Below are positions 1-40,872 of a stretch of DNA of 40,872 nt, piece after piece. The stretch covers positions 1 through 40,872 of the forward strand of contig JAJYJJ010000019.1 in assembly GCA_021789595.1 (NCBI GenBank), given 5' to 3'. The translations under genes and the position numbers were made by a program. The notes beneath the pieces are model-generated. The model was given only the letters and a program-made list of their open reading frames with translations. It was not told the DNA's origin and did not search any database. Source of the stretch: Nitrospirota bacterium. Lineage in GTDB: Bacteria; Nitrospirota; Thermodesulfovibrionia; UBA6902; JAJYJJ01. Every line of letters starts with the position of its first letter. The stretch's first letter is position 1.

Positions 1-12
1 CGACTTGGCAGA

Positions 13-68
13 TGATACCGGAATTTAACTTCCCTTTCATAATCTCTTAACATCCAGCCCTTTATAAT
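13..68 (+). promoter_or_regulatory. Pho-box array and -10 of the psiE-like gene
   Basis: Four 7-mers start at 13 (TGATACC), 24 (TTTAACT), 35 (TTTCATA) and 46 (CTTAACA), exactly 11 bp apart, as in PhoB-bound direct repeats. A perfect TATAAT follows at 63-68, 10 bp after the last unit. There is no -35 hexamer, as expected for a PhoB-activated promoter. The assignment to PhoB is by analogy with the known 11-bp repeat rule. Confidence 0.65.
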
Positions 69-73
69 CACAC

Positions 74-496
74 ATGCGATACTTCAAAAAAATTGTGGAC
101 ATAATCATCAAGATGATGATCCCCCTTGTAATCCTTGCCCTTATGATAGGTATTGCGAGGATATTCCTTGATCTTAAGGCGGTCTTTAAGAGCCCGACAA
201 TATCTGCTGGTTTTGACATTATGGTTACGAATATACTGTCAATGTTTATTGTTATAGAGCTTCTAAGAAGCATAATCGAATATTTCGAGATCCATAGGCT
301 CAGGATAACATTCATCGTGGATGCTGCCATGGTCTTTATTTTAAGGGAGGTCATGGTCGGTATTTATCAGCATAAAATGGGCGCTATTGAGATAGCCTCC
401 CTTGCTGTGCTTCTTCTCGTAATTGGTGGCACAAGGGCATTAGCTATCGTATATTCGCCAGACAAAACAAAGGAGGAGGTAGTAAAACATGAATAG
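74..496 (+). CDS. psiE: PsiE-family phosphate-starvation-inducible membrane protein
   Basis: This 140-aa protein matches the PsiE family in size (E. coli PsiE is about 136 aa) and in its four predicted membrane segments, near residues 10-30, 48-68, 77-97 and 102-125. Charged residues including the FEIHRLR stretch lie between segments 2 and 3. PsiE is induced by phosphate starvation in E. coli; its biochemical role is unknown. The Pho-type promoter just upstream agrees with the family name. The ATG lies 5 bases after the TATAAT, about where transcription should start, and no Shine-Dalgarno sequence precedes it, so the message may be leaderless. The stop overlaps the start of the next small gene by 8 bases. 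The family call is from overall pattern, not from a search. Confidence 0.75.
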   Translation: MRYFKKIVDIIIKMMIPLVILALMIGIARIFLDLKAVFKSPTISAGFDIMVTNILSMFIVIELLRSIIEYFEIHRLRITFIVDAAMVFILREVMVGIYQHKMGAIEIASLAVLLLVIGGTRALAIVYSPDKTKEEVVKHE

Positions 497-581
497 AGAA
501 TTTTCAGAGCGATTAGAAGACATTATACTCACCATTGTTCTTATAATTGGGATTTTGTTAATTGTCATGCACTGGAGGTGA
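489..581 (+). CDS. 30-aa single-span membrane peptide
   Basis: A 30-residue reading frame begins inside the end of the PsiE-like gene (overlap ATGAATAG) behind a strong ribosome site (ggaggaggt, about 470-479). It has a charged N-terminus (NREFSERLED) and then one hydrophobic span ending in MHWR. The overlap points to translational coupling with the PsiE-like protein, so it may be an accessory subunit of that membrane protein. I do not recognise a family. Confidence 0.6.
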   Translation: MNREFSERLEDIILTIVLIIGILLIVMHWR

Positions 582-588
582 ACATAAA

Positions 589-643
589 TTTAATATTGAT
601 GAAATATCCCTGTAACATTCACGTTCTAATCTATCTTTATAAA
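589..643 (+). promoter_or_regulatory. Pho-box array and -10 of the 663 gene
   Basis: Units TTTAATA (589), TGAAATA (600) and TGTAACA (611), with a degenerate fourth at 622, keep 11-bp phasing. A -10 candidate TATAAA is at 638-643, 9 bp after the fourth unit. The TGTAACA 7-mer also occurs in the arrays before the 3152 gene and pstS. Confidence 0.5.
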
Positions 644-662
644 ATCTGAAGGAGGAAACTGA

Positions 663-830
663 ATGAAGGCGATGATTGAAGCAAAAGAAGGTCTCTACCT
701 TATCAGCATTTACGGAAAGGAGGGGGGTCTATATGATGTGTATGTGGTAGATGAAGTTGAATTAAGGGCACAGAAGCAAGATGGGGGCTTGAGATCCATT
801 CTGGAGGAACATGGAGCTTTACAAATGTAA
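663..830 (+). CDS. unknown 55-aa protein
   Basis: A 55-residue acidic protein starts at an ATG 8 bases after a strong AAGGAGG site (648-654), downstream of a Pho-type promoter. It has no cysteine, no signal peptide and no membrane span. A Tyr-rich segment (LYLISIYGKEGGLYDVYVV) suggests a small beta structure. Its last 20 bases overlap the start of the Cys-rich protein gene at 811, so the two are probably translated together. I recognise no family. Confidence 0.6.
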   Translation: MKAMIEAKEGLYLISIYGKEGGLYDVYVVDEVELRAQKQDGGLRSILEEHGALQM

Positions 831-1038
831 GAGGAGCAAAGAGATGACGGGATGTTCTTTTCTCGAAGAGGATATCGGATGCGTCCACTGTAAGGCTGCT
901 GGGGTATGTGTGGAATATATAGACGGTGTAGACATAGATGTATGTGCGAGTTCGAGATATAACAATTGCTATATATTTAATGCCTCACAGCAAGACAACA
1001 TGCAAAAAGTGATCATAAGGCTTAGGACATCTGATTAA
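811..1038 (+). CDS. small Cys-rich protein A (six-member local family)
   Basis: This 75-aa protein has seven cysteines (6, 15, 24, 27, 33, 45, 53). The last pair, C45-x7-C53 with Tyr at -3 (RYNNCYIF), is the signature shared with five more small proteins at 2810, 3152, 3404, 3611 and 3799. Cysteine spacing like this usually means zinc, an Fe-S cluster or disulfides; the sequence does not decide which. There is no signal peptide, so a cytoplasmic metal site is more likely. Its start (site ctggagga) overlaps the 663 gene and it sits 25 bases before the CBS-domain kinase, suggesting one transcription unit. Function unknown. Confidence 0.65.
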   Translation: MELYKCKRSKEMTGCSFLEEDIGCVHCKAAGVCVEYIDGVDIDVCASSRYNNCYIFNASQQDNMQKVIIRLRTSD

Positions 1039-1063
1039 TGGTTAGTTTAAAGGGGGATATAAG

Positions 1064-2266
1064 ATGGAAATGTTGCAGACCGAATCACCCTCGGTTGGAA
1101 GACTGATTACATCCAACGAATGTGTACCGCCATACACCCCTGTTCGTCAAGTGGCTGATAGGTTTTTTAACTCAACCCAGATAGATGCCTTAGCACTGGT
1201 TGAAGGTAGAGAGCCTGTAGGTCTTGTCACAAGGCCCAAACTCCTTTTTACATTGTTTAGAAGATATGGGTTTGAGTTGTATGGGAGAAAACAGATTATC
1301 ACAATAGCTGATGCAGAACCGCTTACAATACAGGAGGACGAACGACTTGATGTTGCCATAGATAAGGCACTGGACAGGCCTGCTGAGGATATCTATGACG
1401 AGATTGTAGTTGTGGATGGTAGAGGCCAATACAGAGGCCTTCTTTCTGTAAAACAGATGGTGATACAACAGAGCAATGCCCTTGCAAACAGCATTATTCA
1501 GAAAGAGATGGCAAGTGAGAGGGCAAAGGAACTTGAGAAGATAAGCCTGATAAAATCCCGGTTTATTGCAAATGTCACCCATGAACTCAGGTCGCCTGTG
1601 AACGCCATAATCGGACTGGCTGAGCTCATGAAGATTTCATGTGAAAAGGGATATGTGGATCAGTTAAAGGACCGTCTGTCTTTACTGATGTCCAGTGCTA
1701 CCAATCTCAGAGCTGTTATAACTAACATCCTCGACCTATCAAAGATCGAGGCAGGTAAGATGGATATCATTTCTGAACATTTTGATGTGGTGTCAATACT
1801 TCGCGAGGTGGCAGAAACCACACGCATACTTATCGGAAGCAAACCTGTTGATGTTGAGGTAGTTGCTCATGATGGGCCAGTATTTATTGTCTCAGACCCT
1901 ATCAAGGTTCGACAGATATTAACCAACCTTGCAAGCAATGCTGCGAAATTCACGGACAGGGGAAAGATTGTTCTGACACTCGGCAAGGAAGAGGATAGGC
2001 TTAAGATATTAGTCAGCGACACAGGGATTGGAATAAAAGAAGATGACCTTAATAAGCTTTTCGTTGCATTCAGTCAATTAGAGGACACAAAGACCAAAAG
2101 ACATGAAGGGACAGGGCTTGGACTGACGATCACTAAGAACCTGTTAAACTTGTTAGATGGGAGTATCTCTGTTTCAAGCAAATTTGGTGAAGGGACGACC
2201 TTTGAGGTCTATTTACCGTTAAACCAATTTAAAAATGAAGCGATTGCTTCGTTTCACTCGCAATGA
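1064..2266 (+). CDS. CBS-domain sensor histidine kinase
   Basis: The 400-aa protein has two CBS-like repeats (about 12-75 and 80-138; note VGLVTRPKLL and RGLLSVKQM), a short helical linker, a HisKA domain with phospho-acceptor His173 in VTHELRSP, and an HATPase domain with N box near 288-292, DTGIGI at 319-324 and GTGLGL at 349-354. No membrane segment is seen, so it should sense a soluble signal; CBS pairs in other proteins bind adenine nucleotides. The receiver protein at 2376 is its likely partner. The site agggggatat precedes the ATG. The last ten residues (NEAIASFHSQ) are encoded by an interspersed repeat and lie beyond the normal end of the ATPase domain. Pho-box promoter upstream and Cys-rich neighbours suggest a phosphate-stress role, an inference. 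Confidence 0.9.
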   Translation: MEMLQTESPSVGRLITSNECVPPYTPVRQVADRFFNSTQIDALALVEGREPVGLVTRPKLLFTLFRRYGFELYGRKQIITIADAEPLTIQEDERLDVAIDKALDRPAEDIYDEIVVVDGRGQYRGLLSVKQMVIQQSNALANSIIQKEMASERAKELEKISLIKSRFIANVTHELRSPVNAIIGLAELMKISCEKGYVDQLKDRLSLLMSSATNLRAVITNILDLSKIEAGKMDIISEHFDVVSILREVAETTRILIGSKPVDVEVVAHDGPVFIVSDPIKVRQILTNLASNAAKFTDRGKIVLTLGKEEDRLKILVSDTGIGIKEDDLNKLFVAFSQLEDTKTKRHEGTGLGLTITKNLLNLLDGSISVSSKFGEGTTFEVYLPLNQFKNEAIASFHSQ

Positions 2267-2356
2267 CAAATCCCCCCATTCCCCCTTTACTAAGGGGGGT
2301 TAAAGGGGGATTGTTAAATGTCATTGCGAGCACCCAAAAGGGTGCGTGGCAATCTC
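2240..2356 (+). repeat. composite nested inverted repeat between kinase and regulator genes
   Basis: Three parts are nested. Outer arms CACTCGCAATGACA (about 2255-2268) and TGTCATTGCGAG (2319-2330) are inverted copies. Between them lies a C-run/G-run palindrome (2269-2312, aatcccccc to gggggatt). The right half carries its own small hairpin (CACCC-aaaa-GGGTG, about 2331-2345). The left half encodes the last residues of the kinase. The C/G palindrome family recurs at 14324, 14489 and 16211. It looks like a REP/MITE-like non-autonomous element. Confidence 0.8.
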
Positions 2357-2375
2357 AAGAAACAGGAGGAATTTT

Positions 2376-2774
2376 ATGGAAAGGATTAAAAAGAAGATCC
2401 TAGTAATTGACGACGATGAAAGGCATCTCATTGCCACAAAGGAACTACTGGGGGATGAAGGATACGAGGTGATTATCCACCATAACGCATTTGGTTCTAC
2501 CAATGTTATTAGAGAACTTCAACCTGACCTCGTCCTGCTCGATGTCAATATGCCTGCCCTTTCCGGCGATAGACTTTCATCACTTCTTCTTTCTAATGAA
2601 AAGACTAAGGATATTCCTATTGTTTTCTATTCGTCTAATGATGAAGACAGCCTGAGGGAGGCCGTAGTTAAACACGGGGTCAGTGGATACATCTCTAAGG
2701 GCAATATCTTTGAGTTGAAGGAAAAGGTCGCCTATTATCTGAGCCCTCAAAGTAATAAATCTCCCCATGTCTGA
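2376..2774 (+). CDS. receiver-only response regulator
   Basis: The 132-aa protein is one REC domain: acidic Asp12-Asp14, phospho-acceptor Asp56 in LLDVNMP, conserved Ser86 in FYSS, and Lys108 in YISKG. No DNA-binding or enzyme domain follows, so it should act by protein contact or as a phosphate relay, as CheY and Spo0F do. Start ATG 2376 is chosen because aggaggaatttt precedes it; an in-frame upstream extension would be read from repeat DNA. It follows the CBS-domain kinase and is its likely partner. It cannot itself be the PhoB that binds the local boxes. Confidence 0.9.
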   Translation: MERIKKKILVIDDDERHLIATKELLGDEGYEVIIHHNAFGSTNVIRELQPDLVLLDVNMPALSGDRLSSLLLSNEKTKDIPIVFYSSNDEDSLREAVVKHGVSGYISKGNIFELKEKVAYYLSPQSNKSPHV

Positions 2775-2809
2775 AGAGAAGCTAAAGTCTTAAGAAGGAG
2801 GTGATAGGT

Positions 2810-2986
2810 ATGTGTCCAAAATTTAGAGACGGCCTATGTGAGATTGCAGGAATCGAGCCGGAGTATGTTGAATGCGTGGATGAGAGCTGCTGTTACAAGA
2901 ATGCGCGGGAATACGAACGATGCAGGCTCTATGTAGCTGAATATCCCATAAATAATTATAAAGGCACCTTAAGTGCTGCGGCGTGA
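2810..2986 (+). CDS. small Cys-rich protein B (six-member local family)
   Basis: This 58-aa protein has cysteines 2, 10, 22, 27, 28 and 38 and ends the core with YERCRLYV, matching the Y-x-x-C-x-[LIF]-[YFV] closing motif of its neighbours. ATG 2810 is preferred over an upstream GTG (2801) because GTG lies inside the aaggaggtgat ribosome site. It begins Met-Cys-Pro, so the first cysteine of the family sits at the very N-terminus. It follows the receiver gene by 35 bases and probably shares its transcript. Function unknown. Confidence 0.65.
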   Translation: MCPKFRDGLCEIAGIEPEYVECVDESCCYKNAREYERCRLYVAEYPINNYKGTLSAAA

Positions 2987-3011
2987 ATCCTAAGACCTTC
3001 CCGCAGTCCCT

Positions 3012-3055
3012 CCCCTGGGATCCCTGGAAATTCCCGGGGTCCCCCCTCTTATTTT
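3012..3055 (+). terminator. possible terminator after Cys-rich protein B
   Basis: CCCCTGGGA (3012-3020) can pair with TTCCCGGGG (3031-3039) with one mismatch, followed by C-rich then T-rich sequence (cttatttt). It lies just before the next Pho-type promoter, where the first transcript would be expected to stop. The stem is imperfect and the T-run interrupted. Confidence 0.35.
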
Positions 3056-3109
3056 GTCACAAAGATTTCATCTTGCCTTAATAATCCTGTAACAGAAAAA
3101 TTTTATGCT
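3055..3109 (+). promoter_or_regulatory. Pho-box array and -10 of the second Cys-rich gene group
   Basis: Units TGTCACA (3055), TTTCATC (3066), CTTAATA (3077) and TGTAACA (3088) repeat every 11 bp. TATGCT at 3104-3109 lies 9 bp after the last unit, the same geometry as at pstS. The first and last units are the closest to consensus. Confidence 0.55.
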
Positions 3110-3151
3110 TATTAGGTAAGTCTAAAAAGTCCTGAATACAGGAGGGAAGTG

Positions 3152-3370
3152 ATGTATATGAAAAGCAATGTAATATGTCCCAATTTGCAGGGAAGCTCTG
3201 ATGGGGCAACATGCAGCGTTGTCAGTAAATTTATCATGGCTATGGAGGATGCCGACATAAGGCTGTGCATGAACAGACGCTATGAAGTATGTTCCCTATA
3301 TGTTTTATCACTAAGAAGGATAGCACTCAATTCTATCGGGTCAAATGTTGCACTGGAGACTGGACAGTGA
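3152..3370 (+). CDS. small Cys-rich protein C (six-member local family)
   Basis: From ATG 3152 the protein has 72 aa with exactly four cysteines, 9, 21, 39 and 47. C9 starts a CPN-L motif and C39-x7-C47 contains RRYEVCSLY. This four-Cys spacing (x11, x17, x7) is the clearest form of the family core. Ribosome site ggaggg lies 5 bases upstream; GTG 3149 and ATG 3158 are alternative starts. First gene of the 3152-3966 group, directly behind a Pho-type promoter. No signal peptide or membrane span. Function unknown. Confidence 0.65.
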   Translation: MYMKSNVICPNLQGSSDGATCSVVSKFIMAMEDADIRLCMNRRYEVCSLYVLSLRRIALNSIGSNVALETGQ

Positions 3371-3403
3371 ATTTAACAAACCATAATCGGGAAGGGGACA
3401 AAG

Positions 3404-3607
3404 ATGAGCAGCATTGTTGATATTGCATTGTCAATGCAACTCACAAACGAATATGAGTCGTGGTGTCCATACTGTAACAGATCAGATGTATGCAGTGCCT
3501 CTATTGGTTTTCTGATGCCAACGGCAAGGGAAAGAGCAACCTTTTGTGACACCGAAAACTATGATGATTGTCCGATATTCTTGGCAAAGGTCTTAAGAAG
3601 GAGGTAA
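3404..3607 (+). CDS. small Cys-rich protein D (six-member local family)
   Basis: A 67-aa protein with cysteines 21, 24, 30, 48 and 56. It has CPYC at 21-24 and the closing C48-x7-C56 in NYDDCPIFL, followed by a basic tail (KVLRRR). The C30-x17-C48 spacing equals that in proteins C and F. The CPYC pair resembles a redox or metal knuckle but there is no thioredoxin-fold context. A weak site (gaagggg) precedes ATG 3404; the stop lies 3 bases before the next start. Confidence 0.65.
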   Translation: MSSIVDIALSMQLTNEYESWCPYCNRSDVCSASIGFLMPTARERATFCDTENYDDCPIFLAKVLRRR

Positions 3608-3610
3608 AAG

Positions 3611-3802
3611 ATGGCATGCCTTGATTATTTGGTTTCAGATTCGTGGTGCTTGAAGGGAATTCCTGTTACCCAACGATTCAGCAAGTTCTTCTGCGAGGCA
3701 AGACCTGAAAGGTGTCCATTAGTTATGAGGGAGAAGGAGATATCGAAAGATATAAGTTTAAGGAGATCAAAACCCTTTAGAAACATATGGAGGAGGCCAT
3801 GA
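3611..3802 (+). CDS. small Cys-rich protein E (six-member local family)
   Basis: A 63-aa protein with cysteines 3, 13, 28 and 35 in the family order; the closing pair C28-x6-C35 has PERCPLV. Its C-terminal half is strongly basic (LRRSKPFRNIWRRP) and longer than in protein F. A strong aaggaggt site lies just upstream and its TGA overlaps the ATG of the next gene (ATGA), so E and F are coupled. Function unknown. Confidence 0.6.
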   Translation: MACLDYLVSDSWCLKGIPVTQRFSKFFCEARPERCPLVMREKEISKDISLRRSKPFRNIWRRP

Positions 3803-3966
3803 GATGCCCCTATCTTAAAGAATGGGTTGTGTCTGTCTGTAAGGCTGTAAGTAATAACTATGTCCCGAGTAATTTCGAACTTCAGGAATACTGCAAGACA
3901 AAGCATCATAAAAAATGCCCCTTCTTTTTAAAGAACACCGCCGTGGAAAAAGAAGTGGAGGCTTGA
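3799..3966 (+). CDS. small Cys-rich protein F (six-member local family)
   Basis: This 55-aa protein, starting in an ATGA overlap behind a ggaggagg site, has exactly four cysteines (3, 14, 32, 40): MRCPYL, VCKA, YCKTKHHKKCPFFL. Spacing x10, x17, x7 nearly equals protein C, so these two define the family core. It is the last gene before the pstS promoter. Histidines 36 and 37 between C3 and C4 of the core could add to a metal site. I know similar small Y-C-x(7)-C-P proteins only as uncharacterised; function unknown. Confidence 0.65.
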   Translation: MRCPYLKEWVVSVCKAVSNNYVPSNFELQEYCKTKHHKKCPFFLKNTAVEKEVEA

Positions 3967-4010
3967 TCTCAGATGAGTGCGTATTTGATGAAGAGGGGGG
4001 GTGAGATAAA

Positions 4011-4065
4011 TGTAACAGAAATTTAACATATCTGTAACATTCTTGTAATATTCCGACATTAGACT
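4011..4065 (+). promoter_or_regulatory. Pho-box array and -10 of pstS
   Basis: Four near-identical units TGTAACA (4011), TTTAACA (4022), TGTAACA (4033) and TGTAATA (4044) repeat every 11 bp, the strongest array in the window. TAGACT at 4060-4065 is 9 bp after the last unit. Placement before pstS makes PhoB control very likely. Confidence 0.85.
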
Positions 4066-4092
4066 AAACAATTAGACAATTAAGGAGGAAAC

Positions 4093-5088
4093 ATGAAAAG
4101 AGCCTTAAAATTAGCACTGGTAATCGCCATAGTTCTGTCTTTCACGACAGCCTATGCCGCAGAAATCCTGAATGGAGCAGGGGCAACATTCCCGTATCCA
4201 TTATACTCAAAATGGTTCTATAACTATGAGAAACAGACTGGTGTAAAGATAAACTATCAGTCCATTGGCAGTGGCGGTGGTATTCAGCAGATAGAGGCAG
4301 GCACTGTTGATTTTGGAGCAAGTGATGCACCACTACCAAAGGAAGAACTCGATAAACATGGCCTGTTCCAATTTCCAACAGTGGCAGGTTCAGAGGCAAT
4401 AGCCTATAATCTGCCAGGAATTCCAACAGGCCTAAAATTAACACCTGAGGTTATTGCAGATATGTATCTGGGTAAGATTACAAAATGGAATGACCAGAGG
4501 ATTAAGGAACTCAATCCAAACCTGAATTTGCCGGACATGCCTGTAATAGTTGTACACCGTTCAGACGGAAGCGGCACAACAAATATATTCACATGGTTTC
4601 TGGGTGATGTAAGCTCGGAATGGAAAACAAAGGTTGGCTCAGGCACATCTGTTAAATGGCCCGTTGGCATTGGAGGTAAAGGGAACGAAGGCGTAGCCGG
4701 CCTCGTAAAACAGACCGCAGGAGCTGTAGGTTATGTAGAACTTGCATATGTCATCGAGACAAAGATGACCCATGCCTTAGTCCGCAACAGGGATGGGCAT
4801 TATCTCTACCCCTCCATAGAAACTACAGTTGCAGCCGCATCTAATGCAAATGTACCACCCGATTTTTATGTAAAGTTCACATATTCCAAAGGTAAGAACT
4901 CCTATCCTATAGCAGGGTTTACATATTACATCGTAAGAAAAAATATGGATAGGAATAAGTTATCCACCTTCATAAAGTTTGTGGAATGGGCATATAAACA
5001 TGGAAATGCGGATGCAAAGGCCCTTGACTATGTCCCAATGCCTGATAGCTTAAAACATAAGGCATTGACAGCATTAAAAAAGTTATAA
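4093..5088 (+). CDS. pstS: phosphate ABC transporter substrate-binding protein PstS
   Basis: The 331-aa protein has a Sec signal peptide (about 1-22, cleaved after TAYA) and a PBP fold that binds phosphate in the periplasm. Family motifs include GAGATFPYPLY near the mature N-terminus, SGGGI and DFGASDAPL in the first lobe, and HRSDGSGTTNIFTWFL, whose Ser-Gly-Thr residues hold phosphate. Length is normal for PstS. Ribosome site aaggaggaaac precedes ATG 4093. It is first in pstSCAB-phoU behind a four-unit Pho-box array, and a hairpin after it likely makes it more abundant than the membrane parts. Confidence 0.97.
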   Translation: MKRALKLALVIAIVLSFTTAYAAEILNGAGATFPYPLYSKWFYNYEKQTGVKINYQSIGSGGGIQQIEAGTVDFGASDAPLPKEELDKHGLFQFPTVAGSEAIAYNLPGIPTGLKLTPEVIADMYLGKITKWNDQRIKELNPNLNLPDMPVIVVHRSDGSGTTNIFTWFLGDVSSEWKTKVGSGTSVKWPVGIGGKGNEGVAGLVKQTAGAVGYVELAYVIETKMTHALVRNRDGHYLYPSIETTVAAASNANVPPDFYVKFTYSKGKNSYPIAGFTYYIVRKNMDRNKLSTFIKFVEWAYKHGNADAKALDYVPMPDSLKHKALTALKKL

Positions 5089-5098
5089 TATTCTAAAA

Positions 5099-5131
5099 TT
5101 TTTGGGGTGGCCTGTATGTGCACCCCAAAAA
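5099..5131 (+). terminator. hairpin between pstS and pstC
   Basis: TTTTTGGGGTG (5099-5109) and CACCCCAAAAA (5121-5131) form a perfect 11-bp stem with an 11-base loop. No T-run beyond the stem follows, so a partial terminator or a 3' RNA stabiliser that raises PstS over PstCAB is more likely than a full stop. Confidence 0.6.
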
Positions 5132-5195
5132 TCATACCCTGACGATTTAGAAGGCTATTAAATATAGCAGAAGCATCCAGACAGAAGGGGATTGT

Positions 5196-6128
5196 TTGCA
5201 AAAGCATAATATTAAACTAAACAAAGACCATGCATTCAGGGGGCTTACAGCCTTACTATCCCTCATCCTTCTCTTACTAAGCATCGGTATTCTATTTAAG
5301 TTAATTATTTCATCAAACTTATCATTTAATGCCTTTGGTTTTAAGTTTCTACTCTCAAAGGATTGGGACCCTGTCCAGAAACTATTTGGTGCATTGCCAT
5401 TCATGTGGGGAACATTTTTTTCAGCAACACTGGCACTTATCTTTGCCCTCCCTATAAGCATCGGCATCGCCATATTTCTTTCCGAGCTTGCACCTATTTG
5501 GATGAGGCAGCCTGTCTCTTTTATTATCGAGCTTCTTGCGGCCATACCGAGTGTTGTTTACGGCCTATGGGGACTTTTTGTGCTCGTCCCTGTGATGCAG
5601 CACTGGGTAGAGCCAGTTCTTGCTAAATACCTTGGTTTTCTTCCCCTCTTTAAGGGTTATCCACTTGGAGTTGGCATGCTTACAGGTGGGATTATTATAG
5701 CAATAATGATAATACCTACAATCTCATCCATCTCAAGGGAAATACTGGCAGCGGTTCCTGAAAACCAGAAGGAGGCTGCCCTTGCCATCGGCATGACAAG
5801 ATGGGAGACCATATGGAAGGTCATGCTGCCTTATGGAAGAAGCGGTATAGTTGGTGCAATCCTCCTCGGCTATGGCCGTGCACTGGGGGAGACGATGGCT
5901 GTCACTATGGTCATCGGTAATACGCCTTCCTTATCCCTTTCTCTGTTTGCCCCTGCTTACACTATCGCAAGCGTGATTGCCAATGAGTTTACAGAAGCTA
6001 CATATAAACTCTACATATCCTCTCTGATCGAGCTTAGTCTTATCCTCTTTGTTATAACCTTCACCCTCAATGCCCTTGCAAGGTTTTTATTATGGAGGAT
6101 GAAGAGATTTGAAGAGGTCAAGGTGTAG
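5196..6128 (+). CDS. pstC: phosphate ABC transporter permease PstC
   Basis: A 310-aa inner-membrane permease with about six membrane segments, the first near residues 15-38. The permease loop that contacts PstB is visible (EAALAIGMTRWETIWKVMLP), followed by GRALGETMAV. It forms the phosphate channel with PstA. The start is TTG 5196, chosen for the agaagggg site 5 bases upstream and for giving normal length. The gene follows pstS by 107 bases containing a hairpin. Confidence 0.95.
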   Translation: MQKHNIKLNKDHAFRGLTALLSLILLLLSIGILFKLIISSNLSFNAFGFKFLLSKDWDPVQKLFGALPFMWGTFFSATLALIFALPISIGIAIFLSELAPIWMRQPVSFIIELLAAIPSVVYGLWGLFVLVPVMQHWVEPVLAKYLGFLPLFKGYPLGVGMLTGGIIIAIMIIPTISSISREILAAVPENQKEAALAIGMTRWETIWKVMLPYGRSGIVGAILLGYGRALGETMAVTMVIGNTPSLSLSLFAPAYTIASVIANEFTEATYKLYISSLIELSLILFVITFTLNALARFLLWRMKRFEEVKV

Positions 6129-6161
6129 GATGAATAAACAGAGCACAGAGGACAGAACCCT

Positions 6162-6998
6162 ATGAAAAACCTAAAATACACAAGGCGTAAATTAACCCAG
6201 AAGGTAATGTTTTTCCTCTCTGTAGTGTCTGCGTTTATCGGTATTGCGATGCTCTTCCTTATACTCGGCTATATTATATATAAAGGAGGTCATGGGATTA
6301 ATCTTGATTTCTTTACAAAACTGCCAACCCCTGTTGGTGTTCCTGGTGGAGGAATGGTGAATGCCCTGATAGGGAGTACTTATCTCATTGGCCTTGCAAG
6401 CCTTCTTTCCATTCCTGTTGGAATCCTCATAGGTGTTTATCTCTCAGAGTTTGGCAGGGGAGCCTTCGCCTCTGCCGTGAGATTCGTATCAGAAACCCTT
6501 ACAGGTGTGCCATCTATTGTTATGGGGATATTTGCCTACTCTATAGTTGTAATACCAATGGGCAGGTTTTCAGCACTTGCAGGGGCATTTGCATTATCTC
6601 TCCTCATGCTGCCTATAATTGTAAAGTCTACAGAGGAATTATTAAAAATGGTCCCTAATGATTTGAGGGAGGCATCCCTTGCCCTGGGGATACCACGGTG
6701 GAAGACTATTTTAAAGGTAGTCTTAAGCACGGCTAAATCAGGAGTTATAACAGGCATAATGCTTGCTATTGCAAGGGTTGGGGGTGAGGCTGCACCACTT
6801 CTTTTCACTGCCTTTGGTAATTCTTTTATGAACTGGAGACCTGATCAGCCAATAGCAAGCCTTCCCGTTCAGATCTATGTCTATGCCAGCTCACCCTATG
6901 AGGACTGGCACCAGAAGGCATGGGCAGCGGCCCTTGTCCTCATGGGAATTGTCCTTATTACAAATATAATAGCGAGGGTCTATGCAAGAAAAAAGTAA
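6162..6998 (+). CDS. pstA: phosphate ABC transporter permease PstA
   Basis: The 278-aa permease has about six membrane segments. Its PstB-contact loop is [20 protein letters not shown], followed by [17 protein letters not shown], typical of PstA. It pairs with PstC in the membrane. An agagga site precedes ATG 6162. The end overlaps pstB by 17 bases, so the two are translationally coupled. Confidence 0.95.
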
Positions 6999-7767
6999 AG
7001 GGTTAGGAGATAAGACAAAATTTATTATCGATGGACTTAATGCGTGGTTTGGCAAAAACCAGGCACTAAAGAATATCAACATGTGCATCACACAGAACGA
7101 GATTACTGCTATCATAGGGCCATCTGGCTGTGGGAAGTCAACATTTGTCAGATGTCTCAATAGGCTCCACGAAGAGATAGTCGGAGCAAGATGCGAAGGG
7201 AAGATCATATTTGATGGGAAAAACATCTATGACCCTGATGTAGACCCTGTGCTTATCAGAAGAAGGATAGGCATGGTCTTTCAGAAGCCAAATCCATTTC
7301 CGGCTATGACCGTCTATGATAATGTGGTGGCAGGCCTTATACTCGACGGCAAGAAGAGAAGGGCAGAGCTTGATGAGGCGGTAGAGAGGTTCTTAAAACT
7401 CGCTGCCCTGTGGGATGAGGTAAAGGACAAACTCTATCAATCAGGGGCGAGCCTTTCAGGAGGGCAGCAGCAGAGGCTCTGTATTGCAAGGGCATTGGCA
7501 GTTGAGCCTGAGGTCATCCTCTTTGATGAGCCAACCTCTGCCCTTGACCCCATATCAACATCAAAGATAGAGGAGTTGGTGCAGGAACTTAAAAAGGATT
7601 ATACTATTGTTATAGTGACCCATAACATGCAGCAGGCTGCAAGGGTCTCGGAATATACAGGATTTTTCCTCCTGGGGGAGCTTATAGAGTTTGACAACAC
7701 GGATAAGATATTCACTAATCCGTCAAACAAATTGACAGAAGACTATATAACAGGGAGGTTCGGCTGA
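6982..7767 (+). CDS. pstB: phosphate ABC transporter ATPase PstB
   Basis: The 261-aa ATPase powers phosphate uptake on the inner face of PstCA. Walker A is GPSGCGKST (46-54), the Q-loop FQKPNPFP follows, the signature LSGGQQQR is at 158-165 and Walker B VILFDEP at 178-184. The FQKPNPFP sequence and the length are specific to PstB. It overlaps pstA upstream and shares bases with the phoU start (TGATGA). Confidence 0.97.
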
Positions 7768-8429
7768 TGACAATCTTTGATGACGAACTCAGAGATCTTA
7801 AAGAGAAGATACTAAGGATGGGGCTTCTCGTGGAGGCGGCTATAAGGGATTCTATAAAGTCCCTTGTGGATAGAGACAGCGAGCTTGCCAGAGAGGTTAT
7901 AAGGAGAGACCACCAGATAAATGCCGTTGATGTTGAGATAGATGAGGAATGTATAAGGCTTATTGCACTGAGACAGCCGAAGGCAGGGGATTTGAGATTT
8001 ATAACCACTGCCATGAAGATTACAACAGACCTTGAAAGAATGGGCGATCTGGCAGAAGATGTATGTGAAAGGGCAATAGAGCTTAACGAGGAGCCGCCAC
8101 TTAAGCCTTACATTGACATACCGAGGATGGCAGAGATCGCACAGGGTATGCTGATAGATGTGCTGGACGCCTTTGTGAGGAAAGAAACATCCATTGCATA
8201 CGATATCATTAAGAGGGATGATGCGGTTGATAATCTCACCGTACAGATATTCAATGAACTTATGTTCTTCATGATTCAGGACCCAAGGGCTGTTTCAAGG
8301 GCGGTAAAGATAACATACATTGCAAAGTATCTGGAGAGGATTGCAGACCACGCAACCAATATCGCAGAGATGGTCATCTATAATGTTGAAGGCAGAATAA
8401 TAAGGCATATGGCTCCGCCATCAGAATAA
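7767..8429 (+). CDS. phoU: phosphate signalling protein PhoU
   Basis: A 220-aa, all-helical protein of two PhoU repeats with the metal-binding motifs ERMGDLAEDVCERA and ERIADHATNIAEM. PhoU links PstB activity to silencing of the phosphate sensor kinase and limits phosphate uptake. ATG 7767 overlaps the pstB stop; ribosome site gggaggt lies in pstB. No phoR or phoB is in the window, so the kinase it acts on must be elsewhere, or could be the local CBS kinase (speculative). Confidence 0.95.
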   Translation: MTIFDDELRDLKEKILRMGLLVEAAIRDSIKSLVDRDSELAREVIRRDHQINAVDVEIDEECIRLIALRQPKAGDLRFITTAMKITTDLERMGDLAEDVCERAIELNEEPPLKPYIDIPRMAEIAQGMLIDVLDAFVRKETSIAYDIIKRDDAVDNLTVQIFNELMFFMIQDPRAVSRAVKITYIAKYLERIADHATNIAEMVIYNVEGRIIRHMAPPSE

Positions 8430-8459
8430 ATGGATAGCAAGCGTATTGCCCGCGGCTTG

Positions 8460-9209
8460 CTACGGGGTTAGCAAGCGGCTACAGATTCCTTTAAGAAACT
8501 CAAAAACCACCTTCTGGCAGTTTTCTGATGCAAGCCTTAGATCCCAGCTTGATGTATCCCTGTCTGTAGCGATGTTGCTTATCCCCCTTATCTCGATCAT
8601 AGGCACACCATATATTGTACAGATATGTGCAATTGCAGCCCCTTCCATGTTCTCGCATATGGCATTGAATCTCTTCGCAAGCTCAACAGCCCTTTCAGCC
8701 GTCCCTGTGCATGTTGACACAGTAACAAAGGGGCCAACCTTTTTATTTAACCCCATCGCCGCTGCTACATTATCCGCCTTCTTAACCAACTTCATATCCA
8801 TTGAAAACTCATTAAAGAACCTCCTCCTTCCGCAGAGGACTGAGGGAAACCCCATATCTTTTAACCCCTTCCAGCCTTTCAGTGTTATTACCCCTTCATC
8901 GCCGTATATCTCTCTATCAGCAATTGCGATATCGCCAGGATAGAGCATGGTATATGGATATGCCCCACCAATACCAAAGGCGACAACAGGATTGACACTG
9001 TAGTTTTCAAAAAGCAGGGTTGCAGCATGGGCAGCATTGACCTTGCCAACACCTGAGTTCATCAGCAATACATCACGGCCAAGGTGTTTTGCCTTAATAA
9101 GCCTCTTGCCTGCAAGCCTTATAGACTTACGATTGCGATCAGAGAGGGCTTTTTCAAGTCTGTCAGACTCTCCGTATGTGGCAGCTATAAGGGCAATGTG
9201 AGGTTTCAT
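8460..9209 (-). CDS. mqnB: futalosine hydrolase MqnB
   Basis: This 249-aa protein belongs to the nucleoside phosphorylase/hydrolase superfamily. GIGGAYP-x-PGDI-x-IADREIYGDEGV, VSTCTGTAERA, ENMEGAA and EIRGISN...RD...WD match MqnB, which cleaves hypoxanthine from futalosine in menaquinone synthesis. MTA/SAH nucleosidase is the alternative, but the GDEGV segment and the EIRGISN-to-RD spacing favour MqnB. It is transcribed alone, convergent with phoU 30 bases away, and divergent from the cytochrome gene. Confidence 0.88.
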   Translation of the reverse strand: MKPHIALIAATYGESDRLEKALSDRNRKSIRLAGKRLIKAKHLGRDVLLMNSGVGKVNAAHAATLLFENYSVNPVVAFGIGGAYPYTMLYPGDIAIADREIYGDEGVITLKGWKGLKDMGFPSVLCGRRRFFNEFSMDMKLVKKADNVAAAMGLNKKVGPFVTVSTCTGTAERAVELAKRFNAICENMEGAAIAHICTIYGVPMIEIRGISNIATDRDTSSWDLRLASENCQKVVFEFLKGICSRLLTP

Positions 9210-9375
9210 GGATAATAGTATAAACCCTTTTAATTAAAAATTAGGAGCAAAAAATCGAGTTATGAATATCCTTTCCAGAATACACCTGCCAGTTAGAAAA
9301 AATTATCGATTGTTGGTAATGTTAAGGTGCAGGGACAGGGTCGTCATTCAGATAAGCTAAAGTTATAATTTTATC

Positions 9376-9404
9376 TTGACAGGAAACAGGAAATTTAGTA
9401 TGGT
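9376..9404 (+). promoter_or_regulatory. sigma-70-type promoter before the cytochrome gene
   Basis: A perfect TTGACA (9376-9381) and TATGGT (9399-9404) are separated by 17 bp. Transcription would begin near 9411 and read about 280 bases of leader before the cytochrome start. The 9210-9375 stretch before it shows nothing I can name. Confidence 0.6.
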
Positions 9405-9694
9405 TTAAATATGAAGGCCAGAGGAATATTGCTGCCGATGTTTCTATTTATGGCTATGGAAGTAACCCTGTTTTTGCCTGCCAATCTTTCAATAAACTTA
9501 GTAAATGCTCATACAGCCCTCTTAAACCTCGATGTATGTCATACATTTACAGCACCAACCATTGGAGGCAAAAATTATGTTGAAAATGAATTGGAAAGGA
9601 GGTGATGGAATATGTTATAGGGTAGTAAGCCGCAGAAAGGAGTCGGTATGTGGTAGTTAAAATTCCAGATTCAAAAAGTGAGGAGGCAAAAATT

Positions 9695-10540
9695 ATGTTG
9701 GAAGAAATAAAAGAAGGAAAAATCTTATCAAGAAGGGGTCTTCTTGTAGGCGCAGGTAAACTTGCAGTGGGGGCAGCCGGAATAGCTGTTGTATCATCTG
9801 GGGGACTGACACTGCTTTCAAAGGCTGAAGCTGCTAAGAAGAATGCTTCAGAGCTTCCATGGCCGTACAAGAAATTGAATTCCAAGGAGATTAAGAAAGT
9901 AGCTGAGATTGCCCATGATAACTGGTTCAAGGGTTTCTGCACTTATGCGGTCTTAAGCGGAATAGTCGATGTGCTTCGGGAAAAGGTAGGAGGACCGTAC
10001 ACCTCATTCCCCACGGAGGCGTTTATATTTGCCCACGGCGGAACAGCCGGTTGGGGTGCAACCTGTGGAACATTAATTGGCTCAGGCATTGCTGCGTCCC
10101 TTGCATCCGGGCATAAGACAGGCGAGCAGATAGTTAATGAAGTGATGGTTTTCTATTCAGACACGGCACTGCCAATTTATATGCCAGACCACCCAAAAGC
10201 GGACATCAAGGCAAAGAGCATAAGCCATACCCCTGTTTGCCACATCTCGGTTGGTAAATGGATGAAGGAGGAAGGGCTTGAAGAAGGGAAGGGCCCGGAG
10301 GGTGTTGGATTCCTCAGCCCACAACAGATGGAGAGGTGCGGCAGGCTTTCAGCAGATGTTGCGATGAAGACAGTGGAATTTTTAAATGCGTGGGCAGATG
10401 GCAAATTCAAACCTGTCCATACAGCTCCTGTTATGGCAAACCACATACCTTCTCAGAATAACTGTACAGCTTGTCATGGGGAAAGTATCCCAAAGCCAGG
10501 ACCATTTGGGACAGGGATGTCCTTAATCGGCGGACATTAA
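9695..10540 (+). CDS. Tat-exported split-Soret-type c cytochrome (C_GCAxxG_C_C family)
   Basis: The protein has a twin-arginine signal (LSRRGLLVGAGKLAV then AVVSSGG), a body with the cysteine pattern of the C_GCAxxG_C_C family (GFCTYAVL, GATCGTLIG, PVCH, MERCGRL) and a C-terminal haem c site CTACH. This agrees with the split-Soret cytochrome of Desulfovibrio, a periplasmic protein with one haem per chain and a possible Fe-S centre. ATG 9695 (281 aa) is preferred because aggagg lies 8 bases upstream; GTG 9650 adds 15 residues and is also possible. It is a single-gene unit with a promoter at 9376 and a terminator at 10573. Confidence 0.82.
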   Translation: MLEEIKEGKILSRRGLLVGAGKLAVGAAGIAVVSSGGLTLLSKAEAAKKNASELPWPYKKLNSKEIKKVAEIAHDNWFKGFCTYAVLSGIVDVLREKVGGPYTSFPTEAFIFAHGGTAGWGATCGTLIGSGIAASLASGHKTGEQIVNEVMVFYSDTALPIYMPDHPKADIKAKSISHTPVCHISVGKWMKEEGLEEGKGPEGVGFLSPQQMERCGRLSADVAMKTVEFLNAWADGKFKPVHTAPVMANHIPSQNNCTACHGESIPKPGPFGTGMSLIGGH

Positions 10541-10572
10541 AAGGGATTCGTAGCTCGTGCCTTAGACAACTT

Positions 10573-10603
10573 AAAAGGACGGGGCATAGCCCCGTCCTTT
10601 TTA
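10573..10603 (+). terminator. terminator of the cytochrome gene
   Basis: AAAAGGACGGGGC (10573-10585), loop ATA, GCCCCGTCCTTTT (10589-10601): a perfect 13-bp stem running into Ts. A strong intrinsic terminator that separates the cytochrome from the riboswitch unit. Confidence 0.92.
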
Positions 10604-10680
10604 ACGCCTTCTGTATTGTGTCTTCCAGAGGAAAACCTTTATATTTCCATGCCCCACTTTCTGAGAGACAATTCGTTTAC

Positions 10681-10710
10681 TTGACATTTACCCACTACTT
10701 GGAGAAAATA
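10681..10710 (+). promoter_or_regulatory. promoter of the first cobalamin-riboswitch transcript
   Basis: TTGACA at 10681-10686 and AAAATA at 10705-10710 (18-bp spacing) would start transcription about 10716, at the beginning of the aptamer. The -10 is weak; the position relative to the riboswitch is the main support. Confidence 0.5.
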
Positions 10711-10920
10711 TAGGTGTCTTAAGCAGGTGCCTGAGAAGGCATAAGAGGGAATCCTGTGATGGAATATCCCGGAAGTCACTCACTCTGGGATTCCAGATTC
10801 AGGAGCGGTCCCGCCGCTGTAACTGGGGACGAAAACCAATAAAGCCACTGTCCTGAGCTTGACGAAGGATGGGAAGGCGTGGGGAGTAGGATAAGCCAGG
10901 AGCCAGAAGACCTGCCTGTG
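10711..10920 (+). promoter_or_regulatory. cobalamin riboswitch 1
   Basis: Conserved boxes appear in order: AAGCAGGTGCC, GGGAATC, AGGAGCGGTCCCGCCGCTGT, GCCACTG, TGGGAAGG, and GCCAGGAGCCAGAAGACCTGCC. The first and last can form stem P1 (GCAGGT with ACCTGC). It controls the downstream 11061-14725 genes, which are corrin genes, as expected for repression by adenosylcobalamin. The variable hairpin between GCCACTG and TGGGAAGG holds a repeat shared with riboswitch 2. Confidence 0.93.
10843..10879 (+). repeat. 37-nt block shared by both riboswitches, copy 1
   Basis: This block is identical to 14858-14894. Its centre, TCCTGAGCTTGACGAAGGA, is a hairpin resembling the TCCTGAGCTTGTCGAAGGA-type palindromic repeat known from many genomes. 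The flanks are conserved aptamer boxes. Confidence 0.8.
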
Positions 10921-11028
10921 AACGACAGTAATTAGTTAGGAGTTTTTAGTTTGGGGATAGAACTCCAGACTAAAAAACCTTCTCGCGGAAGAAGGCATGA
11001 TGATGGGGATGAAGCGAAACAGGGTGCA

Positions 11029-11060
11029 ATCCTCAAGGCTAATGCCTTGGGGATTTTTTT
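11029..11060 (+). terminator. riboswitch 1 expression platform: terminator ending at the start codon
   Basis: ATCCTCAAGGC (11029-11039), loop TAAT, GCCTTGGGGAT (11044-11054), then a run of Ts to 11060; ATG follows at 11061. The only ribosome-site-like sequence, GGGGA, is inside the 3' arm, so the same hairpin could block both transcription and translation. An upstream stem (TTTTTAGTTTGG with CCAGACTAAAAA, about 10945-10979) may take part in switching. Confidence 0.85.
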
Positions 11061-12305
11061 ATGAAAAAAACACACATTGCATTTTTATGGGATGAGTCCT
11101 ATCTCTGGGGAATCATGGCGTATAATGTTCTCAAAGGGCTTTCCATACCGTTTGACCTTATAACAGCAAATGATATCAATAGCGGTATTCTCGACAATTA
11201 CCGGCTGCTCTTTGTCCCTGGTGGCTGGGCATCTGACAAAACTATGGCACTGGGTGATGGAGGAAAAGATCCTATAAGGATGTTTGTTAAAAGTGGTGGT
11301 AATTACCTCGGAATATGCGGCGGAGCTGGTATGGCCTTGATGGAGAGAGATGGATTAGGGCTACTGCCTGTTAAAAGAAGATCTACAAAAGACAGGATTC
11401 CAAGTTTCAGCGGTCAGGTGAGGCTTAAACGCACAGCATTGCAACACCCTATCTGGAATGGATTGCCAGAGCCAACTGTTTTTCATGCATGGTGGCCGTC
11501 TCAGTTTGAGATTGTGGATAATGCTGCGGTGATTACAATCGCAGATTACGGAGAACCAGAAGATAATGCATATGTTGCTGATTTGAAGATAGCCGGTGTT
11601 AAGTCTGATGACTGGAAAAGATGGGAAATGATTTATGGAATTAATCTTAATCCCTCGATGCTGAAGGGTGAACCAGCAATTATTGAAGGCAGATATGAGA
11701 AGGGCAATGTAATCCTTTCAATGCTCCATTTTGATACACCTGATGACATTTATGGCCAGAGGGCATTGGAGAATCTACTTGTATATCTGACTTATCCAGG
11801 CAACAGTTCAAAAATATCTGATAGGATAAATGCAATCTCACCGTCACAAGGCGGCGCAAAGGCCAATGAAGATAATCACCGCTTATTCTCCCGTGCCACT
11901 GAGATGTCACCCATGGCTGAATTAGAAGAACTCATTGATTTTGGCATAAAGAACAACCTCTGGTTTAGAAGAAATCCATGGCTCCTGCAATGGCAAAGGG
12001 GCATAAGGGGGCTGGAGTATAATACCTTATATATCCTGATTAAGGAACTGCTTTACCGTGGGGCAGATCTGGATGATGAACTCAAAGAGCACATAGCACA
12101 ATTCCTTGATATGGCAAGGAGATTATTAATAAAGGAAAAAGAGGCCATGGATGCAGGGCCTGTAAATCCTGTAAAAAGTGGAATTGTGGAGATCGACTCA
12201 TTAAGAGAAAAGCTCTTTGGCAATGCAAAACATTACGGCGGCATGTTCAAAGAGCTTATTCAGAAGATAGACAGAACATTATTGAACTTGCTGAGGAGAT
12301 TATGA
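11061..12305 (+). CDS. riboswitch-controlled glutamine-amidotransferase-like protein (BPL_N-like)
   Basis: The 414-aa protein begins with a class I amidotransferase-like fold: FVPGGWAS near residues 52-59 and GICGGAG near 94-100, the latter holding the nucleophile-position cysteine, as in proteins with a biotin-protein-ligase N-terminal-like domain. A conserved LSMLHFDTPDD follows near 225. The C-terminal 150 residues are helical with no family I recognise. It is the first gene after cobalamin riboswitch 1 and overlaps cbiA by 4 bases, so a role in corrinoid synthesis, salvage or cobalt handling is likely but unnamed. It is not CobQ or CobB: it lacks the P-loop synthetase domain. Confidence 0.8.
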   Translation: MKKTHIAFLWDESYLWGIMAYNVLKGLSIPFDLITANDINSGILDNYRLLFVPGGWASDKTMALGDGGKDPIRMFVKSGGNYLGICGGAGMALMERDGLGLLPVKRRSTKDRIPSFSGQVRLKRTALQHPIWNGLPEPTVFHAWWPSQFEIVDNAAVITIADYGEPEDNAYVADLKIAGVKSDDWKRWEMIYGINLNPSMLKGEPAIIEGRYEKGNVILSMLHFDTPDDIYGQRALENLLVYLTYPGNSSKISDRINAISPSQGGAKANEDNHRLFSRATEMSPMAELEELIDFGIKNNLWFRRNPWLLQWQRGIRGLEYNTLYILIKELLYRGADLDDELKEHIAQFLDMARRLLIKEKEAMDAGPVNPVKSGIVEIDSLREKLFGNAKHYGGMFKELIQKIDRTLLNLLRRL

Positions 12306-13669
12306 AAGGCATAGTTATAGCAGGAACCCACAGTGGCTGCGGAAAGACTACCATAACCATCGGAGTCCTTGCAGCCCTGAAAAAGAAAGGACTCAGCGTC
12401 CAATCCTTTAAGGCGGGTCCTGATTTCATTGATGCAGGGCTTCACAGACTCATTACAGGCAGGCCGTCAAGAAATCTCGACTTATGGATGTGCGGTGAGG
12501 ATTATGTCAGGGATTGTCTTCATAGGCATTCTATGGATACAGATATATCCATTGTAGAAGGTGTAATGGGCATGTATGATGGTGAATTCAGCACAGCAGC
12601 CCTTGCAGATATTCTTGACCTCTCCATCATCCTTGTTGTTGATGCCTATGGCATGGCAGAAAGTGCAGGGGCAGTTGTGAAGGGATTTGTGGATTATACT
12701 GCAGAAGTCCAGAAGCCCAGAAGTCCAGGAGGAAAAAATTCCCATAATATAACTTCCGAGCTAATTGCAGGCGTTATCTTCAACCGAGTAGCGTCAGAGA
12801 GCCATTATAAAAGGCTTAAAAACAGCGTTCGTAATATTCCAGTTTTAGGATATCTTCCAAGGGATTTAGATTTCGAAATTCCTCACAGGCACTTAGGACT
12901 GATGGTTGCTGAAGAAAATCCGATCAATGAAGAGAGGATACAGAAACTCACAGATGCAGTTCTTAAATATATAGATGTTGACATGTTAGTTAAGTTAACT
13001 GCCAAGACTACAGTTCTGTCATTCCCGCTTGTCGGGAATCTTTCTTGTGCCGATAAAGAAGGATTGCGGACAAGCCGCAATGACAATAAAACAAAAATTG
13101 CCATCGCCTATGACAAAGCCTTTTGTTTTTATTATGCGGATAATCTTGATTTGTTGAGAGATGCAGGGGCAGAGATAGTTCCATTCAGTCCCTTAAGGGA
13201 TAGATCCATCCCGGATGGAATCCATGCTATCTATCTCGGTGGAGGCTATCCAGAGCTTTACGCATCAGTTCTATCCAAAAATAAAACAATGCTTGAATCC
13301 ATCCGTGCATGGTCAAATTCAGGCAGACCACTTTATGCAGAATGCGGAGGTTTGATGTACCTTTCCGAGGGAATCTATGACCTCAACAGAGATTTTTCTA
13401 ATATGTCAGGAGTCTTCCCGTTTAAGACCGAAATGCGGGAAAGGCCCACACTCGGTTACAGGGATGTAACCCTCATACAAGACTGCATAATCGGCAGGAA
13501 GGGTGCTAAGTGCAGGGGACACGAATTTCACTATAGCGATATAGTAGGCTGTAAGAACAATGCAAAACAGTGGATACTCAATAATACACTTGCAAGCTAT
13601 ATTCATATACATTTTGGAAGCAATCTATCGATTGCAAATAATATTGTAAGGTTCATAAAGGAGATATAA
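12302..13669 (+). CDS. cbiA: cobyrinate a,c-diamide synthase CbiA
   Basis: The 455-aa cytoplasmic enzyme amidates the a and c side chains of cobyrinic acid with glutamine and ATP. The N-terminal synthetase has a P-loop GTHSGCGKT (8-16), FKAGPDFID and VEGVMGMYDG. The C-terminal amidotransferase has YLGGGYPE, nucleophile Cys348 in YAECGGL and late His residues (GHEFHYS, SYIHIHFG). Residues 239-261 or so (LSFPLVGNLSCADKEGL...) come from an in-frame palindromic repeat between the two domains, and a second repeat-like tract (about 12699-12733, EVQKPRSPGG) is also in frame. It starts in an ATGA overlap with the upstream gene and abuts the cbiX-cbiC fusion. Confidence 0.96.
   Translation: MKGIVIAGTHSGCGKTTITIGVLAALKKKGLSVQSFKAGPDFIDAGLHRLITGRPSRNLDLWMCGEDYVRDCLHRHSMDTDISIVEGVMGMYDGEFSTAALADILDLSIILVVDAYGMAESAGAVVKGFVDYTAEVQKPRSPGGKNSHNITSELIAGVIFNRVASESHYKRLKNSVRNIPVLGYLPRDLDFEIPHRHLGLMVAEENPINEERIQKLTDAVLKYIDVDMLVKLTAKTTVLSFPLVGNLSCADKEGLRTSRNDNKTKIAIAYDKAFCFYYADNLDLLRDAGAEIVPFSPLRDRSIPDGIHAIYLGGGYPELYASVLSKNKTMLESIRAWSNSGRPLYAECGGLMYLSEGIYDLNRDFSNMSGVFPFKTEMRERPTLGYRDVTLIQDCIIGRKGAKCRGHEFHYSDIVGCKNNAKQWILNNTLASYIHIHFGSNLSIANNIVRFIKEI
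13017..13085 (+). repeat. in-frame palindromic repeat within cbiA
   Basis: The 69-bp element (23 codons) starts TGTCATTCCC and ends CGCAATGACA, so its ends are inverted copies (TGTCATT/AATGACA). Each half has its own hairpin: CCCG-CTTGT-CGGG and GCGG-ACAAG-CCGC. It lies at the junction between the synthetase and amidotransferase domains. Confidence 0.8.
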
Positions 13670-14725
13670 ATGGAAAGCATAATACTCATTGGACACGGAA
13701 GCCCCCGTAAAGAGGCAAACAATATAGGACATATGGCAAACATCCTTCGCTGCATATGCGGCATAGAGTCTGTTGAGACTGCATACCTGCAATTTGCAGA
13801 ACCCGACCTTATGACTGCTTTAAGAGATGCTGTGAATAAGGGGGCAAAGAAGGTGATAGTGCATCCCTTCTTTCTCACATCAGGCATGCATGTGACAAAG
13901 GATATCCCTGAGATTATAGATAATGCAAAGGCCTTTTATCCTGATGTTGAATTCATCCTTACCGAGCCCACAGGTATCCATGAAAAATTAGCGGATGTGA
14001 TCTTAGAGCGGATCAATTCTACAAAGAGATTAAAACCTCACGAGATAGAAGATAAGAGTTTCGATATAATCTCAGGAGAGATTGATTTAAGCGATATCCC
14101 ACCAGAACAATTACCAGTTGTAAAGCGTGTGATCCATGCAACTGCCGACTTTGATTTTAAAAAGACCCTATTATTCCATCCTGATGCCATAAAGACAGGA
14201 ATCACTGCAATAAAAACAGGCAGAGACATCCTCACCGATGTTGAGATGGTGAAGGCAGGGATAAATAAAAGGTTGCTTGAAAAGTGGGGCGGAAGGGTAA
14301 TCTGTAATATCCAGAACACAGAAAATCCCCCCTCACCCCCCTTTAGCAAAGGGGGGATGGGGGGATTTGAGCCCAGAATGCAGACAAGGGCTGAGATGGG
14401 AATCGAAATGGCATTAAAAGAAAATAACAACATTGGCATTATAGCCATTGGGAATGCACCAACTGCATTATTAAAAGTTATTGAAATTTTTACCCCCCCT
14501 ACTCCCCCCCTTAGCAAGGGGGGGCCGGGGGGGGTGTTCACCCATTCACCCATTCTCGTTGTTGGTGTTCCAGTTGGCTTTGTTAAGGCACTGGAGTCAA
14601 AGGCACTACTTGCATCGCAGAGTTTTCCATTCATAACAGCATTGGGTAGAAAGGGTGGCACACCTGTGGCAGTAGCAATCGTAAATGCATTATTGAAGAT
14701 GGCAGAAGGAGGTGACGAAAAATGA
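13670..14725 (+). CDS. cbiXC: fused cobaltochelatase (CbiX) and precorrin-8X methylmutase (CbiC)
   Basis: The 351-aa protein joins two corrin enzymes. Residues 1-115 are a CbiX-type chelatase, which puts cobalt into sirohydrochlorin: LIGHGSPRKEANN with His9, then VHPFFLTSGMHVTKDIPE. Residues from about 122 are CbiC, which moves a methyl group to make cobyrinic acid: KPHEIEDKSF, VIHATADFDF with the catalytic-position His, FHPDAI, DVEMV-x-AGI, TRAEMGIE, IGNAPTALL and GRKGGTPVAVA. Two surface stretches (PPSPPFSKGGMGG and TPPTPPLSKGGPGG) are read from in-frame palindromic repeats. It follows cbiA without a gap; a stop at 14725 precedes riboswitch 2. Confidence 0.94.
   Translation: MESIILIGHGSPRKEANNIGHMANILRCICGIESVETAYLQFAEPDLMTALRDAVNKGAKKVIVHPFFLTSGMHVTKDIPEIIDNAKAFYPDVEFILTEPTGIHEKLADVILERINSTKRLKPHEIEDKSFDIISGEIDLSDIPPEQLPVVKRVIHATADFDFKKTLLFHPDAIKTGITAIKTGRDILTDVEMVKAGINKRLLEKWGGRVICNIQNTENPPSPPFSKGGMGGFEPRMQTRAEMGIEMALKENNNIGIIAIGNAPTALLKVIEIFTPPTPPLSKGGPGGVFTHSPILVVGVPVGFVKALESKALLASQSFPFITALGRKGGTPVAVAIVNALLKMAEGGDEK
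14324..14368 (+). repeat. C-run/G-run palindrome in the cbiC part, copy 1
   Basis: A 45-bp (15-codon) palindrome, aaatccccc... ctttagcaaag ...gggggattt, read in frame as NPPSPPFSKGGMGGF. Same family as 2269, 14489 and 16211. Confidence 0.85.
14489..14536 (+). repeat. C-run/G-run palindrome in the cbiC part, copy 2
   Basis: A second member (cccccc...ccttagcaagg...gggggg) 165 bp after the first, read as TPPTPPLSKGGPGG between IGNAPTALLKVIE and the PILVVGVPVGFV core of CbiC. Confidence 0.8.
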
Positions 14726-14754
14726 GATAGTTAGACCGAAAAATCTTGTAAGTA

Positions 14755-14968
14755 CAGGGTGAAGTGTGGAAGTGTGAAATCCAGGGAATGAAGAAGCGGA
14801 AAGGGGTGAAAATCCCCTGCTGTCACGCAGCCGTGAAGAAAACGAAAACCCAGAGGGAGCCACTGTCCTGAGCTTGACGAAGGATGGGAAGGCGGGTGAA
14901 TAGAAAAGGGAACCCTGAAAACGAATTTTTAAGGGTTTTATAAATGTTCTAAGCCGGAAGACCTCTCA
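14755..14968 (+). promoter_or_regulatory. cobalamin riboswitch 2
   Basis: The conserved parts are GGGAAT, a GGGGTGAAAATCCCC hairpin then TGCTGTCACGCAGCCGTG, GCCACTG, TGGGAAGGCG and AGCCGGAAGACCT. The 5' limit is not clear because P1 is weak. No terminator follows; an AAAGGAG ribosome site lies only about 20 bases after the aptamer, so control is probably of translation. It governs the 14999-22828 genes. Confidence 0.85.
14858..14894 (+). repeat. 37-nt block shared by both riboswitches, copy 2
   Basis: Identical to 10843-10879, including the hairpin TCCTGAGCTTGACGAAGGA in the variable stem, although the remaining parts of the two riboswitches differ widely. Confidence 0.8.
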
Positions 14969-14998
14969 TTCCCGAAACCTCGATGAAAGGAGAAAAAT

Positions 14999-15709
14999 AT
15001 GTTCAAGAGAATAGCTATAATGGTTATTGTGCTTTTATGGTCAGGGTTGGCTTTTGCAGCCCATCCGCTTATCACAGACGACACAGGCACACAGGGCAAA
15101 GGCAGGTTTCAGTTTGAATTGAATGGCGGATATTCAAATGACAATGGCAATAAAGAGACAGAGGTTAATACTATCTTATCCGCAGGACTCAGGGATAATA
15201 TTGACCTTGTCATCACAGCACCCTATCTTTTTCAGAACATAGAAGATGGCAGCAGTGAGGATGGCATAAGTGATATTGGCATTGAGATGAAGTGGAGATT
15301 CTATGAGAAAGACGGCCTCAGTTTTGCTTTGAAACCAGGCATTATCCTCCCAACAGGCAATGAGAATAAGGGGCTTGGCGATGGGAAAACCAGCTACAGC
15401 CTTTTCTTTATTGCCACAAAGGAGATAGAACCTCTTACTATCGACCTGAATCTGGGCTACATAAAGAACAGAAAAGATCTCAGGGACATATGGCATTATT
15501 CCCTGGCAGGAGAATACAGGGTGACAAAGCCATTGAGGATTGTTGCAAACATTGGAGGTGAGACAAACCCAGATAAAGAGTCAGACATTAATCCAGCGTT
15601 TTTGCTGGGAGGTATTATCTACAGCGTCAATGAAAATTTTGATGTTGACTGCGGGATAAAGGCAGGGCTACCAAAACAGCGCCTGATTACTCAATCCTTG
15701 CAGGTCTAA
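14999..15709 (+). CDS. outer-membrane beta-barrel transporter-like protein, frameshifted near its end
   Basis: The 236-aa protein has a signal peptide (about 1-20, ending AFAA) and repeated amphipathic strands like the PF13557 transporter barrels. As read, it ends at 15709 with KQRLITQSLQV. Adding one base near 15669 would instead give GLTKTAPDYSILAGLTVRF and a stop at 15721-15723. That end, with a terminal Phe, is the normal end of this family, so a 1-base deletion or sequencing error is likely. Ribosome site aaaggag precedes ATG 14999. It is first behind cobalamin riboswitch 2 and before the CbiM cobalt importer, so it may pass cobalt or corrinoids across the outer membrane (inference). Confidence 0.8.
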   Translation: MFKRIAIMVIVLLWSGLAFAAHPLITDDTGTQGKGRFQFELNGGYSNDNGNKETEVNTILSAGLRDNIDLVITAPYLFQNIEDGSSEDGISDIGIEMKWRFYEKDGLSFALKPGIILPTGNENKGLGDGKTSYSLFFIATKEIEPLTIDLNLGYIKNRKDLRDIWHYSLAGEYRVTKPLRIVANIGGETNPDKESDINPAFLLGGIIYSVNENFDVDCGIKAGLPKQRLITQSLQV

Positions 15710-15732
15710 CAGTAAGGTTTTAGGAGGAGACA

Positions 15733-16521
15733 ATGAATATTTCAAAAACAAAAGTTTGTCTTACCATGCTATTTGGTTATTTGCTGTTTGCTAACAATGC
15801 CTATGCCATGCATATCTCAGAAGGGATATTGCCTTTCAACTGGTGTGCATTGTGGTTTGCTGTTGCCATACCATTTGTTGCCTATGGGATATTCAGGCTC
15901 AAGGCAATCTCAAAGGATGATATATCCTTTAAACCTCTTGTTGGACTAATGGCAGCGGTAGTCTTCATCATCTCCTGCATGCCCATCCCCGTTCCAACAG
16001 CAGGCACATGCTCCCACCCGTGCGGAACAGGGATGTCAGGGATACTTCTCGGTCCTACTATCAGCATACTGATCACTGCAGTAGCCCTCCTTATCCAGGC
16101 GCTTTTTCTTGCCCATGGTGGCCTAAGCACATGGGGAGCGAATATAGTATCCATGGGCGTGATGGGCTCATTTGCAGGATATTTGACATTTAAATTATTT
16201 CGAGCAATAAAAATCCCCCCTATTCCCCCCTTTATTAAAGGGGGGCAGGTGGGATTAGCAGTTGCAGGCTTCATGGCAGGATTATTTGCAGACTGGGCAA
16301 CATATGCCGCCACATCTGTTGAGCTTGCCTCAGGCATAAGAGGGAACTCGCCCTTTATGCCGCTTTTCTGGAAGATCCTCATCGCCTTTATACCGACACA
16401 GCTTCCTCTTGGAATCCTCGAAGGGGCGATGACAGGAGGTATGGTTGTTCTGCTTTACAAGAAGCGTCCTGACCTCCTGGTGAAGATGCGGGTGATAAAG
16501 CCGGAGGAGGTGACAGCATGA
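15733..16521 (+). CDS. cbiM: cobalt ECF transporter component CbiM
   Basis: This 262-aa membrane protein is the substrate-capturing part of the CbiMNQO cobalt importer. A signal peptide ends NAYA, so the mature protein starts Met26-His27 (MHISEG); in CbiM/NikM this exposed N-terminus binds the metal. Further motifs are PVPTAGTCSHPCGTG, QALFLAHGGLSTWGAN and PTQLPLGILEG. Residues about 160-175 (KIPPIPPFIKGGQVG) are encoded by an in-frame palindromic repeat in a loop between membrane segments. Ribosome site aggaggaga precedes the ATG. It overlaps the next gene by 4 bases. Confidence 0.96.
   Translation: MNISKTKVCLTMLFGYLLFANNAYAMHISEGILPFNWCALWFAVAIPFVAYGIFRLKAISKDDISFKPLVGLMAAVVFIISCMPIPVPTAGTCSHPCGTGMSGILLGPTISILITAVALLIQALFLAHGGLSTWGANIVSMGVMGSFAGYLTFKLFRAIKIPPIPPFIKGGQVGLAVAGFMAGLFADWATYAATSVELASGIRGNSPFMPLFWKILIAFIPTQLPLGILEGAMTGGMVVLLYKKRPDLLVKMRVIKPEEVTA
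16211..16256 (+). repeat. C-run/G-run palindrome within cbiM
   Basis: Same family as 2269, 14324 and 14489 (aaatcccccc...tttattaaa...ggggggcaggtgggatt). It keeps the reading frame and lies in a likely cytoplasmic or periplasmic loop. Confidence 0.85.
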
Positions 16522-16841
16522 AGCTCGGAGTTCAGAGTTTAGAGTTTAGAGTTAAAATAAAAAAACTATTGCTCTTTTGCACTGCTGTACTACTGCTCAT
16601 TTTCAGCCTTCAGCCTTTAGCCTTCAGTGCTGAGAAATGGCAGGGCATTGATGAGTCGATTGTCGAGAAATACGCAAAGGAGCACGGCAGAGAGGCGATG
16701 ACGCCCTTAATAAACACTGACCAGGGAGACCTCCTCCTCTTCGTATTTCTGCTTGCAGGCGCAATCGGCGGTTTTATCGGAGGCTATTACTGGAGGATAC
16801 TCATGGTTGAAAAGAGACCTATACGGGAAAGTAGAGAATAA
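16518..16841 (+). CDS. cbiN: CbiN-like cobalt transporter accessory protein
   Basis: A 107-aa protein with an N-terminal membrane segment/signal (about 15-37), an extracytoplasmic part (WQGIDESIVEKYAKEHGR, PLINTDQGDLLLF) and a second membrane segment rich in Gly (LLAGAIGGFIGGYYW). Two spans with a short loop and its place straight after cbiM fit CbiN, which helps load metal into CbiM; sequence identity to classical CbiN is not obvious, so this is a positional call. The first 12 residues (VQSLEFRVKI) are read from a tandem AGAGTTT-type repeat, so the native start may be further in. Confidence 0.65.
   Translation: MKLGVQSLEFRVKIKKLLLFCTAVLLLIFSLQPLAFSAEKWQGIDESIVEKYAKEHGREAMTPLINTDQGDLLLFVFLLAGAIGGFIGGYYWRILMVEKRPIRESRE
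16525..16553 (+). repeat. tandem (AG)AGTTTAG repeat at the start of the cbiN-like gene
   Basis: The units agagtttagagtttagagtt lie in frame directly after the start codon region. Similar simple tracts of 6-9-bp units are in cbiD. Confidence 0.6.
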
Positions 16842-16859
16842 CAGGTTGCCTTTATTACG

Positions 16860-16898
16860 GATGTGGTGTAGGCCATCTCGAATGGTCTGCATCACATC
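16860..16898 (+). other. 17-bp RNA hairpin before the coiled-coil/nrdD genes
   Basis: Arms 16860-16876 and 16882-16898 pair over all 17 positions around a 5-base loop (ctcga). Fourteen are Watson-Crick pairs and three are G-U, so pairing is complete only as RNA. No T-run follows, so it is not a simple terminator. It sits between the cbiN-like stop and the 16922 ribosome site (gggaggcg). Confidence 0.7.
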
Positions 16899-16921
16899 TG
16901 CATGTTCATCGGGAGGCGAAT

Positions 16922-17164
16922 ATGAAAAAGAGATTGGAAGACATGACAGTAGAGGAACTTAAAAAAGAGCTGGAATTTACAAAGGAATGCTTGAGGGATG
17001 CGGAAGAACTTTATACCTTTACTTTCAGTAAGTGCTCCGTGCATATTGGCGGACAACAGGCAATGGCAATGCATGAGGAACACGAGGAAAAGTGCCGGGA
17101 ATATAGAGAAATGATAAAACAAATTGAGGAATTGCTGAGGAGAAGGCATGTTCAAGAAGATTAA
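16922..17164 (+). CDS. 80-aa coiled-coil protein upstream of nrdD
   Basis: A highly charged, mostly helical 80-aa protein (DMTVEELKKELEFTKECLRDAEEL; KCREYREMIKQIEELLRR) with cysteines 23, 38 and 58 (approximate) and a central IGGQQAMAMHEEHEE stretch. Two helices joined by a short loop form a probable hairpin coiled coil. It has a gggaggcg ribosome site and its last 17 bases overlap nrdD, so the two are coupled. I know no named family; a partner role for NrdD/NrdG or metal handling is guesswork. Confidence 0.65.
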   Translation: MKKRLEDMTVEELKKELEFTKECLRDAEELYTFTFSKCSVHIGGQQAMAMHEEHEEKCREYREMIKQIEELLRRRHVQED

Positions 17165-19235
17165 AAAGAGAGATGGCAGAGCCGTCAAGTTTGATGCAGA
17201 AAAGATTACAAATGCAATTGCAAAGGCAGGAAATGCAACAGGTGAATTTGATTATAAAGCTGCCAAAAGATTAACCCTAAAGGTCCTGAATTTAGCAGAG
17301 CAGGTAATTGGCCGCAAGACCCCGACAGTTGAAGAAATCCAGGATATTGTGGAAGAGGTCCTTTTGTCTTCCCCTTATCGTAAGACTGCCAGGGCATATA
17401 TCCTCTACCGTAACCAGCATGCAAGGATCAGGGAAATTACCACAAAGTCCACTATTGATTTAGTAGATAACTACTTGCAGAGGCTTGACTGGCAGGTCAA
17501 CGAAAACAGCAATATGGCATTTTCCTTACAGGGATTAAATAACTATATCTCCTCGGAGATCAGCAAGATTTACTGGTTAAACAAGATCTATCCGCCGGAG
17601 ATCAGGCAGGCCCACTTAGATGGTGACTTCCACATCCATGATCTGAACATCCTTTCTGTTTACTGCGTTGGATGGGACCTTTATGACCTGTTGATGGAAG
17701 GATTTAAAGGTGCGCCAGGAAAGGTCGAAAGCAGACCTTCGAGACATTTCAGAAGCGCCCTCGGGCAGGTGGTGAATTTTTTCTATACCCTTCAGGGCGA
17801 GGCTGCAGGTGCACAGGCATTCTCTAATTTTGATACGCTTTTGAGCCCTTTTATAAGATACGACGGACTGAATTATAAAGAGGTTAAACAGGCATTACAG
17901 GAGTTTATTTTTAATGTCAATGTCCCGACGAGGGTGGGATTCCAGACACCATTTACAAATATAACCTTAGACCTGACCGTTCCTTCCATCTTTGCTGACC
18001 AGCCTGTTATTATCGGCGGTAAACCTCAAAAGGAGACCTATAAGGAGTTCCAGAAGGAGATGGATTTATTCAACAGGGCATTCATAGAGGTGATGTTAGA
18101 GGGCGATGCAAAAGGCAGGGTCTTCACCTTCCCAATTCCTACTTACAACATCACCAGGGATTTTGACTGGGAAAATTCAAATATCGATTTGTTATGGAAG
18201 GTGACCGCAAGGTACGGGATCCCCTATTTCTCGAACTTTATAAATTCCGACATGAAACCTGAAGATGCACGTTCCATGTGCTGCAGGTTGAGGCTTGATA
18301 ACAGGGAATTACAGAAAAGAGGAGGTGGGCTCTTTGGCGCCAATCCCCTCACTGGCTCCATCGGCGTGGTAACCATCAATATGCCGAGACTCGGATATAT
18401 AGCAAAGGATAGAGATGAGTTTATGTCCATGCTTGAGAGGTTAATGATTCTTGCTAAGAAGAGCCTGGAGATAAAGCGAAAGGTTCTGGAGAGATTTATA
18501 GAGGGGAATCTTTATCCTTATATAAAATTTTATTTGAGGGGTGTGAAAGAGCGTTTTAATGAGTACTGGAAGAACCATTTTTCTACCATCGGTCTGATAG
18601 GGATGAATGAGGCATGCCTGAATTTATTCGGCGAAAATATTACATCTCCAAAGGGCCGTGAATTTACCTTAAAGGTTCTGGATTTTATGAGGGATAAGTT
18701 GTTCAAATTCCAGAACGAGACGGGAAATATTTACAATCTTGAAGCCACACCTGCTGAAGGGACAAGCTATCGCCTCGCCAGGATTGATAAGGAAAAATTC
18801 CCCGATATAATCTGTGCTGACGACAAGGAATATAAGAAAGGGGCAGAGCCATTCTATACCAATTCCACTCAACTCCCTGTGAATTTCGCTGACGATGTTT
18901 TTGAGGTATTGGATTTGCAAGATGAGATGCAGACGAGATATACAGGCGGGACAGTTGTCCATATCTTTGTGGGAGAAAGGATTGACGATCCAGAGACAGT
19001 GAAAGGCCTGGTACGCAAGGTCTGTGAAAATTATCACCTGCCATATTTTACTGTTACACCCACTTTCAGCGTATGTCCTGCTCATGGATACATTGCAGGT
19101 GAACACAAGAAATGTCCGACCTGCCATAAAGAAACAGAGGTATATTCCCGCATAGTCGGTTATCTGCGCCCTGTAAAACAATGGAATAAAGGCAAAAAAG
19201 AAGAGTTTAAGATGCGAAGGGAATTCAGGGTTTAA
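17148..19235 (+). CDS. nrdD: anaerobic (class III) ribonucleoside-triphosphate reductase NrdD
   Basis: The 695-aa enzyme reduces ribonucleotides to deoxyribonucleotides with a glycyl radical and needs no B12. Residues 1-95 form an ATP-cone (KKRDGRAVKFDAEKITNAI...YRKTARAYILYRNQHARIRE). The core has DGDFHIHDLN, FNVNVPTRVGFQTPFTN and MCCRL. The C-terminus has the zinc site CPAHG...CPTC and the radical site RIVGYLRPVKQWNKGKKEEF. The start overlaps the coiled-coil gene, with gaggag upstream. nrdG follows at once. It stands inside a B12-riboswitch-controlled cobalt operon. Confidence 0.97.
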   Translation: MFKKIKKRDGRAVKFDAEKITNAIAKAGNATGEFDYKAAKRLTLKVLNLAEQVIGRKTPTVEEIQDIVEEVLLSSPYRKTARAYILYRNQHARIREITTKSTIDLVDNYLQRLDWQVNENSNMAFSLQGLNNYISSEISKIYWLNKIYPPEIRQAHLDGDFHIHDLNILSVYCVGWDLYDLLMEGFKGAPGKVESRPSRHFRSALGQVVNFFYTLQGEAAGAQAFSNFDTLLSPFIRYDGLNYKEVKQALQEFIFNVNVPTRVGFQTPFTNITLDLTVPSIFADQPVIIGGKPQKETYKEFQKEMDLFNRAFIEVMLEGDAKGRVFTFPIPTYNITRDFDWENSNIDLLWKVTARYGIPYFSNFINSDMKPEDARSMCCRLRLDNRELQKRGGGLFGANPLTGSIGVVTINMPRLGYIAKDRDEFMSMLERLMILAKKSLEIKRKVLERFIEGNLYPYIKFYLRGVKERFNEYWKNHFSTIGLIGMNEACLNLFGENITSPKGREFTLKVLDFMRDKLFKFQNETGNIYNLEATPAEGTSYRLARIDKEKFPDIICADDKEYKKGAEPFYTNSTQLPVNFADDVFEVLDLQDEMQTRYTGGTVVHIFVGERIDDPETVKGLVRKVCENYHLPYFTVTPTFSVCPAHGYIAGEHKKCPTCHKETEVYSRIVGYLRPVKQWNKGKKEEFKMRREFRV

Positions 19236-19236
19236 C

Positions 19237-19938
19237 ATGCATATAGGCGGATTTCAAAGGTTTTCACTAATAGATTATCCAGGAAAGGTTAGTGCTGTAG
19301 TTTTTACCCAGGGATGTAATTTTAGATGCCCTTACTGCCATAACCCGGAGCTTGTAAATCCTGAGCTTTTTAACAAGCCGATTCCCGTGGAGGAGATTTT
19401 GTCCTTTCTTGAGAGGAGAAAGGGATTGATGGACGGGGTTGTCATAACAGGTGGTGAGCCTCTGCTACAACCTGATGTGAAAGATTTTATAAAAGGGATT
19501 AAAAAGACGGGGTATCTTGTGAAGTTTGACACCAATGGCTCAAATCCTGCAATGCTCGAGCACTTATTAAAAGAGGGGCTGCTCGATTACATTGCCATTG
19601 ACTATAAGGCACCTCTCAGGGCATACAGAAAAATTACAGGGGTTGTGGTGAAAACCCAGAATATTAAAAGGTCTATAGAACTGGTGATAAGTAGTGAGAT
19701 CCTATACGAGATGAGAACTACTATTTTCAACGGTCTCTCTACAGATAGTCTTATTGAAATGATGATGGAACTATGTACCTTAAGGGTGAAAAGTTACTTT
19801 TTGCAGATGTTTGTCCCATGGCCAGGATGCAGAAAAGACCTTTCCCCAATAGATATAAATATTAATTATCTCCTCCAGAATATCGAGTATAGATTCTGGA
19901 GATATGGTATCAGGAATATAAATGGAACTATTTTCTGA
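19237..19938 (+). CDS. nrdG: anaerobic ribonucleotide reductase activase NrdG
   Basis: The 233-aa radical SAM enzyme makes the glycyl radical on NrdD. The cluster motif CNFRCPYC uses Cys27, Cys31 and Cys34; VVITGGEPLLQPD is the SAM-binding GGE region. The N-terminus (GGFQRFSLIDYPGKVSAVVFTQGC) is typical of the longer NrdG form. It begins one base after nrdD and its end overlaps cbiQ by 17 bases, which ties the reductase to the cobalt-importer genes. Confidence 0.95.
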   Translation: MHIGGFQRFSLIDYPGKVSAVVFTQGCNFRCPYCHNPELVNPELFNKPIPVEEILSFLERRKGLMDGVVITGGEPLLQPDVKDFIKGIKKTGYLVKFDTNGSNPAMLEHLLKEGLLDYIAIDYKAPLRAYRKITGVVVKTQNIKRSIELVISSEILYEMRTTIFNGLSTDSLIEMMMELCTLRVKSYFLQMFVPWPGCRKDLSPIDININYLLQNIEYRFWRYGIRNINGTIF

Positions 19939-20677
19939 ATACTTAAAAAAAGACCATATGCTCTCAAGGATAGATGCAAGAGTAAAACTCCTTGTCACCT
20001 TGATAATACTGATAATGGTAGTGAGTTACAATGGTTTTGCATTTCAGCTACTTGTAACATTGTTCTGTATATTCCTCTGCATCAGAATGCAGATACCACT
20101 AAGGGTCTTTGTGCTCAGGTTTTCAGAACCGCTGTTCATTGCTACAGTATTGGTTCTTCTGAAATTGTTCTTCTCAGGGCAGGATATACTATTTTCCATC
20201 AACCTCATAGGAATCAAGGTTGTAGGATACAGGGATGGGTTTATGGAAGGGCTGAGGATCTCGACCCGTATAATAGGTGCTGTATCACTTCTTGCCACAC
20301 TCGGGTTTGCCACTTCTTTTACAGAATTCATCGCTGCCCTTTCATGGCTCAGGATACCAAAACCGTTTATAGAACTCCTGATGTTTACATACAGGTATAT
20401 CTTCGTCCTCCTTGAGGACGCCAATATCATCTATAACGCACAAAAGAATCGGCTTGGTTATTCAGGCATGAGGCGGGGATTGAAATCCTTTGGCACACTC
20501 TCGGGTGAGCTTACGCTGAGGGCGTTTGAACACAGCCAACAAACAGCAATAGCAATGACCCAAAGGGGATACACAGGTGAGATGCCTGTTACACTGAATG
20601 GCCCTTTTAACATGGCGGAGGTAGTGATCGCCTTAATAGTTATTGTTACAATGGGGGTATTATGGAAGATGCCGTAA
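19922..20677 (+). CDS. cbiQ: cobalt ECF transporter transmembrane protein CbiQ
   Basis: A 251-aa protein with about five membrane segments. SRIDARVKLLVTL near the start, and the coupling-helix region AQKNRLGYSGMRRGLKSFG and AMTQRGYTG near the end, match the T-component that links CbiM to CbiO. It overlaps nrdG at the front and cbiO at the back (16 bases). In most genomes cbiQO directly follow cbiMN; here the nrdDG pair lies between. Confidence 0.94.
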   Translation: MELFSEYLKKDHMLSRIDARVKLLVTLIILIMVVSYNGFAFQLLVTLFCIFLCIRMQIPLRVFVLRFSEPLFIATVLVLLKLFFSGQDILFSINLIGIKVVGYRDGFMEGLRISTRIIGAVSLLATLGFATSFTEFIAALSWLRIPKPFIELLMFTYRYIFVLLEDANIIYNAQKNRLGYSGMRRGLKSFGTLSGELTLRAFEHSQQTAIAMTQRGYTGEMPVTLNGPFNMAEVVIALIVIVTMGVLWKMP

Positions 20678-21519
20678 GGCTTGAAGTCAAGGGTCTTTCC
20701 TTCAAATATCCTGATGGCACAGCCGCCCTCTCTGACATCAGCATAGAGGTTAGAAAGGCTGAATTCATTGGCATACTGGGCTCCAATGGCTCGGGCAAGA
20801 CAACCCTTCTTAAGGCAATGGACGGCCTCCTCAGAGGATTTGATGGCAAAGTACATCTTGACGGCACTGATATAAGGAAGCTCACCCCTAAGGAGATATA
20901 TAAAAAGATCGGCCTTGTATTTCAGAATCCAGATGACCAGCTTTTCGCAACAACCCTTTTTGAGGATGTTGCCTTTGGTCCGATAAATATGGGGATTGGC
21001 ATTAAAGAGGTTGAAACACTGGTCTTAACTGCCTTGCAGGAGGTCGAACTTCATGGCCTTGAGAAAAAATCCATTCACAATCTCAGCTTTGGGCAGAGAA
21101 AAAGGGCATGCATAGCTGGACTCCTTGCCATGGGCCATGAAATCTTATTGTTAGATGAGCCAACTGCAGGGCTTGATCCAATGGGTGAATATAAGATGAT
21201 GCGTCTTCTGAGAAGACTCAACAAAGAAAATGGTGTGACCATAGTCATGGCCACACACAGTGTTGACCTTGTGCCGCTTTTCCTCGACCGACTCTATATC
21301 CTAAGTAGAGGCAAAATTGTGAGGGGTGGCACCCCAGAGGATGTCTTTACAGCACCTGAGGATATGGAAAGTGTAAAACTAAGATTACCACAGATTGCTG
21401 AACTGATATACCGACTGAAGCATGAAGATGGGGTTGCATTTGATAGAATACCGCTTACCATCGGAGAGGCCCGAAGGGAGATGCTAAAGACGATGCAGGA
21501 GGCAAGATTAAAGATTTAG
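20662..21519 (+). CDS. cbiO: cobalt ECF transporter ATPase CbiO
   Basis: The 285-aa ATPase drives cobalt import. Walker A GSNGSGKT at 40-47, Q-loop FQNPDDQLF (typical of ECF ATPases), signature LSFGQRKR, Walker B ILLLDEPTAGLDP and ATHSVD H-loop are all present. The C-terminal 60 residues form the usual CbiO/EcfA extension. The ATG overlaps cbiQ; cbiD follows one base after the stop. Confidence 0.96.
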   Translation: MEDAVRLEVKGLSFKYPDGTAALSDISIEVRKAEFIGILGSNGSGKTTLLKAMDGLLRGFDGKVHLDGTDIRKLTPKEIYKKIGLVFQNPDDQLFATTLFEDVAFGPINMGIGIKEVETLVLTALQEVELHGLEKKSIHNLSFGQRKRACIAGLLAMGHEILLLDEPTAGLDPMGEYKMMRLLRRLNKENGVTIVMATHSVDLVPLFLDRLYILSRGKIVRGGTPEDVFTAPEDMESVKLRLPQIAELIYRLKHEDGVAFDRIPLTIGEARREMLKTMQEARLKI

Positions 21520-21520
21520 G

Positions 21521-22828
21521 ATGAAAAAACTGCGTTCAGGTTATACAACAGGGGCATGTGCAGCAGCGGCTGCAAAGGCAGCAGCAATGCTTTTACTCCA
21601 GAACACAGAATACAGCCCCACCACCCATCCCTCCCCCTCAAGGGGGGAGGGCAAGGGAGGGGGTGAGAGTCTGGATTCTGGTCTCTGGACTCTGGACGCT
21701 GAAGTTGATATCCCATTTCCTGACGGCAGTAGACATACATTCAAAATTCATAACTCTAAACTCATAACTCGCAACTCGCAACTCGTTGCACGGGCATCGG
21801 TAATTAAAGATGCGGGGGACGACCCTGATGTAACCAATGGGGCAGAGATAGTAGCAGAAGCCAGATTTCAGAAGACAGAATACAGCCCCACCACCCACCC
21901 CTCCCCCTCAAGGGGGGAGGGCAAGGGAGGGGGTGAGAGTCTGGGCTCTGGGCTCTGGACTCTGGACGCTGTCCTTATAAATGGCGGCAAGGGCATTGGC
22001 ATTGTCACAAAGCCAGGCCTTCCTGTGCCTGTGGGTGAGCCAGCAATAAATCCTGTGCCGAGAAGGATGATAAAGGAGGCTGTGATGGAAGCACTTTCGG
22101 AAAGTCCTGAAGCGCTGAAGTGCAGAAGTGCAGAAGTCTTCAACTTCCGAACTTCCGAACTTCCGAGCTGCCGAGCTATTGAAGTAACCATCTCTGTTCC
22201 TGATGGTGAAAGCCTTGCAAAAAAAACCATGAATCCGAGGCTTGGGATAATTGGCGGCATCTCCATACTCGGCACAACAGGCATTGTTAAACCGCTGTCT
22301 TCTGAGGCATGGACTGCAACTATTACAGCATCAATGGATGTTGCAAAGGCAGTGGGGCATAACGAGATAGTCCTCTCTACAGGAAGGGTATCTGAGAATG
22401 CACATATAAAAAAATATCATCTCCGTGAGGAATCTTATGTGATGATGGGCGACTATCTCGAATTCTCCCTTCTTGAGGCTAAAAGGCACCGATTCAAAAA
22501 GATCCACCTATGTGCACAGTGGGCAAAGATGCTCAAGATTGCAATGGCAATACCTCAAACCCATGTAAGACATGGAGCAATTGATATAAAAAAGGCCATA
22601 GAGTTCTTAAGGGATCTGGGTCTTGGCCCATGGCTCTTGGCTCGTGAATTTAATACCGCACGTGAGGTCTTTGATCTTATTAGCTCAACACTCAAAACTC
22701 AACACCCAACATTTTTTTTAAAGGTCTGCACAGCAGCGAAAACATATGCTGAACGCATTACAGAAGGTATCCCTGTAAGCACCCATCTTGTGTCATATGA
22801 AGGGACAATACTCTCAAGCAGTGAATAA
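21521..22828 (+). CDS. cbiD: cobalt-precorrin-5B (C1)-methyltransferase CbiD with repeat-coded insertions
   Basis: CbiD methylates C1 in the oxygen-independent corrin path. Recognisable parts are LRSGYTTGACAAAAAKAA at the start, GGKGIGIVTKPGLPVPVGEPAINPVPRRMI, NPRLGIIGGISILGTTGIVKP, STGRVSE and THVRHGAIDI. The usual length is about 360-380 aa; here it is 435. The excess matches two 32-residue inserts (TEYSPTTHPSPSRGEGKGGG...WTLDA) read from near-identical 96-bp repeats. Three further tracts (NSKLITRNSQLVARA, RSAEVFNFRTSELPS, STLKTQHPTF) also read from simple repeats. The frame stays open throughout, so the gene looks functional. Last gene of the riboswitch 2 unit. Confidence 0.93.
   Translation: MKKLRSGYTTGACAAAAAKAAAMLLLQNTEYSPTTHPSPSRGEGKGGGESLDSGLWTLDAEVDIPFPDGSRHTFKIHNSKLITRNSQLVARASVIKDAGDDPDVTNGAEIVAEARFQKTEYSPTTHPSPSRGEGKGGGESLGSGLWTLDAVLINGGKGIGIVTKPGLPVPVGEPAINPVPRRMIKEAVMEALSESPEALKCRSAEVFNFRTSELPSCRAIEVTISVPDGESLAKKTMNPRLGIIGGISILGTTGIVKPLSSEAWTATITASMDVAKAVGHNEIVLSTGRVSENAHIKKYHLREESYVMMGDYLEFSLLEAKRHRFKKIHLCAQWAKMLKIAMAIPQTHVRHGAIDIKKAIEFLRDLGLGPWLLAREFNTAREVFDLISSTLKTQHPTFFLKVCTAAKTYAERITEGIPVSTHLVSYEGTILSSSE
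21605..21700 (+). repeat. 96-bp in-frame repeat in cbiD, copy 1
   Basis: It joins a palindrome (cctccccctc-aag-gggggagg core) to CTGGACTCTGGA-type tandem units, 32 codons long. It differs from copy 2 at only a few bases. Confidence 0.9.
21743..21790 (+). repeat. tandem TAACTC/AACTCGC tract in cbiD
   Basis: Imperfect units (taactctaaactcataactcg, gcaactcgcaactcgt) follow one another in frame and encode SKLITRNSQLVA. Confidence 0.65.
21875..21970 (+). repeat. 96-bp in-frame repeat in cbiD, copy 2
   Basis: Same length and frame as copy 1, exactly 270 bp downstream. Only a few substitutions are seen, mainly in the CTGG units. Confidence 0.9.
22116..22177 (+). repeat. tandem GTGCAGAA and ACTTCCGA tract in cbiD
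   Basis: Units of agtgcaga followed by aacttccgaacttccg lie in frame (KCRSAEVFNFRTSELPSCRA) between EALSESPEA and the conserved EVTISVPDG. Confidence 0.65.
22684..22711 (+). repeat. tandem CTCAACA tract in cbiD
   Basis: Units ctcaacactcaaaactcaac are read in frame as STLKTQHP near the end of CbiD. Confidence 0.5.
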
Positions 22829-22917
22829 ACCTTAATGTTGCACAAATTTTAAAGGAGTAGTAATGTAAAAGCAGGAGGCAAAAATTCGGGTAAAAATAAA
22901 AAAGGAGGATGCGGGAT

Positions 22918-23514
22918 ATGAAAGAAGCGATTAAGGATGCATTGAAAACCTTGCATGAGATGGGGAATAATGCTGAAGATTGTATATCATCATTGCAGAC
23001 TGCATTTATTTACAACAATCCAAAGCCTCTAAATGATTGTAAGTTAAAGATCGAAGGCATTAAAAAGAAGGAGCCTCAGCTTACAAAAACGGTAGCAGAA
23101 CTTGTCAGAGATAATCCAGATATGAAACAATATGTCTCTGTTCCTGTCCATCTCCTGAGGATTGGAGAAAACATAGAGAAACTTGCTGAACTTATAGACA
23201 GAAAAGCAAGGGAGAATATCCTTTTCAGCGACAGGGCACTCACTGAAATAACATTTCTCCTGCAGAGGCTGATTGATATACTGAGACCCACATCAGATAT
23301 AATCCTTGCAAGAAACACAATCCTGACCAGGTATGTCCAGGAATCAGAGGCAGGCGTGATTAGAAGGGCAATAGAATATGCCACATTCCATGAAGAGAGG
23401 TTGATTGAGGGTTTGTGTCTTCCTGTGGCATCATCACTTTATATAAGCATGCTTGATGCGGTAAAAGGCATTGCATGGCATGCAAAGCAGATAGCTATAA
23501 AACTTGCCGAATGA
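22918..23514 (+). CDS. PhoU-like helical protein
   Basis: The 198-aa helical protein has two PhoU-like three-helix units; LLRIGENIEKLAELIDRKARENI resembles the metal-binding helix of PhoU and HAKQIAIKLAE that of the second unit, but the usual E-x3-D-x3-N pattern is incomplete. ATG 22918 is chosen over ATG 22909 because aaaggagg (22901-22908) abuts the latter. Long PhoU-domain proteins accompany Pit transporters or stand alone; none is adjacent here. It lies between cbiD and a radical SAM gene. Function uncertain. Confidence 0.65.
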   Translation: MKEAIKDALKTLHEMGNNAEDCISSLQTAFIYNNPKPLNDCKLKIEGIKKKEPQLTKTVAELVRDNPDMKQYVSVPVHLLRIGENIEKLAELIDRKARENILFSDRALTEITFLLQRLIDILRPTSDIILARNTILTRYVQESEAGVIRRAIEYATFHEERLIEGLCLPVASSLYISMLDAVKGIAWHAKQIAIKLAE

Positions 23515-23550
23515 GCTATTAGCCTGGTGGCATTTAGCAAAATATTATTT

Positions 23551-24456
23551 ATGGTTTCTTACCTCAAGTTAACCCATGCCGATTTATGGGAAAGGGTTCG
23601 TGCTGCTGAAGAGATATTGAAGGAATGCACCCTTTGTCCGAGAAACTGCAAGGTTGACAGGACATCCGGGGAGGTGGGTGTGTGTAAGACAGGGGATAAG
23701 CCATTCGTTGCAAGCTGGGGGTCCCATTTTGGAGAGGAAAGACCCCTTGTCGGCAGATCCGGTTCAGGGACCATATTTTTCAGCCACTGTAATCTCAGGT
23801 GCATATTCTGCCAGAACTGGACCATAAGCCATCTGGGGGAAGGCAGTGAAATATCCTTTGAAAGACTTGCCAGGATAATGACGGAGCTTCAGGAGATGGG
23901 ATGTCACAACATAAACCTTGTAACGCCAACACACCAGATGCCCATGATACTTCATTCCATGGCCGTTGCTGCAGAAACGGGGTTGAATATCCCGATTGTG
24001 TATAATTGCGGAGGATACGAATCCATAGAGGCAATAAAGATCCTCGAAGGGGTCATTGACCTATACATGCCTGACTTTAAATATTCAGACCCTGAAATGG
24101 CTCTAAAATACTCAAAGGCAAAGGATTATCCCCAGGTAGCAAAGGCTGCGATCAAGGAGATGCACAGACAGGTGGGAGACCTTATAATGGATGAAAGAGG
24201 GATAGCCCTTCATGGCCTCCTTGTCAGACACCTTGTGCTTCCCGAAGGCATTGCAGGGACAAAAGAGGTCGTGCGGTTCATAGCAGATGAGATCTCTAAA
24301 AACACCTACATAAACATCATGGACCAGTATTACCCGTGTTATAAGGCATTTGAATATCCCCCTCTAAATAGAAGAATAACATCAAGGGAATACGCAGAGG
24401 CAGTAAAAATGGCACTGGATGCAGGTTTGAAAAGGATTGATGGTATAACGGTTTGA
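23551..24456 (+). CDS. PflX-type radical SAM protein
   Basis: The 301-aa protein has a radical SAM motif CNLRCIFC (Cys80, 84, 87) and an N-terminal extra cysteine set, CTLCPRNC plus GVCKTG (Cys26, 29, 33, 45), the layout of the PflX/COG1313 family. These are related to glycyl-radical activases but their substrate is not known. Start ATG 23551 gives the usual SYLKL N-terminus; a GTG at 23527 adds 8 residues. No clear ribosome site supports either. NrdD, a glycyl-radical enzyme, is 4 kb upstream, but its own activase is present. Confidence 0.85.
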   Translation: MVSYLKLTHADLWERVRAAEEILKECTLCPRNCKVDRTSGEVGVCKTGDKPFVASWGSHFGEERPLVGRSGSGTIFFSHCNLRCIFCQNWTISHLGEGSEISFERLARIMTELQEMGCHNINLVTPTHQMPMILHSMAVAAETGLNIPIVYNCGGYESIEAIKILEGVIDLYMPDFKYSDPEMALKYSKAKDYPQVAKAAIKEMHRQVGDLIMDERGIALHGLLVRHLVLPEGIAGTKEVVRFIADEISKNTYINIMDQYYPCYKAFEYPPLNRRITSREYAEAVKMALDAGLKRIDGITV

Positions 24457-24529
24457 AGAATAGCTTGACCGTTTTGGAAATTGACAACAAAAATATTGTC
24501 TGATAGCTTGATATTAGGAGGAGGAATAA

Positions 24530-25564
24530 GTGGAGTTTAATCTTAAGAGGATATTCATCCCTGCAATCATAGCCCTGATTTCATCGTCTGGATTACTTGT
24601 CATTAGAACCATTGCATTTAGGCTCCTCCACAGATGGGCAGAGAAAACAGAGACAAGGATTGACGATATAATCATCAGATCATTAAAAGTTCCCTCTGTT
24701 TACTGGTGCATAGCCATCGGGCTTTACATAGGTGTCGCTGTCTCCGATTTCCCTGAAAAATATGTTTTTTATTTCAGCAGGGCAATCCATGTAATTGTGA
24801 TATTGTCTATTACCATTGCTGCTGCAAATCTGTCAGGTAAGATATTCAAAAATTATATTCAGAAATCAGACCTGCCAATTCCAACTACAGGACTTGCATA
24901 CGGTATATTAAAAGGGACGGTCCTCGTTATAGGCTTTCTGATTATACTCAGCGTTCTGGGAATATCCATAACTCCTCTTATTACGGCCCTTGGTGTTGGA
25001 GGTCTTGCCGTTGTGCTCGCTCTTCAGGATACCCTTGCAAACCTTTTTGCAGGGATTCATATCCTCGTTGAAAAGTCTATAAGGGTTGGAGACTTTATAA
25101 GGCTTGAGACAGGGCAGGAAGGCTATGTAGAGGACATCACATGGAGGACGACGAGGATAAGGATGCTTTCTGATAACATGGTCGTAATTCCCAATGGCAA
25201 GCTTTCACAGAGTATTGTGACCAACTACTATCTCCCTGAAAAGCGGATGTCCTTGTCCATCCCTATATCGGTAAGCTATAGCTCGGATATCGAAAAGGTA
25301 GAAAGAATACTTATCGAAGAGGCAAAAAATGCAGTAGGCGAAATCCCGGGACTGCTGGGAGACCCGGAACCCTCTGTGAGGTTTATCCCTGGTTTTGGCG
25401 ATAGCTCCCTTGACCTTACCCTGAGCTGTCAGGTTCGGGAGTTTGTTGATCAGTATCTTGTTCAGCATGAGTTGAGAAAAAAGATCTTTAAGAGATTTAA
25501 AGAAGAAGGCATAGAGATACCGTATCCTCATCGGACAGTTTATCTCAGGGAGGAAAAGAAATAA
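24530..25564 (+). CDS. MscS-family mechanosensitive channel
   Basis: A 344-aa membrane protein with about four N-terminal membrane segments before the MscS pore helix (ITALGVGGLAVVLALQDTLANLFAGIHI) and the beta domain (VGDFIRLETGQEGYVEDITWRTTRIRMLSDNMVVIPNGKL). The C-terminal part is the usual alpha-beta cage. It protects cells from osmotic downshock. Start is GTG 24530 after aggaggagg; TTGACA at 24481 may be part of a promoter. It converges with the 25578 gene. Confidence 0.93.
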   Translation: MEFNLKRIFIPAIIALISSSGLLVIRTIAFRLLHRWAEKTETRIDDIIIRSLKVPSVYWCIAIGLYIGVAVSDFPEKYVFYFSRAIHVIVILSITIAAANLSGKIFKNYIQKSDLPIPTTGLAYGILKGTVLVIGFLIILSVLGISITPLITALGVGGLAVVLALQDTLANLFAGIHILVEKSIRVGDFIRLETGQEGYVEDITWRTTRIRMLSDNMVVIPNGKLSQSIVTNYYLPEKRMSLSIPISVSYSSDIEKVERILIEEAKNAVGEIPGLLGDPEPSVRFIPGFGDSSLDLTLSCQVREFVDQYLVQHELRKKIFKRFKEEGIEIPYPHRTVYLREEKK

Positions 25565-25577
25565 TCGGCAGCACATT

Positions 25578-26519
25578 CTAAGTTCCCTCAATTACTGCTG
25601 CCGCCAGTAAAGGAAACATTATCTCGTGGTGGCCTGTAAGGCTGTATGCCCTTCCACCCTTTATGGTTGGTCTCCTCAGGACATTCTCTCTCGGCCTGTA
25701 GTGCTGGATAAAGTCCATGTTTGCCGTTGTAAAGTTCTCTACCTTATAGCCGAGATTTCTTGCAAGGGTTAATGCCTTAAGAAAGACCTCTGGAAGGAGC
25801 ACTGCAGAGCCGAGATTTATATATACACCTCCTTCGAGGTCTGCAACTATGCCTGCCAATGTCCTGAAGTCCCTGAGGCTTCCATCTCCTATAGCAGAGC
25901 CGTCTGCCTCTGGATGCATGTGGATTATATCTGTTCCAATGGCTACATGAACTGTCGCAGGGGTTTTAAGGACATAGCATGTGTGCAGTATGCTAAGGTC
26001 CTTGTTCGGGAACCTGCTATTGTATATCATTCTGCCAACGGCCTCACCTATGCCCCTTCCTTCCTTTACCCCTTTTTTTATTGCATCATTGAGCATCCTG
26101 CCTGTCTCCTCAGCCATTCCAAAGGAGCCGTCTATAATTGAATGGTCAACATCTTCTGATGTCTTGCCTGCATAGGCGAGTTCAAAGTCATGCACAATAC
26201 AGGCACCGTTTAATACCATGGCATTGATTATCCCCCTTTTTAGAAGGTCTATGATTACAGGGTTCAAACCAACCTTTATTGGATGTGCACCCATGCCGAG
26301 GACTACAGGCCTTTTGCCTTTGTGGGCATTTATTATATCAAGGGCTATCTCCCTTAGTGCCTTTGCTGCGAGGGTATCTGGCAGGGAATCAAGAAATGCC
26401 TTAAAGGAAGATGATGGACTGTGCGGTCTTGCGAACTCCTTCAGTGAGACCTTGCTCTGTCTGTCCTTTATGCTATAGGTTCTGAGCTTTTTAAGGTCTA
26501 TCTTTTTTCTTGAGGCCAT
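25578..26519 (-). CDS. deoxyhypusine-synthase-like Rossmann-fold protein
   Basis: From ATG 26519 the protein has 313 aa (a longer frame opens at 26609 but would overlap the small gene at 26542). Segments VVLGMGAHPIKVGLNPVIIDLL, NGACIVHDFELAYAGKTSEDVD, GTDIIHMHPEADGS and LEGGVYINLGSAVLLPEVFLKAL suggest an NAD-binding alpha-beta fold; GA-x-x-x-HD followed by an acidic stretch recalls deoxyhypusine synthase. Bacteria lack the eIF5A substrate, so the real reaction is unknown. It is the last gene of the ribosomal transcript, after rplQ and a membrane peptide. The start codon has a modest aaggg/cagg site. Confidence 0.6.
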   Translation of the reverse strand: MASRKKIDLKKLRTYSIKDRQSKVSLKEFARPHSPSSSFKAFLDSLPDTLAAKALREIALDIINAHKGKRPVVLGMGAHPIKVGLNPVIIDLLKRGIINAMVLNGACIVHDFELAYAGKTSEDVDHSIIDGSFGMAEETGRMLNDAIKKGVKEGRGIGEAVGRMIYNSRFPNKDLSILHTCYVLKTPATVHVAIGTDIIHMHPEADGSAIGDGSLRDFRTLAGIVADLEGGVYINLGSAVLLPEVFLKALTLARNLGYKVENFTTANMDFIQHYRPRENVLRRPTIKGGRAYSLTGHHEIMFPLLAAAVIEGT

Positions 26520-26541
26520 CCTGACCCTTGGAATTAACACC

Positions 26542-26637
26542 TCAGGTTTGGACACCAAGCTTCGGGAATATCCAGTACTGCAGAAGAACCCATAAAAGGA
26601 CAATACCAATGACCGTCAGGATATCGCCAAGGTTCAT
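26542..26637 (-). CDS. 31-aa membrane peptide coupled to rplQ
   Basis: The ATG overlaps the rplQ stop (ATGA) behind an aaaggaag site. The peptide has one hydrophobic helix (LTVIGIVLLWVLLQYWIF) and ends PKLGVQT before TGA. Its place after rplQ and the firm coupling suggest a real gene. The frame stays open after the TGA for 16 more codons to a TAA at 26491-26493; I recall small proteins with a related P-x-LG-x-x-T ending, some possibly followed by selenocysteine, but this is unproved here. Confidence 0.65.
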   Translation of the reverse strand: MNLGDILTVIGIVLLWVLLQYWIFPKLGVQT

Positions 26638-27038
26638 TTCGCTTCCTTTTTCTCCTCTACCTTTTCTTCCTTCTTTATAACATCTATATCTGTAAACTCT
26701 ATAACTGCCATGGGAGCACTGTCGCCTGACCTGTTCCTCGTCTTTACAATGCGGAGATATCCGCCATTTCTATCCTTGATCCTGGGCGCAATCTTCTCAA
26801 AGAGTGTAGCCACAATACCTTTATTCCCGACATAGGCAAGAGCCAACCTCCTTGAAGCAAGATCTCCTCTTTTGGCAAATGATATTATCCTCTCCGAAAT
26901 ACTCTTTATCTCCTTTGCCCTGGCAAGGGTCGTCTCTATCCTCTGGCGCTCAAACAATGAGGCCACAAGCCCCCTTAAAAGCGCCTTTCTCTGGTTGGCA
27001 GTCCTTGAAAAACCTCTCCCAGCAACCTTATGACGCAT
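26634..27038 (-). CDS. rplQ: ribosomal protein L17
   Basis: MRHKVAGRGFSRTANQRKALLRGLV is the standard N-terminus of L17, a large-subunit protein near the exit tunnel. The protein is 134 aa with a Lys/Glu-rich tail (KKEEKVEEKKEAK). ATG 27038 is preferred to GTG 27047 because ggagg lies 8 bases before the ATG; that site is inside rpoA, so the genes are coupled. It is the final ribosomal gene of the operon. Confidence 0.97.
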   Translation of the reverse strand: MRHKVAGRGFSRTANQRKALLRGLVASLFERQRIETTLARAKEIKSISERIISFAKRGDLASRRLALAYVGNKGIVATLFEKIAPRIKDRNGGYLRIVKTRNRSGDSAPMAVIEFTDIDVIKKEEKVEEKKEAK

Positions 27039-28053
27039 TCTTCTCACCTCCAGAAGAGATCGCCTTCTGCTGCAGACTATCCATATCTATCCTCATGCCA
27101 AAATGCAGGCCCATGCCGCCCAATATCGCCCTTATTTCATTGAGGGATTTCCTGCCGAAGTTCTTTGTCCTGAGCATCTCATGCTCTGTCCTCTGCACAA
27201 GGTCTGCAATAGTCTTTATATTTGCATTCTTAAGACAGTTATAGGAGCGGACAGACAGTTCAAGCTCTTCAACACTTTTAAGGAGGTTTTCATTTAATGA
27301 ATAATCCTTTGCCTCTCCAGACAGGTGGTAGGTCATCTCTGAATCTTCCTGTTCCTCTTCTAATTGAAACAGCGAGAGATGTTCCATAAGTATAGAGGCT
27401 GCTTGAGATATAGCCTTTGGCGGTGTAACACTGCCATCTGTCCATATCTCCATTATCAACCGGTCATAGTCTGTTGCCTGGCCAACCCTTGCACCCTCTA
27501 CCCAGAAATTAACCTTGGAGATAGGAGTAAATATGGAATCAACAAAGATCGTATCTATAGGTAATCCTTCCTCCTTATTCTTTTCTGCAGGCACATAGCT
27601 CTTGTCTTTCTTTATAGTCATTGTCATCTCAAAGGCTGCATCCTTATCAAGGGTTGCAATAGGCAGATTGGGGGTTAACACCTCTACCGAGCCATCAGTA
27701 ATAATGTCCTTTCCGGTTACCTCCCTCACACCTTTGACCTTAATAGAAACCGTCCTTTGTCCATCTCCATACATCTTGAATCTGAGATTCTTGACATTCA
27801 GGACAACATCAACAATATCCTCCTTCACGCCGTTAATAGCTGAAAATTCATGGAAGACCCCTGGTATCCGTATGGATGTTACAGCAGCACCTTCCAAAGA
27901 AGACAGCAACACCCTGCGCAAGGAATTGCCAATAGTAGTACCAAAGCCTCTTTCAAAAGGCTCTGCGTAAAGCTTTCCATAAGTGGGAGTCAAGCTCTCT
28001 TCATCAAAGCGAATCTTCTCCGGCAACTGAAAGCCCTTTTTTCTGAGATCCAT
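27028..28053 (-). CDS. rpoA: RNA polymerase alpha subunit
   Basis: The 341-aa protein has the assembly domain (FERGFGTTIGNSLRRVLLSSLEGAAVTSIRI) and the C-terminal domain that binds UP elements and activators (LELSVRSYNCLKNANIKTIADLVQRTEHEMLRTKNFGRKSLNEI). Length is normal. It lies between rpsD and rplQ as in the usual alpha operon and its 3' end contains the rplQ ribosome site. Confidence 0.98.
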   Translation of the reverse strand: MDLRKKGFQLPEKIRFDEESLTPTYGKLYAEPFERGFGTTIGNSLRRVLLSSLEGAAVTSIRIPGVFHEFSAINGVKEDIVDVVLNVKNLRFKMYGDGQRTVSIKVKGVREVTGKDIITDGSVEVLTPNLPIATLDKDAAFEMTMTIKKDKSYVPAEKNKEEGLPIDTIFVDSIFTPISKVNFWVEGARVGQATDYDRLIMEIWTDGSVTPPKAISQAASILMEHLSLFQLEEEQEDSEMTYHLSGEAKDYSLNENLLKSVEELELSVRSYNCLKNANIKTIADLVQRTEHEMLRTKNFGRKSLNEIRAILGGMGLHFGMRIDMDSLQQKAISSGGEKNAS

Positions 28054-28098
28054 TAAGGCCTCCTTCAGCTCCCTATCTCTAATATAGGGGATATGATT

Positions 28099-28725
28099 TT
28101 ACTTGGAATATAGTTCAACAATAAGTTGCTCTTGCACAGGCAGCGGTATCTCTTCCCTCGATGGAAGATGGGTTATCTTTCCCTTGAAGCCCTCCCTATC
28201 TATCTCCATCCATGTTGGCAGTCCTCTGTGTTCTGCCTTCACAAGACTCTCCTTTATCCTCTCTATAGAACGACTTTTATCCTTTAGTTCCACAACATTC
28301 CCGGGACGGACTATAAAGGATGGGATATTGACCTTTCTGTCATTTACACGAAAATGGCCATGGCTTACCATCTCCCTTGCCTCTCGCCTGCTTGAGGCAA
28401 AGCCAAGCCTGTAGACCACATTGTCCAACCTCCTTTCGAGGAGTTGAAGGAGGTTGGCTCCTGTTATGCCATCCATCCTTTCAGCCATTAAGAAGTATCT
28501 TTTGAATTGCCGTTCAAGCACACCATATATCCTTTTCACCTTCTGTTTTTCCCTTAACTGTAAGCCGTAATCAGATGGTTTGGCCTTATTCTGGCCATGA
28601 AGGCCTGGGGCATATTTACGCCTCTCAATCGCACACTTTTCCGTATAACACCTATCACCCTTCAGGAAGAGCTTCTCACCCTCCCTTCTGCAAAGCCTGC
28701 AAAGGGCGCCAGTATATCTTGCCAT
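28099..28725 (-). CDS. rpsD: ribosomal protein S4
   Basis: This 208-aa small-subunit protein organises 16S rRNA early in assembly and often represses its own operon. It has an N-terminal LCRRCR-like region ([20 protein letters not shown], with cysteines of a zinc-type form) and the S4 RNA-binding domain ([33 protein letters not shown]). It starts immediately after the rpsK stop (shared base). Confidence 0.98.
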
Positions 28726-29111
28726 TATACCCTCCTCCTCTTTGGAGGTCTACAACCATTATGTGGAACTGGCGTTACATCCTTTATAAGATTTATCTCA
28801 AGGCCAGCGCCCTGTAATGCCCTTATCGCAGATTCTCTGCCTCCACCAGGCCCCTTTACATATACATCAACCTGCCTCATGCCAAAATCCATAGCCTTCT
28901 TGGCAGCAGCCTCGGCAGCTATCTGTGCCGCATATGGGGTGCCTTTTCGTGAACCTTTAAAACCCTGACTCCCTGAGCTCGCCCATGTAACAACATTGCC
29001 GCTCTGGTCTGTTATGGTAACAACCGTATTGTTAAAGGTCGCCTGGATATGGGCCACACCTGAATGGATTGTCTTTTTCTCCTTCTTTGTCCCCTTTTTC
29101 CTCTGAGCCAT
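28725..29111 (-). CDS. rpsK: ribosomal protein S11
   Basis: The 128-aa protein shows [27 protein letters not shown] and the C-terminal [10 protein letters not shown], both standard for S11 on the small-subunit platform. It overlaps rpsM by one base (TAATG), giving tight coupling in the rpsM-rpsK-rpsD-rpoA-rplQ alpha operon. Confidence 0.98.
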
Positions 29112-29488
29112 TAGGCCTCCTTCTTCTTGGCGCTAACTGCTGCTTTTCTTGGGCCTTTTCTCGTCCTTGCATTAGTCCTTGTCCTCTGCCCCCTAACAGG
29201 CAGACCAAGTTTATGACGTGTTCCCCTATAGCAGCTAATATCAATAAGCCTCTTTATGTTCATAGAGTTGTCACGTCTAAGGTCGCCCTCTACCTTATAT
29301 TCCTTCTCGATGAGGCTCCTTATCTTTACAACATCGTTATCCTTAAGGTCGCTGACCCTTACATCAGGGTTAACACCTGTTTCCTTAATGATCCTCTGCG
29401 ATGATACCCTGCCAATGCCATAGATCTTTGTGAGGGCAAATTCTATCCTCGCCTTTTTCGGGAGGTCAACTCCAGCAATCCTTGCCAT
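29111..29488 (-). CDS. rpsM: ribosomal protein S13
   Basis: [26 protein letters not shown] and the basic tail [17 protein letters not shown] mark this 125-aa protein as S13, in the small-subunit head at the bridge to the large subunit. A ggagaagat site precedes the ATG. It follows rpmJ by about 35 bases. Confidence 0.98.
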
Positions 29489-29523
29489 ATCTTCTCCTTA
29501 AAATGTTATAGAAATATTACAGC

Positions 29524-29637
29524 TTAGCCCTGGCGCTGCTTGTGCCTTGGGTTTTCACATACTATCCTGATTATACCCTTCCTTTTAACAACCTTACACT
29601 TATCACATATCGGTTTCACTGAAGAACGTACCTTCAT
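29524..29637 (-). CDS. rpmJ: ribosomal protein L36
   Basis: A 37-aa protein, [15 protein letters not shown]...[11 protein letters not shown]. The zinc ligands C-x2-C, C and H are all kept, so this is the zinc-binding (C+) form. It lies between infA and rpsM, the usual place, and has an aggagagt site. Confidence 0.97.
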
Positions 29638-29645
29638 ATACTCTC

Positions 29646-29864
29646 CTATTTAAACCTGTAGGTTATCCTGCCCTTTGTCAGGTCATAAGGTGAAAGCTCA
29701 ATGGTCACCTTGTCTCCAGGTAGTATCTTAATAAAGTGCATCCTCATCTTTCCAGAGACATATGCCAATATCCTCTGGCCATTTTCCAGTTCAACCCTGA
29801 ACATGGCATTGGGTAATGTCTCAAGGATTGTTCCCTGAACCTCAATAATATCCTCCTTAGGCAT
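29646..29864 (-). CDS. infA: translation initiation factor IF-1
   Basis: The 72-aa OB-fold protein [22 protein letters not shown]...[16 protein letters not shown] is a full-length IF-1, which blocks the A site during initiation. It precedes rpmJ by 8 bases. A gap of about 107 bases without a clear terminator separates it from map. Confidence 0.98.
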
Positions 29865-29971
29865 CTAATCTCCGTGCTGCATGAATTGTTAAACCAGTAC
29901 CAAAAGGATCCGATTTTTTCATTCTAATAACAAACATCCAGTTAAGGTTGAATTTGTATCATACAAATAAT

Positions 29972-30718
29972 TCATATTTTAGTCAAGATACTTGGTCCAT
30001 TGTTTGTAACAGCCACTGTGTGCTCAAAATGTGCCGAGAGGCTGCCATCCTTTGTTACAGCGGTCCAACCATCATCAAGTATGGCTATTTCACAACCTCC
30101 CCTATTAACCATCGGCTCTATCGCCAATGTCATCCCCTCCTTTAATACAGGCCCCTGGCCCGGAGGGCCAAAGTTTGGAACCTGGGGGTCTTCGTGAAGC
30201 TCCATCCCTATGCCATGTCCCACAAAATGCCTCACAACAGAATAGCCTGCAGCCTCAACAAATCCCTGTATTGCATTTGATATATCTGATACCCTTTTAT
30301 TAACCCGTGCCATATCTATGCCTCTATAGAGGGCCTCCTCTGTAATCTGTAGTAGCCTCTTGGCCTCAGGACCCACAGAGCCAACAGGCAGGCTGATTGC
30401 CGCATCTCCATAGAATCCATCAAGATAGACGCCAAGGTCAAGGCTTATTATATCTCCTTCCCCTAATCTCCGTGCCGATGGTATTCCGTGAACCACCTGA
30501 TCATTTACAGAGGTGCAAAGGCTTGCAGGATAACCTCTATAGCCTTTAAATGCAGGAATTGCACCCCTCTTCCGTATAAAGGATTCGACATAACTGTCAA
30601 GTTCTGCTGTTGTAACCCCTGGCCTTACCACCTCCTTCAATCCCTGCAATGCCTCTGCCACTATCTTACAGGCACGGGCCATCCTGGATAGTTCATCATT
30701 AGATTTGAGTATTATCAT
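29972..30718 (-). CDS. map: type I methionine aminopeptidase
   Basis: The 248-aa metalloenzyme removes N-terminal Met. Metal ligands sit in SLDLGVYLDGFYGDAAI (two Asp), HFVGHGIGMELHEDP (His), MTLAIEPM (Glu) and HFEHTVAVT (Glu). ATG 30718 is preferred to TTG 30721. It follows secY by about 94 bases with no adk between, unlike the common secY-adk-map order. Confidence 0.97.
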   Translation of the reverse strand: MIILKSNDELSRMARACKIVAEALQGLKEVVRPGVTTAELDSYVESFIRKRGAIPAFKGYRGYPASLCTSVNDQVVHGIPSARRLGEGDIISLDLGVYLDGFYGDAAISLPVGSVGPEAKRLLQITEEALYRGIDMARVNKRVSDISNAIQGFVEAAGYSVVRHFVGHGIGMELHEDPQVPNFGPPGQGPVLKEGMTLAIEPMVNRGGCEIAILDDGWTAVTKDGSLSAHFEHTVAVTNNGPSILTKI

Positions 30719-30812
30719 CAAAGCCTGTCAACGCAGAAAATGACCTCAAGTGCCTTTTCAAAGAACCCCTTTTGCTACACCCATTCAAAGTAAATGAAGA
30801 CAGATGTATATC

Positions 30813-32129
30813 TCATCCCCTTCTTCCCCTGAGCCTCCCCTTCCTAAGGAATCCCTCGTAGGAGCGGGTAACAAGGTGAGACTCTATCTGTGATATTGTA
30901 TCCAATGCAACACCAACAACAATAAGGAGGGATGTGCCTCCAAAATAAAACGGTACACCAAAATTTGTTATAAGAAATTCTGGCAATACGCATATTACCG
31001 CAAGGTATACAGCACCGCCAAATGTAATACGGGACAGCACCTTATATATATAATCAGATGTCCTATTACCCGGCCGCACACCCGGTATAAAACCTCCGTA
31101 TTTTTTAAGATTATCCGCAATGTCAACAGGATTGAATATAATTGCTGTATAAAAATAACAGAAGAAGAATATCATCCCAACATAGAGGATAGTATGCAAA
31201 ACTGTGCCGGGGGCAAACTGTTTTGCAATGGACTGAACCCATGGTATCGGGGTAAAACCAGCTATGGTAGCTGGAAATACCAATATGGAGGAGGCAAAGA
31301 TCGGCGGGATAACCCCTGATGTGTTTACCTTCAATGGAAGATGTGTGCTCTGTCCGCCGTAGACCTTCCTGCCGACGATCCTCTTTGCATACTGCACAGG
31401 GATCTTCCTCTGTCCCCTCTCAACAAAAACTATGATAGCCACAACTGCAACCATCATTGCAACAATGACAATAAGAAGGATCAGTGATAGCTCCCCTGCC
31501 CTTACCATCCTGAAGGTATTGATTATTGCATTTGGAAACCGTGCCACAATACCTGCAAAGATTATAAGCGAGATACCATTACCAATGCCTCTTTCTGTAA
31601 TCTGCTCTCCAAGCCACATTATAAAGGCAGTTCCTGATGTAAGGGTTACCATTGTCATAAGTCTGAAACCCCAGCCGCCATGCTGAATAAAGGCGCCGTT
31701 ATTCATATTCTCGATGCCAATAGCAATGCCGAGGGACTGGATAGCGCTTATTATAACAGTTCCATACCGCGTATACTGGACAATCTTCTTTCTTCCATGC
31801 TCCCCTTCCTTTGCAAGCTTTCCAAGGGCCGGTATTACAACAGTCAGGAGCTGTAATATGATGGATGCGCTTATATAGGGCATTATGCCGAGGGCAAAGA
31901 TGGTAAGCCTCGTTAATGCACCGCCAGAGAACATATCAAAGAAGTTCATGAGGCCGCCAATACCGCCTGCCTTTGCTGTGAGAAATCTATTTAACTCATC
32001 GCCATTTATGCCAGGCGTCGGTATATGGGCGCCTATCCTGTATACAGCGAGAAGGACAATAGTAAAAAACACCCTGCTTTTCAGTTCGGCTATCTTGAAG
32101 ATATTCTGGAAGCTCTGAAGCAGACCCAA
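30813..32129 (-). CDS. secY: protein translocase subunit SecY
   Basis: The 438-aa integral membrane protein forms the Sec channel with ten membrane segments. Plug and lateral-gate regions are recognisable (RIGAHIPTPGING; GIMPYISASIILQLL; GGQSTHLPLKVNTSGVIPPIFASSIL). The start is TTG 32129, directly after the rplO stop, with the ribosome site gaggtgat inside rplO, so SecY output is coupled to L15. Confidence 0.98.
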   Translation of the reverse strand: MGLLQSFQNIFKIAELKSRVFFTIVLLAVYRIGAHIPTPGINGDELNRFLTAKAGGIGGLMNFFDMFSGGALTRLTIFALGIMPYISASIILQLLTVVIPALGKLAKEGEHGRKKIVQYTRYGTVIISAIQSLGIAIGIENMNNGAFIQHGGWGFRLMTMVTLTSGTAFIMWLGEQITERGIGNGISLIIFAGIVARFPNAIINTFRMVRAGELSLILLIVIVAMMVAVVAIIVFVERGQRKIPVQYAKRIVGRKVYGGQSTHLPLKVNTSGVIPPIFASSILVFPATIAGFTPIPWVQSIAKQFAPGTVLHTILYVGMIFFFCYFYTAIIFNPVDIADNLKKYGGFIPGVRPGNRTSDYIYKVLSRITFGGAVYLAVICVLPEFLITNFGVPFYFGGTSLLIVVGVALDTISQIESHLVTRSYEGFLRKGRLRGRRG

Positions 32130-32567
32130 CTAAATCACCTCAGCGGTTCCGCCAGCCTTGGCAATCTTTTCCTTTGCAGCGGCGCTAAAGGCATGAGCCC
32201 TCATGGTAATCTTTCTCTTTATATCCCCGTCGCCCAGGACTTTAAGGCCATCCTTTATATCTCTTATCAATCCCATTTCAATAAGGGTTTCAGGAGAAAT
32301 AATAGAGGTATCTGCAATCCTTTCGATATCCCTTAGGTTAATGATAGCAAACTCTTTTCTAAAGATATTATTAAATCCCCTCTTTGGCAGCCGCCTCTGA
32401 AGCGGCGTCTGCCCGCCTTCAAAGCCGGGGCATTTGGTGCCGCCAGACCTTGCCTTCTGGCCCTTGTGCCCCTTACATGAGGTCTTGCCATGGCCTGAAC
32501 CCGGCCCTCTTCCAACCCTCTTTACTTTTTTGCTCCCTTTCCCAGGGCTTAACTCGCTTAACCTCAT
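32130..32567 (-). CDS. rplO: ribosomal protein L15
   Basis: The 145-aa protein has the Gly/Lys-rich N-terminus of L15 ([45 protein letters not shown]). It follows rpsE with no base between the genes; rpmD, which usually lies there, is absent. It ends at the secY start. Confidence 0.98.
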
Positions 32568-33071
32568 CTATCCTCCAACCTTCTCTGTCTCTATCTTTTT
32601 CCTCATTCTTATAACCTCTTCAGGGTCTTTGAGCTGTCTAAGACCATCAATCGTAGCCCACACTGTATTAAATGGGTTGTGGTTTCCAAGGGATTTTGCC
32701 ACTATGTTGTGCACACCCGCAACCTCCATAACAGCCCTGACCGCACCGCCTGCAATAAGCCCTGTTCCTTCCCTGGCGGGCTTCATTACTACCTTGCCTG
32801 CCCCAAATTCGCCAGTCACCTGATGGGGGATTGTGCTATCCTTTATAGGCACCTTTATCAGACCCTTTCTTGCCTGTTCTACCGCCTTTCTTATGGCCTC
32901 AGGCACTTCTCCTGCCTTTCCCTTTCCTACGCCAACATGGCCATTGCCATCACCAACCACAACAAGCGCACTAAAAGAAAATCGTCTACCACCCTTTACA
33001 ACCTTGGCAACCCTATTTATATAAACTACCTTGTCCTTTAATGCAAGCCCCTCGGGGTCTATCCTGCCCAC
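32568..33071 (-). CDS. rpsE: ribosomal protein S5
   Basis: A 167-aa small-subunit protein for decoding accuracy: [22 protein letters not shown] and [25 protein letters not shown] are diagnostic. GTG 33071 start behind ggaggtaag. Placed between rplR and rplO. Confidence 0.98.
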
Positions 33072-33127
33072 CTTACCTCCTATTCAAAAAAACTGATTCC
33101 ATAATCTTAAACTTTTGCACTTTAAAT

Positions 33128-33490
33128 CTAAAACTCCAATCCAGCTTCTCTGGCTGCATCAGCCAATGCCTTAATCCTGCCGTGGTATGGATAACCACCT
33201 CTGTCAAAGACAACCTTTGTTATGCCTTTCTGGATTGCCTTTTTTGCAATAAGGGTGCCTACAGCCTTTGATGCTGCTACATTGCCGCCTGTTTTTAATA
33301 AGGCCTTCAACTCCTTATCTACCGTAGAGGCAGAGCAAAGGGTATTGCCTCCTGTATCGTCTATAATCTGGGCATATATATGGTTCAGACTTCTTGAGAC
33401 GCTTAGCCTCGGTCTTGCTACAGTTCCAGATACCCTTTTTCTTATCCTACTATGCCTTCGAGCTCTGGCAAGCTCATTTTCCCTAACCAC
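33128..33490 (-). CDS. rplR: ribosomal protein L18
   Basis: From GTG 33490 the protein has 120 aa ([29 protein letters not shown]...), the normal L18 length; it binds 5S rRNA. An aggaggcatt site supports this start over the upstream extension. A 56-base gap before rpsE shows nothing notable. Confidence 0.97.
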
Positions 33491-33538
33491 AATGCCTCCT
33501 CTTATCAAAAATAAGAACAAAAAATTCAGAAACCTTAT

Positions 33539-34084
33539 TTATTTTTTACCTGCCTTACCAACCTTGAGCTTTATCCTCTCGCCTGCGTATCTTATCCCTT
33601 TGCCCTTGTATATGTTTGGCTTCCTTAGTGCCCTTATATCAGCAGCCACCTGTCCGAGGAGCTGTTTATCAATACCTGTAAGTGTTATCTGTGTCTGCTT
33701 CTGATCAACAGATGCCTGAATGCCCTCTGGCAGGGCAAACTCCACAGGATGGGAATATCCGAGTGTAAATATGAGTTTTTTCCCCTGAACCTGTGCCCTA
33801 TAACCAACCCCTGAGATCTCAAGAACCTTATGGTATCCATGGCCAACGCCTGTGACCATATTGGCTATTATGCTCCTGGTAAGCCCATGAAGCGTCCTGT
33901 TCTGCGTTGTATCATCTGGTCTTTCAATCGTAACTGTCTCACCTGTAGTAGAAACCTTCATAGCCTCTGGAAACTGCCATTTCATCTCGCCTTTTGGGCC
34001 CTTTATAGCAATAGTATTATTATCTGTTATATTTACAGAGACCCCCTTTGGAACCCCTATTGGTGCCTTACCTATTCTCGACAT
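33539..34084 (-). CDS. rplF: ribosomal protein L6
   Basis: The 181-aa protein has MSRIGKAPIGVPKGV, LEISGVGYRAQVQGKKL and the C-terminal PNIYKGKGIRYAGE of L6, beside the factor-binding site of the large subunit. It starts 9 bases after rpsH ends. Confidence 0.98.
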   Translation of the reverse strand: MSRIGKAPIGVPKGVSVNITDNNTIAIKGPKGEMKWQFPEAMKVSTTGETVTIERPDDTTQNRTLHGLTRSIIANMVTGVGHGYHKVLEISGVGYRAQVQGKKLIFTLGYSHPVEFALPEGIQASVDQKQTQITLTGIDKQLLGQVAADIRALRKPNIYKGKGIRYAGERIKLKVGKAGKK

Positions 34085-34093
34085 TTGCCCACC

Positions 34094-34495
34094 TCACCAC
34101 ACATAGCAAAGCACCTCTCCGCCAAGGTTTTGTAATCTGCATGCCTTGTCCGTGAGGATACCCTTTGATGTAGAGACAATTGCTATTCCAACGCCTCCCA
34201 TAACCCTCGGCACATCACCTTTGCCAACATAAAACCTTCTTGCGGGTCTACTTACCCTTTTAAGTCCGGATATGACAGCCGTAGCCTTATCGTTTTCTGT
34301 TATGTATTTAAGCGAAAGTCTTATTATCCCCTGCTTCTTATCCTTTAAGACCTTGTAACCCCTTATGAAGCCTTCTTCCTTTAGTATCTTGGCTATTTCC
34401 AGCTTAAGCCGCGAGGCAGGCATATCAACCTTTTCAGCCCTTACCTGGTTTGCATTCCTTATCCTTGTAAGCATATCTGCAATAGGATCAGTCAT
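34094..34495 (-). CDS. rpsH: ribosomal protein S8
   Basis: A 133-aa protein beginning [16 protein letters not shown] and ending in the [26 protein letters not shown] motif. S8 binds 16S rRNA and represses spc operons in E. coli. An aggagatat site precedes the ATG. Confidence 0.98.
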
Positions 34496-34504
34496 TATAT
34501 CTCC

Positions 34505-34690
34505 TCACCAGCTCGACTTTGTTACCCCGGGGATCTGCCCCCTGAGGGAAAGATTTCTAAAGCAAATCCTGCACATCTCAAATCTCCGCAGATAACCACG
34601 AGGGCGGCCGCAGATCTTGCATCTATGATACCCCCTCACCTTAAACTTTGGCGGCCTGTTGGCCTTCTCAATAAGACATGTTTTAGCCAT
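34505..34690 (-). CDS. rpsN: ribosomal protein S14, zinc type
   Basis: The 61-aa short S14 keeps the zinc ligands CKIC...CRIC and the [10 protein letters not shown] core. ATG 34690 gives the usual [10 protein letters not shown] start; a longer TTG frame is read through the ribosome site. Zinc-dependent S14 together with zinc L36 and zinc-type L24 shows a C+ set. Confidence 0.97.
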
Positions 34691-34700
34691 TAACAACTCC

Positions 34701-35237
34701 TTATCTAAAAGGCATCCCTAAATAACCAAGAAGGGACTTGGCCTCTTTGTCTGTCCCTGCCGTTGTAACAAATATTATATCCATGCCATGAACATATTCT
34801 ACCTTGTCATACTCTATCTCTGGAAAGATAAATTGCTCCTTTATACCAAGGGAATAGTTCCCCCTGCCGTCAAATGCCTTTCCTGATACACCCCTGAAGT
34901 CCCTTATCCTCGGCAGTGCAACACTTATAAGCCTGTCAAGGAATTCGTACATTATATCCCCCCTCAAGGTTACCTTGCAGCCTATGGGCATACCTTTTCT
35001 CAGTTTGAATCCAGCAATGGATTTCTTGGCCTTTGTAACTACAGGCATCTGTCCTGTTATCAAACTGAGCTCTTTTACAGCAGCATCCAGGAGCTTTACA
35101 TTTGAGACAGCCTCTCCCATCGCAATATTAACAACAATCCTTTCAAGCCGCGGGACCTGCATAGGGTTTTTATAAGAAAATTCCTTCATCAGGGATGGCA
35201 CTACCTTTTCTCTGTATATCTCCTTAAACCGGGCCAT
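34701..35237 (-). CDS. rplE: ribosomal protein L5
   Basis: 178 aa with [39 protein letters not shown] and [17 protein letters not shown], the standard L5 (5S rRNA binding, contacts P-site tRNA). It begins directly at the rplX stop. Confidence 0.98.
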
Positions 35238-35558
35238 CTACTCGTCAATAACCTCCTTACACTTTTTACAAACCCTGACCTTCTTACCATCTCCAAGAAA
35301 GGCATGGGCAATCCTTGTAGGCTCATTACATTTAGGGCATACAAGCATCACATTTGACCTGTGAATCGGCGCCTCTTTCTCAATAATACCGCCCTGTGTA
35401 TATGTCTTGTTTGGTTTCATATGCCTTTTAACTATATTAAGCTTTTCTATGAGCACCGCATCCTTTGAGGGATGCACGGCGAAGACCCTGCCGGTCTTAC
35501 CCTTTTCCTTGCCAGTTATAACCTTTACCATATCATTTTTCTTTATGCTTAACGCCAT
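35238..35558 (-). CDS. rplX: ribosomal protein L24
   Basis: 106 aa with the KOW motif ([19 protein letters not shown]) and a C-terminal CPKC...CKKC zinc-ribbon pattern. L24 starts large-subunit assembly. Located between rplN and rplE. Confidence 0.98.
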
Positions 35559-35568
35559 ACTGCCCCCC

Positions 35569-35937
35569 TTAAATAACCTCCGGTGCCAAGGAAATAATCT
35601 TCATGAATTCCTTCCACCTGAGTTCCCTTGCGACAGGTCCGAATATCCTTGTGCCTATTGGCTCTTTCTGTGCATTTATAAGTACAACCGCATTTTGATC
35701 AAACCTTATGTATGAGCCGTCCTCTCTCCTCATCTCCTTCTTTGTCCTTACAACCACTGCCTTCTGAACAGAGCCTTTTTTTACATTGCTGTTCGCAATG
35801 GCCTCCCTTACGCTAACGACAACAATATCGCCAAGATAGGCGTATCTCCTATGAGAACTGCCAGAGACCTGTATACACTGCACCTTCTTGGCCCCTGAAT
35901 TATCTGCAACCTCCAAGATGCTCCTCAGTTGGATCAT
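35569..35937 (-). CDS. rplN: ribosomal protein L14
   Basis: The 122-aa protein [24 protein letters not shown]...FGPVARELR is L14 at full length. It begins in an ATGA overlap with rpsQ. Confidence 0.98.
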
Positions 35938-36200
35938 TCCCCTATCCTCTCAGCAGGTGAAGCGCTCTGTATTACATCAACAACAGCCCATCTTTTTTCC
36001 TTGCTTAGAGGCCTTGTCTCAACAATAGAGACAGTGTCGCCGATCTTGGCCTTATTGGTCTCGTCATGGGCCTTGAATTTGGTTATCTTCTTTATGGTCT
36101 TCTTGTACCGCTGATCCTGAACAAGCCTTTTGACAGCAACAACTACGGTCTTGTCCATCCTGTCGCTTATAACCTTCCCTGTGTATATCTTTTTAGGCAT
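35934..36200 (-). CDS. rpsQ: ribosomal protein S17
   Basis: 88 aa with the OB fold of S17 ([38 protein letters not shown]). The start overlaps rpmC by 8 bases and its end overlaps rplN (ATGA). Confidence 0.97.
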
Positions 36201-36384
36201 TTTCCTTTTCCCTGATAACGGTCTTTATCCGTGCGATGTCCTTTCTTACAAAATATATCCTTTTGGGATTTTCTATCTCGCCGGTGGCCTTCTGAAACCT
36301 GAGATTAAAGAGCTCTTTCTTCATCTCAAGTTCCTTAAGCCTCAGTTCATCAATAGTAAGCGCCCTTAACTCAGAGGGTTTCAT
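36193..36384 (-). CDS. rpmC: ribosomal protein L29
   Basis: A 63-aa two-helix protein, [26 protein letters not shown], typical of L29 at the tunnel exit. It starts in an ATGA overlap with rplP. Confidence 0.97.
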
Positions 36385-36803
36385 ATAGCCACTTCCCCTC
36401 CCCTCTTGACAAACTTCGTTGCTATTGGGAGCTTATGGGCAGCAAGCCGAAAGGCCTCTTTTGCAACATCCTCCGTAATACCTGACATCTCGTAAATCAT
36501 CCTGCCTGGCTTAACAACAGCAACCCAGTATTCAGGCGCACCCTTACCTTTTCCCATCCTTGTCTCGGCAGGCTTTTTTGTTATAGGTTTGTCAGGGAAT
36601 ATCCTTATCCACACCTTACAGCCCCTTTTGACATATCGGGTTATAGCAATCCTTGCAGCCTCTATCTGGCGACTTGAGATCCAGCCAGGTTCCAATGCCT
36701 TAAGACCGTACTCGCCAAAGGAGATATCCGAACCTCTATACGCCTTTCCTGTCATCCTTCCCTTCTGCATCTTTCTGTATTTGACTTTTTTAGGCATTAA
36801 CAT
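36381..36803 (-). CDS. rplP: ribosomal protein L16
   Basis: 140 aa starting [19 protein letters not shown] with [21 protein letters not shown] and the [20 protein letters not shown] motif. L16 helps position tRNA at the A site. A gggg site lies before the ATG. Confidence 0.98.
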
Positions 36804-36814
36804 AGATATTTCCC

Positions 36815-37468
36815 CTAAGCGGTTGCTTCCCTTGGATTTGCTTCTGGTAGGATTTCACCCTTATAAATCCAGACCTTGATACCTATAGCACCGTAGGTTG
36901 TCCTTGCCTCGGAAAAACCATAATCTATATCTGCCCTGAAGGTATGCAGAGGCACCTGCCCTTCACGGTACCATTCACTCCTTGCAATCTCGGCTCCAGC
37001 AAGCCGACCAGCACAGGCAACCTTAATCCCCTTCGCACCAAAGCGGCGGGCAGAGGAAACTGCCTTCTTCATTGCCCTCCTGAAGGCAACCCTTTTTTCC
37101 AATTGAAGGGCAATATTCTCTGCAACAAGCTGGGCATCCAGTTCAGGCTTTCTGACCTCTTTAATATCAACTGTAATCTGTTTGGATGTAACATCCTCAA
37201 TATCCTTCTTTAATTTATCAACCTCTGCGCCCCTTTTACCTATTATGATCCCCGGCCTGGCAGTATGGATTATCACCCTGAGTTTTTGCACTGTCCTTTC
37301 CAGTTCAACCTTAGGAACACCTGCATGGAAAAGCTTCCCCTTTATCATCTTCCTTATCTTCAGATCCTCATGGAGGTAATTGGCATAATCCTTAGTGGCA
37401 AACCACCTCGAGTCCCATGTCTTTATGATCCCCAATCTATTCCCTGTCGGATGAGTCTTCTGCCCCAA
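36815..37468 (-). CDS. rpsC: ribosomal protein S3
   Basis: 217 aa with [14 protein letters not shown], the KH domain ([21 protein letters not shown]) and GLAG-like [17 protein letters not shown]3 lines the mRNA entry tunnel. Start TTG 37468 follows aaggaggaatt. Confidence 0.98.
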
Positions 37469-37477
37469 AATTCCTCC

Positions 37478-37810
37478 TTATTCCTCTGAAAGTATCAGGG
37501 TTATATGGCTTGTCCTCTTCTTTATTATATTAGCCCTGCCCATCGCCCTCGGCATAACCCTCTTCATGGATGGACCCTGATCTACAACTGCAGTTTTTAT
37601 CTTCATCGTCTCAGGGTCTGTAACCTTTTTCTGCTCGGCATTCGCCATGGCAGATTTAAGGAGCTTCGCCAGGGTTTTTGCAGAGCGATACGGCATAAAC
37701 TTAAGAGCAACCATTGCCTCTCCTGCCCTCTTACCCTTTATAATGTCTGTAACCCTTCGCACCTTTCTCGGTGCAAGCCTTGCATATCTTAATACAGCCT
37801 TTGATTCCAT
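37478..37810 (-). CDS. rplV: ribosomal protein L22
   Basis: 110 aa, AVLRYARLAPRKVRRVTDIIKGK...RAMGRANIIKKRTSHITLILSE. Its beta hairpin lines the exit tunnel. Placed between rpsS and rpsC, 3 bases after rpsS. Confidence 0.98.
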   Translation of the reverse strand: MESKAVLRYARLAPRKVRRVTDIIKGKRAGEAMVALKFMPYRSAKTLAKLLKSAMANAEQKKVTDPETMKIKTAVVDQGPSMKRVMPRAMGRANIIKKRTSHITLILSEE

Positions 37811-37813
37811 ATC

Positions 37814-38098
37814 TTAGCCTTTTGCCGCGGTAGTTTTTTCAGAGCCAGAATGGCTTCTAAATGTTCTCGTAGGCGAGAACTCGCCGAGTTTATGCCCGAC
37901 CATATTCTCTGTGATATAGACAGGGATGAACTTCCGTCCATTATGAACAGCAATTGTAAGCCCTATAAAATCAGGTGTAATGGTAGAGCGTCTTGACCAG
38001 GTCTTTATCATCTTCTTGTCGCCTGATTCATTCATGGCATTTATCTTTTTTATAAGCTTCTCATCAACAAACGGACCTTTCTTAAGAGACCTTGGCAA
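37814..38098 (-). CDS. rpsS: ribosomal protein S19
   Basis: 94 aa, [18 protein letters not shown]...[23 protein letters not shown]. Start is TTG 38098, one base after the rplB stop. Confidence 0.98.
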
Positions 38099-38099
38099 G

Positions 38100-38918
38100 C
38101 TACTTCCTCCTCTTCACAATAAATTTGTCTGTTCTCTTGTTCTTCCTTGTTTTGACGCCTTCAGGTTTCCCCCATGGAGAACATGCAGGTCTTCCACCAG
38201 AAGAACGGCCTTCTCCGCCACCAAGTGGATGGTCTATAGGGTTCATGGCAACACCCCTTACCTTTGGTCTCTTACCAAGCCATCGGTTTCTTCCTGCCTT
38301 TCCAATAGAGATGTTTTCATGTTCTGTATTGCTTACCTGCCCTATAGTCGCCATACAATTCGATGGGATAAGTCTTACCTCGCCGGATGGCAATTTCACC
38401 TGACAATATTTCTCTTCCTTTGCCACAAGTTGTGCATAACCGCCAGCACCCCTTGCAAGCCTTCCACCCTGGCCAGGCCTCATCTCTATGTTATGAAGCT
38501 GTGTGCCAAGGGGTATATCCTTTAAAGCAAGGGCATTGCCTGTCTTTATATCAGCATCCGCACCGGATTTAACAGCATCTCCAACCTTAAGTCCCTGCGG
38601 GGCAAGGATGTACCTCTTTTCGCCATCAACATACTTTAAAAGGGCAATCCTCGCATACCTGTTTGGATCATACTCTATGGACTCAACCACCGCCGGGATG
38701 CCAGCCTTATCCCTTTTAAAATCTATTATCCTATACATCCTCTTGTTGCCCCCGCCCTTCTGCCAGACGGTTACACGGCCATAACAGTTTCTTCCGCCTG
38801 TTTTATTTAAAGGGACAACAAGCGGGCAGTATGGTTTCTCTCTTGTTATCTCAGCGAAATCTGAGACAGACTTGAATCTCACTCCAGGGGATGTCGGTTT
38901 AAAGCTTTTTATACCCAT
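38100..38918 (-). CDS. rplB: ribosomal protein L2
   Basis: 272 aa with [30 protein letters not shown] and the catalytic-centre loop with its His ([18 protein letters not shown]). L2 is needed for peptidyl transfer and subunit joining. It shares a base with the rplW stop (TAATG). Confidence 0.99.
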
Positions 38919-39208
38919 TATACACCTTCGATAAAGTCTAATTTCTGATCAGGCATCAGCGTAACTATGGCCTTTTTCCAGTTAGATCTTCTTCCTTCGT
39001 GTTTACCAAGTCTCTTCAGTTTACCGCTATAATTTATAGTAGCAACCTTTTCCACCTTAACCTTGAACAACTCCTCCACTGCCTTTTTTATCTCTATCTT
39101 ATTAGCATCTCTCCTGACCTTAAAAAGCACCTTGTTTTCAGCTTCTTTCATCTTATGACCTTTTTCAGTAAGGAGAGGTCTTATGATTATATCCTGAGGA
39201 CTTATCAT
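38918..39208 (-). CDS. rplW: ribosomal protein L23
   Basis: 96 aa, [24 protein letters not shown]...[19 protein letters not shown], the exit-site docking protein for SRP and trigger factor. TAATG overlap with rplD. Confidence 0.98.
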
Positions 39209-39831
39209 TATAGATAAACCTCCTTCATTTTTTCAACTGCCTTTGTTGTAACTATAAGTCTGCCGGAGGCAAGTACATCATAGGCATTTAATTGTCCAAC
39301 CCTTGCAACCTTTAGTCTTGGAATATTTCTTGATGCCAGCTCTACCTTATCATCCTTTTCTGGAATAACTAAAAGAACCTTGCCCTCAGTCGCAACCTTA
39401 TTTATTATAGAATTCATAGCCTTTGTCTTAGGCTCTATCAGATCTATATCGTCTATCACTATCAACTCGCCATCCTTCAGCTTTGCCGAAAGCGCTGAAT
39501 TAAGGGCAAACCACTTTACCTTTTTGGGAAGCTTATAATAATAGTCCCTCGGCTGCGGTCCAAAGATAGCCCCCCCACCCCTCCACAAAGGAGAGCGAAT
39601 ACTTCCAGCCCTTGCCCTGCCAGTACCTTTCTGCTTCCATGGTTTCTTCCCGCCACCTCTGACAAGCCCCTTTGTCTTTGTAGCAGCAGTGCCCTGTCTC
39701 TGATTGGCAAGATAGTTTACAGCCACCTGGTGCAGTATATCCTTCCTTACCTCCACAGAGAATATCTCATCAGGCAGAACTATCCTGCCTGTAACAGTGC
39801 TTTCCTTGTTTATAACCTCTATCTCCGGCAC
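39208..39831 (-). CDS. rplD: ribosomal protein L4
   Basis: 207 aa. The tunnel-lining loop RGGGKKPWKQKGTGRARAGS is present. GTG start shares a base with the rplC stop. In E. coli L4 represses the S10 operon; no such leader can be seen because the operon start is outside. Confidence 0.98.
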   Translation of the reverse strand: MPEIEVINKESTVTGRIVLPDEIFSVEVRKDILHQVAVNYLANQRQGTAATKTKGLVRGGGKKPWKQKGTGRARAGSIRSPLWRGGGAIFGPQPRDYYYKLPKKVKWFALNSALSAKLKDGELIVIDDIDLIEPKTKAMNSIINKVATEGKVLLVIPEKDDKVELASRNIPRLKVARVGQLNAYDVLASGRLIVTTKAVEKMKEVYL

Positions 39832-40445
39832 TATCCTTCCTTCCTTATAACCAGATATGTTCCCCTTGTCCCAGGTACAGCGCCCATGACAAGAAGAAGG
39901 TTCTGCTCTTTTTTTATGTCAACCACCTTTAGGTTTTTTATCGTAACATTCTCCGAGCCCATGTGCCCTGGCAGACCCTTGTTCTTCCAAACCCTTGATG
40001 GGAAAGAACTGCTGCCGATAGAGCCGGGTGCCCTGTTGAACATCGAGCCGTGCGAGCCAGGGCCGCCTTTATAATTATGCCTCTTCATCACACCCTGAAA
40101 ACCCTTGCCCTTTGATATGCCTGAGACAGAAACCCTGTCTCCTTTATTAAAGATGTCAACAGTCAGGGTATCACCTGCCTTAAGTCCATCAACCTTTAAC
40201 TCCCTGATAAACCTCTGTGGTTCTACCCCTGTCTTCTTGAAATGACTGAGCATGGCCTTAGGGACATTCTTTTGCTTTCTTATCTCATCAAAACCGAGCT
40301 GGACAGCCTCATAGCCATCCCTCTCATTGGTTTTTACCTGTATAGCCTTGCACGGCCCTGCCTCTATTACTGTTACTGGTATAGAGCGGCCGTCATCGGT
40401 AAAGATCTGCGTCGTACCTATCTTTTTCCCCAAAAGCCCTATCAT
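39831..40445 (-). CDS. rplC: ribosomal protein L3
   Basis: 204 aa beginning [15 protein letters not shown] with [21 protein letters not shown], standard L3. ATGA overlap with rpsJ. Confidence 0.98.
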
Positions 40446-40747
40446 AGCTTTATCTCCACATCAACACCTGCAGCTATGTCCAGTTTCATGAGGGCTTCTA
40501 CTGTTTGCGGTGTTGCATCAAAGATATCAATCAGCCTCTTGTGTGTCCTTATCTCAAACTGCTCCCTTGATTTCTTATCCACATGCGGAGAACGAAGAAC
40601 AGTTATCTTATTAATCCTTGTTGGTAGAGGTATAGGGCCTGACAATCTTGCCCCTGTCCTCTGGACCGTATCCACTATCTCCTTTACCGACTGGTCAAGA
40701 ACCTTGTGGTCGTATGCCTTAAGTTTTATTCTTATCTTTTGACTCAC
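40442..40747 (-). CDS. rpsJ: ribosomal protein S10
   Basis: 101 aa, [30 protein letters not shown]...[13 protein letters not shown], also the NusB partner NusE. GTG start overlaps the tuf stop (GTGA), so it is coupled to EF-Tu. Confidence 0.98.
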
Positions 40748-40872
40748 TCTATAATCTCCGTAACAACGCCTGCACCCACTGTCCTTCCGCCTTCCCTTAT
40801 TGCAAACCTTAATTCCTTCTCCATCGCTATCGGCGTTATCAGCTCCCCTACTACATTTACATTGTCACCAGG
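40744..40872 (-). CDS. tuf: elongation factor Tu, C-terminal part (gene runs off the window)
   Basis: Only the last 42 codons are inside: [20 protein letters not shown], then [20 protein letters not shown] and stop. This is the conserved C-terminus of EF-Tu domain 3. tuf directly before rpsJ fits the str-S10 arrangement. Confidence 0.97.

Follow-up and report, generated by a model that had tools for sequence, protein, structure and literature searches.

Gene Organisation of the Locus

The stretch of Nitrospirota DNA analysed here (40,872 nucleotides; hereafter, the window) opens with a psiE-like gene (74..496; Pfam PsiE PF06146, 1.3e-11) and ends the region of interest with a phosphate transport operon, all features described below being located on the plus strand. 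A Pho box of 16.4 bits (599..617) lies 5′ of a small conserved ORF of 55 aa (663..830) and of a gene encoding a four-Cys protein of 75 aa, designated as the 811 type (811..1038; HMM search). The small ORF is part of the same operon, and its relatives share 43–49% identity; in loci L166 and L198 they have psiE on one side and the CBS kinase on the other, and in L197 they directly precede the kinase (L numbers denote loci of relatives). The small ORF had no family match in Pfam. The counterpart of 811 at the equivalent place in L198 is frame-broken. A psiE gene was also found near kinase or Cys genes in L070, L111, L126, L143, L166, L196 and L198.

Downstream of 811, the window encodes a soluble CBS-domain histidine kinase of 400 aa with the architecture 2xCBS-HisKA-HATPase (1064..2266; Pfam CBS, HisKA and HATPase_c) and a receiver-only response regulator (2376..2774; Pfam Response_reg, 3.1e-19). 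The co-location of HisKA, HATPase and receiver domains identifies the two as a two-component pair. They are followed by a four-Cys gene of group D encoding 58 aa (2810..2986), with orthologues in L046, L047, L052, L109, L116, L130 and other loci. Directly before this gene lies a relic comprising the last seven codons of a group B gene (AKVLRRR-stop; 2781..2804), as evident from a 27-nt repeat shared with positions 3584–3610 and from the reading frame; the order of group B before group D recurs in at least six further loci.

A second operon of Cys genes has a Pho box of 18.3 bits 76 bases on its 5′ side (3076..3094). It is here that members of group C (3152..3370, with the start at either 3152 or 3158; HMM E 4.8e-22; orthologues in L045 and L049–L051), group B (3404..3607, ending in the basic tail LAKVLRRR; orthologues in many pst loci), group E (3611..3802; orthologues in L045, L215 and L219) and group A (3799..3966) are found in succession. 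Group A is the most widespread group and occurs throughout Nitrospirota; its window member is 78% identical to the protein of L045 and 80% identical to that of L215. Overlapping Pho boxes in an 11-base register (4010..4050, beginning at 4010, 4021 and 4032; 21.5–22.6 bits) precede the pstS, pstC, pstA, pstB and phoU operon (4093..8429), which was assigned from its ORFs and whose homologues adjoin Cys genes in relatives. The identities of the psiE-like gene, the CBS kinase, the receiver-only protein and pstS, as proposed in a preliminary description of this DNA, were borne out by Pfam and the ORFs, as was the whole pst operon.

The six four-Cys ORFs lie where that description placed them, and each has a good ribosome-binding site. 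In orthologue pairs, pN was ~0.09–0.28 compared to pS of ~0.34–0.90, which shows the ORFs to be coding. The possibility of chance or spurious ORFs was ruled out by the orthologues, the low pN/pS and the ribosome-binding sites. A loose regular expression for the Cys pattern also matched further ORFs of the window and is no proof by itself. A plasmid search gave no match.

A Four-Cysteine Family of Nitrospirota

All six genes encode paralogous members of one family of Nitrospirota proteins, 50–75 aa in length and built on four fixed Cys residues. Conservation of these residues had been chosen beforehand as a point on which the family would stand or fall, and in an alignment of 36 relatives the four Cys were the sole invariant columns. 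Among 183 distinct cores, the C2-x17-C3 spacing was present in 162 and the C3-x7-C4 spacing in 170; the distance between C1 and C2 varied, the commonest arrangement being C-x(7-13)-C-x17-C-x7-C. Of the core suggested previously as best seen in two members, C-x(10-11)-C-x17-C-x7-C, the two latter spacings are thus kept in most cores; 3611 deviates with a shorter C2-C3 region (x14, x6), and 811 and 2810 contain Cys residues beyond the four. A conserved basic tail, LAKxLRRR, terminates the group B proteins. The window paralogues are only 14–31% identical to 3799, compared to 78% between 3799 and its own orthologue, in agreement with the suggestion of an old tandem family.

Relatives were detected in 120 of 346 genomes sampled across Nitrospirota, with several four-Cys paralogues per genome. 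When 84,980 species were scanned with a degenerate pattern, for which the alignment of one subgroup (group A) served as the query, matches were returned in Nitrospirota only. The family is so far known from this phylum alone, and with this subgroup no relatives were recovered in Desulfobacterota, where a search had been suggested. Searches of Pfam, NCBIfam, PHROGs and PDB sequences revealed no family match; those of Pfam and NCBIfam covered the window members and eight related proteins (one of these queries had a wrong N-terminus but a correct core). No description of the four-Cys family was found in literature searches. The family has thus not been named before in the literature or libraries searched.

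AlphaFold models were of low confidence (mean pLDDT 68.9 and 61.8), and Foldseek comparison of these low-confidence models yielded no PDB fold at E ≤ 0.001. CxxC, which forms the knuckles of zinc ribbon, treble clef and rubredoxin-like folds, was present in only 18 of 183 cores. The four Cys probably form a metal or Fe-S site. The rarity of CxxC, together with the frequent CP motif after C1 (156/183) and C4 (137/183), would also fit small redox-sensing or disulphide-forming proteins, or CP-motif haem binders, in place of structural metal sites. However, Fe-S sites, too, commonly have CP at their final ligand, and an invariant His or other haem ligand was absent from the 36-sequence alignment; we consider this explanation improbable.

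Association with the Phosphate Regulon

To score Pho boxes, a matrix was trained on pstS upstream regions only, meaning that the boxes at 599 and 3076 are outside its training set. The boxes of the window (599, 3076 and 4010/4021/4032) scored 16–23 bits, and simple shuffles predicted no box above 12 bits per window. Where the context is Pho, 25 of the 68 leading Cys genes have such a box before them, compared to none of 21 in the sigma context described below; for other genes the count was 22 of 408, the difference to the Pho-context Cys genes being supported by a Fisher p of 1.5e-11. Among 92 fetched loci of relatives, a pst gene lay within 5 kb of a Cys gene in 40, and psiE or the CBS kinase was nearby in seven more; in 17, a pst gene, kinase and sigma gene were all absent from the vicinity. 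Across the phylum, the neighbours in Pho context comprise pstSCAB-phoU, phoBR, psiE and lipid-remodelling genes. Based on the boxes at 599 and 3076, the 25 of 68 leading genes and the conserved pst/phoBR neighbourhood, the four-Cys genes of the window very probably belong to the Pho (PhoB) regulon, and the phosphate linkage claimed initially extends to relatives.

The arrangement resembles the published PhoB regulon (pstSCAB-phoU, psiE, phoH, ornithine-lipid genes) in the TGTAACA repeats at 11 bases and in the shared companion genes. It differs in the four-Cys proteins and the CBS kinase/receiver pair, neither of which was found as a member of the Pho regulon in paper searches.

Several Cys/pst loci have metal-related genes nearby, which were identified by eye: arsenate reductase, a P-type ATPase cluster, and transporters of the CDF and CorA types. 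They would be in line with four-Cys proteins that serve as metal-handling chaperones or buffers, supplying or protecting metals as the balance of phosphate and metal shifts. Each protein has, however, just four conserved and widely spaced Cys, such metal genes are missing from the window and from many loci, and members in sigma context or fused to receivers fit poorly, which makes a metal-handling role unlikely.

The CBS Kinase/Receiver Pair

Orthologues of the CBS kinase were identified in 29 of the 346 genomes of the phylum, including that of the window, and in 27 of the 29 loci the receiver-only gene is a same-strand neighbour. The four-Cys family is present in 27 of the 29 genomes with the kinase versus 93 of 317 without it (Fisher p 1e-11, phylogeny uncorrected), and a Cys gene is encoded on the same strand within ~3 kb in 15 of the 29 kinase loci. 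The association noted initially is thus conserved. A kinase search of 40 relatives of the order at E ≤ 1e-60 returned only the window's own copy; the orthologues come from outside this order, elsewhere in the class and the phylum. In the clade of L202–L205 and L210, the kinase/receiver pair adjoins pst, yet no Cys gene was detected. This implies that neither the pair nor the Cys genes strictly require the other.

Sigma Factor Context and Receiver Fusions

The picture of a Pho-linked module is supported as regards the window and its counterparts but incomplete for the family, since a second context was found in which Cys genes have an NtrC-type regulator gene on one side and an RpoD-type sigma gene on the other and lack Pho boxes. 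In 16 loci of the order, group A lies amid genes for the NtrC-type regulator, a STAS protein and RpoD; group F genes, like those of group A, adjoin the RpoD-type sigma gene in the order (TIGR02393 above cut-off). Two genomes of one genus group carry, in this same context, a fusion of the four-Cys domain with a receiver (L151, Pfam Response_reg 1.1e-24; L213), and the fused receiver corresponds to a separate neighbour gene in L153. Some long "fusions" in L128, L155, L158 and L165 were over-extended frames and were excluded from the count; L214 is doubtful.

Wbl proteins of Actinobacteria are likewise small, with four conserved Cys, a basic C-terminal part and many paralogues within one phylum, and bind the principal sigma factor (PMC5741622); the counterpart here is a paralogue set beside an RpoD-type sigma gene. 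The four-Cys proteins could be cofactors of sigma/RNA polymerase in the manner of Wbl, where a small fold, kept together by a four-Cys cluster (Fe-S or zinc), binds the RpoD-type sigma, the basic tail touches DNA, and the paralogues are divided between phosphate starvation and other stresses. The sigma gene next to groups A and F, the LAKxLRRR end of group B and the multiple paralogues in apparently one phylum are in favour of this possibility. Nevertheless, the GVWGG motif of Wbl is lacking in the four-Cys family, the Cys spacing differs from the C-x2-C-x5-C arrangement of Wbl (WhiB1: positions 9, 37, 40 and 46; PMC5741622), and neither a Wbl profile match (Pfam, NCBIfam) in any scan nor a PDB match was obtained. 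Moreover, a sigma gene is absent nearby in Pho context, and adjacency is no proof of binding. We regard this explanation as doubtful, though less so than the redox and metal-handling ones.

The Ecl family of fission yeast is comparable in size (<100 aa) and in its predicted Cys-based Zn binding, and ecl3 is induced by phosphate starvation and lies beside phosphate genes (PMC10038150). Ecl proteins are eukaryotic, however, and Pfam and PDB profile searches gave no such match. The resemblance to Wbl and Ecl is one of style only.

Proposed Role

On balance, it is somewhat more likely than not that the four-Cys proteins act as signalling or regulatory partners. Specifically, we propose, with a probability of about 0.5, that they are small cytoplasmic regulatory partners of two-component signalling that are deployed by PhoB in phosphate starvation; the presumed cytoplasmic location is based on visual inspection, in which an export signal was not apparent. 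Upon phosphate starvation, the window array would be transcribed with the Pho regulon from the PhoB-type boxes. The signal sensed by the CBS kinase would be an adenine nucleotide, and the kinase would phosphorylate the receiver-only protein, which, having no output domain, would act via the four-Cys proteins as adaptors or output modules. We infer that the latter bind a metal or Fe-S cluster as well as the receiver or a sigma factor, and likewise the direction of action. The adaptor function is suggested solely by the receiver fusions, and transcription as the target is suggested by the paralogous set adjoining the NtrC-type regulator, the STAS protein and the RpoD-type sigma factor.

A further-reaching and speculative view is that Nitrospirota possess their own Wbl equivalent, in which four-Cys (Fe-S or metal) cofactors couple receivers and RpoD-type sigma to the redox or metal state, with one tandem array wired to phosphate starvation via an energy-reading CBS kinase.

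Among the Nitrospirota are nitrifiers and sulfate reducers that are difficult to cultivate, and paper searches yielded no work on their response to phosphate. The present analysis provides a protein family absent from the libraries searched, a Pho-box matrix for Nitrospirota and a conserved module of psiE, the small ORF, CBS kinase, receiver, four-Cys array and pst. At the level of gene content and order, the phosphate gene set and its signalling neighbours suggest an unrecognised regulatory layer. Should receivers or sigma factors prove to be their targets, the four-Cys proteins would join Wbl as a second family of small Cys regulators specific to one phylum.

Gene content and operon layout

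The six small four-cysteine genes described at 811, 2810, 3152, 3404, 3611 and 3799 were confirmed to be present, all on the + strand and each with a clear ribosome-binding site, and PsiE, a CBS-domain histidine kinase (1064-2266), a receiver-only protein (2376-2774) and pstSCAB-phoU were likewise confirmed in the window. The layout of the Cys region suggests two operons, each with a Pho box standing in front (599 and 3076), with overlapping Pho boxes of pstS itself recognised by the pstS upstream matrix at 4010-4050. A member of the first operon is a 55-aa ORF (663-830) with no function assigned, perhaps another unnamed family; its relatives stand immediately before the kinase in three other loci (L166, L197, L198). 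Since the end of a group-B gene (AKVLRRR-stop) lies directly in front of 2810, the Cys array was remodelled.

Palindromic CCCCCTTTA..AAGGGGG repeats occur at 2281, 14336, 14505 and 16225, one of them separating the kinase and receiver genes and the others lying within coding frames. A 103-nt direct repeat of 95% identity (21599-21701 and 21869-21971) is contained in a large ORF (21521-22828).

Spread and conservation of the family

When searched with an HMM of the six window proteins, 27 of the 47 genomes from the same order (counting the window's own) contained relatives; with a 36-sequence HMM, the figure for the phylum was 120 genomes out of 346, spread over 81 of 156 genera. The cysteine core held up, with the four Cys (C1-C4) being the sole invariant columns of the 36-sequence alignment. 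Among 183 distinct cores, C2-x17-C3 was found in 162 and C3-x7-C4 in 170, with Pro following C1 in 156 and C4 in 137. The window paralogues fall into separate groups, each also present in other genomes; thus, 3799 (group A) is 78% identical to its L045 orthologue versus 14-31% to the window paralogues. Orthologue pairs gave pS values of 0.34-0.90 and pN values of about 0.09-0.28.

When 84,980 species of bacteria and archaea were scanned with two short peptide patterns from an alignment of group A, 64 loci came back, a result that covers members close to group A only. Almost all had titles naming Nitrospirae, Nitrospiraceae, Nitrospira or Thermodesulfovibrio, and the title of one, BMS3Bbin08, gives no phylum.

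Phosphate context and Pho boxes

The proposed link to pst extends to relatives: in 92 fetched loci, picked by HMM score and not by context, a pst gene lay within 5 kb in 40, psiE or the CBS kinase was near the Cys gene in 7 further loci, an NtrC-type regulator, STAS, cl10 or sigma gene was near in 28, and none of these was nearby in 17. Pho loci also hold ornithine-lipid acyltransferases (OlsB/OlsA profiles, scores under the curated cut-offs) and, some identified by eye, an HpnI-like glycosyltransferase, a PHP-domain protein, a GH1 enzyme, PhoH and alkaline phosphatase, which together fit a low-phosphate programme.

In two loci (L068, 6774-7076; L056, 1107-1352), a small protein, TusA/YedF-like by eye, has a group-B Cys gene on one side and pstS on the other. 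A conserved cluster with, by eye, a P-type ATPase (1040 aa) and HMA-like small proteins often adjoins Cys or pst genes (L111-L115, L118, L121, L130, L140, L143, L144, L162). L049 and L050 carry a group-C Cys gene with a Pho box, next to genes that are, by eye, ExbD/TonB-like, porin-like, peptidyl-prolyl isomerase-like and arsenate-reductase-like.

Of 46 pstS genes, 30 have TGTAAC repeats with 11-base spacing in their upstream regions; the shuffles had none. The Pho-box matrix, trained on pstS upstream regions only, exceeded 12 bits before 37 of 43 pstS genes, which is not independent as the same promoters trained it. Supporting the Pho-type promoters of the preliminary description, the leading Cys genes of Pho loci had a box above 12 bits in front in 25/68 cases; the figures were 3/17 for Cys genes without context, 0/21 in sigma context and 22/408 for other genes as background. 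A strong Pho-box-like site (18.4 bits; 29504-29522, - strand) sits in the ribosomal operon between an rpmJ-like gene and rpsM, immediately upstream of the latter; it may be a chance match or may tie ribosome synthesis to phosphate.

Kinase/receiver pair and sigma context

Of the 346 genomes, 29, counting the window's own, carry a kinase orthologue (56-82% identity to the window copy), and the receiver is its same-strand neighbour in 27 of the 29 loci. A Cys gene on the same strand is no more than about 3 kb away at 15 of these loci, and pstS no more than about 4 kb away at 11. Co-occurrence was likewise upheld, the family being present in 27/29 genomes with the kinase versus 93/317 without it (Fisher p 1e-11, a value treating related genomes as independent, in a set where one contig is almost the same in G308 and G336). 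Because one other clade (L202-L205, L210) has the pair beside pst and no Cys gene, Cys genes, pair and pst are linked yet separable.

In the order, group A is flanked by a PAS/NtrC-type regulator on one side and by a STAS protein, cl10 and an RpoD-family sigma factor on the other. Two RpoD-like genes were found per genome checked, and in most, one adjoins a Cys gene. Group F, a second Cys-rich small protein (CPF..P..CYC..YC..CEIY), frequently adjoins group A here and is its regular partner near NtrC/RpoD (L058-L077, L145-L154). In L151 and L213, Cys domain and receiver form one fused protein, and in L153, a similar receiver is encoded separately, directly 3' of the Cys gene; this is the sole direct physical link to signalling.

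Structure and possible role

AlphaFold models of 3799 and 3404 had mean pLDDT values of 68.9 and 61.8, and a PDB fold search with both gave no match at E ≤ 0.001; a hairpin-plus-helices layout of 3799 is hinted at by its model. Four fixed cysteines, small size and a presumed cytoplasmic location suggest that the proteins may bind a metal or an Fe-S cluster. In size and style, they resemble Wbl (PMC5741622) and Ecl (PMC10038150) proteins, as analogues and not relatives; for Wbl, this follows from the absence of the Wbl profile, motif and Cys spacing from the family.

The most economical account is that the four-Cys proteins are putative small regulatory partners of two-component signalling, where PhoB would deploy one set in phosphate starvation and a sister set would work near a sigma factor.
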